A DNA stretch of 64,000 nucleotides from Gemmatimonadaceae bacterium (GTDB lineage Bacteria; Gemmatimonadota; Gemmatimonadetes; Gemmatimonadales; Gemmatimonadaceae), in the NCBI GenBank assembly GCA_011525845.1, contig WYBP01000008.1, forward strand, positions 124,001 through 188,000. The letters run 5' to 3'. The notes beneath the pieces were generated by a model. That model saw nothing but the letters and a program-made list of their open reading frames with translations. It was not told where the DNA came from and made no database searches. The position numbers were made by a program, and so were the translations under genes. Below are positions 1-64,000 of this stretch, piece by piece (within the stretch, counting starts at the first letter, position 1; the number at the start of each line of letters is the position of its first letter).

Positions 1-1
1 G

Positions 2-2374
2 ATCGCGCTGCGCAGCGAGGGGACGTCGTTCACCGGGGCCTGGACGCCGGCACGCAGCGAGGTCTGGAACTGGGAGGCGAAGGGGCTCCGGCAGGAGATC
101 GCGGACCTCCCCAGCGCGCTCGAGATCGAGGTGCTGGAGGATTCGGTGCCGCGCGTGGAGATCCTGGCGCCGGTGGGCGAGGTGCTCGTCGGCATGACCG
201 ACCGCGTCGGCGTGGAGCTCCTCGCACAGGACGACCACGCCCTGGTCGGCGTCTGGATGCGCCGGTGGGTGGTGGACGCGGCGGGGAAGGCCACGGAGCC
301 GCAGGACTTCCCGCTGAGCGACGTGCGCGAGAGCGAATGGGTGGGCGGGGCGGTGCAGGACCTGGCGCGGCTCCGGCTCGAGCCGGGGGCCACGGTGCAC
401 CTGGTCGCGGTGGCGCGCGATGCGGCGCCGGGGGGCGCCGAGGCGCGCGAGGGGCGGAGCCGCACGCTGGTGCTGCGCGTCCCGACCGCCTCGGAGGAGC
501 GCACCGCGGCGCGCGACGCCGGAGAGGCCGCGGTCGCCGCGGCCAACGCCGCCGCCCGCGCCCAGGCGCAACTCGCCGAGAAGACGGAGACCGCGTCGCG
601 CTCGCGGACGGACCGCAACACCGGCGCCCAGCCCAACAGCGCGCAGGGGGGCGAGCAGCCGCGGGACCGCAATGGGATGGCGTACGAGAACGCGGAGCAG
701 GCGCGCGAGATCGCCGAGCAGCAGCGCGCCCTGCAGGAGCGGGTGCAGGGGCTGGAGGAGGCCGCGCGCGAGATGGAGGATCGGCTGCGCAAGGCGGGGG
801 CGCTCGACACGGCGCTCGCCCGGCAGCTGCAGGACGCGCAGCGCCTGCTCCGCGAGGCGATGACGCCCGAGATGGCCGAGGCGCTGGCCAAGCTCGAGGG
901 GTCCACGCAGCAGCTCGACGGGGAGCGCACGCGGCAGTCCCTCTCCGACCTCGCGGCGCAGCAGCAGCGGCTGCGCGAGGCGCTCGAGAAGAGCGCGCAG
1001 ATGCTCAAGCGCGCCGCACTCGAGGGCTCGATGGAGACCCTCAAGGACGAGGCCCAGGAGCTCGCGGACCAGCAGCGCGAGTTCGCCGACAGCGCCGCGC
1101 GCGCCCCGACCGACGCCGAGAAGGCGCAGGCCCTCGCGAACCGCACGCGCGACCTCTCGAAGGCGATCGAGTCGCTCAAGGAGCGGCTCGAGCAGGAGCG
1201 CGCGAACACCGGCGCGCAGGGCGCCGAGCGCGCCAGCGACGAGGCGCGGCGCTCGGAGGCGGCGCTCGAGGAGGCGCTCAAGCAGGCGCAGGCCGCGCGC
1301 GCCCAGCCCCAGACCGTCACCGAGCGGCAGCGCGCGCAGGCCGGCGCGCAGCAGGCCGCGGAACAGGCGGCGCAGGCGATGCAGGACGCCGCGCAGTCAC
1401 TGGAGAAGGCGCGGAGCGGACAGGTCTCCGAGTGGAAGGGCGAGCTCACGGACGCGCTCGACCGCTCCGTGCAGGAGATGCTGCAGCTCGCCAAGGAGCA
1501 GGACGCGCTCGCCGAGCAGGCGCAGCGGAACCCGAACGATCCCAACCTGCGGAGCCAGCAGGCCGCGCTGCAGCAGGGCGTGCAGACCGCCCAGCAGCGG
1601 CTCGAGGAGGAGGGGAAGAAGTCCGCGCTCGTCTCGCCGCGGACGCAGCAGATGATGGACCAGGCGCAGCAGCGCGTGGAGCAGGCGACGCGCGAGGCCG
1701 CGCAGGCCCAGCGGGGCCAGCAGTCGCAGGCGATGCAGGAGGCCGCGAACTCGCTCCGGCAGGCCGCGGCCCAGCTCACGCGCGACCGCGAGCGCGCCGC
1801 GTCCGCGCAGTCGGCGTCCGGCCTGCCGGAGCTGATGCAGCAGCTGCAGCAGCTCGCGCAGCAGCAGGGCCAGCTGAACGGCCAGATGCAGAGCCTCTTC
1901 CCCGGCGGGCAGTCGCAGCAGGCGCGGCAGGATGCGCTCGACCAGGCGGGACGCTCGCAGGCGCGCGAGCTGGCGCGGGCGCAGCGCGAGGTGGCGCGCC
2001 AGCTCGACGAGGTCTCCGACGCCGACCCCACGGGGCGCGCGCAGGAGCTGGCACGCGAGGCGCGCCTCCTGGCCCAGGCGCTCGACCAGGGGGCGGTGGA
2101 CCCCGCCACGCAGGCGCGCCAGGAGCGGCTCTTCCGCCGGATGCTCGACGCGGGCCGCTCGCTCGAGCAGGAGCAGCGGGACGAGACCCAGCGGCGTGAG
2201 TCGCGCGCCGCGCGCGGCATCGAGCGCTTCACCCCGGCCGGTGGCCCGGCGCGCGGGAAGGACGCCGAGCGCTACACGGTCCCCACCTGGGAGGAGCTCC
2301 GCGGCCTGAGCGCCGAGGAGCGCCGCCTCGTGATCGAGTACTTCCGCCGACTGAACGCCGAGCGCACGCCGTGA
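2..2374 (+). CDS. DUF4175-like coiled-coil membrane-associated protein (5' truncated)
   Basis: The reading frame is open from the left edge, so the N-terminus (probably with the membrane helices) lies outside. The visible ~790 residues start with a short beta-rich segment (about residues 40-160), followed by about 500 residues dominated by Gln, Ala, Glu and Arg that read as a long coiled coil, and end with a short conserved-looking tail (EELRGLSAEERRLVIEYFRR). Large Gln/Ala-rich proteins of this type (DUF4175-like) sit downstream of MoxR/DUF58 genes in Bacteroidota and related phyla; that upstream context cannot be seen here. The stop overlaps the GTG of the TPR gene (GTGA), so the two are translationally coupled. 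Family assignment is from overall architecture only; a structural envelope role is inference. Confidence 0.6.
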   Translation: MALRSEGTSFTGAWTPARSEVWNWEAKGLRQEIADLPSALEIEVLEDSVPRVEILAPVGEVLVGMTDRVGVELLAQDDHALVGVWMRRWVVDAAGKATEPQDFPLSDVRESEWVGGAVQDLARLRLEPGATVHLVAVARDAAPGGAEAREGRSRTLVLRVPTASEERTAARDAGEAAVAAANAAARAQAQLAEKTETASRSRTDRNTGAQPNSAQGGEQPRDRNGMAYENAEQAREIAEQQRALQERVQGLEEAAREMEDRLRKAGALDTALARQLQDAQRLLREAMTPEMAEALAKLEGSTQQLDGERTRQSLSDLAAQQQRLREALEKSAQMLKRAALEGSMETLKDEAQELADQQREFADSAARAPTDAEKAQALANRTRDLSKAIESLKERLEQERANTGAQGAERASDEARRSEAALEEALKQAQAARAQPQTVTERQRAQAGAQQAAEQAAQAMQDAAQSLEKARSGQVSEWKGELTDALDRSVQEMLQLAKEQDALAEQAQRNPNDPNLRSQQAALQQGVQTAQQRLEEEGKKSALVSPRTQQMMDQAQQRVEQATREAAQAQRGQQSQAMQEAANSLRQAAAQLTRDRERAASAQSASGLPELMQQLQQLAQQQGQLNGQMQSLFPGGQSQQARQDALDQAGRSQARELARAQREVARQLDEVSDADPTGRAQELAREARLLAQALDQGAVDPATQARQERLFRRMLDAGRSLEQEQRDETQRRESRAARGIERFTPAGGPARGKDAERYTVPTWEELRGLSAEERRLVIEYFRRLNAERTP

Positions 2375-4098
2375 GTCGCCGCGGGCTGCGCGCGGTCGCG
2401 GCGCTCGTCGCCGCGGCCGTGACGGGGGCGACCCTGGGCGGCGCGCCCCTCCGTCCGCTCGCCGCGCAGGAGGCGCCCGGCACCGCCGCGATCGTCTCGC
2501 GCGCGCTCGAACACGAGTCGGCGGGCCGGAACCGCGAGGCGATCGACAGCTGGCGTGCGGCGCTCGCCTCGGGCGTGGTGATCCCGGCGGCGCTCGGCCT
2601 CGAGCGCGTCTTCTCCCTGCTCGCGCAGGAGGACTCGCTCCTCGTGATGTTCGACACGCTCGTGCCGCGCTACCCTCGGGAGCTGCAGCTGCGCGCGGCC
2701 CAGTTGCGCACGCTGATCACGCTCGGGATGAACACCCAGGCCCAGGTGGAGTTCGGCAAGTGGCGCGCGCTCGCCCCCACGGATGTCGCGCCCTACCGCG
2801 AGTACGCGCGCGTGCTGCTCTTCAACAACCGCGCGGCCGCCGCGGACACGGTGCTCCGCCTCGCGACCGAGACCCTCGGCAGCACGCGGGCCCTCGTGCT
2901 CGAGACCGCGCAGATGCGCTCGGCGCTCGGCCTCTGGAAGGACGCCGCCGAGTCCTGGCGGGAGGCGATGCGGGACGAGCCGTACTACGAATCCGCCGCG
3001 GTCTTCTCGCTCTCGCCCACGCCGCGCGACCTGCGCGACCTCGTGCGGCGGGAGCTCGGCGTGCCGGGCACCCCCCTCGGCGCGCTGCAGGCGCTCGCGC
3101 TCCTCGAAGTGCAGTGGGGCGCGCCGCGCGACGGATGGCGGGTGCTCTCGGCGCTCCCGCCCTCGGACACGGTCGTCGCCATCTGGCGGCAGTTCGCCGA
3201 CGAGGTGCAGCGGGTGCGCGCCTGGGCGGCGGCGCGCGATGCGCTGGGCGCGATCCACCAGGCGCGGCCCGACGGAGCGACCGCCGTGCGGGCCGCGGCG
3301 GCCGCGCTCGCGGCGGATGACCCCGTCGCCGGGCTCCGGCTCGCGCGCGAGGCCGCGGCGGCGCTCCCCGACTCGATCGCGCTCGCGGACGCGCTCCCGC
3401 TGGAGCTCGACGCGCTCGCCCGCCTGGGCCGCGCGAGCGAGGCCGTGCGGGTGCTCGCGAAGGCGCGCCCCGCGCTCGGCGCCGAGGGCGCGCGGCCGCT
3501 CGCGCGCCACATCGCGTGGGCCTGGATCCGCGCCGGGGACGTGGCGCGGGCGCGGGAGGCACTCAAGGACGCGCCGCTCGCGGCGGAGGACGCCGTCTCC
3601 GGATGGCTCGCGCTCTTCGACGGCGACCTCGACGGTGCGCGCGTCGCCCTGCGCAACTCCGAGAACCCGGGGCAGGACGTGATCTCCGCGCTCTCCCTGC
3701 TCAACCGCACGCGCGAGTCGCGCAGCGCGGCGATCGGCCAGGCCTTCCTCGCCCTCGCCAAGGGGGACTCCGTGCAGGCCGCCCAGCGTTTCGAGCGCGC
3801 CGCCGCCGACCTCGCGGACGCGGCCCCGCTGCTCCTCGCACTCGCGGCAAGGATCGAGACCGCGCGCCGGGACGAGGAGCGATCCCTCACGCTCTGGAAG
3901 CGCGTGGCCGCCGAGCATCCGGAGTCGCCGGAGGCCGCGGAGGCGGACCTCGAGTGGGCGCGCGGGCTGCGGCGGCGCGGGGACATCCCGGGTGCGCGGG
4001 AGCGCCTCGAACACCTTATCCTGACATATCCTTCGAGCGCGCTCGTTCCCCAGGCGCGCCGTGAACTCGACACCCTGCGCGTGGGCGCGGTCTCATGA
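2371..4098 (+). CDS. exported tetratricopeptide-repeat protein
   Basis: The 575-residue product has a cleavable signal peptide (SRRGLR, hydrophobic Ala/Val stretch, then PLAAQE) followed by helical repeats rich in Ala, Leu, Arg and Glu across its length, consistent with degenerate TPRs. The clearest TPR-like units are near the C-terminus (WKRVAAEHPESPEAAEADLEW and the repeat after it). GTG start, overlapping the upstream stop by 4 nt; its own stop overlaps the ATG of the next gene (ATGA). The tight three-gene arrangement suggests a periplasmic scaffold acting with the coiled-coil protein before it and the secreted protein after it. No enzymatic motif was seen. Confidence 0.7.
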   Translation: MSRRGLRAVAALVAAAVTGATLGGAPLRPLAAQEAPGTAAIVSRALEHESAGRNREAIDSWRAALASGVVIPAALGLERVFSLLAQEDSLLVMFDTLVPRYPRELQLRAAQLRTLITLGMNTQAQVEFGKWRALAPTDVAPYREYARVLLFNNRAAAADTVLRLATETLGSTRALVLETAQMRSALGLWKDAAESWREAMRDEPYYESAAVFSLSPTPRDLRDLVRRELGVPGTPLGALQALALLEVQWGAPRDGWRVLSALPPSDTVVAIWRQFADEVQRVRAWAAARDALGAIHQARPDGATAVRAAAAALAADDPVAGLRLAREAAAALPDSIALADALPLELDALARLGRASEAVRVLAKARPALGAEGARPLARHIAWAWIRAGDVARAREALKDAPLAAEDAVSGWLALFDGDLDGARVALRNSENPGQDVISALSLLNRTRESRSAAIGQAFLALAKGDSVQAAQRFERAAADLADAAPLLLALAARIETARRDEERSLTLWKRVAAEHPESPEAAEADLEWARGLRRRGDIPGARERLEHLILTYPSSALVPQARRELDTLRVGAVS

Positions 4099-5408
4099 GA
4101 GTCGTCCGGATCGACCCGAGGAAGCTGGCTCGCGGTGTCGCGCGCGCGTGCGCGATCGCCGCGCTCGCGGCCGCGTCGGCGGCGGCGCTCGCGCGTCCGG
4201 CGCATGCCCAGCACCTCCTCGTCCCGATGGACGACGCGCAGACCAACCACCTGAAGGCGTACGGCCTCACCTTCGGCGCGATCGGCGACGGCGCGCGCAG
4301 CGAGTGGCTGCTCAACTACCGCGGCGGGAGCTTCCTCCTCCCGGACCTCCCCGCGCTGCGGCGGCAGGCGGCACTCGCCGGGGTGAGCTTCGAGGCGGTG
4401 GACGGCGCACGGCTCGTCGCGCTGCGCCGCGAGATCGCCGAGGGGAACATGGACGCGGTGCCGCTCGAGAAGGCGCCGCGCATCGCCGTCTACACGCCAC
4501 CCGACGCGCCCCCCTGGGACGACGCGGTGACCCTCGCCCTCGTCTATGCGGGGATCAAGTACACCTCGATCTGGGACGACGACGTCCTCGACACGGACCT
4601 CTCGCAGTTCGACTGGATTCACCTGCACCACGAGGACTTCACGGGGCAGCAGAACAAGCTCTTCCTCGGCTTCCGCGACGCGCCCTGGTTCGTGCAGGCG
4701 CGCGAGCGCGACCTCGCCACCGCGCGCCGCCACCGCCTCGCGGACATCCCCGCACTTAAGAAGGCCGTGGCCGACCGGCTGCGGGGCTTCGTCGAGCGGG
4801 GCGGGTTCCTCTTCGCGATGTGCGGGGCCACCGAGACGCTCGAGCTCGCGATCGCCGGCAAGGATGTCGACATCGCCGGCCCGTACTCGGACGGCTCGGC
4901 GATGGACCCCGATGCGGACGCGAGGATGGACTGGTCACGCACCTTCGCCATGCAGGGCGCGCGCCTCGAGATGGCCGGCGGCGTGAATGCCATGAGCGAC
5001 ATCGACGGGCACCAGGTGAACGTCCCCTCGCGGCGGCAGCCGCTCGGCACCTTCACGCTCTTCGGCTTCTCGGCCAAGTTCGACCCCGTCGCCACGATGC
5101 TCGTGCAGGACCATCGCACGGTGATCCGCGACTACTACGGGGTGACGACCTCGTTCGCGCGGAAGGTGCTCAAGCCGGGCGTGACGATCCTCGCGCACGA
5201 GGAAGGAGCGCCCTGGGTGAAGTACATCCACGGCAGCTACGGCCGCGGGTCCTGGACCTACCTCGGCGGGCACGATCCCGAGGACCCGCAGCACAACATC
5301 GGTGCGCCGCCGACCGACCTCTCGCTCCATCCCAACTCGCCGGGGTACCGGCTGATCCTCAACAACGTCCTCTTCCCGGCCGCGAAGAAGAAGCCGCTGA
5401 AGACCTGA
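4095..5408 (+). CDS. secreted AsnB-annotated protein with glutamine-amidotransferase-like fold
   Basis: The 437-residue product begins with a signal peptide ending PAHAQ, followed by LLVPMDDAQTNHLKAYG, a motif typical of exported proteins that databases call 'asparagine synthetase B' in Bacteroidota. No asparagine synthetase ATP-binding domain is visible. The middle has FVERGGFLFAMCGATETLE, which resembles the Cys-containing nucleophile elbow of class I amidotransferase/ThuA-like folds, and the C-terminal half holds GRGSWTYLGGHDPEDPQH. Export plus the lack of a synthetase domain argue against real asparagine synthesis. It is the last member of the coupled DUF4175-TPR-AsnB-like set. True function unknown; the name should be treated as inherited annotation. 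Confidence 0.6.
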   Translation: MRVVRIDPRKLARGVARACAIAALAAASAAALARPAHAQHLLVPMDDAQTNHLKAYGLTFGAIGDGARSEWLLNYRGGSFLLPDLPALRRQAALAGVSFEAVDGARLVALRREIAEGNMDAVPLEKAPRIAVYTPPDAPPWDDAVTLALVYAGIKYTSIWDDDVLDTDLSQFDWIHLHHEDFTGQQNKLFLGFRDAPWFVQARERDLATARRHRLADIPALKKAVADRLRGFVERGGFLFAMCGATETLELAIAGKDVDIAGPYSDGSAMDPDADARMDWSRTFAMQGARLEMAGGVNAMSDIDGHQVNVPSRRQPLGTFTLFGFSAKFDPVATMLVQDHRTVIRDYYGVTTSFARKVLKPGVTILAHEEGAPWVKYIHGSYGRGSWTYLGGHDPEDPQHNIGAPPTDLSLHPNSPGYRLILNNVLFPAAKKKPLKT

Positions 5409-7987
5409 TGGCGGGTCGCGGCGCGCCACCGGCGGGCGAGGCCGCGGCGGACGCGCGGCGCGCGCCGAGCGCCCGCGACCCGCACGGGGAGACCTCACGG
5501 ATCGCGAGCGGCGCGGCGGCCGCGATCCGCTCCGCCATCCGGCTCGCCGGGGGCCGCGAGGTCTGCTTCGTCTGCACTTCGGACGCCGAGGGGGTGGTGC
5601 AGACCGCCCGTGTCGCCGCGCGCGGCGACGTGCGGAGCGTGCTCGCGCTGCCCGGGTTCGCGAACCGCGGCGAGCTCCTGCTGCACAACCACCCCAGCGG
5701 ATGGCTCGAGCCCTCGGGCGCCGACCTCGAGGTGGCCGCGCGCCTCCACGACGACGGCATCGGCTTCGCGATCATCGACAACGAGGCCTCGCGGCTCTAC
5801 GTGGTGGTCGAGGTCCCGGCGCCGAAGCCGCGCGTGGAGCTCGCCCCCGGGGACGTCGCCGGCGTGCTCGGCCCCGGCGGGCCGGTGGCGCGGGAGCTCG
5901 GCCGGTACGAGGACCGCCCGAGCCAGCGCGAGATGGCACGGCTCATCGCCCAGCTCTACTCGCGCGGTGGCGTGGGGCTGATCGAGGCCGGCACGGGCGT
6001 CGGCAAGTCGCTCGGCTACCTCGTGCCCGCGCTGCGCTGGGCCGCCGAGAGCGGGGAGCGGACCGTGGTGAGCACGAACACCATCACGCTCCAGGAACAG
6101 CTCACGGGGAAGGACCTCCCCTTCCTGGAGACGGCGCTCACGGACCAGAAGGTCCGCTTCGCCCTGCTCAAGGGGTGGCGCAACTACCTCTGTCTCCAAC
6201 GGCTCGAACAGGCGCGGCTGCAGGCGCCGGCGCTCTTCGACGAGGGGGCCACCGACGAGCTCGCGATGCTCGAGGCGTGGGCCGAGCGCACCACGGATGG
6301 CTCGCTCGCCGACCTGCCGACGCCGCCGCGGCACGAGGTGTGGGACGAGGTGGCCGCCGAGGGGGACCTCTGCACGCGGCTCCGGTGCCCGCACTTCGAC
6401 GTTTGCTTCGTGTTCAAGGCGCGCCGCTACGCGGCGCAGGCCGACGTGGTGGTGGTGAACCACCATCTCCTCATGGCGGACGTCGCCGTGCGCCGCGCCT
6501 CGCAGCGCTGGGACGAGGCGGCCGTGCTCCCGGCGTACAAGCGCCTGATCGTGGACGAGGGGCACCACCTCGAGGACGCCGCGGCGGCCCACCTCGGGCA
6601 GAGCGTCTCGCGGCGGGGGCTCGAGCGGCTCTTCGCGCGGCTCGAACGCCGTGGCAAGGGACTCCTCCCGGCGCTGGAGCGCGCGCTCGGGCGCAGCACC
6701 GACCTCCTCAGCGTGGCGAGCCTCGACCTGGTGCAGGCGCGGCTCGTACCGGCGCTCGCGGCCGCACGCGAGAAGAGCGCGCTCCTCTGCGACCTGCTCA
6801 CGTCGTGGGTCGGCGCGCAGCGGGAGCACCAGGTGCGGCTCACCGAGAGCTTCGACGACGACCCGATCTGGCGCGCCGGACTCGGCGCCGCACTCGACGA
6901 CCTGCTCGCCGAGGTGGAGCTGCTCAGCGACGGCCTGCGGATGGTGCGCGAGCGCCTGGAGACGGACGAGCGGCGCGCCGAGGAGCTCGCCCCGCTGCTC
7001 AACGAGGTGCGCGGCGTCGCGCGGAGGCTGCAGACCTCCGGGGAGGCGCTGCGGGCGGCACTCCGGCCGGCGAGCAGCGGGCCGCCGCGGGTGCGCTGGC
7101 TCGAGATGCGGGGCGGGGAGGGGAACGTGGGGGCCACCGCCGTCCCGCTCGACCTCGCGCCGGTGCTGCGCGAGGACCTCTTCCGGCGCGTGGAGACGGC
7201 GATCGTGACCAGCGCGACGCTCGCGGTCGGCGACGGATTCCAGTTCATGACGCAGCGGCTGGGACTCGATGACGAGGCGCTCGAGCCGATCACGGCATCC
7301 CTCGCCTCGCCGTTCGACTACTCGCGGCAGGCGATGCTGGCGATCCCGAGCGACTTCCCCGCGCCGAACGCGGACGGCGCGGGGCACCTCCGCCGCACGC
7401 TGGAGGCCGCGGAGGACCTCGTGACCTTCGCGGGAGGCGGCGTGTTCTGCCTCTTCACGAGTCACCGCGACGTGAAGGAGGCCGCGCGCACCCTGCGTGA
7501 GAAGGGGATCGCCGGCCGGCACCTGCTGCTGGTGCACGGCGAGGCGCCGCGGGACGACCTCCTCCGCCGCTTCCGCGACCACGGAGATGCCGTGCTGATC
7601 GGCACGGCGAGCTTCTGGGAGGGCGTGGACGTGCCCGGGCGTGCGCTCCGCGGGCTGCTGCTCGCGAAGATCCCCTTCCGCGTTCCCTCGGAGCCGATCA
7701 CGGCGGCGCACTGCGAGGCGCTGGAGGCGGAGGGGAAGGACGCGTTCCGCGAGTACATGATCCCGCACGCCGCGCTGCGCCTCAAGCAGGGATTCGGTCG
7801 CCTGATCCGCACCGCCACCGACCGCGGCGCCGTGGTGATCTGCGACCCGCGCGTGGTAACGAAGTCCTACGGGCGGCGTCTGATCGAGGGACTCCCCCCG
7901 GCGGCGCGGATCCAGGGGCCCTGGGTGATGCTGCGGGACGAGCTCGCGGCGTTCTACCGGCAGACCGATTCCACCCTGACGGGGTAG
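5408..7987 (+). CDS. dinG: JAB/JAMM domain-DinG family Fe-S ATP-dependent helicase fusion
   Basis: The 859-residue protein combines two modules. Residues about 45-135 carry a RadC-like JAB/MPN domain with an intact metal-binding signature H93-N-H95-x7-S103-x2-D106 (HNHPSGWLEPSGAD), with E51 as a candidate catalytic Glu. From about residue 165 it is an XPD/DinG superfamily-2 helicase: Walker A GTGVGKS (195-201), four Fe-S cysteines (C262, C322, C327, C333), a DEGH box (383-386), and the C-terminal motifs SFWEGVDVPG and QGFGRLIR. DinG helicases unwind 5'-tailed DNA, D-loops and R-loops. ATG 5408 overlaps the preceding stop by one base; the frame stays open upstream into another gene, but nothing supports an earlier start. 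The helicase call is very safe; the role of the JAMM domain is open. Confidence 0.93.
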   Translation: MAGRGAPPAGEAAADARRAPSARDPHGETSRIASGAAAAIRSAIRLAGGREVCFVCTSDAEGVVQTARVAARGDVRSVLALPGFANRGELLLHNHPSGWLEPSGADLEVAARLHDDGIGFAIIDNEASRLYVVVEVPAPKPRVELAPGDVAGVLGPGGPVARELGRYEDRPSQREMARLIAQLYSRGGVGLIEAGTGVGKSLGYLVPALRWAAESGERTVVSTNTITLQEQLTGKDLPFLETALTDQKVRFALLKGWRNYLCLQRLEQARLQAPALFDEGATDELAMLEAWAERTTDGSLADLPTPPRHEVWDEVAAEGDLCTRLRCPHFDVCFVFKARRYAAQADVVVVNHHLLMADVAVRRASQRWDEAAVLPAYKRLIVDEGHHLEDAAAAHLGQSVSRRGLERLFARLERRGKGLLPALERALGRSTDLLSVASLDLVQARLVPALAAAREKSALLCDLLTSWVGAQREHQVRLTESFDDDPIWRAGLGAALDDLLAEVELLSDGLRMVRERLETDERRAEELAPLLNEVRGVARRLQTSGEALRAALRPASSGPPRVRWLEMRGGEGNVGATAVPLDLAPVLREDLFRRVETAIVTSATLAVGDGFQFMTQRLGLDDEALEPITASLASPFDYSRQAMLAIPSDFPAPNADGAGHLRRTLEAAEDLVTFAGGGVFCLFTSHRDVKEAARTLREKGIAGRHLLLVHGEAPRDDLLRRFRDHGDAVLIGTASFWEGVDVPGRALRGLLLAKIPFRVPSEPITAAHCEALEAEGKDAFREYMIPHAALRLKQGFGRLIRTATDRGAVVICDPRVVTKSYGRRLIEGLPPAARIQGPWVMLRDELAAFYRQTDSTLTG

Positions 7988-7996
7988 ATTGAGAGG

Positions 7997-8611
7997 ATGA
8001 CACGTCCAGGAAAGGTGGTCTGCGTCGGCCGCAACTATCGCGAGCACGCCAAGGAGATGGGGAACGAGGTGCCGACCACGCCGCTGGTCTTCCTCAAGCC
8101 TCCGTCGTGCGTTGTCGCCTCCGGCGACGCGATCGTCCTCCCGAACGGGATCGGCCGCGTGGACTTCGAGGGGGAGATCGGGTTGGTGATCGGCAAGCGG
8201 CTGCGGAAGGCGTCGCCGGCCGAATGCGCCGCAGGGATCCGCGGGGTCGTGGCAGTGAACGACGTGAGCGCGCGCGACCTCCAGAAGAGCGACCCGCAGT
8301 GGTGGCGGGCGAAGGGGTACGACACCTTCGGGCCGATCGGGCCGGAGCGGGCCGGAACGCCCGACCTCTCAGCGCTCGAGGTGGTCTCGCGAGTAAACGG
8401 TGTGGAGCGCCAGCGGGGTCATAGCAGGGACATGATCTTCCCGATCGCCGACCTGCTGGCCTTCATCACGTCGGCCATCACGCTGGAGCCGGGTGACGTG
8501 GTGGCGACGGGGACGCCGGAAGGCGTTGGTCCTCTCAAGGCGGGAGATGAGGTGGAGATCGAGGTCGTGGGGTGGAGCACGGTGAGGAACCGGGTGGTGG
8601 CGGACGCGTGA
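7997..8611 (+). CDS. fumarylacetoacetate hydrolase (FAH) family protein
   Basis: The 204-residue protein covers the FAH catalytic fold. It has VCVGRNYREHAKEMG at the N-terminus, the metal-ligand segment DFEGEIGLVIGK, the VNDVSARDLQ motif and the C-terminal signature LEPGDVVATGTPEGVGPL. This short single-domain form resembles YcgM/FAHD1-type enzymes, which act as oxaloacetate decarboxylases or acylpyruvate hydrolases with Mg2+. The exact substrate cannot be read from sequence. It starts 9 nt after the helicase gene and its stop overlaps the next gene's GTG (GTGA), so it belongs to the same transcript. Confidence 0.9.
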   Translation: MTRPGKVVCVGRNYREHAKEMGNEVPTTPLVFLKPPSCVVASGDAIVLPNGIGRVDFEGEIGLVIGKRLRKASPAECAAGIRGVVAVNDVSARDLQKSDPQWWRAKGYDTFGPIGPERAGTPDLSALEVVSRVNGVERQRGHSRDMIFPIADLLAFITSAITLEPGDVVATGTPEGVGPLKAGDEVEIEVVGWSTVRNRVVADA

Positions 8612-9483
8612 CGCCACGGCACCGCTGGCGCCTGCAGCCGACGGACCGCGCAGACCCGCGGGCCTCGGTCGCGGCGTTCGCGCTCCAGCTCACGCTGATC
8701 ATCCTGATCGTGCCGACGCTCCTCGTCCCGATCGCGTTCGATTTCCTGCGCGACGATGCGGGGCGCGCGGTGACGCCCGAGAAGATCAGCTTCATGGTGG
8801 CGGTCCCCTCGGGCCCGACGACGCAGGAGGCGCCGAAGGCGGGGGGTGACGGACGGGCAGCGTCCGAGGATCCGACGCCTGCGGCGCCGATCGTCGCACC
8901 CACGGCGGTGCCGAGCTCGGTGCCGGCGGCGCCCGCGGGCCCGCCGCGCGCGGACCCGGGCGGCGTCGGCCCGCTCGTCGGCGGGGGTGGCCCCACGCTC
9001 GGCATCCGGCCCTCCTTCAACGACCGGCGGCTCTGGGCCTCCCCCTCGGACATCGTGCTCGCGCCCGACCTCCCGATGACGCGCGCGGACTCGCTCCGCT
9101 CGGTGCTCCAGGCGACCGCCGAGGCCTATGTGGACTCGATGGTGCGCGCGAACCCGCAGGGACGCCGTCCCGGCGACTGGACCTTCGAGCGCGGCGGGAA
9201 GAAGTACGGCATCGACCCGATGTTCATCCGGCTCGGCGACTTCTCGATCCCGACGGCGCTGCTCGCGCTGCTCCCGATGAACGTGCAGGCGAACCCCGTC
9301 GCGCAGGAGCGCGCCCTGCGCCTCACCTCGATGCGCAACGAGATCATCGAGCAGGCGGAGCGGAGGGCGCGCGACGACGACTTCTACGCGGCGGTGAAGG
9401 CGCTCCGCGAGCGGAAGGAGAAGGAGCGGCGCGAGGCGGCGGAGGAGAAGAAGGCCGAGGCCGTCATCCCGCCGCGTCCGTAG
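8608..9483 (+). CDS. single-pass membrane protein with Pro/Ala-rich linker, unknown function
   Basis: The 291-residue product starts at GTG 8608, coupled to the upstream stop (GTGA); an ATG at 8572 in frame would force a longer overlap. It has a short cytoplasmic N-terminus, one transmembrane helix (about residues 22-46, FALQLTLIILIVPTLLVPIA), a Pro/Ala/Gly-rich linker (about 65-130), then a periplasmic region with FERGGKKYGIDPMFIRLGDF and a highly charged Lys/Glu tail (RKEKERREAAEEKKAE). The layout (anchor, Pro-rich spacer, outer domain) recalls TonB-like or energy-transducing proteins, but no family is recognised. The last 20 nt overlap the convergent lexA-like gene. Confidence 0.55.
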   Translation: MTPRHRWRLQPTDRADPRASVAAFALQLTLIILIVPTLLVPIAFDFLRDDAGRAVTPEKISFMVAVPSGPTTQEAPKAGGDGRAASEDPTPAAPIVAPTAVPSSVPAAPAGPPRADPGGVGPLVGGGGPTLGIRPSFNDRRLWASPSDIVLAPDLPMTRADSLRSVLQATAEAYVDSMVRANPQGRRPGDWTFERGGKKYGIDPMFIRLGDFSIPTALLALLPMNVQANPVAQERALRLTSMRNEIIEQAERRARDDDFYAAVKALRERKEKERREAAEEKKAEAVIPPRP

Positions 9484-10108
9484 CGTCCGCGTCGCGCATC
9501 CCGCCGGGTGCGCGGATCACGCCGGCGAGCGGCCCCAGGATCTCGAAGTCGTCGGTCGGCCCCACCTCGATGTCCTCCACGCCGGGCGCCGGGGCGCGCA
9601 GCACGATCGTCGCGCCGCGGCGCTCGAGCGCGCGGACCAGCACCGCGAAGCCGATCCGCGCCACCACCGGCGCCTCGTCGCGTGCGCGGGCGCTCGGGTG
9701 CACGAGCAGCAGGTCCCCCTCGAGGATCCCGTGGGCCGGCGCATCCTCGATGAGCGCGCGGATGAGGTAGACGTCGTCCCCCGGCAGGAGCGTGCGGTCC
9801 AGCGTCAGGTGCTCCTCCACCACGAAGCCGCCCTCAGGGCCGGGACGCACCACGGGTACGGGCTGCGTGCCGCTCCCGCCCGCGAACCCCTCGATCACCA
9901 CTCCGCGCGACCGCCCGGGGGTCCGTCGGATGTACCCCTTCGCCTCGAGCGACCCGAGCAGGTCGGCGACCGTCTTGGTGGACGGGATCCGGAATTGCCG
10001 CGCGATCTCGCGCACGCTCGGCTGGAAGGTGTGTTCCGCGAGGAAGTCGATCAGGAAGCGCCAGAGCTTCCGCTCGACCGCGGTGAGGGGGGCGCGGGGG
10101 GCCTCCAC
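9464..10108 (-). CDS. LexA-like repressor lacking the autocleavage dyad
   Basis: The 214-residue protein aligns by eye with LexA along its whole length. Residues 8-70 form the winged-helix DNA-binding domain (PSVREIARQFRIPSTKTVADLL, then LEAKGYIRRTPGRSRGV), and residues 90-200 the S24-like dimerisation domain (YLIRAL, GILEGDLLLVHPSA, PVVARIGFAVLVRAL, ILGPLAGVIR). The residues needed for self-cleavage are gone: the GMSM-type Ser position is D122 (AL-IED-AP), the catalytic Lys position is R159 (VLVRAL), and no Ala-Gly scissile pair is evident near residue 90. It therefore looks like a DNA-binding, dimerising regulator that RecA* cannot inactivate by the usual route. GTG start directly after the gltX stop, so it is co-transcribed with gltX. 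Confidence 0.85.
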   Translation of the reverse strand: MEAPRAPLTAVERKLWRFLIDFLAEHTFQPSVREIARQFRIPSTKTVADLLGSLEAKGYIRRTPGRSRGVVIEGFAGGSGTQPVPVVRPGPEGGFVVEEHLTLDRTLLPGDDVYLIRALIEDAPAHGILEGDLLLVHPSARARDEAPVVARIGFAVLVRALERRGATIVLRAPAPGVEDIEVGPTDDFEILGPLAGVIRAPGGMRDADATDAAG

Positions 10109-11578
10109 TCAGCCGGCGCCGCCCGCCATGCCCGCGAGGTGCCGCTCCGCCTGCGCGATCCGCGCGAGCGTGCGCTCGCGGCCGAGCGCGACCATCACGT
10201 CGAAGATCCCCGGGGAGACGCCGAGTCCGGTGAGCGCGACGCGGAGCGGCTGGAAGATCTTCCCTCCGCCGACACCCTTCGCGTCCGCGAGCGCACGCAG
10301 CGACTCCTCCATCGCGGCCGGCTCCCAGGGGCCGAGCGCGGCGAGGGTCTCGCGCGTGGCCGCGAGAAGCGGGCCCACCACGGCGGGCTCCTTCCACTGC
10401 TTGGCGACCGCCTCCGCCTCGTACTCGATCTCGTCACGGAAGTAGGGGCCGGCCTGCCGCACGATGTCGTCGAGCAGGCGGGAGCGCACGCGGAGCAGGT
10501 CCAGGAGCGCGAAGTACCACGCCCGGCGCGCCGCGAGGTCCGCGGCGGTCGCGAGGCCGGCCTGCACGAGGAGAGGGGTGACGCGCGGCTCGAGCTCCGC
10601 GAGCGGGACGCGCGAGAGGTGCTGGCCGTTCATCCACTCGAGCTTCTTGGGGTCGAAGACCGATGCCTTGCGCAGCAGGTTGTCGGTGGAGAACGCCGCG
10701 ACGAGCTGGTCGAGGGTCATCACCTCCTCGAACTCCCCGCCCGGCGACCAGCCGAGGAGCGCGAGGAAGTTGACCATCGCCTCGGGCAGGATGCCCATGT
10801 GCTCGTAGTCGCCGACCGCGGTGGCCCCGTGGCGCTTGGAGAGCTTCTTCCCATCCGTGCCGTGGATCATCGGCAGGTGGGCGAAGCGCGGCAGGGGCGC
10901 GCCGAGCGCCTGGTAGAGGAGGATCTGTTTCGGCGTGTTGGAGATGTGGTCGTCGCCGCGCATCACGAGCGTCACGCGCATCGCGATGTCGTCGGAGACC
11001 ACGGCGTGGTTGTAGATCGGCGTGCCGTCCGAGCGGAGGATGACGAAGTCCTCGATGTCCTTGTTCGGGAAGGCGATCCGGTCGTGCACGAGGTCGTCCC
11101 AGGCGGTCTCCCCCTCGGGGACGCGGAAGCGGATCACGCAGGGCATGCCGGCGGCCACGCGCCGCTCCACCTCGGACGCCGCGAGCTCGTCGCAGCGCCG
11201 GTCGTACTTGAAGGCGCTCTTCTCGGCGGCGGCCTCCTTGCGGCGCTCGTCGAGTTCCTCCGGCGTGCAGAAGCAGCGGTACGCCTTGCCGCTCGCGAGC
11301 AGCGCCTCGGCGTCGCGCTGGTGGCGCTCGAGGTTGGCGCCCTGGAAGACGACCTCCTCGTCCCAGTCGAGGCCGAGCCACTTCAGGCCGTCGAAGATCG
11401 CCTTGGTGGAGTCCTCGGTGGAGCGCGCCTTGTCGGTGTCCTCGATCCGGAGGAGACAGGTGCCGCCGGTGCGGCGCGCGAGGAGCCAGTTGAAGAGCGC
11501 GGTCCGCGCCCCGCCGACGTGGAGATAGCCGGTGGGGGAGGGAGCGAAGCGCAGGCGGGGCGGGGCGGACTCGGTCAT
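10109..11578 (-). CDS. gltX: glutamate--tRNA ligase
   Basis: The 489-residue class I synthetase charges tRNA-Glu with glutamate in the cytoplasm. The N-terminus has the signature LRFAPSPTGYLHVGGARTAL (HIGH-type motif at 20-23) and LRIEDTDKARS; the KMSKS-type motif appears as KKLSKRHGATAVGDY near residue 250. The helical anticodon-binding half follows, with normal total length for GltX. Transcribed on the minus strand from about 11.6 kb, immediately downstream of tRNA-Ser(GCT) and its hairpin, and coupled to the lexA-like gene (TGA followed directly by GTG). Whether it is discriminating or also charges tRNA-Gln is not decidable here. Confidence 0.97.
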   Translation of the reverse strand: MTESAPPRLRFAPSPTGYLHVGGARTALFNWLLARRTGGTCLLRIEDTDKARSTEDSTKAIFDGLKWLGLDWDEEVVFQGANLERHQRDAEALLASGKAYRCFCTPEELDERRKEAAAEKSAFKYDRRCDELAASEVERRVAAGMPCVIRFRVPEGETAWDDLVHDRIAFPNKDIEDFVILRSDGTPIYNHAVVSDDIAMRVTLVMRGDDHISNTPKQILLYQALGAPLPRFAHLPMIHGTDGKKLSKRHGATAVGDYEHMGILPEAMVNFLALLGWSPGGEFEEVMTLDQLVAAFSTDNLLRKASVFDPKKLEWMNGQHLSRVPLAELEPRVTPLLVQAGLATAADLAARRAWYFALLDLLRVRSRLLDDIVRQAGPYFRDEIEYEAEAVAKQWKEPAVVGPLLAATRETLAALGPWEPAAMEESLRALADAKGVGGGKIFQPLRVALTGLGVSPGIFDVMVALGRERTLARIAQAERHLAGMAGGAG

Positions 11579-11604
11579 CGGAATGGATGCGGATGGGACG
11601 CGAA

Positions 11605-11638
11605 CGGGCCCGCCGGCAGGATCACACCGGCGGGCCCG
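11605..11638 (-). terminator. 12-bp perfect hairpin between tRNA-Ser(GCT) and gltX
   Basis: CGGGCCCGCCGG (11605-11616) and CCGGCGGGCCCG (11627-11638) form a perfect 12-bp GC-rich stem with a 10-nt loop. It lies just downstream of the minus-strand tRNA-Ser gene and upstream of the gltX start. There is no run of T after it, so it may end the tRNA transcript, protect the 3' end, or attenuate read-through into gltX. Confidence 0.6.
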
Positions 11639-11644
11639 CGCGAC

Positions 11645-11734
11645 GGAGACGGAGGGATTCGAACCCTCGATACAGGTATAACCCCGTATAACGGTTTAGC
11701 AAACCGCCGCCTTCAGCCTCTCGGCCACGTCTCC
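11645..11734 (-). tRNA. tRNA-Ser (anticodon GCT)
   Basis: A 90-nt tRNA on the minus strand. Acceptor stem GGAGACG pairs with CGTCTCC; the anticodon arm GCGGT-TTGCTAA-ACCGT gives anticodon GCT (codons AGC/AGU). The long variable arm expected for serine tRNA (TATACGG...CCTGTAT region) is present, and the T loop reads TTCGAAT. CCA is not encoded. Confidence 0.95.
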
Positions 11735-11964
11735 CTGGGGGCGCAACACGTGCTGGAGCAGACCTGAATCTCGCCCGACGGACAGGGTGAATCAAGGCGA
11801 CGGTTTCCCCGCGCGCGCGCCGGTCGTCGGCAGCGTGCCGCCCCGTCCCTGCCGTCCCGTCCCTGCCGCCCCTCGCCCGAACGTCCATGACCCGGCCGTG
11901 CCACTCGCAGGTTGCTGCACTCTCTCTACCGACCGCGACGCCCCGCAGGATTCGGAGCGCGCCG

Positions 11965-13542
11965 GTGCCGCTCGCACTGGCCAAGGTCGCGCGGTCCCTG
12001 GTCATCCTCGCCCTTCTCACCGCGTGCGGCGAGGAGCCGCTCAGCGAAAGGGCCGCCTCACCCTCTCCCGCGGCCGACGTGGACTTCTGCGAGGGCATCC
12101 ACCGCGACTCCACCCTCCGCCTCTCGGACCAGCTCCGGCCGGTCGCCGCGCAGATGGCGCTGCGCACCGGGGTGTACGTCCTCGAGGAGGGCGCCGGGTC
12201 GATGATCGCCCGCGCCTGGCTGAGCGAGTACGCCGAGCGGTCGATCGACGTGCAGTACTTCATCTTCTCGGCGGACAACGTCGGCTTGATCGCCGCGGAC
12301 TACCTGCTGCGCGCGGCCGAGCGGGGCGTGAAGGTCCGCATGCTCGTGGACGACGTGCTGATCGACGCGGACGGCGAGGAGCTCCTCTCCCTCGACGCGC
12401 ACCCGAACCTCGAGATCCGGATCTACAACCCGAACCTGAACATCGGGAAGAGCCTGCCGGGCAAGCTGTTCAGCCTGGCGACCGACTTCCGCGGCGCGAA
12501 CCAGCGGATGCACAACAAGACCTTCACGGTGGACGGGCAGGTGGTGATCACCGGCGGGCGGAACATCGCCGACGAGTACTTCGACTTCGACCACGCCTAC
12601 AACTTCCGGGACCGCGACGTGCTGCTGCTGGGCGGCGTGGTGGGCGACGTGCAGCGCTCGTTCGATGAGTTCTGGGCGGACTCGCTCAGCCGGCCCGTGT
12701 CGGAGCTGGTGGCGCGGCCGAGCGCCGCCGACGCGGCGGTCCGCGCCGCCGACCTCGAGCGCTTCGCCTGGTTGCACCGGTACGCCTGCGACCCGGCGAA
12801 CTACTGGCCGCAGGTGCGCGCGCAGCTCGAGGAAATCCCGCGCGCGTTCGAACGGATCCAGGCCAGTGGCGCGCTGCAGTGGATCGACAGCGTCCAGTAC
12901 GTGACCGATGCGCCGGGGAAGAACGACGGCCGCTCCGGGCTGGGTGGCGGCGGTGCGACCACCGACGCCCTCGCGGCACTCGTGCGCGGCGCGCGCACCA
13001 CCCTCGACATCCAGTCGCCCTACCTCGTGACCACCGAGGTCGGGCGGTCCCTGCTGCGTGAGGCCGTGCAGCGCGGCGTGCGGGTGCGGATCCTCACCAA
13101 CAGCCTCGCCTCCACCGACAACCTCGAGGCGTTCAACGGCTACCAGCGGGATCGCGAGGCGCTGCTCCGCGACGGCGTGCGCATCTTCGAGTTCCGCCCG
13201 GACGCCGCGGTGCGCCGCACGATCATGGACGGCGCGCTGCAGGAGACGCTCGACTACGCACCCGTCTTCGGCCTGCACGCGAAGTCGATGGTGATCGACG
13301 GCGAGATCACGGTGATCGGGACGTTCAACATGGACCCGCGGAGCGCGAACCTGAACACGGAGTGCGTCACCGTGATCCACTCGGCGCGGATCGCCGAGGG
13401 CGTGCTGCGGGGGATGGAGGCGGAGTTCGCGCCGGAGAACGCGTGGGAGACGACGCTCGCGTCGAACCCCGATGGCCACGCGGGGTGGCGGAAGCGGGTC
13501 AGGGCGTGGACGCGCGGCGTGGTGCCGAAGCGGATCCTCTAG
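11965..13542 (+). CDS. phospholipase D family lipoprotein (cardiolipin synthase C-like)
   Basis: With the GTG at 11965 the protein is 525 residues and starts with a lipoprotein signal (VARSLVILALLTAC, lipobox Cys). This start is preferred over an in-frame ATG at 11887 because GGAG lies 7 nt upstream of it and the lipobox falls at the right distance. Two HKD motifs are complete: H183-N-K with VDGQVVITGGRNIADEYF, and H438-A-K with IDGEITVIGTFNMDPRSAN. Two HKD motifs in one chain define phosphatidyltransferases/phospholipases D; the sequence most resembles ClsC/YmdC-type enzymes that make cardiolipin from phosphatidylglycerol and a second lipid. Surface anchoring is unusual for that role, so nuclease or secreted PLD activity is an alternative. 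Confidence 0.85.
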   Translation: MPLALAKVARSLVILALLTACGEEPLSERAASPSPAADVDFCEGIHRDSTLRLSDQLRPVAAQMALRTGVYVLEEGAGSMIARAWLSEYAERSIDVQYFIFSADNVGLIAADYLLRAAERGVKVRMLVDDVLIDADGEELLSLDAHPNLEIRIYNPNLNIGKSLPGKLFSLATDFRGANQRMHNKTFTVDGQVVITGGRNIADEYFDFDHAYNFRDRDVLLLGGVVGDVQRSFDEFWADSLSRPVSELVARPSAADAAVRAADLERFAWLHRYACDPANYWPQVRAQLEEIPRAFERIQASGALQWIDSVQYVTDAPGKNDGRSGLGGGGATTDALAALVRGARTTLDIQSPYLVTTEVGRSLLREAVQRGVRVRILTNSLASTDNLEAFNGYQRDREALLRDGVRIFEFRPDAAVRRTIMDGALQETLDYAPVFGLHAKSMVIDGEITVIGTFNMDPRSANLNTECVTVIHSARIAEGVLRGMEAEFAPENAWETTLASNPDGHAGWRKRVRAWTRGVVPKRIL

Positions 13543-13558
13543 GCATCGCGCGGGTGCC

Positions 13559-13580
13559 GCTGACCGATCGGCGGGTCAGC
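13559..13580. terminator. hairpin between convergent PLD gene and tRNA-Ser(TGA)
   Basis: GCTGACC (13559-13565) pairs with GGTCAGC (13574-13580), loop 8 nt. It sits between the 3' end of the plus-strand PLD gene and the 3' end of the minus-strand tRNA, so it could stop transcription in both directions. No T-run; moderate support. Confidence 0.45.
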
Positions 13581-13588
13581 TCGGCAAG

Positions 13589-13671
13589 CGGAGGGCACAG
13601 GATTCGAACCTGTAAGTCCTTGCGGACGGCGGTTTTCAAGACCGCTGCATTAGCCATTCTGCCAGCCCTCC
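13589..13671 (-). tRNA. tRNA-Ser (anticodon TGA)
   Basis: An 83-nt minus-strand tRNA. The acceptor stem GGAGGGC/GCCCTCC has a G discriminator; the anticodon arm GCGGT-CTTGAAA-ACCGC gives anticodon TGA (UCN serine codons). The extended variable arm (CGTCCGCAAGGACTT) is the serine hallmark, and the T arm is ACAGG-TTCGAAT-CCTGT. It is not tRNA-Sec, whose anticodon is TCA and whose acceptor arm is longer. Confidence 0.95.
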
Positions 13672-13748
13672 GAGGGACCTGGTTCCCGAATATACACGGT
13701 TCGCCTCGCGGCTTACCCGTCACGCCCGCGCTCCAATCCCGACAGGAG

Positions 13749-13777
13749 TTGACGGGATTCTAAGCGCTCGTTATATT
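13749..13777 (+). promoter_or_regulatory. sigma70-type promoter of the FecA-like receptor gene
   Basis: TTGACG (13749-13754) and TATATT (13772-13777) are separated by exactly 17 nt in a locally AT-rich stretch. The predicted transcription start is near 13784, about 90 nt upstream of the GTG start of the receptor gene. Both hexamers are close to consensus. Confidence 0.75.
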
Positions 13778-13782
13778 CTACA

Positions 13783-13797
13783 TGAGAATCGTTATCG
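13783..13797 (+). promoter_or_regulatory. candidate Fur box at the transcription start
   Basis: TGAGAAT-C-GTTATCG is a 7-1-7 inverted repeat differing at three positions from the Fur consensus TGATAAT-N-ATTATCA. It covers the predicted start point just downstream of the -10 element, where a bound repressor would block transcription. Its position in front of a siderophore-type TonB receptor supports iron control. Confidence 0.65.
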
Positions 13798-13871
13798 TTC
13801 GCAGAACGCTAAGCATAACATGTTGCCTGTCAAGATGTTATGCGTTCTCATATCCCTCTGGTACCGCTCAC

Positions 13872-16289
13872 GTGACGCGCCGCCACATCGCGATCGACTC
13901 GCTCGCCCTGCTTCTCACCTTCGGCCTCTCCGCCGGCCTGAATGCGCAATCCTCGGTGAGTGGCCAAGTCCTCCAGCGCGAGTCGGGCGCGCCGATCATG
14001 GGTGCCGAAGTCCTCGTGGTCGGTGCCGCCGCCCGGGCTCGAACCGACTCCCTCGGACGATATCGCATCGCGGGACTCGCTCGAGGGCGCTACGAGTTCG
14101 AGGCGCGTTCGATCGGCCGCTCGCTCGGCCGGCACACGGTGATCGTGGACGGCGAGGCCGTGGACGGACTCGACTTCGTCCTGGCCCCCGCCGCCCCGGA
14201 GCTCGCCGGCGTGACGGTCATCGGCGCGGCCACCGATGCGCTCGCGCGCGTGCCGGGCTCCGCGCGCGTCATCGACGAGCGCGCGCTGCGCGCGCTGCAG
14301 CCGCGTTCCGCGAACGACGCGCTCCGCACGGTCTCCGGCGTGCACGTGCAGGAGGAGGAGGGGGCGGGCTTGCGCGCCAACATCGGCCTCCGCGGCCTCG
14401 ACCCCGACCGCAGCCGGAGCGTGCTCGTCCTCGAGGACGGGGTCCCCGTCGCGCTGGCCCCGTACGGCGAGCCGGAGCTCTACTACTCGCCGCCGATCGA
14501 CCGGATGTCGCGCGTGGAGGTCCTCAAGGGGAGTGGCTCGATCCTCTTCGGGCCGCAGACGGTCGGCGGCGTGGTGAACTACGTGACCGCGGACCCGCCG
14601 GCGCTGCGGCGGACCGAGCTCGAGGTGCGCGGCGGCGGCAGCGGCTCGAGGTTCGCCCGCGCCACCGTCGGCGGGACCAGGGGCCGCACCGGCGCGATCC
14701 TGACGGCCTTCGACCGCTCCGCCCAGGACCTGCAGGGACTGCACTACGGGATCCGCGACGCGACCGGCAAGGTCGTGGTCCGCACCTCCGCCGGTGACTT
14801 CGGGGCCAAGCTCAGCCTCTACGACGAATCGTCGAACGCCACGTATGTCGGGCTCACGGATTCGCTCTTCCGCGCCGCGCCACGCATGCACCCGGCTCCC
14901 GACGATCGTCTCGCGATCGCGCGCCAGGCCGTGACGCTCTCGCACGAGATCGGCACCGGCGCGACGGCACTCCGCACGGTGGCGTACGCCTACCACACGA
15001 CGCGGGACTGGGAGCGCCGCGACTACACCTATGGTCCCACGGGCGGCACGCTGGTCTTCGGCAGCGGCACGGGCGCCCGGAACAGGAGCTTCGACGTCGC
15101 CGGCGTGGAGCCGCGATTCCGCTCGCTCTGGACGGCCGGCGGGATCACCTCGGACCTCGACCTCGGCGCGCGCTACCACCGGGAGCAAGCGCGCGACCGC
15201 TACCTGACGACCACGGCGCCCGGCGCGGTGCCGGGGGTCCGCGACGACGAGCGGCGCGCCGGGGAGGCGTTCTCGGTCTGGGTGCAGAACCGGTTCGCGC
15301 TCGCGCCGGGGCTCGACGTCACGCCGGGGCTCCGCGCCGAGCATTTCCGATTCGAGCGACGGATCCTCCGCACGCGGGTGCGGCGCTCGGACGGGACCAC
15401 CACCACGCGCACGCCGGAGGATGTCGACATCCGGAGCGGCGACGACGTCAGTGAGCTGATCCCGGGCATCGGGGCCACCTGGTCGCCCCGTCCGCTCGTC
15501 ACCGTGTTCGCGGGCGCGCATCGCGGGTTCGCGCCCCCGCGCACGAAGGATGCGCTCATCTACGCCGACGCCACGCTCGCGCCGTCCGCGCAGGTGCCGG
15601 ACCCGGTCTCACTCCAGTTGGACGCCGAGCGCAGCTGGAACTACGAGCTGGGGGTGCGGGCGGCGGTGACGCCCTTCGCGACGGTGGAGCTCACGACCTT
15701 CCGCCTCGACTTCACGAACCAGATCATCGAACCCTCACTCTCGGCCGGCTCCGCTGCGGCCGCGGCGCTCGCGAATCAGGGCGCTACGCGCCACGAGGGT
15801 GTCGAGATCGGTGGACGCGTCGACCTGGGGCGATGGGGACAGCGCCCGTACACGCTGGCGCTGGAGGGGAACCTCACGCTCGTGGACTCCCGGTTCTCGG
15901 CGGACCGGTTCCTCCGGCAGGGGAGCGACACCGTCAACGTGCGCGGCAACCAGCTTCCCTATGCCCCGCGGCAGCGCGCCCACGCGGCGCTCGTCTTCGA
16001 CCATCCGGGCGGGCTCGAGGCGCGCGTGGATGCGACCTTCGTGGGCGCCCAGTTCACCGACAACTTCGAGACGCGGGCGGGCTCGGCCAACGGGCGCATC
16101 GGGCGCATCCCGCCGCTGCGGCTGATCGACGCCGCGATCTCGCACGCGCTGCCCGGACTGCCCGGGGTCCGCGCGAGCGCCGCGGTCAAGAACATCGAGG
16201 GGCGCGCGGCGATCGCCTCCCGCAGGCCCGAGGGGATCAAAGTGACGAGCCCGAGACTCGTGAGTCTCGGGCTCGTCTGGAGCTTCTGA
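13872..16289 (+). CDS. TonB-dependent receptor, FecA-like (ferric siderophore/dicitrate type)
   Basis: GTG 13872 gives 805 residues with a signal peptide (IDSLALLLTFGLSAGLNAQ). Next comes a carboxypeptidase-regulatory-like beta domain (SVSGQVLQRESGAPIMGAEV through about residue 100), then a plug domain with RGLDPDRSRSVLVLEDGVPV, APYGEPELYYSPPIDRM and GSGSILFGPQTVGGVVNYVT, a pattern close to FecA-type receptors, and a 22-strand barrel ending in an aromatic terminal residue (LGLVWSF). It imports ligands across the outer membrane using TonB-ExbBD energy. An upstream ATG at 13782 is in frame but lies inside the candidate Fur box 4 nt after the -10 element, so it is rejected. Iron as cargo is inferred from the Fur box and plug similarity. 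Confidence 0.88.
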   Translation: MTRRHIAIDSLALLLTFGLSAGLNAQSSVSGQVLQRESGAPIMGAEVLVVGAAARARTDSLGRYRIAGLARGRYEFEARSIGRSLGRHTVIVDGEAVDGLDFVLAPAAPELAGVTVIGAATDALARVPGSARVIDERALRALQPRSANDALRTVSGVHVQEEEGAGLRANIGLRGLDPDRSRSVLVLEDGVPVALAPYGEPELYYSPPIDRMSRVEVLKGSGSILFGPQTVGGVVNYVTADPPALRRTELEVRGGGSGSRFARATVGGTRGRTGAILTAFDRSAQDLQGLHYGIRDATGKVVVRTSAGDFGAKLSLYDESSNATYVGLTDSLFRAAPRMHPAPDDRLAIARQAVTLSHEIGTGATALRTVAYAYHTTRDWERRDYTYGPTGGTLVFGSGTGARNRSFDVAGVEPRFRSLWTAGGITSDLDLGARYHREQARDRYLTTTAPGAVPGVRDDERRAGEAFSVWVQNRFALAPGLDVTPGLRAEHFRFERRILRTRVRRSDGTTTTRTPEDVDIRSGDDVSELIPGIGATWSPRPLVTVFAGAHRGFAPPRTKDALIYADATLAPSAQVPDPVSLQLDAERSWNYELGVRAAVTPFATVELTTFRLDFTNQIIEPSLSAGSAAAAALANQGATRHEGVEIGGRVDLGRWGQRPYTLALEGNLTLVDSRFSADRFLRQGSDTVNVRGNQLPYAPRQRAHAALVFDHPGGLEARVDATFVGAQFTDNFETRAGSANGRIGRIPPLRLIDAAISHALPGLPGVRASAAVKNIEGRAAIASRRPEGIKVTSPRLVSLGLVWSF
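16245..16276 (+). repeat. perfect 15-bp inverted repeat inside the 3' end of the receptor gene
   Basis: ACGAGCCCGAGACTC (16245-16259) is followed after two bases by its exact reverse complement (16262-16276). It encodes part of the last beta strand and ends 11 bases before the stop codon region. It may serve as a terminator built into the coding sequence between this gene and the convergent membrane-protein gene. Confidence 0.7.
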
Positions 16290-16318
16290 GCCGGGCTCCG
16301 TTCAGGGCCGCGTCGGCA

Positions 16319-18571
16319 TCAGGGCCGGATCGGCACCGCCTTCGTCGCGATCGAGTCCCCGCTCTGGATCGGCGGGGGCGGCGCGATCTCGCCCGCGATG
16401 TCGCCGAAGCGCATCGCCAGCGCCACCTGACGGACGGTCTCGATGGTGCTGTCCGCCTTGGCCTGGAAGCCGGCGCGCACCGAGGCCTCCGCCGTGGCGA
16501 TCCCCGTGCTGACGATCAGGTAGGGGATGCCGCGCGAGGGCGCGTCGACCCAGTCGCCCTTCCGGATGAGTGAGGCCGGTGCCTTGTACTCGTCCCAGAG
16601 CGCCTGGGAACGGGCCACGTCCACGTAGCCCTCGCCGGGTACGCGCTGGATGTTGTCCGACAGGCGCACGCTGTCCGGCATGAGCTTCCGCGCGTGCCCC
16701 TGCATCACGACGTACGCGCTCAGGCCGAGTTGCTCGGCGAGGTCCGCCGAGGTGCGGCTGAAGTGGATGGCGCGCGTGTCGTTGTCGTTGATCATCCGGA
16801 GGACGAGGATGTCCGCCCGCGTGATGAACCCCGGCTGGATGATCGCGTGGATGTTCCCCTTGGTGAACTTCTGCGCCACGCGCAGCTCCTGTCCGAGCGG
16901 CAGCGCGTCGGCCTCGGCGAACGACATCTTGAGCACCGGTCCGGCCGGCTTGGGCCAGGTCTTCCCGCGCCAGACCGAGGGTCCGGCGAGCGAGTCATAC
17001 TCGAACACGGGGCGGCGGATCATCTGCCGCGTGTACCAGTCGGTGTTGAGCAGCGAGGTGTTGGCGACGGTGACGTCCTTCCGCACCCCGAGCACCTCCT
17101 GCGCGTACCAGAGCGGGAAGGTGTCGTTGTCGCCGACGGTGACGAGGATCCCGTACGGCTCCACCGAGTTCAACATGTCGATCGCGAAGTCGGCGGTGTC
17201 GGTCTCGCCGGCGCGCGAGCTGGCCTGCCAGTTCCCGAAGAGGGGGACGAAGGCGATCGCGAGCACGGGGGTGGCGAGGAGCCAGCTACGCGTGGTCGGC
17301 AGGTCGAAGTGCTCGGTGCCCACCTTCACGCGCTCGCTGCCGAGGAGCACGGCGATGGACTCCCAGACGTAGGTGAGCCCGAGCGCGGCCCAGACGCTCC
17401 ACGCCGAGAAGCTCCAGAGGAAGAAGTAGTCCCGGTCGCGGACCTCGCGGTCGACCCGGTCGGCGAGCTCCGGCGCCTGCGAGGCGCCGTACTTGAAGTT
17501 CAGGTAGTAGATCAGCACCAGCGTCAGCGTGAGCATCAGCGGGCCGAAGTACGCGAAACTTCGAGGGTCGCGCTTGTAGTGCACCCAGCCGCCGAAGAGG
17601 CCGAGCAGGAGGAAGACGGAGGCCAGGGTGAACTGCAGGCGCGGCTGCTCGCCGTGCGCGTCGCGGAGCCACTGCCACTTGAAGTAGAGCCACCACATCC
17701 CGACCTGCGCCGTGAAGGGCGCCTGGCGCGTGGCGAGGTCGGGCTTGCCGTACTGGCCGCGATTGAAGTTGTACATGAAGGCGTCGTACGTGCCCTTGGA
17801 GAAGGTGCACGAGAAGCCGATGCCCTCGCGGCAGGCGGTCGGCTCGCCCTCGTTGATCGCGGGGAAGTGCGCGGCGCGGATGGGCTGCGTGGCGAACGAG
17901 CTCCCGCCGACGAAGACCGCCGCGGCCAGCACGAGGATGAACTTCCAGCGGAGCAGGGTGGCCGGCTTGCGGATGAGGACCGCGATCGCGATGGCGGGCA
18001 CCGCGAGCAGGCCGGCCATGTGGTTCGCGTACCCGAGGCCGCAGAGGTAGGCCACGAGGACGAGGATCCTGTCGGCCTTGGGGCTGTCCGGGAAGTCGCA
18101 CCAGCGCACCGTGAGCCAGGAGCAGATCGCGAGGCCCAGGAGGGAGACGGTGTAGACCTTTTCGTTCACCACCGACTGGCTCCAGACGGTGAACGCCGTG
18201 GCGCCGATCAGGACGGCGAGCGAGCCGCCGGCGATCCGCTGCCAGCGCTTCTCGAACCACCCCACCAGCACGCGCTCGGTGATCAGGAACCACATCCCCG
18301 CGCTCACCGCGCTCGAGATCGCGGCGAGGAGGTTGATCCGCATCGCGACGGTCGGGGCGATCGGGAGGATCGACGCCACGCGCCCGATGAGGACGAAGAG
18401 CGGGTTCCCCGGCGGGTGCGGGAGCCCCAGCGTGTACGCTGCGGCGATGTACTCGCTCGTGTCCCACATCGCCGTCTCGGGGGAGAGGGTGATGAGGTAG
18501 AGGAGGAACGTCAGTCCCCCCGCGATGCCGGCGGCGAGGTAGGACGGGCGATAGTCGAGTTCAGCGGCCAT
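16319..18571 (-). CDS. DUF2723 / glycosyltransferase family 117 membrane protein
   Basis: The 750-residue protein has about ten transmembrane helices in its first 470 residues and a soluble C-terminal region. The N-terminus holds ITLSPETAMWDTSEYIAAAY and LGLPHPPGNPLFVLIGRV, the DUF2723 signature; the Asp after W (MWDTSEY) matches the acidic residue that GT-C glycosyltransferases use in their first periplasmic loop. The family is now classed as GT117 and is thought to use a lipid-linked sugar donor for protein or glycan glycosylation in Bacteroidota-type bacteria. It is the last gene of the minus-strand valS-purH run, separated from purH by a 120-nt spacer with a pyrimidine-rich leader. Confidence 0.88.
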   Translation of the reverse strand: MAAELDYRPSYLAAGIAGGLTFLLYLITLSPETAMWDTSEYIAAAYTLGLPHPPGNPLFVLIGRVASILPIAPTVAMRINLLAAISSAVSAGMWFLITERVLVGWFEKRWQRIAGGSLAVLIGATAFTVWSQSVVNEKVYTVSLLGLAICSWLTVRWCDFPDSPKADRILVLVAYLCGLGYANHMAGLLAVPAIAIAVLIRKPATLLRWKFILVLAAAVFVGGSSFATQPIRAAHFPAINEGEPTACREGIGFSCTFSKGTYDAFMYNFNRGQYGKPDLATRQAPFTAQVGMWWLYFKWQWLRDAHGEQPRLQFTLASVFLLLGLFGGWVHYKRDPRSFAYFGPLMLTLTLVLIYYLNFKYGASQAPELADRVDREVRDRDYFFLWSFSAWSVWAALGLTYVWESIAVLLGSERVKVGTEHFDLPTTRSWLLATPVLAIAFVPLFGNWQASSRAGETDTADFAIDMLNSVEPYGILVTVGDNDTFPLWYAQEVLGVRKDVTVANTSLLNTDWYTRQMIRRPVFEYDSLAGPSVWRGKTWPKPAGPVLKMSFAEADALPLGQELRVAQKFTKGNIHAIIQPGFITRADILVLRMINDNDTRAIHFSRTSADLAEQLGLSAYVVMQGHARKLMPDSVRLSDNIQRVPGEGYVDVARSQALWDEYKAPASLIRKGDWVDAPSRGIPYLIVSTGIATAEASVRAGFQAKADSTIETVRQVALAMRFGDIAGEIAPPPPIQSGDSIATKAVPIRP

Positions 18572-18616
18572 CGGGGCTGGGTCTGGAGTGGATCGCGTAA
18601 GCTATGAACTGCGGGG

Positions 18617-18678
18617 GGGAGGTGGGAGGTGTGAGGGGTGAGGCATGATGGGCGGCAGTCGTCGACCTCCCACCTCCC
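18617..18678. repeat. inverted repeat with pyrimidine-rich tract between purH and the GT117 gene
   Basis: GGGAGGTGGGAGGT (18617-18630) and ACCTCCCACCTCCC (18665-18678) are exact reverse complements, 14 bp, with a 34-nt loop. In the sense direction of the downstream GT117 gene the leader contains CCTCACACCTCCCACCTCCC, a C-rich, G-free tract very similar to the one at 37547. It may be a Rho-type site, an mRNA structure, or a repeat family. Confidence 0.7.
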
Positions 18679-18691
18679 ATCTCACACCCTT

Positions 18692-20224
18692 CTAGTGCCG
18701 GAAGGTCCGCTGCCCGGTGAACACCATCGCCATGCCGTGCTCGTCCGCGGCCGCGATCACCTCCTCGTCCCGCACCGAGCCTCCGGGCTGGACGATCGTA
18801 CGTACCCCCGCCTGCGCGGCCTGGTCCACGCCGTCGCGGAAGGGGAAGAAGGCGTCCGAGCCGAGGGCGGCGCCCGCGGTGTCGTGCCCGGCGCCCCGCG
18901 CCTTGTGCACCGCGAGGAAGGCGGCGTCCACGCGTGACATCTGGCCGGCGCCGATCCCGATGGTCGCGCCGTCGCGCGCGAGCACGATCGCGTTCGACTT
19001 GACGCTCGCCACCGCGCGCCAGGCGAAGAGGAGGTCCTTGAGCTCGGCCGAGGTCGGCTGGCGCCTCGTCACGACCTTCCAGCCCGCGTCGTCGAGGAAT
19101 CCGGCGCCCCGCTCCTGCACGAGGAGGCCGCCGCGCACGCCCTTGAGGTCGAGCGAGTGTCCGCGCTCCGTTGCCGTCCCCTCCAGCACGCGGAGGTTCT
19201 TCTTCGCGCTCAGCACCTCGAGCGCCTCCGGCGCGAACTCGGGGGCCACGACGCACTCCACGAAGAGCGAGGCCACCGCCTGCGCACTCGCCTCGTCCAC
19301 CTTGCCGGAGAAGGCGATGACGGATCCGAACGCCGAGACCGGGTCGCAGGCGAGCGCCTTCTGGTACGCCTCGAGCGGCGTGCCGCCCGTGGCGAGCCCG
19401 CAGGGGGTGGTGTGCTTCACGATCGCGCAGGCGGTCTCGGTCCCGAAAGGCGCGATCGCGAGCATCGCCCCCTCGAGGTCGAGCAGGTTGTTGAACGAGA
19501 GTTCCTTGCCTCCATGCTGCCGGAGCGCGCCGAGCCCGGAGTCCGCGCCGTCGCGGTAGAAGGCGGCGGCCTGCCCGGGGTTCTCGCCGTAGCGGAGCGT
19601 CTGGGCGCGCTCGAAGCTCAGCGTGAGCCGCTCGGGGAAGCGCTCCCCGCGCTGGGCTGCGAACCAGGACGCGATCGCCGCGTCGTACGCCGCCGTGTGT
19701 GCATACACCTTCTCGGCGAGCCCGCGCCGCAGTTCGAGCGCGTCGCCACCGTTGGCGAGCGCCTCGAGCACGCGGGTGTAGTCGGCGGGGTCCACCACCA
19801 CCGTGACCGACGCGAAGTTCTTCGCCGCGCTCCGCAGCATGCTCGGGCCCCCGATGTCGATCTGCTCCACCACCTCGTCCGGTGCGATCCCGCGCTTCGC
19901 CGCGGTCTCTCGGAACGGGTAGAGATTGACGCACACCAGGTCGATCGGGGCGATGCCGTGCGCGGCGATCGCCGCCATGTGCTCGGGGAGGTCGCGCCGC
20001 GCGAGCAGGCCGCCATGCACCGCGGGATGCAGCGTCTTCACCCGCCCGTCGAGCATCTCCGGGAACTTCGTCACGTCGGCCACGTCGGTGACGGCGAGGC
20101 CCGCGGTTCGGAGCGCCTTCGCGGTGCCCCCCGTGGAGAGGAGGGAGTAGCCGCGATCGCGGAGGCCGGTCGCGAACTCGACCAGGCCGGACTTGTCGGA
20201 GACGGAGAGCAGGGCAGCAGGCAT
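18692..20224 (-). CDS. purH: bifunctional AICAR formyltransferase / IMP cyclohydrolase
   Basis: The 510-residue PurH does the last two steps of de novo IMP synthesis. The N-terminal cyclohydrolase (MGS-like) domain shows SVSDKSGLVEFATGL, STGGTAKALRTAG, MLDGRVKTLHPAVHGGLLARR and IDIGGPSMLRSAAKN. The C-terminal transformylase domain shows LRYGENPGQAAAFYRD, KELSFNNLLDLEGA, IVKHTTPCGLATG and KSNAIVLARDGATIGIGAGQMSR. Length is normal. It lies 35 nt after purN in the same direction, giving a purN-purH purine pair inside the operon. Confidence 0.97.
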   Translation of the reverse strand: MPAALLSVSDKSGLVEFATGLRDRGYSLLSTGGTAKALRTAGLAVTDVADVTKFPEMLDGRVKTLHPAVHGGLLARRDLPEHMAAIAAHGIAPIDLVCVNLYPFRETAAKRGIAPDEVVEQIDIGGPSMLRSAAKNFASVTVVVDPADYTRVLEALANGGDALELRRGLAEKVYAHTAAYDAAIASWFAAQRGERFPERLTLSFERAQTLRYGENPGQAAAFYRDGADSGLGALRQHGGKELSFNNLLDLEGAMLAIAPFGTETACAIVKHTTPCGLATGGTPLEAYQKALACDPVSAFGSVIAFSGKVDEASAQAVASLFVECVVAPEFAPEALEVLSAKKNLRVLEGTATERGHSLDLKGVRGGLLVQERGAGFLDDAGWKVVTRRQPTSAELKDLLFAWRAVASVKSNAIVLARDGATIGIGAGQMSRVDAAFLAVHKARGAGHDTAGAALGSDAFFPFRDGVDQAAQAGVRTIVQPGGSVRDEEVIAAADEHGMAMVFTGQRTFRH

Positions 20225-20259
20225 CGCGAATGGAGCGGGAGAATGGGAGTGGTCGGCGG

Positions 20260-20937
20260 TCAGCCGGCGGGAACGGTCTGGCGCCCGGCCGGCGCCGCGC
20301 GGTCGAAGTCGAAGGTGGCGGTACCGCGCACCCGCCCATCGGCGCCGAGAGAAACCTCGCCCGCGGCGACGGCGGCCACGCAGCGCGGATAGAGCGCGTG
20401 CTCCGCGGCGAGGACGCGCGCGGCGAGCGTCGCCGCGGTGTCGTCGCTCCGCACGGGCACCGGAATTTGCGCGATGATCGCGCCCTCGTCGTACCGCGCG
20501 TCGACGAAGTGCACCGTGGGGCCCGTGACGCGCGCGCCGGAGCGGAGGACCGCCTCGTGCACGCGGGTGCCGTACATGCCCGGTCCACCGAAGGCGGGGA
20601 GGAGCGCGGGGTGCACGTTCACGATGCGCCCGCGGAACGCGTGGGTGACCTCCTCCGGCACGAGCCGGAGGAAGCCCGCGAGCGCGATGTGCGTGACATC
20701 GTGCCGGGCGAGCGCCGCGGCGATCCCCTCCGGCCGGTCGCGCGGTACCACCTCCACGGCGATCCCGCGCGCGCGGGCGCGGTCGAGCGCGCCCGCGTCG
20801 GAGCGGTCGCTCAGCACCAGCACCGGCGCCGCGGGAGCGGCGGCACCGAGTGCGTCGAGGTGGTCGAGGATGGCCTGGAGGTTGCTGCCGCCGCCGGAGG
20901 CGAACACGGCCAGGCGCGCGAGCGTCGCGGTCGTCAC
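20260..20937 (-). CDS. purN: phosphoribosylglycinamide formyltransferase
   Basis: The 225-residue GAR transformylase moves a formyl group from 10-formyl-THF to GAR in purine synthesis. Motifs seen: ARLAVFASGGGSNLQAILDH (phosphate loop), the catalytic segment IVNVHPALLPAFGG with N and H, and HFVDARYDEGAIIAQ with the conserved Asp. GTG start; the gene starts 9 nt after gmhB ends, so it is read as part of the same transcript. Confidence 0.95.
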   Translation of the reverse strand: MTTATLARLAVFASGGGSNLQAILDHLDALGAAAPAAPVLVLSDRSDAGALDRARARGIAVEVVPRDRPEGIAAALARHDVTHIALAGFLRLVPEEVTHAFRGRIVNVHPALLPAFGGPGMYGTRVHEAVLRSGARVTGPTVHFVDARYDEGAIIAQIPVPVRSDDTAATLAARVLAAEHALYPRCVAAVAAGEVSLGADGRVRGTATFDFDRAAPAGRQTVPAG

Positions 20938-20946
20938 AGCGTCAAT

Positions 20947-21519
20947 CTAGCGCCCGGAAGCGGCTCCTGCCCCTGCGGCGCCGAGCACGAGGTCCGCCAT
21001 CGCGGACAGGTCGGCGGCCACCAGCTCCTCCCGCGCGGCGCGCGCACGCTCGTCCTGCGGCGTGTCGGCGCTCGGCACGAGGATCGCCCGCCCGCCGAAG
21101 GCGCGGGCGGCGGCGATGTCGCGCCACCGGTCGCCCACGAACACCGAGGCGGCGAGGTCGAGCCCGAGCCTGTCGCGCGCCTGCGTGTAGAGCAGGGTCC
21201 CCGGCTTCCGACAGCCGCAGGGGCCGGTGATGCCGGGGTGGTGCGGACAGTGGTAGGTGGCCGCGAGCGTGATCCCCGCGGCCGACAGCTGCCGCTCCAG
21301 CTCGCGCCGCACCGCGTCGTACTCCGCCTCGCTGATCAACCCGCGTGCGATGCCGCTCTGGTTCGTGACGATGACGAGCGGCCATCCGGCCGCCTGGAAC
21401 CGTGCGAGTCCCTCCACCGCGCCCGGGAGCAGGGACACCAGCGCGGGATCACGCAGGTAGTGCGCGTCGCGGATCACGGTGCCGTCGCGGTCGAGCAGCA
21501 GCGCGGGACGCCGGCTCAT
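20947..21519 (-). CDS. gmhB: D-glycero-beta-D-manno-heptose 1,7-bisphosphate 7-phosphatase (HAD family)
   Basis: The 190-residue HAD phosphatase has the nucleophile motif LLLDRDGTVI (DxD), LVIVTNQSGIARG, and a zinc-binding insert CPHHPGITGPCGCRKPG typical of GmhB and the histidinol-phosphatase group, then FVGDRWRDIAAA as the acidic motif. GmhB removes a phosphate during synthesis of ADP-heptose for the LPS core, consistent with a diderm envelope. The ATG overlaps the selA stop (ATGA). Histidinol phosphatase is the main alternative, but no his genes are nearby. Confidence 0.85.
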   Translation of the reverse strand: MSRRPALLLDRDGTVIRDAHYLRDPALVSLLPGAVEGLARFQAAGWPLVIVTNQSGIARGLISEAEYDAVRRELERQLSAAGITLAATYHCPHHPGITGPCGCRKPGTLLYTQARDRLGLDLAASVFVGDRWRDIAAARAFGGRAILVPSADTPQDERARAAREELVAADLSAMADLVLGAAGAGAASGR

Positions 21520-22883
21520 GAGAGGGCGGTGCGGACGAGCGTGGCCAGGGTCGCGTCCTCGGACTCGAGGACGCTCCGCAGGTCGAGGTGCAGCCTCCCA
21601 TCGCTGATGCGGCCGATCACGGGGATCACGCCGCCGCGCAGCCGCGCCTCGATCGCGGCGGCATCGCCCTCGAGGACGACGGCCGCGGAAGGGATCCGCG
21701 CGGTGGGGAAGGCGCCACCGCCGACCGTCGCCTCGGTCGCGACCACCTCGGCGCGGAACCCGTACCCGACGAGCGTCGCCATCACCGCCTCGGCGCGCGC
21801 CCGCACCCGCTCGGCCCGCGCCGTGAGCATCGCGAGCGCCGGGATGGCCTGGACGGCGGTCGCCGGGTCACGGTAGAGCGCGAGGGTCGACTCGAGTGCC
21901 GCTAGCGTCAGCTTGTCGACGCGCAGCGCGCGCGCCATGGGATGCTGCCGCAGCCGCGACACCGCGCCTGCCTTCCCGACGATGATCCCCGCCTGTGGCC
22001 CGCCGAGCAGCTTGTCCCCGCTCATCAGGACGAGCGTGGCGCCGTCGGCCACCGCGTCGCGCGCCGTCGGCTCCCCGCTGAGCCCGTAGGGGGAGAGGTC
22101 GAGCATCAGGCCGCTGCCGAAGTCGTGGATGAGCGGGATCCCCGCATCCGCAGCCACGGGCGCGAGGTCGCGCACCGGCGCCTCGGCCACGAACCCCTCG
22201 AGCGCGAAGTTGCTCCGGTGCACCTTGACGATCGCGCCCGTGCCGGGGCCGAGCGCCCGGCGGTAGTCGTCCACGTGGGTGCGGTTCGTGGTGCCGACCT
22301 CGACGAGCGTGGTGCCCGCGCTGGACATGATGTCGGGCACCCGGAAGCTCCCGCCGATCTCGACGAGCTCCCCGCGGCTGACGAGCGTGTCGCGGCCGCT
22401 CGCGAATGCCTGGAGGGCGAGCACGAGCGCGGCGGCGCAGTTGTTCACGACCAGCGCGTCCTCGGCCCCCGTGAGCTCCGCGAGCAGCGCGGCACAGTGC
22501 ACGTGCCGCGACCCGCGCACGCCGCGCTCGAGGTCGTACTCGAGCGTCGAGCCGCTGCGCGCGACCTCCGAGATGGCGTCGATGGCGCTCGCGGCGAGGG
22601 GGGCCCGGCCGAGGTTCGTGTGGAGCACCACGCCCGTCGCGTTGAGGGTCGCGCGGAGGGAGGGCGCGACCCGCCGCTCGATCCGCCGCTCGACCTCCTG
22701 CACCCACGCCTCGCCATCGGGCGGGAGCGCCGCACCTTCTCGGCCTTCCGCCCGCGCGTCGGCGATGATCGCCCGCACCGCGTCCGCGACGAGGCTGCGC
22801 GGCGCGCGCGTGAGCAACGCACGCACGGCCGGCAGGTCGAGGACGATGCCGACGGCGGGGAGGGCGCGGCGGTCGGTCGTCAC
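21516..22883 (-). CDS. selA: L-seryl-tRNA(Sec) selenium transferase
   Basis: The 455-residue PLP enzyme converts seryl-tRNA(Sec) to selenocysteinyl-tRNA(Sec) with selenophosphate. It has NATGVVLHTNLGRAPLA, GSTLEYDLERGVRGSRH, VNNCAAALVLAL, the Asp-containing IHDFGSGLM, and the PLP lysine K291 in MSGDKLLGGPQAGI; all are SelA hallmarks and the length is usual. The GTG start overlaps the previous stop (GTGA). No selB, selD or tRNA-Sec is in this window, so a working selenocysteine system depends on genes elsewhere. Placement among valS, gmhB and pur genes is unusual, since selA is commonly next to selB. Confidence 0.95.
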   Translation of the reverse strand: MTTDRRALPAVGIVLDLPAVRALLTRAPRSLVADAVRAIIADARAEGREGAALPPDGEAWVQEVERRIERRVAPSLRATLNATGVVLHTNLGRAPLAASAIDAISEVARSGSTLEYDLERGVRGSRHVHCAALLAELTGAEDALVVNNCAAALVLALQAFASGRDTLVSRGELVEIGGSFRVPDIMSSAGTTLVEVGTTNRTHVDDYRRALGPGTGAIVKVHRSNFALEGFVAEAPVRDLAPVAADAGIPLIHDFGSGLMLDLSPYGLSGEPTARDAVADGATLVLMSGDKLLGGPQAGIIVGKAGAVSRLRQHPMARALRVDKLTLAALESTLALYRDPATAVQAIPALAMLTARAERVRARAEAVMATLVGYGFRAEVVATEATVGGGAFPTARIPSAAVVLEGDAAAIEARLRGGVIPVIGRISDGRLHLDLRSVLESEDATLATLVRTALS

Positions 22884-24112
22884 GGACGCGGGGGACGCGC
22901 GGCGGCCGCGGGCGGCACCGAGTCCTTCGGCGGCGGTGGCGCACGCACGGTGAACTGCCGCTCGGAGTCGCGGCGGGCGCCGGAGAGACCCTCCGCCTCG
23001 CTAACGCGCACCCGGTACTCTCCGGGTGCGAGCGGCGCGAGAAGGGGCGCGACCCAGTTCTGCACCGGGATCGGGCGGCCGAAGCGCGGGGCGCTGCCGG
23101 TGTCGGCGGACGCGCGCGCCGGAGGGGTCACGCGCGCCGGACGTGGCTGCGGGCCCGTGGTGTCCTGCGCGGCGCGCACCGAATCCGCCGCCGCGCGCGC
23201 CACGCGCTGCAGCGAGTCGTATCGCGCCTCCGGGACCGGCGTGCCGAGCATGATCCGCGCGGAGTCCGCGCCGAGCAGCACGAAGGTCGCCGAGTCGGGC
23301 ACCCAGGAGGGGGCGACGGCGCGGTCGAACCGGATGCGGAGTGCGGTGGTGTCCATCGGCTCCGCCACCTCGATGCGCGGTCCGAGGGTGTCGTGGCTGA
23401 AGACGTAGAAGTCTCGGAGCGCGGTCGTGTCGACCGCCACGGTCAGCGTGTCGAACGACTCGCGCGAGTCGAGCTGGCGGTTGGGCGTGGCGTCGACCCA
23501 GGCCCGCACGTGATACGTGCCGGGGCCGAGGTTGCGGAGGGCGAAGCGGCCGGCGGAGTCCGCGCGGGCCACCCAGCGGAAGGTCGTGTCCGCGGGCAGG
23601 AAGGCCTCCACGCGGGCCAGCGGTGCGGCACGCCCGGCCACCCAGTCGAAGACGGCGCCCGTGAGCGCACCCGTGCTCACGCTCTCGCCCGTGGAGAAGA
23701 CGACCTCCGTCGGCACGCGGATGGTGTTGCCGCGCAGGTCGGCGAGGCCGGGCAGGAGGGTGAGGCGATACGTGGTGTTCGGGCGGAAGCCGTCGCGCGG
23801 CTCGATCTCCAGTGCCGATCGCCGCCAGTTCACGCGCGCCCTGCCGTCGCCCGGCGAGAGCAGCACCAGCGCATCGAGGGTGCCGCCTCCGGCGCCGCCC
23901 GGGGAGCCGCCGGTGCGTTCGCTCACGACTTCATTGAACCGGAGCGTCACCGAACTGGTGCGCACGCGCACGGCGCCGGTGTCGGGCGAGGTGGCGACGA
24001 GTTCCGGCGCCGCGACGTCCGGCGGCCCGCCCGGCGGCATCCCCGGTGAAGCACAGGCCGTGAGTCCGCCGAAGGTGAGCGCTCCGGCGAGCGCGGCGCG
24101 CCTCAGCCGCAC
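22880..24112 (-). CDS. lipoprotein with bacterial Ig-like (Big_5/SbsA) domain
   Basis: GTG 24112, overlapping the valS stop by 10 nt, gives 410 residues starting with a lipoprotein signal (RLRRAALAGALTFGGLTAC, lipobox Cys). An earlier in-frame ATG at 24157 would put a charged extension before the signal and is less likely. Residues about 35-145 form the Ig-like domain (PELVATSPDTGAV, VTLRFNEVVSE, FRPNTTYRLTLLPGLADLRGN, VFSTG), followed by a carboxypeptidase-regulatory-like region (GRFALRNLGPGTYHVRAWVD). The C-terminus is Pro-rich. Proteins of this build are common in Bacteroidota and Gemmatimonadota envelopes; no catalytic site was seen. Confidence 0.75.
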   Translation of the reverse strand: MRLRRAALAGALTFGGLTACASPGMPPGGPPDVAAPELVATSPDTGAVRVRTSSVTLRFNEVVSERTGGSPGGAGGGTLDALVLLSPGDGRARVNWRRSALEIEPRDGFRPNTTYRLTLLPGLADLRGNTIRVPTEVVFSTGESVSTGALTGAVFDWVAGRAAPLARVEAFLPADTTFRWVARADSAGRFALRNLGPGTYHVRAWVDATPNRQLDSRESFDTLTVAVDTTALRDFYVFSHDTLGPRIEVAEPMDTTALRIRFDRAVAPSWVPDSATFVLLGADSARIMLGTPVPEARYDSLQRVARAAADSVRAAQDTTGPQPRPARVTPPARASADTGSAPRFGRPIPVQNWVAPLLAPLAPGEYRVRVSEAEGLSGARRDSERQFTVRAPPPPKDSVPPAAAARPPRP

Positions 24113-26883
24113 AGCTCGGCCACCTTCGCGGAGAGCTGCTCGACGCGCGCGCTCCACTCGCGCTCCTTCGCCCGCTCCGCCTCCACGACCTCCGCCGGCG
24201 CCTTGCTCGTGAACTTCTCGTTCGCGAGCCGGCCGCGGAGTGCCCCGAGCTGCTTCGTGAGGTTGTCATGCTCGCCGCGCAGCCGCGCGCACTCCTTCTT
24301 CACGTCGACCATCCCCTCGAGCGGGAGCACGAGTTCGAGTCCATTGGAGAGCACGGCATGCGCGGCCGCCCCGGCGGGTGGGCTGCCGGCGACGATCTCG
24401 GCGCGGGCCAGCCGATGCAGCAGCGCGGCGCTGCCGAGGAGCGCGGTGCCGTCAGTGCCCGCCCCGGCGGCGACGAAGGCGCGGATCGGCTGGCCCGGCG
24501 TGACGCCGTACTCGGAGCGGAGCCGGCGGATCGCGTCGATCGCCTCGCGCACCACCTCGAACGCCTCGCCGCCCGCCGCCCGCGGGGCGGCCGTCGGCCA
24601 GCGCGCCGCGGCGAGGAACCGGCCGGGCGTCGCGCCGGGGAGCCGCTGCCAGAGGGCCTCCGTCACGAAGGGCATGATCGGGTGCAGCAGACGGAGTCCC
24701 TGGTCGAACATGTGCACCAGGACGGCGCGTGCGACCTCGCGATCGGGGCCCGGCTCGGCGAGCCGCGTCTTGACCGCCTCCACATACCAGTCGGCGAGCT
24801 CGTTCCAGACGAACCGACGCGCCGCCTCGGCGTACGCGTCGAGGCGGAGTCCCACCTGCCGCTCCTGCTCCGGCCACCGGCCGGCCTGCGGGCGTGCGGG
24901 GCCCAGCGACGCATCGCACTCGGCGATCGCGGCGTCGAGCCGGTCGAGGATCCAGCGATCGGCGAGCGTGAACGCCGCGGGATCGACGGTCGGGAGGGGC
25001 GTGACCTTCTCATCCCCCACCTGTAGCAGGATGAACCGCCCGATGTTCCAGAGCTTGGTGGCGAAGTTGCGACCCGGCGCGAAGGACTTGTCGAGGTCCT
25101 CCGGGTCGAGCATGACGTCGACGCCGAGTCCCATCCCCTGCACGAGCGTCCAGCGGAGGGCGTCCGCCCCGTACTGGTCCACCACGTCGAGCGGGTCGAT
25201 CCCGTTCCCGAGCGACTTGGACATCTTGCGGTGCTGCATGTCGCGCACCGTGCCGTGCAGGTAGACCGTGTGGAAGGGGGCGCGCCCCATGAACGCGTAC
25301 CCGGACATGATCATCCGCGCGACCCAGAAGAAGAGGATCTCGGGCGCGGTGACCAGGACGTCGCTCGGATAGAACGCCTTGAGGTCCGGCGCCTCCTCGT
25401 CCGGCCAGCCGAGGGTGCTGATCGGCCAGAGCCAGGAGGAGAACCAGGTGTCGAAGACGTCAGGGTCCTGCTCGAGCTCCGCGGACCCGCACTTCCCGCA
25501 CCCCTTCGGATCCTCGCGGTAGGCGTCCGCGTGGCCGCAGGCGCCGCAGGTCCAGACGGGCACGCGGTGTCCCCACCAGAGCTGGCGGGAGATGTTCCAG
25601 TCGCGGATCCCCTCGAGCCAGTTGATGTAGACCTTCTCCCACTTCTCGGGGAGGAGGCGGATGGTGCCGTCCTTGACAGCCTCGAGCGCCGGCGCCGCGA
25701 GTGGCGCCATCCGGACGAACCACTGGTCCGAGAGGCGCGGCTCCACCACGGTGTCGCAGCGGTAGCAGCGCCGTACGCTGTGGGCGTGCGTCTCCACCTT
25801 CACGAGCGCGCCGCTCGCCTCGAGCTGGCGCACGATGCGCTTGCGCGCCTCGAAGCGGTCGAGGCCCTTGAGCTCGGCGGGCACGCGACCGGCGGCGTCC
25901 GCCACCTCCGCCATCTCGCCGTCGGCGGAGATCACGACGGGCATGGCGAGCCCGTGCCGCTTGCCGACATCGAAGTCGTTGGCGTCGTGGGCGGGGGTGA
26001 TCTTGAGCGCGCCCGTGCCGAACTCGCGCTCCACGTACCCGTCGGCGATGATCGGCAACGGGATCCCGGTGATCGGGAGCGCCAGGGAGCGGCCGACGAG
26101 CGCGGCGTAGCGCGGGTCGTCGGGATGCACGGCGACCGCGACGTCGGCGAGAAGGGTCTCCGGCCGGGTCGTCGCGATCGTGACGCCCTGTGCGGGGTCG
26201 TCCGCGAGGGCGTAGCGGATGTGGTAGAGCTTGCCTTCGGTGTCGTGGAACTCGGCCTCCTCGTCCGAGAGCGAGGTGAGGCAGCGCGGGCACCAGTGGA
26301 TCACGCGGTGGCCGCGGTAGACGAGGCCGCGCTCGTAGAGCCGCACGAACGCCTCGCGCACGGCGCGCGAGAGGGCGGGGGAGAAGGTGTAGGCGGTGCG
26401 CGACCAATCGGCCGAGGCGCCGATCGCGCGGAGCTGCTTGAGGATCAGCCCGCCCGTCTCCTCGACGAACGCCTCGGTGCGCGCCACGAACGCCTCGCGT
26501 CCCACGTCGAAGCGGGTCTTCCCCTCCTTCGCGAGGAGCTTCTCGACGACGTTCTGCGTGGCGATGCCGGCGTGGTCGGTGCCGGGGAGCCAGAGCGCCT
26601 CGTCGCCGGCCATGCGCCGCCAGCGGACGAGGACGTCCTGCACCGTGTTGTTGAGTCCGTGGCCGACGTGGAGCACCGCCGTCACGTTGGGCGGGGGGAT
26701 CAGGATGGTGAAGGGGTCGCGTTCACCGCCCGCGCGCGTGGTGCGGCCGCCGTCGGCGCGGAAGAGGCCGGCCCGTTCCCACGCGTCACTCAGCGCGCGT
26801 TCGGCGGTGGCGAAGTCGAAGTGCGTCGGGAAGTCGGGGTCGGCGGGGGAGGCGGACGCGGCGCCGGGGCTCTGCTTGCTCAT
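24103..26883 (-). CDS. valS: valine--tRNA ligase
   Basis: The 926-residue class I synthetase has the ValS HIGH motif within IPPPNVTAVLHVGHGLN (HVGH at 72-75), the LPGTDHAGIATQ segment, an editing (CP1) domain with TTRPETLLADVAVAVHPDD, a zinc-type CGACG...CGKCG pair, the motif KMSKSLGNGIDPLDV, and a C-terminal coiled-coil arm (LRGEHDNLTKQLGALRGRL). Length fits the family. It starts 33 nt after the BON-domain gene and is followed by an overlapping lipoprotein gene. Confidence 0.97.
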   Translation of the reverse strand: MSKQSPGAASASPADPDFPTHFDFATAERALSDAWERAGLFRADGGRTTRAGGERDPFTILIPPPNVTAVLHVGHGLNNTVQDVLVRWRRMAGDEALWLPGTDHAGIATQNVVEKLLAKEGKTRFDVGREAFVARTEAFVEETGGLILKQLRAIGASADWSRTAYTFSPALSRAVREAFVRLYERGLVYRGHRVIHWCPRCLTSLSDEEAEFHDTEGKLYHIRYALADDPAQGVTIATTRPETLLADVAVAVHPDDPRYAALVGRSLALPITGIPLPIIADGYVEREFGTGALKITPAHDANDFDVGKRHGLAMPVVISADGEMAEVADAAGRVPAELKGLDRFEARKRIVRQLEASGALVKVETHAHSVRRCYRCDTVVEPRLSDQWFVRMAPLAAPALEAVKDGTIRLLPEKWEKVYINWLEGIRDWNISRQLWWGHRVPVWTCGACGHADAYREDPKGCGKCGSAELEQDPDVFDTWFSSWLWPISTLGWPDEEAPDLKAFYPSDVLVTAPEILFFWVARMIMSGYAFMGRAPFHTVYLHGTVRDMQHRKMSKSLGNGIDPLDVVDQYGADALRWTLVQGMGLGVDVMLDPEDLDKSFAPGRNFATKLWNIGRFILLQVGDEKVTPLPTVDPAAFTLADRWILDRLDAAIAECDASLGPARPQAGRWPEQERQVGLRLDAYAEAARRFVWNELADWYVEAVKTRLAEPGPDREVARAVLVHMFDQGLRLLHPIMPFVTEALWQRLPGATPGRFLAAARWPTAAPRAAGGEAFEVVREAIDAIRRLRSEYGVTPGQPIRAFVAAGAGTDGTALLGSAALLHRLARAEIVAGSPPAGAAAHAVLSNGLELVLPLEGMVDVKKECARLRGEHDNLTKQLGALRGRLANEKFTSKAPAEVVEAERAKEREWSARVEQLSAKVAELCG

Positions 26884-26915
26884 GCCCGAAAGCTAGCGGG
26901 GCGCCGCCCCGTTGC

Positions 26916-27608
26916 TCAGCGGCGGTCGCGCACCGAGAGCCGCTGCCGGACGGCGGTCACGCCGGGGACGCCGCGGGCGATGGTGACGGCGTGGGCGACC
27001 TCGCGTGCGGTGTGTACCCGGCCATGGAGGATGATCGCGTCCTCCTCGGTGCCCTCGATCTCGACGTCGCGTGAGGCGAGGACGGGATCGTTGCTGAACG
27101 CCTCGAGCACGCGCTCGTCCACGGTGCTCACCGCGACCAGCTCGGCCTCGTCGTCGGCGAGTTCCTCGTCGTCTTCGTCGTCGTCCTCGTCGTCCTCGTC
27201 GTCCTCGTCGTCTTCGTCGAGGTCGTCATCGAGGTCCTCATCGAGGTCGTCGTCGAGGTCATCGTCCTCATCGAGGTCGTCGTCCTTCTCCTCCTCCTCC
27301 TCCTCGAGCTCGTCGTCGAGGTCCTCGTCCAGGTCCTCATCGAGCTCCTCATCCTCGAACTCCGCGTCCTCCGTCTCGCCGTTCCCCTCCCAGGCATCCC
27401 GCACGCCGATCGCGGCCTCGACGAGGGGCTCCCAGCGCGCCGACGCGCGCTCGGCGAGCAGCTTCCCCCGTGCCACGAGGGCGCCGAAGCTGAGCGAGCG
27501 GCCACTCAGGCGCTCGGCCACCACGGCGCCCGCGATGAGCCCCACCGCGGTGCCGGCCGCGATCCAGGTCAGGGTGTGCTCGTGGGATTCGTCTCGCTCT
27601 CGGCTCAT
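26916..27608 (-). CDS. membrane-anchored BON-domain protein with a long Asp/Glu repeat
   Basis: Starting at ATG 27608 the protein has 230 residues in four parts: a short N-terminus, a transmembrane helix (about 14-31, WIAAGTAVGLIAGAVVAE), an acidic tract (about 78-157) in which roughly 60 of 80 residues are Asp or Glu, and a C-terminal BON domain (about 161-225, VDERVLEAFSND, GRVHTAREVAHAVTIARGVPGVTAV). BON domains bind phospholipid or other envelope components. The tract resembles calcium-binding or electrostatic spacer sequences. In-frame extension to 27695 lacks support. The neighbours are unrelated housekeeping genes. Confidence 0.75.
   Translation of the reverse strand: MSRERDESHEHTLTWIAAGTAVGLIAGAVVAERLSGRSLSFGALVARGKLLAERASARWEPLVEAAIGVRDAWEGNGETEDAEFEDEELDEDLDEDLDDELEEEEEEKDDDLDEDDDLDDDLDEDLDDDLDEDDEDDEDDEDDDEDDEELADDEAELVAVSTVDERVLEAFSNDPVLASRDVEIEGTEEDAIILHGRVHTAREVAHAVTIARGVPGVTAVRQRLSVRDRR
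27138..27377 (-). repeat. in-frame GAC/GAG/GAT triplet repeat encoding the acidic tract
   Basis: About 240 bp of imperfect GAY-GAR-GAY units, including a run of nearly exact 9-bp repeats (plus strand CTCGTCGTC type) around 27170-27230. It lies wholly inside the BON-domain gene. Such repeats readily gain and lose units by slippage, always in multiples of three here, so length variation between strains is expected. Confidence 0.85.
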
Positions 27609-27779
27609 GCGTCTCGCGTCGCGGTTGGCAGGGGTGAAGCGTACGGCTACTTTGAAGGCTGGCCACACGAACGCGACACTGCAAGTTCCGCGCACCCCAC
27701 GCGGCCGCCCCCGGGCGGTCGCTCCTGGCGGCCGCCGGCCCGCGGCGTCGCACCTCCTTCACCACACCGGCTTCGCGCA

Positions 27780-27944
27780 ATGTCAGCCCCTCCCTCGACG
27801 CCACGCCCCGGCGATGCGCCCCTGCGCTGGCGCACCATCTGGGGATGGGGGGTGTTCTTCGCGCTGGTGGTCATCGGACTCGTGCTCTTCCTGCGATTCG
27901 GGAGTTCCACGCCGGTCCTGCACGAGGTCGTCCCTCCGCGATGA
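27780..27944 (+). CDS. 54-residue single-pass membrane protein coupled to thrS
   Basis: ATG 27780 opens a small protein (SAPPSTPRPGDAPLRWRT) with a Pro-rich hydrophilic head, one strong transmembrane helix (about 24-42, WGWGVFFALVVIGLVLFL) and a short tail. Its stop overlaps the thrS ATG (ATGA), which strongly supports real translation. No family is recognised. The frame extends upstream to 27576 but that part looks non-coding and overlaps the divergent BON gene. Confidence 0.6.
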   Translation: MSAPPSTPRPGDAPLRWRTIWGWGVFFALVVIGLVLFLRFGSSTPVLHEVVPPR

Positions 27945-29905
27945 TGGCACCCGCCTCCGCCGCTCCCCAGATGCTCGTCCTCACGCTCCCGGACGGCGCG
28001 ACCCGCGAGGTGCCCGTCGGCACGCCGGCGCGCGACGTGGTCGCGAGCATCGGGCCGCGCCTCCTCCTCGCGGCGATCGCCGTCTCCGTGGACGGCGAGG
28101 TGCAGGACCTGATGACGCCGCTCCGCTCCGGGGGGGCGTTCCAGGTGATCACGGAGAAGGATCCGCGTGCCCTCCCGGTGCTCCGCCACTCGGGCGCGCA
28201 CATCCTGGCGACGGCGGTGCGGCGGCTCCGGCCGGATGCGAAGATCGGGTTCGGCCCCGCGATCGACGACGGCTTCTACTACGACTTCGAGGTGGCGAAG
28301 CCCTTCACGCCGGAGGACCTCGAGGCGTTCGAGGCGGAGATGCGGAAGGTGATCGCGGAGAAGCACCCGTTCGTGCGCGCCGAGGTGTCGCAGGCGGAGG
28401 CGAAGAAGCTCTTCGTGGACGACCCGCTCAAGCTCGAGCGCCTGGATGACTTCCAGGACCCGGACGAGATCATCTCCACGTACACGGACGGCCCGTTCGT
28501 GGACCTCTGCCGCGGTCCGCACGTGCCGGACACGTCGTACCTCAGGCACTTCAAGCTCCTGAGCACCGCGGGCGCCTACTGGCGCGGGGACGAGCGCCGC
28601 CAGATGCTGCAGCGCATCTACGCGACCGCCTTCTTCAAGAAGGAGGAGCTCGACGCCCACCTCCACCAGCTCGAGGAGGCGCGGAAGCGCGACCATCGCG
28701 TGCTCGGCAAGGCGCTCGACCTCTTCCAGTTCTTCCCGGTGGCGCCGGGCGCGGCGTTCTGGACGCCGCGCGGCACCCACCTCTGGAACGCGCTCGAGGG
28801 GTTCGTGCGCGAGCGCCAGCAGGAGGCGTTCCTGGAGGTGAAGACGCCGCTCCTCTACACGAAGAAGCTCTGGGAGCAGAGCGGCCACTGGGGGAAGTAC
28901 CGCGAGAACATGTTCCTCGTGCTCGACAACGAGACGCAGGAGCACGACATGTCGCTCAAGCCGATGAACTGCCCCTCGCACCACCTGTACTTCGCGGCGA
29001 CGAAGCACTCGTACCGGGAGCTCCCGAAGCGCTACGTCACCTTCGACGTGCTGCACCGGAACGAGCTCTCCGGCGCGCTCTCGGGTCTCACGCGGGTGCG
29101 GCAGTTCTCGCAGGACGACTGCCATGTGTACCTGCGCGAGGACCAGATCGCGGACGAGGTCCAGTTCCTGATGGACTTCATCCTCTCGTACTACGAGACC
29201 TTCGGCCTCACGGCGCGGCTCAAGTTCGCGACGCGGCCGCCGGTGCGGATCGGCTCGGACGAGCTCTGGGACCGCGCCGAGGGCGCGCTGCGCGCCGCGC
29301 TGGAGAAGACGGGGCGCGACTACGAGATGAAGGAGGGGGACGGCGCCTTCTACGGGCCGAAGATCGACTTCGACGTGCTCGACTCGATCGGCCGCGCCTG
29401 GCAGCTCGGGACCATCCAGCTCGACTACAACGCGCCCGAGCGCTTCGACCTCGAGTACACGGGCGAGGACAACACCGCCCATCGCCCCGTGGTGATCCAC
29501 CGCGCGGTGAGCGGCTCGTTCGAGCGGTTCATCGCCATCCTGATCGAGCACTTCGCCGGGGCGTTCCCGCTCTGGCTCTCCCCCGAGCAGGTGCGCGTGC
29601 TCCCGATCTCCGACGAGGTGCTGGGGTATGCCCAAGAGGTGACGGCGAAGCTCCGTGCCGCCGGCATCCGTGCCGTGTGCGACGACCGCAGCGACACGCT
29701 CAACTACCGGATCCGGGATGGTGAGGTCATGAAGGTGCCGTACATGGCCGTGCTCGGGAAGCGGGAGGCCGAGGCTGGCCAGGTCGCCGTGCGCGCACGC
29801 GGGGCGGGGAAGAAGCAGGAGGTCGTGGCCGTCGACGCGTTCATCGCGCAGCTCGTCGCCGAGGTGCGGAGCCGCGCGCTCACCGGCGCCGGGGCGTCGA
29901 CATGA
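27941..29905 (+). CDS. thrS: threonine--tRNA ligase
   Basis: The 654-residue class II synthetase starts at ATG 27941. Domains in order: TGS (MLVLTLPDGATREVPVGTPA), the editing/SAD domain (HSGAHILATAVRRL near 86, and the later C-x-GPH in VDLCRGPHVPDTS), and the catalytic core with MNCPSHHLYF (zinc Cys), GALSGLTRVRQFSQDDCH (motif 2) and FERFIAILIEHFAGAFPLWLSP (motif 3), then the anticodon-binding domain (LNYRIRDGEVMKVPYMAVLG). Starts are coupled to the small membrane-protein gene upstream and the stop overlaps the next ATG (ATGA). Confidence 0.97.
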   Translation: MMAPASAAPQMLVLTLPDGATREVPVGTPARDVVASIGPRLLLAAIAVSVDGEVQDLMTPLRSGGAFQVITEKDPRALPVLRHSGAHILATAVRRLRPDAKIGFGPAIDDGFYYDFEVAKPFTPEDLEAFEAEMRKVIAEKHPFVRAEVSQAEAKKLFVDDPLKLERLDDFQDPDEIISTYTDGPFVDLCRGPHVPDTSYLRHFKLLSTAGAYWRGDERRQMLQRIYATAFFKKEELDAHLHQLEEARKRDHRVLGKALDLFQFFPVAPGAAFWTPRGTHLWNALEGFVRERQQEAFLEVKTPLLYTKKLWEQSGHWGKYRENMFLVLDNETQEHDMSLKPMNCPSHHLYFAATKHSYRELPKRYVTFDVLHRNELSGALSGLTRVRQFSQDDCHVYLREDQIADEVQFLMDFILSYYETFGLTARLKFATRPPVRIGSDELWDRAEGALRAALEKTGRDYEMKEGDGAFYGPKIDFDVLDSIGRAWQLGTIQLDYNAPERFDLEYTGEDNTAHRPVVIHRAVSGSFERFIAILIEHFAGAFPLWLSPEQVRVLPISDEVLGYAQEVTAKLRAAGIRAVCDDRSDTLNYRIRDGEVMKVPYMAVLGKREAEAGQVAVRARGAGKKQEVVAVDAFIAQLVAEVRSRALTGAGAST

Positions 29906-30408
29906 GGGCCGTGGCACCGTGCGCGGTGCTCCTGCTCTCGCTGGCGGCGGGCGCCATGCTCGGTGCGCAGGAGCAGCCCAAGCCGCGGCTCGACGCCGTG
30001 CGCGTGGGAGGCGAGGCGCTCGGCGGCGCGTACGCCGGCATCGGCGGGTTCGTGATCGGCCGCTATGTCGGGATGGAGATCGCGGACATGGTCGGGGTGG
30101 AGCACGATGTCACCCGCCGCCGCGCGGGATATGCCGCGGGGATGGTGACCGGTGCGTTCGCGACCGCGGGCGCCGTCTACCTGATCGGGTCGATGGGCGA
30201 CCAGACGGGCGATTTCAATGCGACCCTGCTGGGGACCGGCGTCGGATACGTCGCGGCCGTCGGCATCGCGCAGATGTTCCTCGATCCCGACGGCAGGCCC
30301 CGTTCCGGGATGAGCACCAGGATGAAGTGGACGGCGATCAACGTCGTCGCGCTGCTCCCGGCGATCGGGGCCACCATCGGATTCAACTCCACTCGTCGCA
30401 TCCAATAA
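29902..30408 (+). CDS. exported/membrane hypothetical protein, Gly/Ala-rich
   Basis: The 168-residue product has a signal peptide (CAVLLLSLAAGAMLGAQ) and then several hydrophobic, glycine-rich segments (GGEALGGAYAGIGGFVIGRYVG, GYAAGMVTGAFATAGAVYLIG, LLGTGVGYVAAVGIAQMFL, INVVALLPAIGATIGF). The GxxxG-type spacing suggests packed membrane helices or an outer-membrane glycine-zipper-like protein. ATGA overlap with thrS indicates co-translation. No family is recognised. Confidence 0.55.
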   Translation: MRAVAPCAVLLLSLAAGAMLGAQEQPKPRLDAVRVGGEALGGAYAGIGGFVIGRYVGMEIADMVGVEHDVTRRRAGYAAGMVTGAFATAGAVYLIGSMGDQTGDFNATLLGTGVGYVAAVGIAQMFLDPDGRPRSGMSTRMKWTAINVVALLPAIGATIGFNSTRRIQ

Positions 30409-30424
30409 AGAGGTCGGAACGCAT

Positions 30425-31636
30425 ATGTCGGATCGCATGCCCGTGATCGTCTCCGCCGCCCGCACGCCGATCGGCCGCTTCCTCGGTGGGCTCGGGCCCG
30501 TCGCGGCGCCCGAACTCGGCGCCACCGCCATCCGCGCCGCGGTCTCGCGCGCGAAGATCGATCCCGCGGCGGTGGGCGAGGTCATCATGGGGAACGTCCT
30601 GCAGGGAGGCGTCGGGCAGGCGCCGGCCCGGCAGGCCGCCATCAAGGCCGGGATCCCGGGCGAGGTGCCCGCCTACACCGTCAACAAGGTGTGCGGCTCC
30701 GGACTGCAGGCCGTGATGCTCGCGGCCCAGGCCATCCGCGCCGGCGACGAGCAGCTCCTGGTCGCGGGCGGGATGGAGTCGATGTCCAACGCGCCGCACT
30801 TCGTGCGGGGGATGCGGGAAGGCGTGAAGTTCGGTCCCCAGACCATGGGCGACCTCCTGATCTCCGACGGACTCTGGTGCTCGTTCTACGACCGCCACAT
30901 GGGGGGGCACGCCGAGTACACGGCCAAGAAGGCGGGGATCACGCGCGAGCGGCAGGACGAGTTCGCGCTCGCGTCGCACCAGAAGGCCGTGGCGGCCATC
31001 GGGGCGGGGCGGTTCAAGGCCGAGATCGTGCCGGTGGAGATCGCGGGGCGCAAGGGGACGACGGTGGTGGACACCGACGAGTCCCCGCGCGCCGACACCT
31101 CGATGGCCGCGCTCGCGAAGCTCCGTCCGGCCTTCGCCAAGGACGCGCCGAAGGAGATGAAGCCTGACGAGCTCACCGTCACCGCGGGGAACGCGCCGGG
31201 GCTGAACGACGGGGGTGCGGCACTCGTCGTCGCGTCCGAGGCGTATGCCAAAGCGCACGGCCTCCCGGTGCTCGCACGGATCACCGGCTACGCCTCCAGT
31301 GGTGGCGACCCGCAGGACCTCTTCTTCGCGCCGATCGTCGCCGTGCGGAACCTGATGAAGAAGACCGGGGCCAGGATCGTGGACTACGACCTGATCGAGG
31401 CCAACGAGGCGTTCGCCTCGCAGGCGCTCGCGGACGGTGACGCGCTCGAGTGGGACTGGGACCGCGTGAACGTGAACGGCGGCGCGATCGCGCTCGGCCA
31501 CCCGATCGGGGCGAGCGGTGCGCGGGTGCTCGTCACGCTGCTGCACGCGCTGCAGCAGCAGGGGAAGCGCACCGGGCTCGCCACGCTCTGCCTCGGCGGC
31601 GGGAACGCCGTCGCGCTCAGCGTCGAGCGGGTCTGA
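30425..31636 (+). CDS. acetyl-CoA C-acetyltransferase (thiolase)
   Basis: The 403-residue thiolase has all catalytic elements: nucleophile C90 in [35 protein letters not shown], the active His in [17 protein letters not shown], and the second Cys in [11 protein letters not shown]. It condenses two acetyl-CoA to acetoacetyl-CoA or runs in reverse during fatty-acid or amino-acid breakdown. Close downstream genes for 3-hydroxyacyl-CoA dehydrogenase and acyl-CoA dehydrogenase indicate a short-chain acyl-CoA pathway. AtoB/PhaA-type, but biosynthetic versus degradative direction cannot be told. Confidence 0.94.
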
Positions 31637-31732
31637 GGCGCGGGGCGCCCCCTGAGCTCGGTCAACGAACGGATCGACGAGGCGCTCGGGATCATCGGGC
31701 GCCTCGTCGCGTTCGGGGTCGCCACGCTCGCC

Positions 31733-32524
31733 GTGGTCTTCGTCTCGGGGATCGCGCTCAAGCCAGTCTTCCCGGCGGGTGTGCCGCCGGGGCTCGAGGG
31801 GCGCATCCTGGTGGCGCTGATCATCACGTTCGCGCTCACAGTGGCGCACGTGATCGTCGTCGCCCTGCTCGAGCGCACGGACTGGACGCTCTCGGGGTTC
31901 CACGCCCGTGCCTGGCATCCGGGTGCGCTCGCGCTCGGGATCGCCGCGGGCGCCGGTGGCGTCGCTCTCCCCGGCGCGCTCCTGTACTGGTCGGGTCAGC
32001 TCTCCGTGGTGTCGTCGACCCCGGGCGAATGGCTCCCCTTCGCGCTCGGGACGCTCGGCGTCTTCGCGGCCCTCGCCGCGGTGGAGGAGCTGGCCTTTCG
32101 CGGGTACCTCTTCGGCCTGCTGGCCGACCGGTGGGGGGGCGGCATCGCCGTCGGCGTGACGAGCGTGGCGTTCGCGCTTCTGCACGCCTTCAACCCCGGT
32201 GCCACCGCCCTTTCGCTGCTCTGCGTCGGCGCGGCTGGGCTCTTCCTCGGCGCCGTGCGCCTCGCGACGGGAAGCGTCGTGGCGGCGTGGCTCGCCCACG
32301 TCGCGATCAATTGGGTGCAGGCGGTCGTCTTCCGCCTCCCGGTGAGCGGCCTCGAGCTGCGCGCGGCCCCGGGATTCCGGCTCGAGGGTACGGGACCCGA
32401 CTGGCTGACCGGTGGGCGCTGGGGGCTGGAGGGCGGTCTCGCCACCGCGGGGGTCCTCCTCGTGATTAGTTTTCTCCTCTTCCGGGTGCGGCCGGCCGTC
32501 ACGGGCCGCGCGCACCGTCGCTAG
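31733..32524 (+). CDS. CPBP-family intramembrane metalloprotease
   Basis: From GTG 31733 the product is 263 residues with about seven helices and the three CPBP (Abi) motifs: [13 protein letters not shown] (EExxxR), [12 protein letters not shown] (His) and [11 protein letters not shown] (HxxxN). These enzymes include prenyl-protein (CAAX-like) proteases and bacteriocin-immunity proteins. The frame is open back to the thiolase stop, and codons from a CTG at 31652 ([20 protein letters not shown]) would add a full first transmembrane helix that the GTG start cuts in half. The true start may therefore be the CTG. It lies inside the acyl-CoA gene block without obvious functional link. Confidence 0.85.
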
Positions 32525-32565
32525 CACCGCGGCCCACCGGCCGCTTCCCCGCACCTGAACCTCAG

Positions 32566-33417
32566 ATGTCCGATCGTTTCGCCGTCGTCGGTGCCGGTCA
32601 GATGGGCAACGGCATCGCGCACGTCTGCGCCACCAGTGGGTTCGACGTCACCCTGATCGACGTCTCCGCCGACGCGCTCGCCAAGGGGCGCGCCACCATC
32701 GAGAAGAACCTCGACCGCCAGGTGAAGAAGGGCTCGCTCGACGCGGCCGCCAAGGCGGCCGCCCTCGGGCGCATCAGGGAGAGCACCTCGCTCGACGCCG
32801 TGAAGGAGGCGACGATCGTGGTGGAGGCGGCCACGGAACGGAAGGATCTCAAGTTCCAGATCTTCCGCGACCTCGACCGCCTGGCGCCCAAGGGCGCGAT
32901 CCTGGCGACGAACACCAGCTCGATCTCCATCACGGAGATCGCGGCCGTCACGCAACGGCCCGAGCTCGTGATCGGCATGCACTTCATGAATCCCGTGCCG
33001 CTGATGGAACTCGTCGAGGTGATCCGCGGACTCGCCACCTCGGACGAGACGAACGCCCGCACGCTGGCGCTCAGCAAGGCGCTCGGGAAGACGCCCGTCG
33101 AGGCGAACGACTACCCGGGGTTCATCGCCAACCGGATCCTCCTGCCGATGATCAACGAGGCGTGCTATGCGGTGATGGAAGGCGTGGGCACGCCCGAGGC
33201 GGTGGACCAGGTGATGAAGCTCGGGATGAACCATCCCATGGGCCCGCTCACCCTCGCCGACTTCATCGGTCTCGACACCTGCGTCGCGATCCTCGAGGTG
33301 CTGCACGAGGGGCTGGGCGACCCCAAGTACCGTCCCTGCCCATTGCTCCGGAAGTACGTCGCGGCGGGGTGGTACGGTCGGAAGTCCGGGCGCGGGTTCT
33401 ACCAGTACGGCGCGTGA
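32566..33417 (+). CDS. 3-hydroxybutyryl-CoA dehydrogenase
   Basis: The 283-residue NAD(P)-dependent enzyme starts with the Rossmann motif [18 protein letters not shown], and has [23 protein letters not shown], the catalytic His in [17 protein letters not shown], and the C-terminal domain [19 protein letters not shown] and [18 protein letters not shown]. It interconverts 3-hydroxyacyl-CoA and 3-oxoacyl-CoA. Together with the thiolase upstream and acyl-CoA dehydrogenase downstream it gives three steps of short-chain acyl-CoA metabolism. The hydratase is not in the window. Confidence 0.95.
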
Positions 33418-33457
33418 CCCTCCGGCCCGCCGAGCGACGCCCCGAGGAGTCCCGCGC

Positions 33458-34621
33458 ATGATGACGGACCTGCATCACCTGACGGAGGAGCAGCGCGCGA
33501 TCATCGCGACCGCGCGCGCCTTCGCGGACGAGCACGTGCGGCCGTACGCCGACCAGTGGGACCGCGCGGGGCACTTCGAGCCCTCGCTCGTGAGGAGGCT
33601 CGGGGACCTCGGGTTCCTCGGGATGCTCCTGCCCACGGAGTACGACGGGCTGGGGCTCGACGCGCGGAGCTACCTGCTGGCACTCGAGGAGATCGCCGCG
33701 GCGGACGCGTCGACCGCCGTGATGATGTCCGTGCACAACTCGCTGCCGACGCAGATGCTGAACGCGTTCGGGACCCCGGAGCAGAAGCGGCGCTTCCTCG
33801 CGCCGATGGCGCGCGGCGAACTCCTGGGGGCCTTCGCGCTCTCGGAGCCCGACGCCGGCTCGGACGCCTCGGCCATCCGCTGCCAGGCCCGGCGCGACGG
33901 GGACGACTGGATCGTCGAGGGCACCAAGGCCTGGGTCACGAGCGGCACGCACGCTGGCGTGATCATCGCCATGATCCGCACCGACACCCCCGAGGCGCGC
34001 CGCCGCTCCAAGGGCATCTCCGCCTTCATCCTGACGCCGGACCTCCCGGGGTTCACCGTCGGGAAGAAGGAGGACAAGATGGGGCTCCGGGCCTCTCCCA
34101 CCGTGCAGCTCGTGTTCGACGGGATGCGGGTGCCGGGCGACCGGATGCTCGGCGCGGAAGGGCAGGGGTTCATCTACGCCATGCAGTCGCTCGAGCACGG
34201 ACGGCTCGGCATCTCGGCCCAGTCGATCGGCATCGCCCGCGCCGCGTTCGAGGCGGCGCGCGCCTACGCCATGGAGCGGAAGCAGTTCGGGCAGCCGATC
34301 GCCGAGTTCCAGGGCGTGCAGTTCAAGCTGGCGGACATGGCGACGCGGCTCACGGCCGCGCGCGCCCTCCTGCACACCGTCGCCGCCGCCAAGGACCGGG
34401 GCGTGCTCGTGCCCGGCGAGGTCTCGATGTGCAAGCTCTTCGCGAGCGAGATGGCGATGTGGGTCACCACCCAGGCCATCCAGGTCTTCGGCGGCTACGG
34501 CTACATGAAGGAGTACCCGGTGGAGAAGTACTTCCGTGACGCCAAGGTCACGGAGATCTACGAGGGCACGTCCGAGGTCCAGCGCATCGTGATCGGCCGC
34601 GCCGTCTCGAAGCCCCAGTAG
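33458..34621 (+). CDS. acyl-CoA dehydrogenase (short-chain/butyryl type)
   Basis: The 387-residue FAD enzyme has the ACAD signatures GAFALSEPDAGSDASAI, WVTSGTHAGVI, KMGLRASPTVQLVFDGMRVP, FGQPIAEFQGVQFKLADMA, QVFGGYGYMKEYPVEKYFRD and the catalytic Glu in IYEGTSEVQR. It desaturates acyl-CoA and passes electrons to ETF. The sequence reads closest to butyryl-CoA/short-chain enzymes, though branched-chain acyl-CoA is possible given the leucine dehydrogenase next door. ATG codons at 33458 and 33461 are both possible. Confidence 0.93.
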   Translation: MMTDLHHLTEEQRAIIATARAFADEHVRPYADQWDRAGHFEPSLVRRLGDLGFLGMLLPTEYDGLGLDARSYLLALEEIAAADASTAVMMSVHNSLPTQMLNAFGTPEQKRRFLAPMARGELLGAFALSEPDAGSDASAIRCQARRDGDDWIVEGTKAWVTSGTHAGVIIAMIRTDTPEARRRSKGISAFILTPDLPGFTVGKKEDKMGLRASPTVQLVFDGMRVPGDRMLGAEGQGFIYAMQSLEHGRLGISAQSIGIARAAFEAARAYAMERKQFGQPIAEFQGVQFKLADMATRLTAARALLHTVAAAKDRGVLVPGEVSMCKLFASEMAMWVTTQAIQVFGGYGYMKEYPVEKYFRDAKVTEIYEGTSEVQRIVIGRAVSKPQ

Positions 34622-34665
34622 CAGTTCCTCCCCTCTCCCATCTCCCATCCCCCCTCTGCAGTCAT

Positions 34666-35742
34666 ATGAACCTCTTCGAGACGATGTCCACCCTCGGCCA
34701 CGAACAGCTCGTGGTCTGCGCCGACGCCTCCTCGGGCTACCGCGGCATCATCGCGATCCACAACACCACGCTCGGCCCCGCGCTGGGCGGCACGCGCTTC
34801 TGGACGTACAAGACGGATGAGGACGCGATCACCGACGCCCTCCGCCTCGCGCGCGGGATGACCTACAAGAACGCGGTCGCCGGGCTCAACCTCGGCGGCG
34901 GCAAGTCGGTCATCATCGGCGACAACCGGACCCCGAACCGCGAGATGATCTTCCGCGCCCACGGGCGCTTCGTGGAGTCGCTCGGCGGCCGCTACGTGAC
35001 GGCCGAGGACGTGGGGACCAGCACGGCGGACATGGACTTCGTGCACATGGAGACCAACTACGTCGCCGGCCTCGCCAACAAGTCGGGGGACCCGTCGCCC
35101 GTGACCGCGCGCGGTGTCTTCCGCGCCATCGAGGCCTCGGCGAAGCATCGCTGGGGCGTCGCGTCGCTCGAGGGGAAGACCGTCACGGTGCAGGGGCTCG
35201 GGAACGTCGGCACCTACCTCTGCCGCGAGCTGCACGCGGTGGGGGCGAAGCTCATCGTCACGGACATCCGGCCCGAGCGCGTGCGCGCCATCGTCGAGGA
35301 GTTCGGGGCCAAGCCGGTGGAGGGGGACGAGATCTACACCGCCAAGGCGGACATCTTCGCCCCCTGCGCGCTCGGTGCGATCATCAACGACGACACGATC
35401 AAGAAGCTCAAGGTCGAGGTCGTCTGCGGCGGCGCGAACAACCAGCTCCTCGAGCCCGCGAGGCACGGCGAGGCCCTGGAGAAGCGCGGCATCCTCTACG
35501 CGCCCGACTTCGTGGCGAACGCCGGCGGCGTGATCAACGTGTACGGCGAGCTCGCCGGCTGGACGCGGGAGCGCTCGCTCCGCAAGGCGGACGAGATCTT
35601 CGACACCATCCTCGGCATCTACGAGATCGCCAAGGAGCACGGCGTCTTCTCCTACCTCGCGGCCGACAAGCTCGCCGAGCGCCGGATCGCGGCGGTGCGC
35701 GGACTCGTGAAGACCTGGCCGCAGTGGCCGAACAAGAGCTGA
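34666..35742 (+). CDS. leucine dehydrogenase (Glu/Leu/Phe/Val dehydrogenase family)
   Basis: The 358-residue enzyme has the substrate-binding and catalytic segment LARGMTYKNAVAGLNLGGGKSVI with two key Lys, ALGGTRFWTY, DVGTSTADMDFV, the NAD-binding GLGNVGTYLCRELH and ANAGGVINVYGEL. The short length and absence of the glutamate dehydrogenase insert favour branched-chain amino-acid dehydrogenase (Leu/Val/Ile to 2-keto acids plus ammonia). With the acyl-CoA dehydrogenase upstream it suggests branched-chain amino-acid catabolism. The leader upstream is pyrimidine-rich and ends in TCATATG. Confidence 0.93.
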   Translation: MNLFETMSTLGHEQLVVCADASSGYRGIIAIHNTTLGPALGGTRFWTYKTDEDAITDALRLARGMTYKNAVAGLNLGGGKSVIIGDNRTPNREMIFRAHGRFVESLGGRYVTAEDVGTSTADMDFVHMETNYVAGLANKSGDPSPVTARGVFRAIEASAKHRWGVASLEGKTVTVQGLGNVGTYLCRELHAVGAKLIVTDIRPERVRAIVEEFGAKPVEGDEIYTAKADIFAPCALGAIINDDTIKKLKVEVVCGGANNQLLEPARHGEALEKRGILYAPDFVANAGGVINVYGELAGWTRERSLRKADEIFDTILGIYEIAKEHGVFSYLAADKLAERRIAAVRGLVKTWPQWPNKS

Positions 35743-35744
35743 CC

Positions 35745-36200
35745 ATGGCCAAGGAGCGGATCCCCATCGCGTCGGACCACGCCGGCTACGAGCTGAAGCA
35801 GCACCTCGCGGAGGCGCTCACGAAGCTCGGCTACGAGGTGGAGGACATCGGCACCCACTCGCCGGCCTCCACGGACTACGCCGACTACGCGCACCCGCTG
35901 GCCGAGAAGGTGGAGCGGGGTGAGGTGGGGCGGGGGATCCTGCTCTGCGGCACCGGGCTCGGGATGTCGTACGCGGCGAACCGGCACGCGGGGGTCCGCG
36001 CGGCGGTCGCGTGGACGCCCGAGATCGCCGCGCTCGCTCGGAAGCACAACGACGCGAACGTGCTCGTGCTCCCCGCACGCTTCGTGAGCGAGGAGGACGG
36101 CGTCGCGATCCTCAAGAGCTGGCTCGACACCGCGTTCGAGGGGGGGCGTCACGAGGCGCGCGTGAAGAAGATCGAGACCGCCCCGAAGGAGGACGCATGA
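35745..36200 (+). CDS. rpiB: ribose-5-phosphate isomerase B
   Basis: The 151-residue RpiB/LacAB protein has [43 protein letters not shown], the catalytic Cys in [23 protein letters not shown], and [15 protein letters not shown]. It interconverts ribose-5-P and ribulose-5-P. ATG 35745 begins two bases after the leucine dehydrogenase stop; an in-frame GTG at 35724 would overlap it. The stop overlaps the glyA ATG (ATGA); an rpiB-glyA pair is a common bacterial arrangement. Confidence 0.94.
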
Positions 36201-37474
36201 AGCCCGGCTGGAACACCTGGGACCGCCGGATGCCCGGCGCGGCACTCCTCGGCACGGACCCTGACATCGCGCGCCTCCTCGCCGAAGAGACGCGCCGGCA
36301 GTCCGAAGGGCTGGAGCTGATCGCGAGCGAGAACTTCGTCTCGCCCGCGGTGCTCGAGGCGCTCGGTTCCGCGCTCACCAACAAGTACGCCGAGGGACTC
36401 CCGGGCAAGCGCTACTACGGCGGGTGCGAGGTGGTGGACCAGGTGGAGCAGCTCGCGATCGACCGGGCGAAGCAGCTCTTCGGCGCGGACCACGCCAACG
36501 TGCAGCCGCACTCGGGGGCGACCGCGAACGCCGCGGTCTACCTCGCCTTCCTCAAGCCCGGCGACACGGTGATGGGGCTCGACCTCTCGCAGGGCGGGCA
36601 CCTCACGCACGGCTCCCCGGTGAACTTCTCCGGGCTCAACTACCGGGCGGTGCACTACGGCGTCAACGCCGAGGGCACGATCGACTATCCGGCGATGCGC
36701 GAGCTCGCGCGGAAGGAGAAGCCGAAGCTCATCATCGCCGGCTACAGCGCCTACTCGCGCGTGCTCGACTACGCCCAGTTCGTGGAGGCGGCGCGGGAGG
36801 TGGGGGCGATCTTCATGGTGGACATGGCCCACTTCGCCGGCCTCGCCGCCACCGGGGTGTACCCGAGCCCGGTGCCGCACGCCGACGTCGTCACCACCAC
36901 CACGCACAAGACCCTGCGCGGACCCCGCGGCGGGCTGATCCTCTGCAAGGCCCAGCACCAGAAGGCCATCGACAAGGCGGTCTTCCCCGGGACGCAGGGC
37001 GGGCCGCTCATGCACGTGATCGCCGCCAAGGCGGTCGCGTTCAAGGAGGCGCTCGAACCCTCGTTCGTGGGCTACTCGCGCCAGACCGTCGCCAACGCGC
37101 GTGCGCTGGCCGCGGCGCTCATGGCACACGGCGTGCACATCGTCTCCGGCGGCACGGACAACCACCTGATGCTCGCGGACCTCCGCCCCAAGAGCGCCGC
37201 GCTCACGGGGAAGCTGGCCGAGCATGCGCTCGACCAGGCCGGGATCACGGTCAACAAGAACACCGTCCCCGGGGAGACCCAGTCGCCCTTCGTGACGAGT
37301 GGTATCCGGATCGGCACCCCGGCCGTCACTACCCGGGGGATGCACGAGCCGGAGATGCAGCGCATCGCCGACCTGATCGACCGGGTGCTCGGCGCCCCCG
37401 AGGACGCGAAGCTGGCGGCCGCGGTGAAGGTCGAGGTGCAGGCCCTGGCCGAGGAGTTCCCGCTCTACCTGTAG
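36197..37474 (+). CDS. glyA: serine hydroxymethyltransferase
   Basis: The 425-residue PLP enzyme makes glycine and 5,10-methylene-THF from serine and THF. It has [94 protein letters not shown], the PLP lysine in [14 protein letters not shown] and [21 protein letters not shown] 36197 is chosen because it overlaps the rpiB stop; upstream codons in frame belong to a shadow of rpiB. It supplies one-carbon units also used by PurN and PurH encoded upstream. Confidence 0.97.
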
Positions 37475-37529
37475 CACGGAAGTTGCGAGCTGGCAGCGGT
37501 GCCGATACTCTCGGTATCCACACCAACAG

Positions 37530-37581
37530 GAGGTGAGAGGTAGTTTCCTCACACCTCCCACCTCACACCTCCCACCTCTTC
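37530..37581 (+). repeat. inverted and tandem pyrimidine-rich element before the Minf_1886 gene
   Basis: GAGGTGAGAGG (37530-37540) pairs, with one mismatch, with CCTCACACCTC (37547-37557), loop 6 nt. The 14-mer CCTCACACCTCCCA occurs twice in tandem (37547-37560 and 37561-37574). The same motif, with the same orientation to the gene that follows, appears in the GT117 leader near 18.6 kb. C-rich, G-free RNA like this is what Rho binds. Confidence 0.75.
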
Positions 37582-37592
37582 TCTGCCGTTCA

Positions 37593-37976
37593 ATGCCCGA
37601 ACTGGCGTTCCGCGAAGGCGTGATGGACCGGATCAGGATGCGCGAGCCTCGTTACGACGAGCGCGCGTACCTGTTCGTGCTCGCCGCCCTCGAGTTCTGC
37701 CAGCAGCGCCTCCCCGAGCGGCGGCACCTCACGGGGCAGGAGCTCGCGGTGGGATGCCGGGACCTCGCGCTCGAGCGCTACGGCGTGCTCGCGCGGATGG
37801 TGCTCGAGCACTGGGGGGTGCGGGCCGCGGCGGACCTCGGCGAGATCGTCTTCACGCTGGTGGAGACGGGGCTCCTGATGAGCCAGCCGGGGGACTCGAA
37901 GGACGACTTCATCGACGCCTTCGATTTCGGCTCCTTCGATCGCGACTATCGGTGGACCGCGATCCCCACGGCCTGA
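37593..37976 (+). CDS. Minf_1886 family protein
   Basis: The 127-residue protein matches the conserved pattern of the Minf_1886 family: RMREPRYDERAYLFVLAALEF, RRHLTGQELAVGCRDLALERYG, ARMVLEHWGVRAAADLGEIVFTLVE and DSKDDFIDAFDFGSF. The family is widespread in Planctomycetota, Verrucomicrobiota and related phyla and has no established function. ATG 37593 is chosen because the conserved sequence begins right after it; the frame is open upstream through the pyrimidine-rich leader, which does not look coding. Confidence 0.9.
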   Translation: MPELAFREGVMDRIRMREPRYDERAYLFVLAALEFCQQRLPERRHLTGQELAVGCRDLALERYGVLARMVLEHWGVRAAADLGEIVFTLVETGLLMSQPGDSKDDFIDAFDFGSFDRDYRWTAIPTA

Positions 37977-38001
37977 CCCCGGACCACGAGGCGACCCGGC
38001 C

Positions 38002-39534
38002 GTGAGCGTCGCGATCGTCACGGCGGAGCAGGCGCTGCAGCGGGAGGCGGCCGCCATCGCGGACCGCGGGGAGTCCTACTCGCTCATGCGTGCCGCCGGC
38101 GAGACGACCGCGGCCCTCCTGCTCAAGCGCATCCCCGAGCTGCGCGAGCGCGGCGCGCTCGTCTTCGCCGGCACGGGGAACAACGGCGGCGACGCCTGGG
38201 TCGTCGCGGGGGCGCTGGCGCGCACCGGCTGCCCGGTGACCGTCGAGTCGCTCGGCGATCCGCGCTCCCCCGACGGACGACGCGCCCGCGACGAGGCCCG
38301 CGTCGCGCTCGCCGAGGCCTCCCCCGCGAACTGGCCGGTGGTGGTGGTCGATGGCGTGCTCGGGACGGGCGCGCGCGGCGAGGCGCGGGGCGAGGCCGCC
38401 GACGCCATCCGCCGGATCAACGAGCTGGGGGCGGCCGGCGCGGTCGTGGTGGCGCTCGACGTGCCCAGCGGCCTCGACTCGACGACGGGCACGGGCGGGG
38501 TGATCGTCCACGCGCGGCTGACGACGACGTACGGCACGCTCAAGCGCGGCCTCCTGCTCCGGCGCGACGAGGCGGGGGAGATCCTCGCGGTGGACATCGG
38601 GCTCGGCGAGCACGCGAATGACGGCCGGCTCCCCACCCTCGTGGACGCGGCCGCGGTGCGGCGCGCGATCCCGCCGATCCCCGCCGATGCGCACAAGGGC
38701 GTCCGGCGGCGGCTGGCGATCGTCGGCGGCGGGGACGGCATGGCGGGCGCACCGATGCTCGCCGCGCGCGGCGCGATGCGGAGCGGGATCGGCATGGTCC
38801 AGCTGCTCGTGAACCCGGCCAACGTGCCGGTCGTGCAGGCGGCGCTCCCGGAGACGATGGCGGCGCGCTGGCCCGTCACCGCCGAGGATCAGGAGCGGGT
38901 GCTCGGCTGGGCCCACGTGCTCCTCCTCGGGCCCGGGCTCGGCCGGACGGCGATGACGCGCGCCCTGGTGGAACGTCTCCTCGTCGCCTGGCGCGGCCCG
39001 GTGCTGCTCGACGCGGACGCGCTCAACGTCTTCGAGGGAGAGCCGCGCACGCTCGGCACCCTGCTCGGGGCACGCCCCGCGATCGTCACGCCGCACCCGG
39101 TCGAGGCCGGCCGTCTCCTGCGACTCGAGCCGCGTGAGGTGCTGGCGCGCCGGTTCGAGGTCGGGGCCGAGCTCGCGAAGATGCTGGGCGCGACCGTCGT
39201 GCTCAAGGGACCTCCGACCGTGATCAGCGCGCCCGACGGGCGCGTCGCGGTGAGCGCCTCCGGAGCGCCGACGCTCGGCGCGGCCGGCAGCGGCGACGTG
39301 CTCGCCGGGATCATCGCCACCCTGCTCGGCCAGACGCTGGATCCCTTCGCGGCGGGCACGAGCGGGGCGTGGATCCACGGGCGTGCCGGCGAACGCGCGG
39401 CCGAGCTCGGGTCGGTGCGGGGTGCCACCCTGCGGGACGTGATCGGCGCGCTGCGCGATGTCTGGTCCCTGACGGACCCCTTGCCCGAGGCGCCCCTCCT
39501 CGCGTCGCTCCCGGCGGTCGGGGCGCAACGATGA
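38002..39534 (+). CDS. nnrD: bifunctional NAD(P)HX epimerase / ADP-dependent NAD(P)HX dehydratase
   Basis: The 510-residue protein joins two repair activities for hydrated NAD(P)H. Residues about 1-215 form the YjeF_N epimerase domain (VFAGTGNNGGDAWVVAGALA, VVVDGVLGTGARGE, VALDVPSGLDSTTG). Residues about 230-500 form the ribokinase-like dehydratase (LAIVGGGDGMAGAPMLAARG, HVLLLGPGLGRT, VLLDADALNVFEG, IVTPHPVEAGRLL, VVLKGPPTVISAPDG and the anion-hole segment LGAAGSGDVLAGIIATLLGQ). GTG start; the stop overlaps the thiL start (ATGA). Confidence 0.95.
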   Translation: MSVAIVTAEQALQREAAAIADRGESYSLMRAAGETTAALLLKRIPELRERGALVFAGTGNNGGDAWVVAGALARTGCPVTVESLGDPRSPDGRRARDEARVALAEASPANWPVVVVDGVLGTGARGEARGEAADAIRRINELGAAGAVVVALDVPSGLDSTTGTGGVIVHARLTTTYGTLKRGLLLRRDEAGEILAVDIGLGEHANDGRLPTLVDAAAVRRAIPPIPADAHKGVRRRLAIVGGGDGMAGAPMLAARGAMRSGIGMVQLLVNPANVPVVQAALPETMAARWPVTAEDQERVLGWAHVLLLGPGLGRTAMTRALVERLLVAWRGPVLLDADALNVFEGEPRTLGTLLGARPAIVTPHPVEAGRLLRLEPREVLARRFEVGAELAKMLGATVVLKGPPTVISAPDGRVAVSASGAPTLGAAGSGDVLAGIIATLLGQTLDPFAAGTSGAWIHGRAGERAAELGSVRGATLRDVIGALRDVWSLTDPLPEAPLLASLPAVGAQR

Positions 39535-40484
39535 GCAAACATGTGCGGCTCGGGCCCGGACGCGAGTTCGACGCCGTCCGCGCCCTCGTGGGCGCGTGGG
39601 GAAGCTCGGCCGTCGGCATCGGGGATGACGGCGCCCTGCTCGACGTGCCGGCGGGCTCCCGGCTCGTGGTGAGCACGGACAGCACGGTGCAGGACGTGCA
39701 TTTCCGTCGCGAGTGGCTGGAGCCCGCGGAGATCGGCTGGCGCGCGACGATGGCGGCGCTGAGCGACCTCGCCGCGATGGGCGCGTCCCCGCTCGGCCTC
39801 CTGCTCGCGCTCACGGTCCCCGACGACTGGCGCGCGGCGCTCCCGGCCATCGCGAGCGGGGTCGGCGCCGCGGCGGCACACACGGGCACGCCGATCGTGG
39901 GCGGCGACCTCACCACGGGGGAGCGCCTCTCGCTCGCGATCACCGTGCTGGGCCACACGCCGCGCCCGCTGGCCCGCTCGGCCGCACGTCCCGGCGACAC
40001 GCTGTACCTCACGGGCGCGCTCGGCGGTCCGGGCGCCGCGCTCGCCGCCTGGCGTCGGGGCGGCAGGCCGCGGGCCGAGGACCGGGCGCGCTTCGCGCAT
40101 CCGGAGGCACGCCTCGACGCCGGGACGTGGATGGTGCGGCAGGGTGCGCACGCCGCCGTCGACATCTCCGACGGGCTCGCGGGTGATGCGCGCCACCTGG
40201 CGGCGGCGAGCGGCGTGCGGTGCGTGCTCGACCTGGACGCCGTGCCGTGCGCGCCGGGTGTGCCGGTGCGTGAGGCGCTGGTGAGCGGGGAGGAGTACGA
40301 GCTGCTCGTGGCCGCTCCGGCGCTCGACGTCACGGCGTTCGCGGCGGCCCACCGCGGGCTGGCGCTCCATGCCGTGGGCCGCGTGGAGGCGATGCCGGGG
40401 GACGCCGCCGGAGAGCTGGTCGCGGAGGAGGGTGGGCAGCGCGTGGCCCTCCCGGGTGGGCACGACCACTTCGCCGCGCCGTGA
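39531..40484 (+). CDS. thiL: thiamine-phosphate kinase
   Basis: From ATG 39531 the protein has 317 residues and phosphorylates thiamin monophosphate to TPP. Visible ThiL motifs: GIGDDGALLDVPAG, STDSTVQDVHFRREW, AALSDLAAMGASPLGLLLAL, GGDLTTGERLSLAITVLG and VDISDGLAGDARHLAAASG. It overlaps the upstream stop by 4 nt. No other thiamin biosynthesis gene is nearby, but a TPP riboswitch with a TonB receptor lies at 61.6 kb in the same window, which fits use of imported thiamin compounds. Confidence 0.94.
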   Translation: MSKHVRLGPGREFDAVRALVGAWGSSAVGIGDDGALLDVPAGSRLVVSTDSTVQDVHFRREWLEPAEIGWRATMAALSDLAAMGASPLGLLLALTVPDDWRAALPAIASGVGAAAAHTGTPIVGGDLTTGERLSLAITVLGHTPRPLARSAARPGDTLYLTGALGGPGAALAAWRRGGRPRAEDRARFAHPEARLDAGTWMVRQGAHAAVDISDGLAGDARHLAAASGVRCVLDLDAVPCAPGVPVREALVSGEEYELLVAAPALDVTAFAAAHRGLALHAVGRVEAMPGDAAGELVAEEGGQRVALPGGHDHFAAP

Positions 40485-40494
40485 CGGCCGGGCA

Positions 40495-42565
<2,071 letters not shown>

Positions 42566-42579
42566 GGCGCGGGGGTCCG

Positions 42580-42942
42580 GTGGCGGCGAAGCGGTCGGGT
42601 GGGGCGGGGAGCGGCGGCAGGCGCCGCGGCGCCGGTGCGCCACTCGACAACAAGCAGATCCTCGGGCGAGTCGTCGTGGTCGCGCTCGCCATCGCCGTGA
42701 TCGCCTTCGCACTGGAGGGGGGCGAGTACGGGACGCTGGACCTGTTCCGGCAGGACCGCGCACTCGAACGGGAGCGTGCGGCGGTGGAGTCGCTGAGCGC
42801 CGAGGTGCAGCGGCTGCAGGCGCTCAAGAAGGCCGTCGAGAGCGATCCCGAGACGCAGGAGCGGATTGCGCGCGAGGAGTTCGGGATGGTGAAGGGGGAC
42901 AAGGAGATGCTGTATCGTTTCACCGACCCCGAGCGGCCATAG
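42580..42942 (+). CDS. septum formation initiator family protein (FtsB/DivIC-like)
   Basis: GTG 42580 gives a 120-residue protein with a basic N-terminus (AAKRSGGAGSGGRRRGAGAP), one transmembrane helix (about 28-46, VVVVALAIAVIAFALEGG), a coiled coil (QDRALERERAAVESLSAEVQRLQALKKAVE) and the conserved tail DPETQERIAREEFGMVKGDKEMLYRF. This layout is the FtsB/DivIC divisome family, which forms a coiled-coil complex with FtsL and FtsQ. Its place right after eno supports the assignment. Confidence 0.88.
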   Translation: MAAKRSGGAGSGGRRRGAGAPLDNKQILGRVVVVALAIAVIAFALEGGEYGTLDLFRQDRALERERAAVESLSAEVQRLQALKKAVESDPETQERIAREEFGMVKGDKEMLYRFTDPERP

Positions 42943-42957
42943 GCGGGCGCCGACGGC

Positions 42958-42985
42958 TTGACTCTTCCCGCCACCGGCCTATCTT
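42958..42985 (+). promoter_or_regulatory. promoter of tRNA-fMet
   Basis: TTGACT (42958-42963) and TATCTT (42980-42985) are separated by 16 nt, placing the start point just ahead of the mature 5' end at 42997. Confidence 0.6.
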
Positions 42986-42996
42986 TCGGTCACTGA

Positions 42997-43070
<74 letters not shown>

Positions 43071-43081
43071 CTGGTTCAGTG

Positions 43082-43115
43082 AAAAGGGCATCCCGACTGC
43101 GGGGTGCCCTTTTCG
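43082..43115 (+). terminator. intrinsic terminator after tRNA-fMet
   Basis: AAAAGGGCA-TCCCG and CGGGG-TGCCCTTTT form a long hairpin with a 4-nt loop (ACTG), followed by TTTTC. Canonical Rho-independent terminator directly after the tRNA. Confidence 0.88.
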
Positions 43116-43132
43116 TATCCCATCCGGTGGGG

Positions 43133-43161
43133 TTGGAAGCGGCTTGGGGCGCGCCTATCTT
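43133..43161 (+). promoter_or_regulatory. promoter of the second CAT tRNA
   Basis: TTGGAA (43133-43138), 17-nt spacer, TATCTT (43156-43161). The -10 hexamer and the two bases after it (TATCTTTC) are identical to those of the tRNA-fMet promoter 176 bp upstream. Confidence 0.55.
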
Positions 43162-43192
43162 TCTGGGCCTGCCGCCGTGGTGCGGCAGCAGC

Positions 43193-43266
43193 GGCTGGGT
43201 AGCTCAGCTGGTTAGAGCACGGCACTCATAATGCCGGGGTCGCGGGTTCGAGTCCCGCCCCAGCTA
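43193..43266 (+). tRNA. tRNA-Met elongator (anticodon CAT)
   Basis: A 74-nt tRNA with acceptor GGCTGGG/CCCAGCT, D arm GCTCAGCTGGTTAGAGC, anticodon arm CGGCA-CTCATAA-TGCCG and T arm GCGGG-TTCGAGT-CCCGC. The anticodon stem lacks the three G-C pairs of the initiator. Elongator Met is favoured; a lysidine-modified tRNA-Ile (also CAT) cannot be fully excluded without comparison of identity elements. Confidence 0.9.
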
Positions 43267-43272
43267 TCGAAA

Positions 43273-43307
43273 GGACGCCCCGACTCCCTCGCGGAGCCGG
43301 GGCGTCC
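43273..43307 (+). terminator. intrinsic terminator after tRNA-Met
   Basis: GGACGCCCCG and CGGGGCGTCC form a 10-bp stem that is extended internally by GCTCC-type pairing (ACTCC/GGAGC), followed by GCCGTTTTC. It ends the tRNA transcript before the kinase gene. Confidence 0.85.
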
Positions 43308-43393
43308 GCCGTTTTCGGCCTCGGGTTTCGGACGCGCACGGATCGGCCGATACTGGTTCCGATAGGTGTTCGCGAACCCGGAGGGCGTGGTTG

Positions 43394-44590
<1,197 letters not shown>

Positions 44591-44607
44591 CCGCGCCGCG
44601 GGCGCCG

Positions 44608-44979
44608 CTAGCGGAGCCGCGCCCGGTGGTACGCCCACACGCCGAAGAAGCCGGAGAAGATCCCCACGAAGAGCCACCCCGCCGGCGGCGCCCCGCCCTG
44701 CGCGAGCGTGAGCACCATCCCCGCGACCGCGGCCGCGGACCAGATCATCTTGAGCCCGAGCAATGCCCGGTACGTCTCCACGCCCGCGTCCCGCGCGAGG
44801 AGCGAGACGCCGCCGATCCCGAGCAGTGCCGCGCCCACGAGCCTCGCGGTGAACGGGTCGACCACCGTCCAGCCGAAGAGGCCCATGAGTGTGCCGGGTG
44901 CCACGAGCAGCGGCACCCCGAAGAGCATGTCCGCCCAGAAGTGGACGACGAACCAGGCGCGGAGCGACCGGGAGACCAT
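44608..44979 (-). CDS. small multi-pass membrane protein, unknown
   Basis: The 123-residue product has four predicted helices (FVVHFWADMLFGVPLLVAPG, LVGAALLGIGGVSLLA, MIWSAAAVAGMVLTLAQGG, GWLFVGIFSGFFGVWAYH). ATG 44979 begins two bases after the M20 hydrolase stop, so the two are co-transcribed. No conserved motif known to me is present. The frame is open upstream, but that region is antisense-like shadow of the hydrolase gene. Confidence 0.6.
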   Translation of the reverse strand: MVSRSLRAWFVVHFWADMLFGVPLLVAPGTLMGLFGWTVVDPFTARLVGAALLGIGGVSLLARDAGVETYRALLGLKMIWSAAAVAGMVLTLAQGGAPPAGWLFVGIFSGFFGVWAYHRARLR

Positions 44980-44981
44980 GC

Positions 44982-46646
44982 TCAGGGCACCGCCCGCACG
45001 CCGCAGCTCCCGTCCGCGGCACGCATGGATGGATAGCTCACGCCGAGCTGGTCGAGATAGGTCCTGAAGCGCGATGCGTCGTAGTAGTAGGGCCGCATCT
45101 GCTCGCGGTACCTGGCCAGGATGTTCGCGTTCAGGTCGGTCGCGGGGCGGTCCTGCGGACGCACGAACGACTCGTACTTGATGTCCTTGGTCTGCACGGT
45201 GCGGTAGTAGTCCCAGGCGTCGGCCACAAGCTTCGGCGTGGTGAGCACGTCGTACATCGTGAGCGCGAGCGCCTTGGCGCCGGCGGTCGCGCCCTTGTGC
45301 GCGATGGGCGTGGCCATCGCGATCGCGTCGGCCCAGTTGTGGCCCGGTGTGCCGGGGACGTTGGAGGGATAGAAGAGCTGCACCGTCGGCACGGCCCAGG
45401 AGACGTCCCCGATGTCGTCCGAGCCGCCCCCCTTCCGGTCCGCCTCGTTCGCGGGCGGGTGCTCGAGGCCGAAGGTGGTCGTGTCGAGCCCCGTCTCGGG
45501 CTGTCCCATCTCCTTCTGGATGGCCTTCGCGAAGCGCACGTCGTCCGGCGACCAGCGCGGCATCCCGACGCGTCCGATGTTCGCCGCCAGCGCCTCGGCG
45601 ACGGGCTTGTTGAAGTGCGGCGGCCAGGCGGCGCCGAGCACGCGCACGCTCGAGAGCCGCGTCCCGGTCATCATCGCCGCACCCTGCGCGACGGAATCCG
45701 CGACGGCCCACATCCCGCGGATCCGCGGCGCGTCGAGCTCGCGGAGGAAGTACCAGACGGAGGCGGTGGCCGGCACCACGTTCGGCTGGTCGCCGCCGTC
45801 GCGGATCACGTAGTGCGAGCGCGTCTCCGTGCGGAGGTGCTCGCGCCGGAAGTTCCAGCCGGCGTTCATCAGCTCCACGGCATCGAGCGCGCTGCGCCCG
45901 CGCCAGGGCGCGCCGGCCCCGTGTGCGGTGGTCCCCTCGAACGAGTAGAGCAGCGAGACGAGACCGCTGTACTCGTTCGGCGCGCCCCACGGGGTGGAGA
46001 ATCGGTCATACACGTGCGTGAAGAAGCTCACGTCCACGTCCTTGAAGAGCCCCGCCGCGGTGAAGAACGCCTTGGTGCCGAGCTGCTCCTCCGCCACGCC
46101 CGGCCAGATCTTGATCGTGCCGGGGAGCCCCTGCTCGGTCATCAGCTTCTTCACCGCGAGCGCCGCCGTGACCACCACGGCCTGTCCCGAGTTGTGGCCC
46201 TCGCCATGCCCGGGTGCGCCCGGGACCATCGGCGTGCGGCAGGCGAGGCCGGGCATCTGCGAGGCCTGCGGGATCGCATCGATGTCCGACCCCAGCGCGA
46301 TCACTGGCTTTCCGCTCCCCCAGGTCGCCACCCAGGCCGTGGGGATCCCGGCGTACCCCTCCTCGACGGTGAAGCCTTCCCGCCGGAGGATCGCGACGAG
46401 GTAGCGCGAGGTCTCGACCTCCTGGAATCCGAGCTCCCCGTAGGAGAAGATCTGGTCGTTGATCTCCTGGGTGAGCTTGGCGCGGGCGTCCACGTCGGCG
46501 ATGAGCGCGCGCTTCGCCGCCTCGGCGCGCGCGTTCGCCTGCCGCGCCTGGGCGGCGACGGGAGAGGCGCCGATGGTGGCACCGATCGTGGCGCCGAGGA
46601 GGACGAGGGCGGCGGTGAGGATCGGGTGCGGGAGGGATCGGGGCAT
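44982..46646 (-). CDS. secreted M20-family amidohydrolase (AbgB-like)
   Basis: ATG 46646 gives 554 residues with a signal peptide (HPILTAALVLLGATIGATIGASPVAAQ). The M20 fold shows GELGFQEVETSRYLVAIL, SDIDAIPQASQ, GHGEGHNSGQAVVVTAALAVKKLM (metal His), IWPGVAEEQLGTKAFF (catalytic EE), and the dimerisation-domain segment FEGTTAHGAGAPWRGRSALDAVELMNAG. It resembles p-aminobenzoyl-glutamate hydrolase subunit B and related aminoacylases, though export suggests use on peptides or N-acyl amino acids from outside. The neighbouring small membrane protein follows directly. Confidence 0.88.
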   Translation of the reverse strand: MPRSLPHPILTAALVLLGATIGATIGASPVAAQARQANARAEAAKRALIADVDARAKLTQEINDQIFSYGELGFQEVETSRYLVAILRREGFTVEEGYAGIPTAWVATWGSGKPVIALGSDIDAIPQASQMPGLACRTPMVPGAPGHGEGHNSGQAVVVTAALAVKKLMTEQGLPGTIKIWPGVAEEQLGTKAFFTAAGLFKDVDVSFFTHVYDRFSTPWGAPNEYSGLVSLLYSFEGTTAHGAGAPWRGRSALDAVELMNAGWNFRREHLRTETRSHYVIRDGGDQPNVVPATASVWYFLRELDAPRIRGMWAVADSVAQGAAMMTGTRLSSVRVLGAAWPPHFNKPVAEALAANIGRVGMPRWSPDDVRFAKAIQKEMGQPETGLDTTTFGLEHPPANEADRKGGGSDDIGDVSWAVPTVQLFYPSNVPGTPGHNWADAIAMATPIAHKGATAGAKALALTMYDVLTTPKLVADAWDYYRTVQTKDIKYESFVRPQDRPATDLNANILARYREQMRPYYYDASRFRTYLDQLGVSYPSMRAADGSCGVRAVP

Positions 46647-46770
46647 CGGTGCGGGGCTCGGGGAGGGGGTGGCCGGCGAGAATGTACCGCCCCTCGCGTC
46701 AGGCGGCTTGTGGACACGCCCGGCCCCCGCCACTATCACGGGGTTCCACGCCACCCTTCGGAGACCCCTG

Positions 46771-47262
46771 ATGCGCGCCGCACTGCCGTTCCTCCTCCTC
46801 GTCCTCACCGCCTGCCGACCCGCGCCGGAGACTCCCGAACGCACCGCGCTGCGCATCATGGACGAGTCCGCCAAGGCGCATACGGCGATCGACGCCATCA
46901 ACATCCGCTACATGCGCTACATGAACGGCAACATGGCGGACTCGGTGGCGTCGCTCTTCATGGAGAACGGCGTGCTGATGCCGCCGAACATGCCGGCCGT
47001 CGTGGGGCGTGAGGAGATCCGCCGGTTCTTCACCGAGAGTCCGCTCCCGCCGGGGGCGGCGTACACCTTCATGGCCGCGGACGTCGTGGCGAACGGGCCC
47101 GAGCTCGTCGAGCGCGGCGAGTTCTCGCTCGCGCTCCCGGCCAGCGGACGGACGCCGGCCGCGACCGTGACCGGGAAGTACCTCGTCCACTGGCGCAACG
47201 TGGGCGGGCGCTGGCTCCAGGCGGCGACGATATGGAACGAGGACACGCCGGTCACCCCATGA
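46771..47262 (+). CDS. SnoaL/DUF4440-like lipoprotein
   Basis: The 163-residue product starts with a lipoprotein signal (RAALPFLLLVLTAC, lipobox Cys) and continues as a NTF2-like cone domain: AIDAINIRYMRYMNGNMADSV, LFMENGVLMPPNMPAVVGREEIRRFF and the C-terminal beta strand KYLVHWRNVGGRWLQAATIWNED. This is the pattern of DUF4440/SgcJ proteins, which bind small molecules or act as simple enzymes. It is coupled to the acyltransferase downstream (ATGA). Confidence 0.75.
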   Translation: MRAALPFLLLVLTACRPAPETPERTALRIMDESAKAHTAIDAINIRYMRYMNGNMADSVASLFMENGVLMPPNMPAVVGREEIRRFFTESPLPPGAAYTFMAADVVANGPELVERGEFSLALPASGRTPAATVTGKYLVHWRNVGGRWLQAATIWNEDTPVTP

Positions 47263-48401
47263 CCGCCGCACCCCGTGAGCGCCTCCTGGCGCTCGACGTG
47301 TTCCGCGGGATGACGATCGCCGGCATGCTCCTCGTGAACAATCCCGGGAGCTGGTCGGCGATCCATCCGCCCCTCGCGCACGCGGCCTGGCACGGATGGA
47401 CGCCGACCGACGTCATCTTCCCCTTCTTCCTCTTCATCGTCGGCATCACGACGCACCTCTCGCTCGCGGGTCGCCGCGCGCGCGGGAGCAGCGAGCGGGA
47501 GATCGTCACGCAGATCCTCCGGCGCGGCGCCCTGATCGTCCTCTTCGGCTGGATCCTCGGCTGGTTCCCCTTCTGGCCGCTCGAGCGCTTCACCGAGATG
47601 CGGATCCCGGGCGTGCTGCAGCGGATCGGCGTGGCGTACATCTGTGCCGCGCTCCTCACGCTGCGCGGGACGCTCAAGCAGCAGGTGGCGATCGTGGCGA
47701 CCCTGCTCCTGGGCTACTGGTTCGCGATGACGCTCCTCCCGGTGCCCGGCCAGGAGGGGATCGGCGCGGACTGGCTGGACGAGCCGGGCAAGACACTCGC
47801 CGCGTGGGTGGATCGTGCGATGCTCGACGGGCACCTCTGGCGGCAGAGCCGCACCTGGGATCCGGAGGGAGTGCTCTCGACCATCCCCGCGATCGGCACG
47901 GCGATGCTCGGCGTCTTCGCGGGACGGTGGATCCGCGCGGAGCGCTCGCTCGAGGAGCGGCTGGCCGGCCTCTTCGCCGTGGGCGCCATCACGATGGTGC
48001 TCGGGCTCATGTGGAACTGGTCGTTCCCGATCAACAAGTCGCTCTGGACCTCGAGCTACGTGCTCTTCACCGCCGGCATGGCCGCGACGGCGCTGGCCAC
48101 GATCCTCTGGATCACCGACGTGCACCGGGTGCGGTGGTGGACGCGACCCTTCGTGATCTACGGCGTGAACCCGATCATCGCGTTCGTCGGCTCGGGGATG
48201 ATGGCGCGGCTGATCTACTCGCTCTGGAAGGTGGAGTACGCCGGGGCGCCGACGTCGGTGCAGGCCGTGGTGTACCGGGAGCTCTTCGCGAGTTGGCTCG
48301 CGCCGAAGAACGCGTCGCTGGCGTTCGCGCTCGCGTTCGTGACGGTCTGGCTGGGGATCCTCTGGGTGCTGGACCGCAGGGGGATCTACTTCAAGGTCTG
48401 A
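47259..48401 (+). CDS. heparan-alpha-glucosaminide acetyltransferase-like membrane protein (DUF5009)
   Basis: The 380-residue protein has about ten helices and the family's conserved start RLLALDVFRGMTIAGMLLVNNPG, then HAAWHGWTPTDVIFPFFLFIVG (with the His that in the human lysosomal HGSNAT family is thought to carry the acetyl group) and FTEMRIPGVLQRIGVAYICAA. Bacterial members (NagX-like) are predicted to acetylate amino sugars across the inner membrane. The start overlaps the lipoprotein stop by 4 nt. Confidence 0.85.
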   Translation: MTAAPRERLLALDVFRGMTIAGMLLVNNPGSWSAIHPPLAHAAWHGWTPTDVIFPFFLFIVGITTHLSLAGRRARGSSEREIVTQILRRGALIVLFGWILGWFPFWPLERFTEMRIPGVLQRIGVAYICAALLTLRGTLKQQVAIVATLLLGYWFAMTLLPVPGQEGIGADWLDEPGKTLAAWVDRAMLDGHLWRQSRTWDPEGVLSTIPAIGTAMLGVFAGRWIRAERSLEERLAGLFAVGAITMVLGLMWNWSFPINKSLWTSSYVLFTAGMAATALATILWITDVHRVRWWTRPFVIYGVNPIIAFVGSGMMARLIYSLWKVEYAGAPTSVQAVVYRELFASWLAPKNASLAFALAFVTVWLGILWVLDRRGIYFKV

Positions 48402-48495
48402 CGGCGGGTGGCGGCGCGGGGTGGCCCAACGCCGGGGCGTGTCGCAACGTTGTGCAGTCAGACCGCGCTCCCGGACCCCCACCCCCTGGCCGCTC

Positions 48496-51400
48496 ATGCC
48501 CGCCATCCGTCCGTTCCCCACGCTCGCGCTCCCGCTCCTCTTCGCCCTCGGCGCTGCCGCCGCGACGCCAAGCGCGCTCCAGCAGGGCTTCGAGCCCGTC
48601 ACGCTCGACTCCGCCTTCCTCGCGCAGTACAAGTGGCGGAACATCGGCCCCGACCGGGGCGGGCGCTCGATCGCCGCGAGCGGCGTGAAGGGGCGTCGAC
48701 ACGAGGCGTACTTCGGCGCCACCGGCGGCGGGCTCTGGAAGACGATGGACAGCGGCTCCACCTGGTTCCCCGTGACCGACGGGCAGGTCACCTCGGCCTC
48801 GGTGGGCGCCGTGGCCGTGAGCGAGTCGAACCCCGACCTGGTCTTCATCGGGATGGGGGAGACGGCGATCCGCGGCAACATCATGCCGGGGGATGGCGTC
48901 TACCGCAGCGCGGACGCGGGGAAGACCTGGACGCACGTCGGGTTCCGCGAGTCGCACGGCATCTCCAAGATCCGCATCCACCCGACCAACCCCGCGATCG
49001 TCTACGTGGCCTCGTTCGGCAAGTACAGCGTGCCGAGCGCGGAGCGCGGCGTCTTCAAGTCGACCGACGGCGGGACCACCTGGCGCAAGGTGCTGTTCCG
49101 CGATGAGCGGAGCGGCGCGATCGACATCGCCATCGACCGGACGAACCCGAATGTGATGTACGCGGCGCTCTGGGAGGCGTACCGCAAGGAGTACCAGATG
49201 TCGAGCGGCGGGCCCGGGAGCGGGCTCTTCAAGAGCACCGACGGCGGTGAGACCTGGAAGGAGATCACGCGCAACAAGGGGCTCCCCTCCAAGGGACTCG
49301 TGGGACGGATCGGCGTCGCGGTCACCGCGGCGGACCCGCAGCGCGTCTACGCCCTGATCGAGCACGACAGTGGCGGGCTCTACAAGAGCGACGACGCAGG
49401 GGCGACCTGGACGCTGATGAACGACAACCGCTCCATCCGGCAGCGGGCGTTCTACTACACGCACCTCTTCGCCGACCACCAGAACGCGGACGTCGTCTAC
49501 GCGCAGAACACCTCGCTCTTCCGCTCGGCGGACGGCGGGAAGACGATGACCTCGATCGGGAACGGGACGCACGGCGACCACCACGACCTCTGGATCGATC
49601 CCGATGATCCGGCGCACCTGGTCGATGCGAATGACGGCGGGGGCGCGATCTCGCGCGACACCGGCGGGAACTGGACCGACCAGGACTTCCCGACCGCGCA
49701 GTGGTACCACGTGATCACCACGAAGCACATCCCCTACCACGTGTGCGGGTCGCAGCAGGACAACACGACGCTCTGCGTGCCGTTCAACTGGAACCTGAAC
49801 CAGGGGTTCCGGCGCGGCGGCGGGGGCGGCGCGGGTGCAGTAGGCGGAGCGGACGGATCGCGCGGTGGCCCCGGACCGGGCTATCAGGACCCGACCGCGG
49901 GTTCGATGGCCGTGTCGTACCAGGCAGGAGGTGGAGAGCCGGGGTACATCGCGCCCGACCCGCTGGAGCCGGACCTCTTCTACTCGGGCACGAACAACGG
50001 CGGCTACCTCGACAAGTTCAACCGCCGCACCGGGCTCTCACGCGAGGTGAACCCGTACCCCTGGTTCTACTCGGGGGAGCCGTCGAAGGACATCCGCGAG
50101 CGCTGGCAGTGGACCTATCCGATCATCTTCTCGCAGGTGGACCCGAAGCGGCTCTATGTGTCGTCGCAGCGGCTCTGGATGACGATGGACGGCGGACAGA
50201 CCTGGGCGGCGCTGAGCGGTGACCTCACGCGGCGCGACCCGATGACGCAGGAGAAGTCGGGCGGCCCGATCACCGGGGACATGAACGGTCCCGAGGTGTA
50301 CGCGACGATCTTCTCCGTGGCGCCCGGGAAGCGGGACGTGAACGTCATCTGGACCGGATCGGACGACGGGCTCGTGCACGTGACGCGCGACGGCGGGAAG
50401 AGCTGGACGAACGTGACACCGAAGGAGATGCCCGACTTCGGCCGCGTGAGCCAGATCGACGCGTCGGTCTTCGACGACGGCACCGCGTACGTCTCGGTGC
50501 GCAAGCCACTGCTCGATGATTTCTCGCCGTACATCTTCCGCACGCGCGACTTCGGCCGCACCTGGACGAAGATCGTCGCCGGCATCCGCGCCGACGACTA
50601 CGTGCACGCGGTGCGCGAGGACCCCACGCGCCGCGGCCTGCTCTACGCCGCGACGCAGCACGGCGTCTACCTCTCGTACGATGATGGCGCGCGCTGGCAG
50701 TCGCTGCGGCTCAACATGCCCGACGTGCCCGTGGCCGACCTGATCGTCGAGGGGAACGAGCTCGTGATCGGCACCCATGGGCGGAGCTTCTGGGTGCTCG
50801 ACAACATCGCGGCCCTCCGGCAGGCGACGCCGCGCGTGCTGGCGGCGGAGTCGCACCTCTACACGCCGGCGCCGGCCGTCCGCTCCGGCACGCCCCTGAC
50901 GATCACCTGGAAGCTCGCGAGCGCGCCGCAGTCGATCGCGCTCGAGGTCCTCGATTCCGCGGGTGCGGTGCTCCGCACCTTCGGACCCGCGCCGGCCGGC
51001 GGGAGTGCCGGCGCGGCGGGGGGCGGGCGGCGCGGCGGCGGAGTGGCCTACATCCCGCGCGCCGCGGGCGTGTCGACCTTCAACTGGGACCTCCGCACGA
51101 CCCCCATCGTCGGGTTCCCCGGGATGATCCTCTGGGGCGCGGGGCTGAACGGACCGGTGGTGCCACCGGGCACGTACACGCTCCGATTGGTGGCGGACGG
51201 CCGCGCGCTCACGGCGCCGCTCGTGGTGAAGCGGAACCCGCTCCTCCCCGACGTCACCGACGCCGACCTGCACGCGCAGTACCAGTTCGGGCGCCAGGTG
51301 CGCGACAAGGCGACCGAGGCCAACCAGTCGGTGATCGAGATCCGGCGCGTGAAGGACCAGCTCGCGGACCGGCTCAAGAAGTCCAGCGACCGCGCCCTCC

Positions 51401-51741
51401 GGACCTCCGGCGCCGCGCTGACCACCAACGCCTCCGCGGTCGAGGAGCGGATCTACCAGGTGAAGAACCAGAGCGGGCAGGACCCGCTCAACTTCCCTAT
51501 CCGCGTGAACAACCGGCTGGCGAACCTGCTCTCGATGGCGGAGCGCGGGGACGGGAGGCCGACCACCAACATGCCGGAGATCTTCGGGATCCTCACCGCG
51601 GAGCTGAAGGGCTACACGGACCAGCTCGCCAGGGTCTGGAGCACCGACCTGATGGCGGTGAACAAGGAGTTGGCGCGCCTCAGCCTGCCGCTGCTCGACC
51701 CGAAGTGCGAGAAGGTGGAGGGGTGCCCGCCGACACCCTGA
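48496..51741 (+). CDS. exported sortilin/BNR-repeat (VPS10-type) beta-propeller protein
   Basis: ATG 48496 gives 1081 residues with a signal peptide (IRPFPTLALPLLFALGAAAATPS). Many BNR/Asp-box units follow (for example GVYRSADAGKTWTHVG, GVFKSTDGGTTWRKV, GLFKSTDGGETWKEI, GLYKSDDAGATWTL, and later DGGKSWTNV), consistent with two large beta-propellers, and a Gly-rich loop near residue 455. The C-terminus (about 800 on) has a beta-sandwich region and a helical tail (DLHAQYQFGRQVRDKATEANQS). It is often labelled glycosyl hydrolase, but no catalytic acid pair is evident. Large families of such proteins are typical of Gemmatimonadota. Function unknown; carbohydrate or protein binding outside the cell is likely. 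Confidence 0.85.
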   Translation: MPAIRPFPTLALPLLFALGAAAATPSALQQGFEPVTLDSAFLAQYKWRNIGPDRGGRSIAASGVKGRRHEAYFGATGGGLWKTMDSGSTWFPVTDGQVTSASVGAVAVSESNPDLVFIGMGETAIRGNIMPGDGVYRSADAGKTWTHVGFRESHGISKIRIHPTNPAIVYVASFGKYSVPSAERGVFKSTDGGTTWRKVLFRDERSGAIDIAIDRTNPNVMYAALWEAYRKEYQMSSGGPGSGLFKSTDGGETWKEITRNKGLPSKGLVGRIGVAVTAADPQRVYALIEHDSGGLYKSDDAGATWTLMNDNRSIRQRAFYYTHLFADHQNADVVYAQNTSLFRSADGGKTMTSIGNGTHGDHHDLWIDPDDPAHLVDANDGGGAISRDTGGNWTDQDFPTAQWYHVITTKHIPYHVCGSQQDNTTLCVPFNWNLNQGFRRGGGGGAGAVGGADGSRGGPGPGYQDPTAGSMAVSYQAGGGEPGYIAPDPLEPDLFYSGTNNGGYLDKFNRRTGLSREVNPYPWFYSGEPSKDIRERWQWTYPIIFSQVDPKRLYVSSQRLWMTMDGGQTWAALSGDLTRRDPMTQEKSGGPITGDMNGPEVYATIFSVAPGKRDVNVIWTGSDDGLVHVTRDGGKSWTNVTPKEMPDFGRVSQIDASVFDDGTAYVSVRKPLLDDFSPYIFRTRDFGRTWTKIVAGIRADDYVHAVREDPTRRGLLYAATQHGVYLSYDDGARWQSLRLNMPDVPVADLIVEGNELVIGTHGRSFWVLDNIAALRQATPRVLAAESHLYTPAPAVRSGTPLTITWKLASAPQSIALEVLDSAGAVLRTFGPAPAGGSAGAAGGGRRGGGVAYIPRAAGVSTFNWDLRTTPIVGFPGMILWGAGLNGPVVPPGTYTLRLVADGRALTAPLVVKRNPLLPDVTDADLHAQYQFGRQVRDKATEANQSVIEIRRVKDQLADRLKKSSDRALRTSGAALTTNASAVEERIYQVKNQSGQDPLNFPIRVNNRLANLLSMAERGDGRPTTNMPEIFGILTAELKGYTDQLARVWSTDLMAVNKELARLSLPLLDPKCEKVEGCPPTP

Positions 51742-51747
51742 GGCCCT

Positions 51748-52647
51748 CTACGCCGCGAAGATCGCGTGCGCCTCGGCGAGCTTCGCGATCGGGTCGCGCG
51801 TCGGGATGAACTCGTGCGCGACGAAGCCGGTGAAGCCCGTGGCCGCGATGGCGCGGGCGATCCGGCCGTAGTTGAGCTCCTGCGTGTCGTCGAGCTCATG
51901 CCGGCCCGGGACGCCCGCAGTGTGGTAGTGGCCGATCAGGGGCGCGTACTGTCCGATCGTTCGCACCACGTCCCCTTCCATGATCTGCATGTGGTAGACG
52001 TCGTACAGGAGCTTGAAGCGGGGTGACCCCACCGCGCGCGCGACCTGGGCCGCCCACTCGGTGCGGTCGGCGTGGTAGTCCTTGTGGTCCACCTTGCTGT
52101 TCAGCATCTCCATCACGACGGTCACGCCATGTCGCTCGGCGGCGGGCATGATCCGCCGCAGCCCCGCGGCGCAGTTGGCGATGCCGTCGCCGTCGCTCAT
52201 CCCGCGGCGGTTGCCGGAGAACACGATCATCTGCGGGACGCCGGCGCGCGCCACGAGCGGGAGGAGGCGCTCGCTCTCCGCGACGAGCTTGTCGTGGAGG
52301 TCGGGGCGGTTCCATCCGTCGGGGATCGGACCCGGTCCGTTCGCCACGGCGCAGACGAGGCCGTGCGCGCGCGGCACCTCCCACTCGTTCTCGCCGAGCA
52401 GGTCGATGGCCGAGAGCCCGATCCGCCTGGCCTCGCGGCAGAGCTCGTCGAGCGGCATCCGCGAGAAGCACCAGCGGGCGACGCTCTGCCGGTAGGGCGG
52501 GGCGGCGGGCGCGCCGCCCGCGACGGCGGCGGAATCGGCCTCCGCCGCGTGCGCCGCGCGTGCCACGCCTCCGCCGCGTCCGACACCCGCGGCAACGAGC
52601 GCCGCGCCCGCGCCCGCCTTCAGGACATCGCGTCGAGTGGGACTCAC
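51748..52647 (-). CDS. Tat-exported sugar isomerase/epimerase (AP endonuclease-2-type TIM barrel)
   Basis: The 299-residue product begins with a Tat-type leader (PTRRDVLKAGAGAALVAAG) and continues as a xylose-isomerase-like TIM barrel: LCREARRIGLSAIDLL, VPQMIVFSGNRRG, HGVTVVMEMLNSKVDH (Glu), FKLLYDVYHMQIMEGD (Asp/His), IGHYHTAGVPGRHELDD and GFVAHEFIPTRDP. These Glu, Asp, His positions match the metal ligands of the hydroxypyruvate isomerase-like group. The GTG start overlaps the GMC oxidoreductase stop (GTGA), placing it third in the dehydrogenase operon. A role on 3-keto or related oxidised sugars is an inference. Confidence 0.88.
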   Translation of the reverse strand: MSPTRRDVLKAGAGAALVAAGVGRGGGVARAAHAAEADSAAVAGGAPAAPPYRQSVARWCFSRMPLDELCREARRIGLSAIDLLGENEWEVPRAHGLVCAVANGPGPIPDGWNRPDLHDKLVAESERLLPLVARAGVPQMIVFSGNRRGMSDGDGIANCAAGLRRIMPAAERHGVTVVMEMLNSKVDHKDYHADRTEWAAQVARAVGSPRFKLLYDVYHMQIMEGDVVRTIGQYAPLIGHYHTAGVPGRHELDDTQELNYGRIARAIAATGFTGFVAHEFIPTRDPIAKLAEAHAIFAA

Positions 52648-54353
52648 AGCTCTCCCCGTGTGATGCGCTCCACCGCGCTGGCCACCGCGCGCGCCGTGAG
52701 CGCCATGTAGGTGATGCTCGGATTCTGGCAGGCGCTGCTCGCCATGCACGCGCCGTCGGTGACGAACACGTTCGGCACCTCCCAGAGCGCGTTGTTCCCG
52801 TCGCAGACGGAGACGTCCGCGGAGCGTCCCATCCGCGCGCCCCCCATCTCGTGGATGCAGAGCCCCGGCGGCACGTCGGGACGGTTCTGCCGGATGTTCG
52901 TGGCGCCCGCGGCCTCGAGCATCTCGGTGGCCGAGGTGACCATGTCGCGCATCATCGCGCGCTCGTTCTCCCCCCAGGTGCAGTCGATCCGGAGCGCGGG
53001 GATCCCCCACGCGTCCTTGGCGACCGGGTCGAGTGCCACCTGGTTGTCCTCGCGTGGCAGCGTCTCCCCCCAGCCGTTGATGCCGATCGTCCAGGGCTGG
53101 AGCTCCGAGAGCCAGCGCGCCTTGAAATCGGCGCCATGGCCGCCGTCGTTCCAGCGGCTCCGCCCGGATCCCCCCTGCATCCCGTAGCCGCGCAGGAAGT
53201 CCTTGCTGGCCGGCGACGACTGCGTGTTCCGGAAGCGCGCGACGTAGATGCCGTTCGGGCGGCGGCCGTCCGTCCGCCGGTCCTCGAAGCCGGGCATCGT
53301 GCCCCCCGCGCCCCAGAGCATGTGATGGTCCATCACGTACTTCCCGAGCGTGCCGCTCGCGTTCCCCATCCCCTGCGGATGCGCCGCGCTCCGCGAGTTG
53401 AGCAGGATCCGCGTGGACTCGAAGGCCGAGGCGCAGAGGAAGACCACGCGCGCCTCGAACTCGAGCTCCGCGCGCGACCGGGCGTCGATCACCCGCACGC
53501 CCCGGGCGCGCCCCGACCGCGGGTCGTGCACCACCTCGGCCACCACGCTCCAGGGACGGAGGGTGAGCCGCCCCGTGCGCGCCGCGGCCGGGAGCGTGGA
53601 GCCGTTGCTCGAGAAGTACGAGTGCGTGATGCACCCGCGCTCGCAGGGGCCGCAGTAGTGGCAGGCGGCTCGCCCGTTGTGCTCCTCGGTGAGGACCGCC
53701 GTGCGCCCGATGGTCAGCACACGCTGGCCGCCGAACGCCGCGAGGATCCGTTCGCGCGCGTGGCGCTCGACGCAGGTCAGCTCCATCGGCTTCAGGAAGA
53801 CGCCGTCCGGCAGCTGCTCCAGCCCCTCGGCCGCGCCCGAGACGCCGATGAAGCGTTCCACGTGCTCGTACCAAGGCGCGAGGTCCGCGTAGCGGATGGG
53901 CCAGTCCGTGCCGTGGCCGTCCTTCGCGTTCGCCTCGAAGTCGAGGTCGCTCCAGCGGTAGACCTGGCGGCCCCAGGTGAGGGAGCGTCCGCCGACCTGT
54001 CGACCGCGGATCCAACGGAAGGGTGCGCCCTCAGGAGTGGTGTACGGGTTCTCGCGGTCGTTGACGAAGAACTTCGCGCCCCACTCGTCGCAGGCGTAGC
54101 ACTCGCGTTGCACCGGTTGGTCGCGGGAGAGTGCGGCGCGGTCGCCGTAGCCGCGGAATCGCACGTCGTACGGCTGCACGTGCTCGACGTAGTCGACCGC
54201 CGGGTCGATCGGGCCGCCGGCCTCGAGGACGAGGGTGTGGAGCCCACGCTCCGTGAGCTCCTTCGCGGCCCAGCCGCCGCTGATCCCCGAGCCCACGACG
54301 ATCGCGTCGTAGCGCCGACGTTCCTGCAGCGGGAGACGGCGAGACTCAGCCAT
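52644..54353 (-). CDS. GMC-family FAD oxidoreductase with Cys cluster
   Basis: The 569-residue protein has the FAD motif YDAIVVGSGISGGWAAKELTE (19-32), GGRSLTWGRQVYRW, and at the C-terminus the GMC pair CIHEMGGARMG (active His) and NPSITYMALTARA. Residues 231-241 hold C231-x2-C234-x2-C237-x3-C241 (CHYCGPCERGC), a cluster that in FAD-dependent sugar dehydrogenases of related type binds an Fe-S centre. It lacks its own signal peptide and would be carried out by the Tat-bearing partner upstream. Such enzymes oxidise sugars or polyols and pass electrons to cytochromes. Confidence 0.92.
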   Translation of the reverse strand: MAESRRLPLQERRRYDAIVVGSGISGGWAAKELTERGLHTLVLEAGGPIDPAVDYVEHVQPYDVRFRGYGDRAALSRDQPVQRECYACDEWGAKFFVNDRENPYTTPEGAPFRWIRGRQVGGRSLTWGRQVYRWSDLDFEANAKDGHGTDWPIRYADLAPWYEHVERFIGVSGAAEGLEQLPDGVFLKPMELTCVERHARERILAAFGGQRVLTIGRTAVLTEEHNGRAACHYCGPCERGCITHSYFSSNGSTLPAAARTGRLTLRPWSVVAEVVHDPRSGRARGVRVIDARSRAELEFEARVVFLCASAFESTRILLNSRSAAHPQGMGNASGTLGKYVMDHHMLWGAGGTMPGFEDRRTDGRRPNGIYVARFRNTQSSPASKDFLRGYGMQGGSGRSRWNDGGHGADFKARWLSELQPWTIGINGWGETLPREDNQVALDPVAKDAWGIPALRIDCTWGENERAMMRDMVTSATEMLEAAGATNIRQNRPDVPPGLCIHEMGGARMGRSADVSVCDGNNALWEVPNVFVTDGACMASSACQNPSITYMALTARAVASAVERITRGEL

Positions 54354-54924
54354 CGGCGCCGTCCTCGAAGTCGAGCGGCGACGGGATCGGGGTGCACCCG
54401 TAGTACCGCCCAGGAGTGATGTCCACCTTGAGCACCTCGCGCTGGACGCGCTCGCTGGTGAGGTAGCCGTGGAGCACATGCGAGCGGAGGCGCCGGTACC
54501 CGCGCCGTGCCGGATGCGTGGGATCCGAGGCCTCCGCGAGCCAGGCCAGCTCGGCGGAGCGCTCGAACCCGCTCAGGGCGGGCCAGGGGCGGTTGAGACG
54601 CTCGATGACGTGCATCTCCATCGCCGCGAGTCCCGCGCGGAACTCCGTCCGCTCCTCGTCGGTCATCCACTCGCCCACGATCACCTCCACGAACGCGGGC
54701 ACCCCGACGTCGAGGGCGCCGGGCGTCGCGCTGCGCGGGAGGATCCCGTCCGCGACCGCGGCCACGAGCGCGCGTTCGTCCGCCCGGAAGAGCGCGGGAG
54801 GCGTCGCGAGGGCGCGCCGATGGGCGGCGGCGCTGGTCACGGCGTCCGGCAGTCCTGCGCGGGCGACCGCGGGGAGGGCGGCGACCCCCAGCAACTGCAG
54901 CGCCGCACGGCGGGTGAGGGTCAT
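54346..54924 (-). CDS. gluconate 2-dehydrogenase subunit 3 family protein (Tat leader)
   Basis: The 192-residue small subunit has a Tat signal (TLTRRAALQLLGVAALPAVARAG), then helical sequence of the subunit-3 family (FRADERALVAAVADGILPRSATPGALDVGVPAFVEVIV, WPALSGFERSAELAWLAEAS). In the known three-part gluconate and FAD-glucose dehydrogenases this subunit brings the catalytic subunit through the Tat pathway. It overlaps the GMC gene start by 8 nt. A cytochrome c subunit is not present next to it. Confidence 0.9.
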   Translation of the reverse strand: MTLTRRAALQLLGVAALPAVARAGLPDAVTSAAAHRRALATPPALFRADERALVAAVADGILPRSATPGALDVGVPAFVEVIVGEWMTDEERTEFRAGLAAMEMHVIERLNRPWPALSGFERSAELAWLAEASDPTHPARRGYRRLRSHVLHGYLTSERVQREVLKVDITPGRYYGCTPIPSPLDFEDGADG

Positions 54925-55046
54925 GGCCAACGATGCACCCGCCCGCGGGGCGCGGCAAGGCGACGCTCCCCGACCGTCGCGAAACCCTTTCACGACGGAT
55001 AGCGTCCAATGAGGAGTCGTCCTGCCTCCTTCCCCCACTGGACCCC

Positions 55047-57389
55047 ATGCGCGCCATCACGCTGCTCGCCTCGCTCCTGCTCTCCGATCCGCCGGTGCAC
55101 AACGGCCGCGCCGGCGAGATCACCGTCCGGCCCGTGCGCGCGAGCGCCGAGATCAAGGTCGACGGGGTGCTCGACGAGCCGATCTGGCGCGAGGCCTCGG
55201 TGCTGCGCGGCTTCTCCCAGTTCTCGCCACAGGACGGGATCCCCGCCGCGGACTCGACCATCGTGTTCGTCTGGTACTCGCCCACCGCGATCCACTTCGG
55301 CGTCCGGGCGTACGAGCCGCACGGCACCGTGCGCGCCACGCTCGCCGAGCGCGACCGGCTGGGCTCGGACGACCAGATCCAGTTCCTGATCGGCACCTTC
55401 AACGACGGACGGCAGGCGTCGATGTTCGCCGTCAACCCGTTCGGCGTGCAGGCGGACGGGAGCCTGGTGGAGCAGGGGAACCGCGGGGGCGCCGGGCTGC
55501 TCGGCGGCGGCAACTCCGCCCGCGAGTCGGCGGACCTCTCGCAGGACTACGTCTTCCAGTCCAAGGGGCGCCTCACCGACTTCGGCTACGAGGTGGAGGT
55601 CAGCATCCCGTTCAAGAGCCTGCGCTTCCAGGCCGCGCCGGAGCAGACGTGGGGGTTCAACGTCGTGCGCCGTGTGCAGCACTCGAACTACGAGGACAGC
55701 TGGACGCCGGCCCAGCGCGGGAATGCGTCCTTCCTCTCGCAGTCGGGCACGCTCGCGGGCCTCACCGACCTAAGGCGCGGGGTGGTGCTCGACATAACGC
55801 CCGAGCTGACCGACCGCGTGGAGGGCACGCCCGGCGCGACGGCGTGGGACTATGAGGCGGGCCGCCCGCAGCTGGGGGCGACGGTGCGGTGGGGGATCAC
55901 GAACAACCTGACGTTGAACGGGACGGTCAACCCGGACTTCTCGCAGGTGGAGGCGGACGCCGGCCAGTTCTCGTTCGACCCGCGCCGTGCGCTCTTCATC
56001 ACGGAACGCCGTCCCTTCTTCATCGACGGCATCGAGCAGTTCCAGACGCCGAACGGCCTCGTCTACACGCGCCGGATCGTGCAGCCGGATGCCGCAGCGA
56101 AGGTCTCCGGCAAGATGGGCGCGATGAACGTCGCCCTGATGGCGGCGCTCGACGACCAGGCCACCTCCCGCACGGGATCGGACCGGCCCCTCTTCAACAT
56201 CCTCAGGCTCTCACGCGACCTCGGTGCGCGGTCGCGCCTCGGGATGACCTACACCGACAAGGTCGACGGTGCGTCGTCCAACCGCGTGCTCAGCGTGGAC
56301 GGGCGGGGCGTGGCGGGGCGTCTCTATTCGGGGTCGTTCCAGCTCGCGGGTGCACGCACCGCCTCGGGCGGCAGCGTGGTCACCGCGCCGCTCTTCGAGC
56401 TGCGGGGCGCACGCGACGGGCGCGCCGTGGGCGTGCGCGCGCTCATCCGCGGGATCGATCCCGATTTCACGACCGAGAGCGGCTTCCTCTCCCGCTCAGG
56501 CGAGGTGCAGATGAACCTGCAGCCGCGCCACACCTGGTTCGGCGCGCCGGGCGCGCGCGTGGAGAGCTTCACCGCCGGCGTGATGGGCGACGGCATCTGG
56601 AACTACGAGAACTTCTTCCGCCGCGGGGATGCCCGGGACAAGAAGCTCCACTTCAATGCCGACGCGAGCCTGCGCGGCGGCTGGAGCGTCGGCGCCTCGG
56701 TGCTCTATGAGACCTTCGGCTACGACCCCGAATTCTACGGTCCGCGCCTGCGCGTGGAGGCGCCGAACGGCGTGGGCGGGCTCGACACGCTGGCCTTCGT
56801 GGGCACGCCCCGGCTGCCGAACCGGGACTGGGTGGTGCGCGTCGGGTCCCCGCGCTTCAAGTACTTCCAGCTGAGCTCGTTCCTGATCTGGGGGATCGAC
56901 GAGAACTTCTACGAGTGGGCCTCGGCGGACATCCTGTACGCGTCGGTCACGCTGAACGTCCGTCCGTCGGAACGGCTGCGCATCGACGGGACCTACCAGA
57001 TCCAGGAGTTCGTGCGGCGCACGGACGGCTCGCTGGTGGGCATCCTGCGGAACCCAAGGCTCAAGGTCGAGTACCAGGTCTCGCGCCCGATCTTCGTGCG
57101 CGCGATCGGCGAGTACTTCGCCGAGAGCGTGGACGCCCTGCGGGACGACTCGCGCACGGGGTACCCGCTGCTCCAGCGGAACAGTGCCGGGGTGTTCGAG
57201 CGCACGACGGCGACGACGCGCAACAGCGTGCGCAGCGACCTCCTCTTCGCCTACACGCCGACGCCCGGCACCGTGTTCTACCTCGGCTACGGCGCCCGGC
57301 TCTCGGAGCCGACCTCCTTCCGGTTCGAGCGCCTCACGCGCACGCGGGACGCCTTCTTCCTGAAGGCGTCGTACCTCTTCCGCAACTAG
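55047..57389 (+). CDS. DUF5916 outer-membrane protein with CBM9-like N-terminal domain
   Basis: The ~780-residue product has a short signal region (AITLLASLLLSDPPVHNG), a CBM9-like beta-sandwich (about 25-220: IKVDGVLDEPIWREASVLRGF, VWYSPTAIHFGVRAYEP, FLIGTFNDGRQASMFAVNPFG, YEVEVSIPFKSLRF), and then a beta-barrel type region typical of DUF5916 (NLTLNGTVNPDFSQVEADAGQ, RRPFFIDGIEQFQTPNGLVYTRRI), ending in an aromatic-rich strand (FFLKASYLFRN). Proteins of this family occur in tens of copies in some Gemmatimonadota and Bacteroidota and are thought to sit in the outer membrane. Ligand unknown. ATG 55047 is favoured over upstream codons because it directly precedes the signal. Confidence 0.85.
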   Translation: MRAITLLASLLLSDPPVHNGRAGEITVRPVRASAEIKVDGVLDEPIWREASVLRGFSQFSPQDGIPAADSTIVFVWYSPTAIHFGVRAYEPHGTVRATLAERDRLGSDDQIQFLIGTFNDGRQASMFAVNPFGVQADGSLVEQGNRGGAGLLGGGNSARESADLSQDYVFQSKGRLTDFGYEVEVSIPFKSLRFQAAPEQTWGFNVVRRVQHSNYEDSWTPAQRGNASFLSQSGTLAGLTDLRRGVVLDITPELTDRVEGTPGATAWDYEAGRPQLGATVRWGITNNLTLNGTVNPDFSQVEADAGQFSFDPRRALFITERRPFFIDGIEQFQTPNGLVYTRRIVQPDAAAKVSGKMGAMNVALMAALDDQATSRTGSDRPLFNILRLSRDLGARSRLGMTYTDKVDGASSNRVLSVDGRGVAGRLYSGSFQLAGARTASGGSVVTAPLFELRGARDGRAVGVRALIRGIDPDFTTESGFLSRSGEVQMNLQPRHTWFGAPGARVESFTAGVMGDGIWNYENFFRRGDARDKKLHFNADASLRGGWSVGASVLYETFGYDPEFYGPRLRVEAPNGVGGLDTLAFVGTPRLPNRDWVVRVGSPRFKYFQLSSFLIWGIDENFYEWASADILYASVTLNVRPSERLRIDGTYQIQEFVRRTDGSLVGILRNPRLKVEYQVSRPIFVRAIGEYFAESVDALRDDSRTGYPLLQRNSAGVFERTTATTRNSVRSDLLFAYTPTPGTVFYLGYGARLSEPTSFRFERLTRTRDAFFLKASYLFRN

Positions 57390-57410
57390 CGCCGCGGCGG
57401 TCGCCGCGGC

Positions 57411-57448
57411 GCCAGTTGCGGCGCCAGTGGCGCCGCCAGTTGCGGCGC
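57411..57448. repeat. direct repeat between convergent genes
   Basis: GCCAGTTGCGGCGC occurs twice (57411-57424 and 57435-57448) at a 24-bp period, with a related middle unit (GCCAGTGGCGCC) between them and a self-complementary GC-rich stretch (CGCCGCGGCG, twice) just before. It sits between the stops of the DUF5916 and ATPase genes and may help end transcription from both sides. Confidence 0.6.
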
Positions 57449-57459
57449 ACGGCCACGGC

Positions 57460-59685
<2,226 letters not shown>

Positions 59686-59754
59686 GGGATCGATGGTGGA
59701 GGATTCCCCCGGAGTATCGACCCATCGCGGTCCGGCTTTAGGCCCTCGTCCTGG

Positions 59755-61545
59755 TCAGGGCAGGGAGCGGAGTGCCTGGTCCGTCGCCTCGCGCAGCGAC
59801 TGCCGGGCACCGGCGATCGCGCGCTGTACCTCGCCCGAGGTCCCGCCGATCTCCAGTCCGGCGTAGCTCCCGAGGGCCTCGTCGTACCAGGAGCGCCAGG
59901 TCTCGAGGATGTCGCGCTCGAGGGCCCGGTCGCCGCCCGCGCGGAGGGCCGCCGCCGAGAGCCGGCGCTCCGTCTCGATGCGCGCGAGGGCGGCCCGTTC
60001 GAGTTCGCCTACCAGGGCCAGCGCGGTCGGGGTCGTGGCCGTGGTCAACAGCAGCGCCGAGGCGAGGGCGGTGATCCCCACGTTCCGCAGCTCGGCGGGC
60101 GAGACCTTGTCGATCCGGTCCCCGTCGGTGTGATAGAACTGGTCCGTGAAGTGCCAGAAGAGGAGGCCCGGCTTCTTCGCACGGAGGAAGGGCGTGTGGT
60201 CGCTGCCGCCCTCGAACGGATTCGTGCGCACCACCCAGCCGTTCGTGGCCGCCTGCTCGAGCGCGCGGTGGAGCACGAAGTCGTTGAAGTAGTGCGGGGT
60301 CATCTCGGCCTTGGTGAGCGGACGGCCGCCCCACTCCGAGTGCTTCTCCTCCCCCCGCGTCCAGATCGCGGAGGGGTCGGGCATCTTCTCGATCAGGAAG
60401 GTCCCGCCGGTCTTCTCCGTGTCCTCGCCGACCATGTCGAGCGAGAGTCCCCACTGCACCCCCGCGGCCCGGACGGTGTCCTGCGTCAGGTAGCGCTCCG
60501 TGGACCTGATCTCGAGCCCCCAGAGGAAGGTGAGCGTGCGGTCGGGGGAGACGGCACCGTCGCGCACGAGCGCGGCGGCCACGCGCGCCATCTCCACCTG
60601 CGCGCCGACTCCCGACGCATTGTCGTTCGCGCCGGGTTCCTGCACGTGCGCGCTGAACACGAAGCGCTCCTCGGGGGATCGCGCCCCGCGCACCTCGGCG
60701 ATCACCGCCCGCTCCACCGCCGGCGACGTCCAGCGCACGTCCGCGCGCACCTGGACGCGGACCGGAGCTCCCCCGCGCGCCGTCGCTCCCGCGAGCGCCC
60801 GGCGCAGCCGCTCGCGCGCCGCGAAGGAGAGGGCGATGCCCCAGGCGCGCGCACTCGTGTCGCGCGCGACGCCACCGAACTGGATGGACGTGCGGTTCCG
60901 TTCGGGCTGGAGGTACGCCGGCAACGCGTAGCCGAGCACGCCCACCGCGCCGCGCCGGACCACCGCCTCGGTGAAGAGGCGGGAGACGCCCACGTCCGCC
61001 ATCACGACCTTGCCGCGCACGTTCGCGGCATCGAGCTCGGCTGCCGTGCCGCCTCCCGCATCGACCAGTTCGGCGGTGATGCCGCCGGCCGGCGTGCCGA
61101 ACGAGTTCGTCGCCAGCATGTTGCGGTTGGTGGCGAAGTCGAGCACCGGTGAGTCCTCGCCGACGATCGAGAGGGTCGCGGAGAGCGGCTCCCAGGCGGG
61201 GGCTGCCATGGGGTAGCGCTCGACGCGATAGGTCAGGCGCGCGCCGGCCGCCGCACGGGACTCGGGGACGTATCCCGCGGCCTCGAGGCGCGCCGCGATG
61301 TGGTCGATGGAGGCGTCGAAGCCGCGGTTCCCCGGCCAGCGGACGAACTGGTCGAGGAACGCCACCGTCGCGAAGGCGCTGTCACCCGCGTAGCGCTCGG
61401 CGACCATCGCGCGGAGGCGTTCGCCGGGTGAGGGCGCCGCGCCTCGCGTCGGCGTCTGCGCATGGAGCAGCATGGGGACGGTGGCGAGGGCGGCCAGCGA
61501 CCAGGGGAGGATGGAGCGTCGGGCGATCGGGGGCGTGAGGCGCAT
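59755..61545 (-). CDS. secreted M28-family metallopeptidase with PA domain
   Basis: The 596-residue product has a signal peptide (SILPWSLAALATVPMLLHAQ), a PA-like insert (about 130-270, with LDAANVRGKVVMADVGVSR), and the M28 zinc site: H300 (SAHVQEPGANDNASG), D307, E345 (WGLEIRSTE), D370 (SLDMVGED) and H450 (GGSDHTPF). In standard M28 aminopeptidases the base before E345 is a catalytic Glu (EE pair); here it is L344. Related proteins in this superfamily have a single Glu there, so the protein may act through another residue or be weakly active. It likely trims peptides in the periplasm or outside. Confidence 0.85.
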   Translation of the reverse strand: MRLTPPIARRSILPWSLAALATVPMLLHAQTPTRGAAPSPGERLRAMVAERYAGDSAFATVAFLDQFVRWPGNRGFDASIDHIAARLEAAGYVPESRAAAGARLTYRVERYPMAAPAWEPLSATLSIVGEDSPVLDFATNRNMLATNSFGTPAGGITAELVDAGGGTAAELDAANVRGKVVMADVGVSRLFTEAVVRRGAVGVLGYALPAYLQPERNRTSIQFGGVARDTSARAWGIALSFAARERLRRALAGATARGGAPVRVQVRADVRWTSPAVERAVIAEVRGARSPEERFVFSAHVQEPGANDNASGVGAQVEMARVAAALVRDGAVSPDRTLTFLWGLEIRSTERYLTQDTVRAAGVQWGLSLDMVGEDTEKTGGTFLIEKMPDPSAIWTRGEEKHSEWGGRPLTKAEMTPHYFNDFVLHRALEQAATNGWVVRTNPFEGGSDHTPFLRAKKPGLLFWHFTDQFYHTDGDRIDKVSPAELRNVGITALASALLLTTATTPTALALVGELERAALARIETERRLSAAALRAGGDRALERDILETWRSWYDEALGSYAGLEIGGTSGEVQRAIAGARQSLREATDQALRSLP

Positions 61546-61617
61546 GTCTCGAAGGTAGCGGGGCGCGTGCGACTCGGCACTGGCGTCATCGGGGTCGTTC
61601 CGCTATCCCTTCAGGGA

Positions 61618-61704
61618 CAGCCGCCAGGGGTACTCCGCGAGTGCGGGGTTGAGAAAGTCTCTTGGAACCTGACCCGGTCAACACCGGCGTAGGGAGTGCG
61701 GCGA
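61618..61704 (+). promoter_or_regulatory. TPP riboswitch (THI element)
   Basis: The conserved aptamer elements are in order: P1 stem GCCGC (61620-61624) with GCGGC (61698-61702), CAGGGGTACTC, GGGTTGAGA (the TGAGA loop), GGAACCTGACC, the stem CCGG-TCAAC-ACCGG, and CGTAGGGAG. These match the thiamin pyrophosphate aptamer along its whole length. It lies about 135 nt upstream of the TonB receptor start on the same strand, so TPP binding should shut that gene down. Confidence 0.95.
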
Positions 61705-61723
61705 GTGTCGTGCGCGCCGCCAT

Positions 61724-61759
61724 GGGCCACGCCACCCGCTCGCCGGGTGCGCGTGGCCC
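61724..61759 (+). promoter_or_regulatory. long hairpin in the riboswitch expression platform
   Basis: GGGCCACGC (61724-61732) pairs with GCGTGGCCC (61751-61759), and inside it ACCCG with CGGGT around a 5-nt loop. This very stable stem lies 20 nt after the aptamer. It is not followed by a T-run, and the ribosome-binding site is about 65 nt further on, so it could be a Rho-dependent or structural terminator rather than a simple start-site mask. Confidence 0.6.
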
Positions 61760-61838
61760 TCGTCGTTCGCGACGTCGGGGCGCGCGTCGCCAGCGAGGTA
61801 CCGTCACTCCGGACTCCTTCTGCTTCGAGGTATCCGGC

Positions 61839-63905
61839 ATGCGCATCACCACGGTTCGTTCATCACTCGTCGCGCTCGGTCTCGTGACGATCATTTCCCT
61901 CCCGTCCCTCGCTCGCGCGCAAGGCGCGCCGCCCGCTCGGGATACGGCCGCCACCCCGCGCCGCGACACGCTCGACGCCGTGGTGGTGCGTGCCACGCGC
62001 GCCGGCGGGGCGCCGCCCACCTCCCAGGCCACGCTCGATCGCGCGACGATCGAGCGCCGCTACATGGGCCAGGATGCCCCGCTCGCGCTGCAGGGCATGA
62101 CCGGCGTCACCACGTCGTCCGACGCCGGGAGCTTCTCCGGATACAGCAGCCTCCGCCTGCGCGGGCTCGACCAGACACGGCTCTCGATCTCCCTCGACGG
62201 CGTGCCGCTCAACGACCCGGAGGACCAGGTCCTCTACTTCTCGAACGTCCCCGACTTCATGAACTCGATGCAGTCGGTGCGGCTGCAGCGCGGCGTCGGT
62301 GCGAGCGCGTTCGGGACGGCCTCGTATGCGGGATCGCTCAACTTCGAGTCCATCGCGATCGCGACCACGCCGCGGTTCGCCGAGGCGCAGCTCACGGGCG
62401 GCTCCTGGGGCACCGGGCGCGCAAGCATCGAGGGGGCGACCGGGCTGCAGGGCGCGTGGGCCGGTTACGCGCGCGTCTCGGCGCAGGAGACCGATGGCTA
62501 CCGCGAGCACTCGGGGAACCGTGCGCGCTCGGCGTTCGCCAGTCTCGGATGGTTCGGCGCGCGGGACGCCGTGAAGTTCACCGGCTTCGCCGGACGTTCC
62601 CGCACGCAGCTCGCATACTATGCGCCGAGCGAGGCCGACCTCGCGGCGAATCCGCGGGTGAACGTGATGTCCCCGCTCGAGCGGGACGACTTCCACCAGG
62701 AGATGGCGAGCCTGCAGCACACGCGCGCCATCGGCGCGGCGGCGACGCTCACCACCACGCTCTACCGGAACAGCGCGGCCGGCGCGTACGACGTGCTCGT
62801 CGGCCCCGACCTCTGGAACTTCAACCTCGCGCACGTCTGGTACGGCGCGCTGAGCACCTTCACCTGGTCGCGGCCGGGGCTCGCCGTGGCCGCCGGGGCG
62901 CACCTGAGCGACTACGCGCGCGATCACTTCCTCTTCGTCCGTCCCGACCTTGCCACGCGGGCCTACGACAACACCGGGCACAAGCAGGAGCAGAGTGCCT
63001 TCGGCAAGGTGACGCTGACGCGCGGCACGGTGGACTGGCATGCCGACGTCCAGCTCCGGCGCGCGGCCTTCCGCTACGTGCCGACGCCGGGGTCCTCGTT
63101 CGGCGAGCCGAGCGTCGACTGGACCTTCCTCGATCCCAAGGTCGGCGTGACGTGGCGCGCGCGGCCGGGGATCGCGCTCTTCGCCTCGCTCGGCCGGAGC
63201 GCGCGCGAACCGGCGCGCACCGACCTCTTCGCCGGCGCGGACGACGTGGACGATGCCACCGCGCCCGACGTGCTCCCGCTCGACCGGGTGCGCCCCGAGC
63301 GCGTCACCGACCTCGAGGTGGGTGCCCGCCTCACGTCGGCGCGGGCCACGGTGAGCGCCAACGCCTTCGTGATGCGCTTCCATGACGAGATCGCGCCGAT
63401 CGGGGCCATCGCGGTGACCGGGAGTCCGCTGCGCCAGAACGTCGGGCGGAGTGAACGGGTGGGCCTGGAGCTGGAGGGCTCCTGGCAGCCGCTCGACCGG
63501 GTGCAGGTGCACGGCAACGCGACGTTCATGCGGGCCCGCATCGCCGAGTTCACGGACGAGACGACCGCGACGACCTACCGCGATGTGCCACCGCTCCTCT
63601 CGCCGGCGGTGATCGCCAACGCCGAGGCGGTCTGGACCGCGCGCCTCGGGACCTTCACCGTCGCGCTGCGACACGTCGGCCGGTCACACCTCGCGAACGA
63701 CGGCAACGCCGCGCTCGTGACCCCCGCTTTCACGGTGGGAGATCTCAGCGCCGCGCTCCCCGTCGGACGTCACGCCCTTCGCGTGCAGCTGCAGAACGTG
63801 ACCGACGCACGCGCCTATACGAGCGGGTACACGGACGGTGCGACCCGCTACCTCTTCCCGCTCGCCGGACGGACGGTCCTCGCCACGGTCGTGCTCCGGT
63901 TCTAG
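61839..63905 (+). CDS. TonB-dependent receptor under TPP riboswitch control (probable thiamin transporter)
   Basis: ATG 61839 (GAGG 8 nt upstream) gives 688 residues with a signal peptide (SLVALGLVTIISLPSLARAQ). It has a plug domain (DAVVVRATRAG, YMGQDAPLALQGMTGVTTSSD, SLRLRGLDQTRLSISLDGVPLND, LQRGVGASAFGTASYAGSLNFES) without an N-terminal regulatory domain, and a barrel ending in TVLATVVLRF. The THI element upstream shows that TPP controls it, so the cargo is most likely thiamin, its phosphates or a thiamin precursor, brought into the periplasm with TonB energy. The plug/barrel assignment is firm; the substrate is inferred from regulation. The inner-membrane part is not adjacent. Confidence 0.9.
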   Translation: MRITTVRSSLVALGLVTIISLPSLARAQGAPPARDTAATPRRDTLDAVVVRATRAGGAPPTSQATLDRATIERRYMGQDAPLALQGMTGVTTSSDAGSFSGYSSLRLRGLDQTRLSISLDGVPLNDPEDQVLYFSNVPDFMNSMQSVRLQRGVGASAFGTASYAGSLNFESIAIATTPRFAEAQLTGGSWGTGRASIEGATGLQGAWAGYARVSAQETDGYREHSGNRARSAFASLGWFGARDAVKFTGFAGRSRTQLAYYAPSEADLAANPRVNVMSPLERDDFHQEMASLQHTRAIGAAATLTTTLYRNSAAGAYDVLVGPDLWNFNLAHVWYGALSTFTWSRPGLAVAAGAHLSDYARDHFLFVRPDLATRAYDNTGHKQEQSAFGKVTLTRGTVDWHADVQLRRAAFRYVPTPGSSFGEPSVDWTFLDPKVGVTWRARPGIALFASLGRSAREPARTDLFAGADDVDDATAPDVLPLDRVRPERVTDLEVGARLTSARATVSANAFVMRFHDEIAPIGAIAVTGSPLRQNVGRSERVGLELEGSWQPLDRVQVHGNATFMRARIAEFTDETTATTYRDVPPLLSPAVIANAEAVWTARLGTFTVALRHVGRSHLANDGNAALVTPAFTVGDLSAALPVGRHALRVQLQNVTDARAYTSGYTDGATRYLFPLAGRTVLATVVLRF

Positions 63906-63914
63906 TTTCGGGGG

Positions 63915-64000
63915 ATGCCCAGCACCCCGCGTTCGCTCGCCGAGGAGTTGCAGCAGAGTCGTCCCTTCTCCTCGGTGTCGGAGGAGGCGGTCGTCGCGGT
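63915..64000 (+). CDS. start of an unidentified gene (possible MarR-type regulator), truncated
   Basis: An ATG at 63915 after a GGGGG ribosome site opens a frame to the right edge (PSTPRSLAEELQQSRPFSSVS and EEAVVA follow the Met). The first ~28 residues resemble the N-terminal helix of MarR-family regulators, but this is too little to be sure. It begins 9 nt after the TonB receptor stop, so it may be on the same TPP-controlled transcript. Confidence 0.4.
   Translation, partial: MPSTPRSLAEELQQSRPFSSVSEEAVVA

Follow-up and report, generated by a model that had tools for sequence, protein, structure and literature searches.

The analysed window, a stretch of 64,000 nucleotides from a Gemmatimonadaceae bacterium (GCA_011525845.1 WYBP01000008.1:124001-188000), carries on its + strand (5408..7987) a single uninterrupted ORF of 859 aa plus stop, in which a RadC-like JAB/JAMM domain is fused to a DinG/YoaA-type SF2 helicase. 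The encoded protein is a member of the 'RadC-like DinG' group from Gemmatimonadota. The earlier note knew of no described function for the fusion, but the fusion itself has been described; the group was defined by Cheng 2025 (PMC11981726, section 3.8) and RadC-DinG/Rad3 fusions had already been reported by Iyer et al. 2017 (PMC5512222), who cite their own 2011 paper. The kind of fusion being known, the present analysis adds the invariance of the putative ligands, the constraint on the JAB domain, its repeated deletions and its inactivated forms, which together give a natural series of intact, dead and deleted versions parallel to ExoDinG/pExoDinG. Because the domain was repeatedly deleted or inactivated with the helicase kept, it appears to be an accessory module that the helicase can do without, probably under selection and normally catalytic.

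All features given below with coordinates lie on the + strand. The ATG of the fusion gene overlaps the stop codon of an upstream ORF. Residues 1–28 (5408..5491) were not conserved and were predicted to be disordered (pLDDT < 50). The RadC-like JAB/JAMM domain, delimited by PF04002, the structural model and MPN+/JAMM fold matches, comprises residues 29–136 (5492..5815) and is followed by a linker (residues 137–165; 5816..5902) with two short helices predicted in the model. The remaining residues 166–859 (5903..7984) were assigned to the helicase by family and fold matches. The AlphaFold2 model of the whole protein had a mean pLDDT of 88 and a pTM of 0.83, and its top fold match was E. coli DinG with ssDNA (6fwr, Foldseek E 7.6e-42).

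The helicase part retains the Walker A motif AGTGVGKS (residues 194–201; 5987..6010), the DEGH box (383–386; 6554..6565), the SAT motif (602–604; 7211..7219) and motif VI QGFGRLIR (794–801; 7787..7810), all intact, together with the four Fe-S cysteines, C262 (6191..6193) and C322, C327 and C333 (6371..6406), the first of which is replaced by Ser in 24 Gemmatimonadota homologues. The claim of the earlier note that a JAMM signature and an intact DinG helicase share one chain was borne out. The Helicase_C_2 match reached 1.5e-42, and the best-scoring helicase family was NCBIfam YoaA with 564.5 bits, yet below the family cut-off of 680. By analogy with DinG, the unwinding polarity would be 5'-3'. 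A C-terminal helix spans residues 839–858 in the model. No other DinG-type Fe-S helicase was detected in this genome. In contrast to E. coli YoaA, which has HolC as its partner, the protein carries an additional JAB domain, and HolC (PF04364) gave no match in its own 99.8% complete genome, whereas control genomes did match.

The JAMM motif pattern E...HxHx7SxxD on a JAB fold was fully matched by sequence and model. The segment HNHPSGWLEPSGAD contains H93, H95, S103 and D106 exactly as had been claimed, and E51 lies within GGREVCF. E51 (5558..5560), which lies where beta-1 begins and is the candidate for the catalytic glutamate, pairs with the E of EEF in this organism's own canonical RadC; H93-N94-H95 (5684..5692) provide putative zinc ligands, and S103..D106 (5714..5725) the JAMM serine and the putative third ligand. 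E51, H93, H95, S103 and D106 were invariant in 107/107 distinct homologue sequences, about 80 of which came from a scan whose pattern partly overlaps the motif and 27 from a motif-free search by whole-protein similarity. All five were also kept in 27/27 further active-type homologues, found with an inactive domain as the query and without any motif. The 27 homologues of each motif-free set give the safer conservation figures; for one of those found by whole-protein similarity (L008) the full residue set was read by eye. The earlier note had made its case depend on the motif being conserved among orthologues, and across these sets the five residues did not vary; the conservation of the putative ligands is far above chance.

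In the AlphaFold2 model of the isolated domain (mean pLDDT 87, pTM 0.79), E51 opens beta-1, H93 and H95 end the strand 90–94 and D106 opens the helix 104–115. The four residues suspected of forming a zinc site are thus predicted at the expected places, as judged by topology and not by ligand distances, in a layout close to that described for RadC-like DinG. The isolated N-terminal 141 aa matched Pfam PF04002 with 27.7 bits (E 2.7e-6, cut-off 22.1), and within the full protein the same match scored 21.8 bits, just below the cut-off. The NCBIfam RadC models gave 25.5 and 20.5 bits, far under their cut-offs of 180 and 134. The same genome also encodes a separate canonical RadC and a separate Prok-JAB protein; hhalign gave 96.5% against the former, with the HNHPSG..PS..D stretches and E51 and its glutamate aligned, and 5.4% against the latter. 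By these sequence comparisons the domain is closest to RadC, with which it has the JAB fold in common. It differs from RadC in being shorter, lacking both the N-terminal region of RadC and some of the stretch that precedes the HxH strand, and in being fused to a helicase.

Foldseek placed CSN5, Rpn11, C. tepidum RadC (2qlc) and AF2198 as the best matches of the domain, and a second look with VIA-align gave Z of 8–10 to Citrobacter BubCD, Rpn11, CsRpn11, CSN5, BRCC36 and PfJAMM1. No nuclease was present among the 50 fold matches listed, which is no proof by itself. The JAMM deconjugases PfJAMM1, CsRpn11 and BRCC36 have the same fold and ligand set (Z 8–9, rmsd about 3 A), but they act on ubiquitin or ubiquitin-like tails, are 12–21% identical to the domain and are without helicase fusion. 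The domain is a putative metalloprotease, and the protein partner, crosslinked protein or fusion protein itself suggested by the earlier note would be candidate targets.

In the literature searched, the term 'RadC-like DinG' was used in Cheng 2025 only. The part of that paper concerned with the subgroup (PMC11981726, section 3.8) proposes an E/H/H/D zinc site, takes a protein from Desulfuromonas soudanensis as the model, names JAMM metalloproteases as the nearest folds of the RadC-like domain, with no nuclease given by DALI, records no HolC with RadC-like DinG and states that the subgroup was never researched. The present protein shares with the subgroup, as described there, the N-terminal E/H/H/D domain, the YoaA-like helicase with a C-terminal alpha7 helix and the HolC-less genome, and no essential difference was found. 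The same section describes no pseudo-domain or domain-deleted relatives. ExoDinG and pExoDinG (e.g., S. aureus DinG, 8zef) likewise have an N-terminal accessory domain in active and inactivated forms, but ExoDinG carries an unrelated exonuclease domain, whereas the present N-terminal domain matches RadC/JAB only. Iyer et al. (PMC5512222) describe a RadC clade without a groove for the ubiquitin tail and favour nucleic-acid processing. The link of RadC to DNA repair is disputed, and the literature is split between a protease-like and a nucleic-acid-processing role (PMC11981726, PMC5512222).

The suggestion that the fusion might be confined to Gemmatimonadota did not hold, as it was also found in loci labelled as Spirochaetota, Hydrogenedentota, Desulfuromonadales/Geobacteraceae and unclassified bacteria. 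The active-type domain was present in about 295 of 395 Gemmatimonadota genomes (hand count, E < 1e-20), and in some families of the phylum no DinG helicase was detected. An apparent member from Acidobacteriota (L136) was set aside as probably misbinned, its contig having Gemmatimonadota neighbours and resembling L118. Two candidates for a stand-alone JAB were rejected, one (L102) with a run of N joining the JAB to unrelated sequence and the other (G073) a short open frame at a contig end. Among the plasmid and phage matches listed, coverage was restricted to the helicase, save for one 2.1 Mb Fusobacterium record labelled plasmid. A role in anti-phage defence was also set aside; PADLOC matched the helicase only (type IV DinG and similar) and gave no match to the JAB domain.

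The JAB domain was deleted and the helicase kept in seven cases (G048, G051, G052, G054, G130, G062 and G094). No JAB motif was found in the flanks, and genome-wide searches returned only matches at the level of canonical RadC or none. Such clean deletions occurred in at least three lineages. In the small-genome genus g86 (2.0 Mb; three genomes, L149, L150 and L160) the domain was retained, with E51, the HxH pair and D106 all lost; it was still recognised by hhalign (97.9%) and R72 was still conserved. Fusobacterium vincentii had a degenerate JAB without the histidines (hhalign 86.8%, E 4e-6). In the helicase tree, a quick one in which L188 formed a long branch of unsure placement, the RadC-like DinG helicases grouped together, one branch apart from five outgroup helicases (SH-aLRT 83), and at least three or four losses and two inactivations were nested within the group. 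The tree fits one old fusion with later losses.

Intact pairs at 30–70% helicase identity showed the JAB domain to be on average 6–9 points more alike than the helicase, with the gap shrinking at higher identity, so that the JAB domain is generally the more conserved part. The relation was reversed in the dead lineage g86 (JAB vs helicase 48 vs 56%, 47 vs 69% and 67 vs 78%, the last two pairs comparing only the helicase part on a short contig). Catalysis seems the likeliest cause of the constraint on the domain because the constraint relaxed where E51, D106 and both histidines of the HxH pair had been lost together.

Tentatively, the JAB domain is taken to be a zinc amide-bond (protein) hydrolase acting in cis on whatever the helicase encounters along the DNA, a reading favoured over nucleic-acid processing. 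The domain would bind one zinc and, like characterised JAMM enzymes, break a carbon-nitrogen bond (amide or isopeptide) by hydrolysis. Its target would be a protein on, or attached to, the strand tracked by the helicase, with the motor delivering the substrate to the JAB active site in cis. The JAB step would be an accessory clearance or processing, separate from unwinding, because several lineages keep the helicase without the JAB. An attack by glutamate-assisted water at one zinc fits amides better than phosphodiesters, which enzymes with one zinc and one glutamate do not usually cleave. The complete JAMM signature in 107/107 and 27/27 homologues points to such an enzyme, as do the folds matched by the model, which include many active enzymes (Rpn11, CSN5, BRCC36, PfJAMM1, CsRpn11; Z 8–10). 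The greater likeness of the JAB than of the helicase in intact pairs, relaxed once the ligands were lost, also argues for it, and the single DinG of the genome, the JAB deletions with the helicase retained and the nested losses in the tree were counted on the same side. Counted against it were RadC as the nearest sequence relative, a clade for whose domains we know of no activity, a predicted zinc site judged by topology and the lack of recognised Ubl, E1 and E2 genes among the neighbours examined. The RadC clade is moreover reported to have no ubiquitin-tail groove (PMC5512222), and other DinG proteins carry a nuclease at the same place (PMC11981726, PMC5512222). Were the domain to cut proteins, this would be a new way of clearing protein blocks from bacterial DNA. 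A narrower form of the protein-hydrolase reading, in which the protein is a helicase-driven, DNA-bound protease whose motor draws DNA blocked by a protein past a JAMM site that cuts this obstacle, is quite improbable; if true, it would be a one-chain counterpart of eukaryotic SPRTN plus a helicase, later deleted or made a pseudo-enzyme in several lineages.

That the JAB domain is instead a nuclease or another processor of nucleic acids or nucleotides, trimming or editing the unwound strand in place of the ExoDinG exonuclease, is possible but doubtful. The fold matches listed were MPN/JAMM proteins, and the predicted single zinc with one glutamate would be unusual in phosphodiester cleavage; on the other hand, the nearest sequence relative is RadC. 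The domain also stands N-terminal to the helicase, as do the nucleases of ExoDinG and EndoDinG, RadC domains are fused to HhH and ArdC-N as well, and the JAB and deaminase folds are related (PMC5512222, PMC11981726), whereas the DALI search reported in section 3.8 of Cheng 2025 was without a nuclease. If the domain cuts nucleic acid, it would give a pointer to the role of RadC itself. A mainly structural or regulatory domain (DNA grip, protein docking or dimerisation), with the metal site stabilising the fold, seems unlikely. It would agree with g86 and Fusobacterium, where the domain was kept without metal ligands as in the pseudo-exonuclease pExoDinG group, and with the conserved R72 of g86. 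However, outside these two groups the catalytic residues, including the non-ligands E51 and S103, were invariant, and the constraint relaxed upon their loss; a purely structural role would not need E51. Very improbable is a true deconjugase that strips repair proteins of a ubiquitin-like modifier where the DNA is unwound, like eukaryotic BRCC36. Its fold and motif are the same as those of Rpn11, BRCC36 and PfJAMM1, but no Ubl, E1 or E2 genes were recognised beside the fusion in the Gemmatimonadota, Spirochaetota, Desulfuromonadales and Hydrogenedentota loci, where the neighbours vary by phylum, and the missing groove reported for the RadC clade also speaks against it.

Since relatives carry the JAB domain intact, broken or not at all, its role becomes testable. 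To our knowledge, no activity has been established for RadC, although genomes have been annotated with it for decades. In the present proteins a domain of the RadC type is joined to a motor whose kind is known, and one helicase occurs in nature with the domain intact, with its catalytic site lost and without the domain, which provides natural controls.

The gene context gave no functional hint. The neighbours changed from phylum to phylum, and several of them belong to no known family. The latter include the 437-aa ORF upstream of the fusion (4095..5408, +), which was conserved beside it across Gemmatimonadota and absent there in other phyla. None of orf131, the TPR protein gene, the 437-aa ORF and the FAA-hydrolase gene was found at the fusion in other phyla, in which the neighbours coded for an acyltransferase, RelA/SpoT-TPR, mannose-6-phosphate isomerase, GDSL lipase, integrase and others. 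The order orf131-TPR-437 aa-fusion-FAA hydrolase was observed in much of Gemmatimonadota and at Gemmatimonadota-type loci only.

The codon of C262, the first of the four Fe-S cysteines in the RadC-like DinG fusion, is located at 6191-6193 of the window. A serine was present in place of this cysteine at 24 loci of RadC-like DinG homologues (among them L103, L104, L106-L110, L112 and L114-L123), which formed a whole branch of the Gemmatimonadota proteins, with the other three Fe-S cysteines still invariant in it. Single-residue variants of this type are mentioned in general terms by Cheng 2025 (PMC11981726).

At three homologue loci from one small-genome genus (L149, L150 and L160; genomes G132, G144 and G399), the JAB domain of DinG was present, the putative zinc ligands were gone, R72 was retained and G73 was replaced by Ser. 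Such a domain, devoid of metal ligands, is a natural pseudo-enzyme. A degenerate, metal-less RadC-like domain was also detected at the DinG N-terminus of L188 from Fusobacterium vincentii (NZ_CP084075.1); this 2.1 Mb record is labelled as a plasmid, yet its size is chromosome-like. A second JAB-type protein, Prok-JAB (PF14464; L001, G000:C19:37627-37959), is encoded elsewhere in the source genome and showed no close relationship to the JAB domain of the fusion.

The position directly upstream of the fusion was almost always held, across Gemmatimonadota, by a 437-aa ORF (window 4095-5408), which displayed 57-86% identity within the phylum and matched no family in Pfam or NCBIfam. A LexA repressor gene (window 9464-10108, minus strand) lies about 1.5 kb downstream of the fusion, on the opposite strand. 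Because locus L136 (JAAXGQ010000014.1), labelled Vicinamibacteraceae, had the Gemmatimonadota gene order and close relatives in Gemmatimonadota, its contig was probably misbinned.

Follow-up and report, generated by a model that had tools for sequence, protein, structure and literature searches.

A TPP riboswitch precedes a TonB-dependent receptor, probably for thiamin, in a Gemmatimonadaceae bacterium that appears to depend on thiamin import

The presence of a TPP riboswitch in front of a TonB-dependent receptor gene, within a 64,000-nucleotide stretch of Gemmatimonadaceae DNA (hereafter the window), raises the question of what this receptor carries and how the host makes use of it. A preliminary description of the window had proposed that the receptor moves thiamin or a related compound. 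The analysis presented here favours a riboswitch-controlled thiamin receptor in a thiamin-importing host, a reading to which we assign a probability of roughly 0.87. Computation established the aptamer and the receptor, the conserved linkage between them, the absence of biosynthesis genes and a permease-kinase pair elsewhere in the genome; the substrate we infer from leader conservation and the missing synthesis genes, which support the original proposal. Features of the window are listed in Table 1.

Table 1. Features of the receptor locus and of thiL, in window coordinates.
Feature	Position	Strand	Basis
Possible promoter, CTGGCG, 17 nt, CTATCC	61580..61608	+	directly 5' of aptamer; weak
TPP riboswitch aptamer (THI element, RF00059)	61616..61713	+	covariance score; sole genomic copy; conserved in 17/17 genomes of the genus
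G+C-rich hairpin (61724-61759) with T-containing tail (61760-61767)	61724..61767	+	proposed terminator (expression platform)
TonB-dependent outer-membrane receptor, 688 aa (OMthi/Omr1-like)	61839..63905	+	PF07715 plug and PF00593 barrel; riboswitch-linked orthologues
MarR-family regulator gene start, 168 aa, runs past window end	63915..64000	+	PF01047, 27.8 bits
thiL, thiamin-monophosphate kinase	39531..40484	+	TIGR01379, 230.9 bits (cut-off 184.15)

The scan of the window with Rfam covariance models recovered the aptamer at 58.0 bits against a gathering score of 54.3 (E 9e-9) over the full model, positions 1-105, so that the full-length THI element of the preliminary description was borne out. 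The genome (3.58 Mb, 99.77% complete) contains no other RF00059 match. The aptamer ends 125 nt before the receptor start. The long open reading frame of the receptor opens within the aptamer, with a TTG at 61662, and the likely start is the ATG listed in Table 1, which has GAGG upstream and a signal-peptide-like N-terminus after it. Both receptor domains lie above their cut-offs (plug 42.9 bits, barrel 95.2 bits), confirming a TonB receptor downstream of the aptamer. The MarR-family gene (window 63915-64000 and L002:3916-4422) begins 9 nt after the receptor stop, an order that is kept in 11 of 17 congeners; it is possibly co-transcribed with the receptor and thus perhaps under the same riboswitch.

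Upstream of the aptamer, a sigma-70 consensus scan detected no promoter; when the leaders of 17 congeners are aligned, the CT.. and CTA positions of the candidate in Table 1 prove to be kept. Downstream, the expression platform most likely acts through transcription termination by the G+C-rich hairpin, which has a folding energy of -32.4 kcal/mol (z -4.8) and begins about 10 nt 3' of the aptamer. Comparison of the congeners shows this hairpin in 12 of 17. In their alignment 97.7% of the cells are paired, against 32-58% in slid controls, and two pairs have changed on both sides, a covariation that is modest given the close kinship of many of the sequences. The tail is poor in T (4 of 8 positions here, 6 T in the congener G010), a terminator pattern scan did not flag the element, and an antiterminator could not be established. 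The five congeners that are missing the hairpin must control the receptor by some other means.

The best general NCBIfam match of the receptor is TonB-siderophor, at 102 bits and thus below the cut-off of 223.5, and the gene could accordingly be read as an ordinary siderophore-type receptor that gained a TPP aptamer by chance. We regard this as extremely improbable, as it is already contradicted by the conservation of the leader. A search with the receptor itself yielded a single orthologue in each of 67 genomes among the 149 relatives, and 64 of these orthologues stand behind a TPP riboswitch; only at the receptors of G049, G071 and G081 was none detected, and in the first two the receptor comes after the permease and kinase genes described below. 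Moreover, each of the 17 genomes of the genus carries a single riboswitch, always located ahead of the receptor. Riboswitches also accompany homologous receptors in other phyla, including MAGs of Acidobacteriota, Kapaibacterium, Ignavibacteria and Methylococcaceae.

In order to determine what else is controlled by this riboswitch, we searched the 149 relatives for the aptamer and read the gene 3' of each of the 139 matches. The first gene encodes ThiC in 67 cases, a receptor homologue in 65 and ThiM in four. The remaining targets are single cases, namely a PnuC/PnuT permease (G078), one ThiE-ThiD locus and a second match in G095 that was judged spurious, as its first gene is alcohol-dehydrogenase-like and it has no CCTG core. 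Among the 114 high-quality genomes, 49 have the receptor alone, 55 ThiC alone, four both and six neither (G034, G040, G111, G118, G125 and G138). The receptor and ThiC are therefore nearly mutually exclusive riboswitch targets in these relatives. The Fisher value for this distribution ignores shared ancestry; the state does, however, switch inside a number of genera, g2, g15, g24 and g48 among them, arguing that the same function under riboswitch control has been swapped more than once.

The distribution of the receptor is matched by the gene content of the host, for which the preliminary description had suggested a check for thiC, thiE and thiG; none was found. Family searches did not recover ThiC from this genome or its genus, ThiE gave no match here and only noise below the cut-off in congeners, and the sole ThiG match in this genome, at 20.6 bits, falls below the cut-off. 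Thiamin pyrophosphokinase (TPK, PF04263) is likewise absent from the host and was found in none of the 149 relatives, with positive controls. Since ThiC, ThiG, ThiE and TPK are missing while ThiL and a PnuT-like permease are kept, the host looks unable to make thiamin and its import looks obligatory. The thiL gene had been pointed out earlier as a neighbour that could act on what is imported. This gene is real and would catalyse the last step of the route proposed below, but its position carries no weight as evidence, because it starts 21 kb upstream of the receptor operon, outside it, and thiL occurs in all but one of the 149 relatives, whether or not they carry ThiC.

The missing genes also bear on the possibility that the substrate is not thiamin itself but one of its precursors or degradation products (HMP, thiazole or FAMP). 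Uptake of a pyrimidine precursor is hinted at by a Cytophagaceae MAG from Bacteroidota (L245:6337-9853), in which a TPP riboswitch and a receptor relative are followed by an NMT1/THI5-like binding protein. In four genomes (G024, G039, G064 and G083) one TPP riboswitch stands ahead of the receptor and a second ahead of ThiM, indicating that partial salvage coexists with import. For the host itself, however, such precursors would be useless, as ThiE, which joins pyrimidine and thiazole, is absent from it and from its genus, and ThiG and ThiC are absent from the host as well. We consider this alternative improbable.

How thiamin would be taken from the outer membrane to the cofactor is suggested by a gene pair on another contig of this genome (C2), which has no riboswitch. 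The first gene (L163:1099-1692) encodes a PnuC/PnuT permease, a clear member of its family (PF04973, 184.3 bits), although models of this family do not separate specificities. It is directly followed, with an overlap of the form GTGA, by a gene for a 191-aa kinase (L163:1689-2264); the two genes are direct neighbours in this order in 58 of 79 cases. The domain matches of this kinase are of AAA type only, with AAA_28 the sole one above its cut-off, and no NMN adenylyltransferase domain was found in it. The protein is nevertheless a homologue of the NadR kinase domain (1LW7, 6GYE and 8X7F; E 1e-22 to 5e-19), with the Walker motifs kept.

These components can be assembled into the following route. 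With little TPP in the cytoplasm, the aptamer would stay empty and the receptor would be made; at high TPP the aptamer would close and expression would stop, most likely via the terminator-like hairpin. The receptor would pass thiamin or a phosphorylated form over the outer membrane, and the PnuT-type permease would move thiamin through the inner membrane. The adjacent NadR-type kinase would then convert thiamin to TMP and ThiL would turn TMP into TPP, a sequence in which TPK would not be needed. With neither TPK nor ThiE, ThiL needs another source of TMP, which a thiamin kinase encoded next to the permease would provide.

The assignment of thiamin to this permease-kinase pair has to be weighed against another version of the same route, in which the NadR-type kinase and PnuC are partners for nicotinamide riboside and thiamin is handled by other proteins, such as an APH-like thiamin kinase, or imported TMP is used by ThiL directly. 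Matches to PF04973, TIGR01528 and, for the kinase domain, TIGR01526 point to models for nicotinamide riboside, Bacteroidota relatives of the receptor are paired with PnuC and full-length NadR, and the genome does contain an APH-like stretch that matches ThiK weakly (24.7 bits against a cut-off of 299). In other genomes, however, the pair lies in a thiamin context. The order riboswitch, receptor, permease, kinase is found in G052 and G075, in the Acidobacteriota L247, L248, L249, L251 and L254 and in the Methylococcaceae MAG L244, while in G078 a second riboswitch stands straight before the permease and kinase; in total, the kinase lies within a TPP-riboswitch operon in nine genomes from three phyla. 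In one of these operons, from a Vicinamibacterales MAG, the permease and the kinase are fused (L247:9016-10134).

The permease is present in 52 of the 53 high-quality genomes with a receptor, and the pair and ThiC have opposite distributions across the 114 high-quality genomes. Speaking against the assignment, 11 of 114 genomes carry both ThiC and PnuC. The single-domain kinases, moreover, form one clade (support 0.85) from which NadR is excluded; S80 and F136 are invariant in this clade and H87 and D124 nearly so, and NadR has other residues at these positions. The host also carries NadA for NAD synthesis. The version with nicotinamide riboside therefore appears rather unlikely to us, though it deserves consideration. 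Going by the riboswitch operons and the exclusion of ThiC, the permease may take thiamin rather than nicotinamide riboside. The single-domain kinase beside it is probably a thiamin kinase that, together with ThiL, replaces TPK, and we lean towards a hitherto unassigned family of such kinases spanning Gemmatimonadota, Acidobacteriota and some gammaproteobacteria.

The idea of a TPP-controlled TonB receptor is itself already known. A TPP riboswitch before a BT2390-like receptor has been published for Caldithrix abyssi (PMC5317091), omr1 with nearby riboswitches has been reported in SAR86 and Flavobacteriales (PMC10881298), and omr1 has been reported in Cellvibrionales, Sphingomonadales, Verrucomicrobia and Nostocales (PMC12442306). 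The suggestion that the present locus newly extends such control beyond Bacteroidota consequently does not hold, as Calditrichota and other groups precede it. The system described here resembles OMthi (BT2390)/Omr1 in its aptamer before a TonB receptor, in the co-occurrence of PnuT and in a role in thiamin uptake (PMC5613172, PMC5317091), which is predicted here. Deletion of OMthi from a biosynthesis mutant of Bacteroides thetaiotaomicron raised its thiamin requirement about tenfold (PMC5613172). That species has thiamin biosynthesis, whereas the Gemmatimonadota host is without it. Thiamin synthesis has been noted to be uncommon among Gemmatimonadales and Longimicrobiales (PMC10469786). In addition, the Bacteroides and Caldithrix systems come with TPK, in place of which we find the NadR-type kinase beside PnuT, and this kinase differs from the ribosylnicotinamide kinase of NadR in being a single domain.

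The new part is thus which enzyme phosphorylates the imported thiamin. In the literature searched, which was mainly that outside subscription journals, we found no earlier report of the receptor in Gemmatimonadota or of a NadR-type kinase in thiamin operons, though the latter may have been described before. The proposed route would explain the vitamin B1 supply of a widespread, mostly uncultured group and predicts a growth factor for culture media, and it names one short protein as the candidate for the missing step from thiamin to TMP.

Relatives of the receptor outside this system seem to serve a different vitamin. Twelve Bacteroidota-type receptors without a riboswitch (L229, L231, L252, L258, L259, L261-L264 and L266-L268) lie ahead of PnuC and a NadR-type protein, which in 10 of the 12 has a recognisable NMN adenylyltransferase motif. 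This suggests that these receptors carry nicotinamide riboside. If the single-domain enzyme is a thiamin kinase, it would seem that the receptor family splits into a thiamin arm with riboswitch, PnuT and kinase and a nicotinamide riboside arm with PnuC and full NadR, a division that we think somewhat better than even. As homologous receptors occur in both arms, homology alone gives no substrate and the riboswitch does; annotation of these receptors, which probably carry two different vitamins, needs regulatory context. In the tree of 81 receptors the riboswitch-less Bacteroidota-type sequences are separate from the riboswitch-linked ones, and L253, a member of Bacteroidia that has a riboswitch, groups among the latter.
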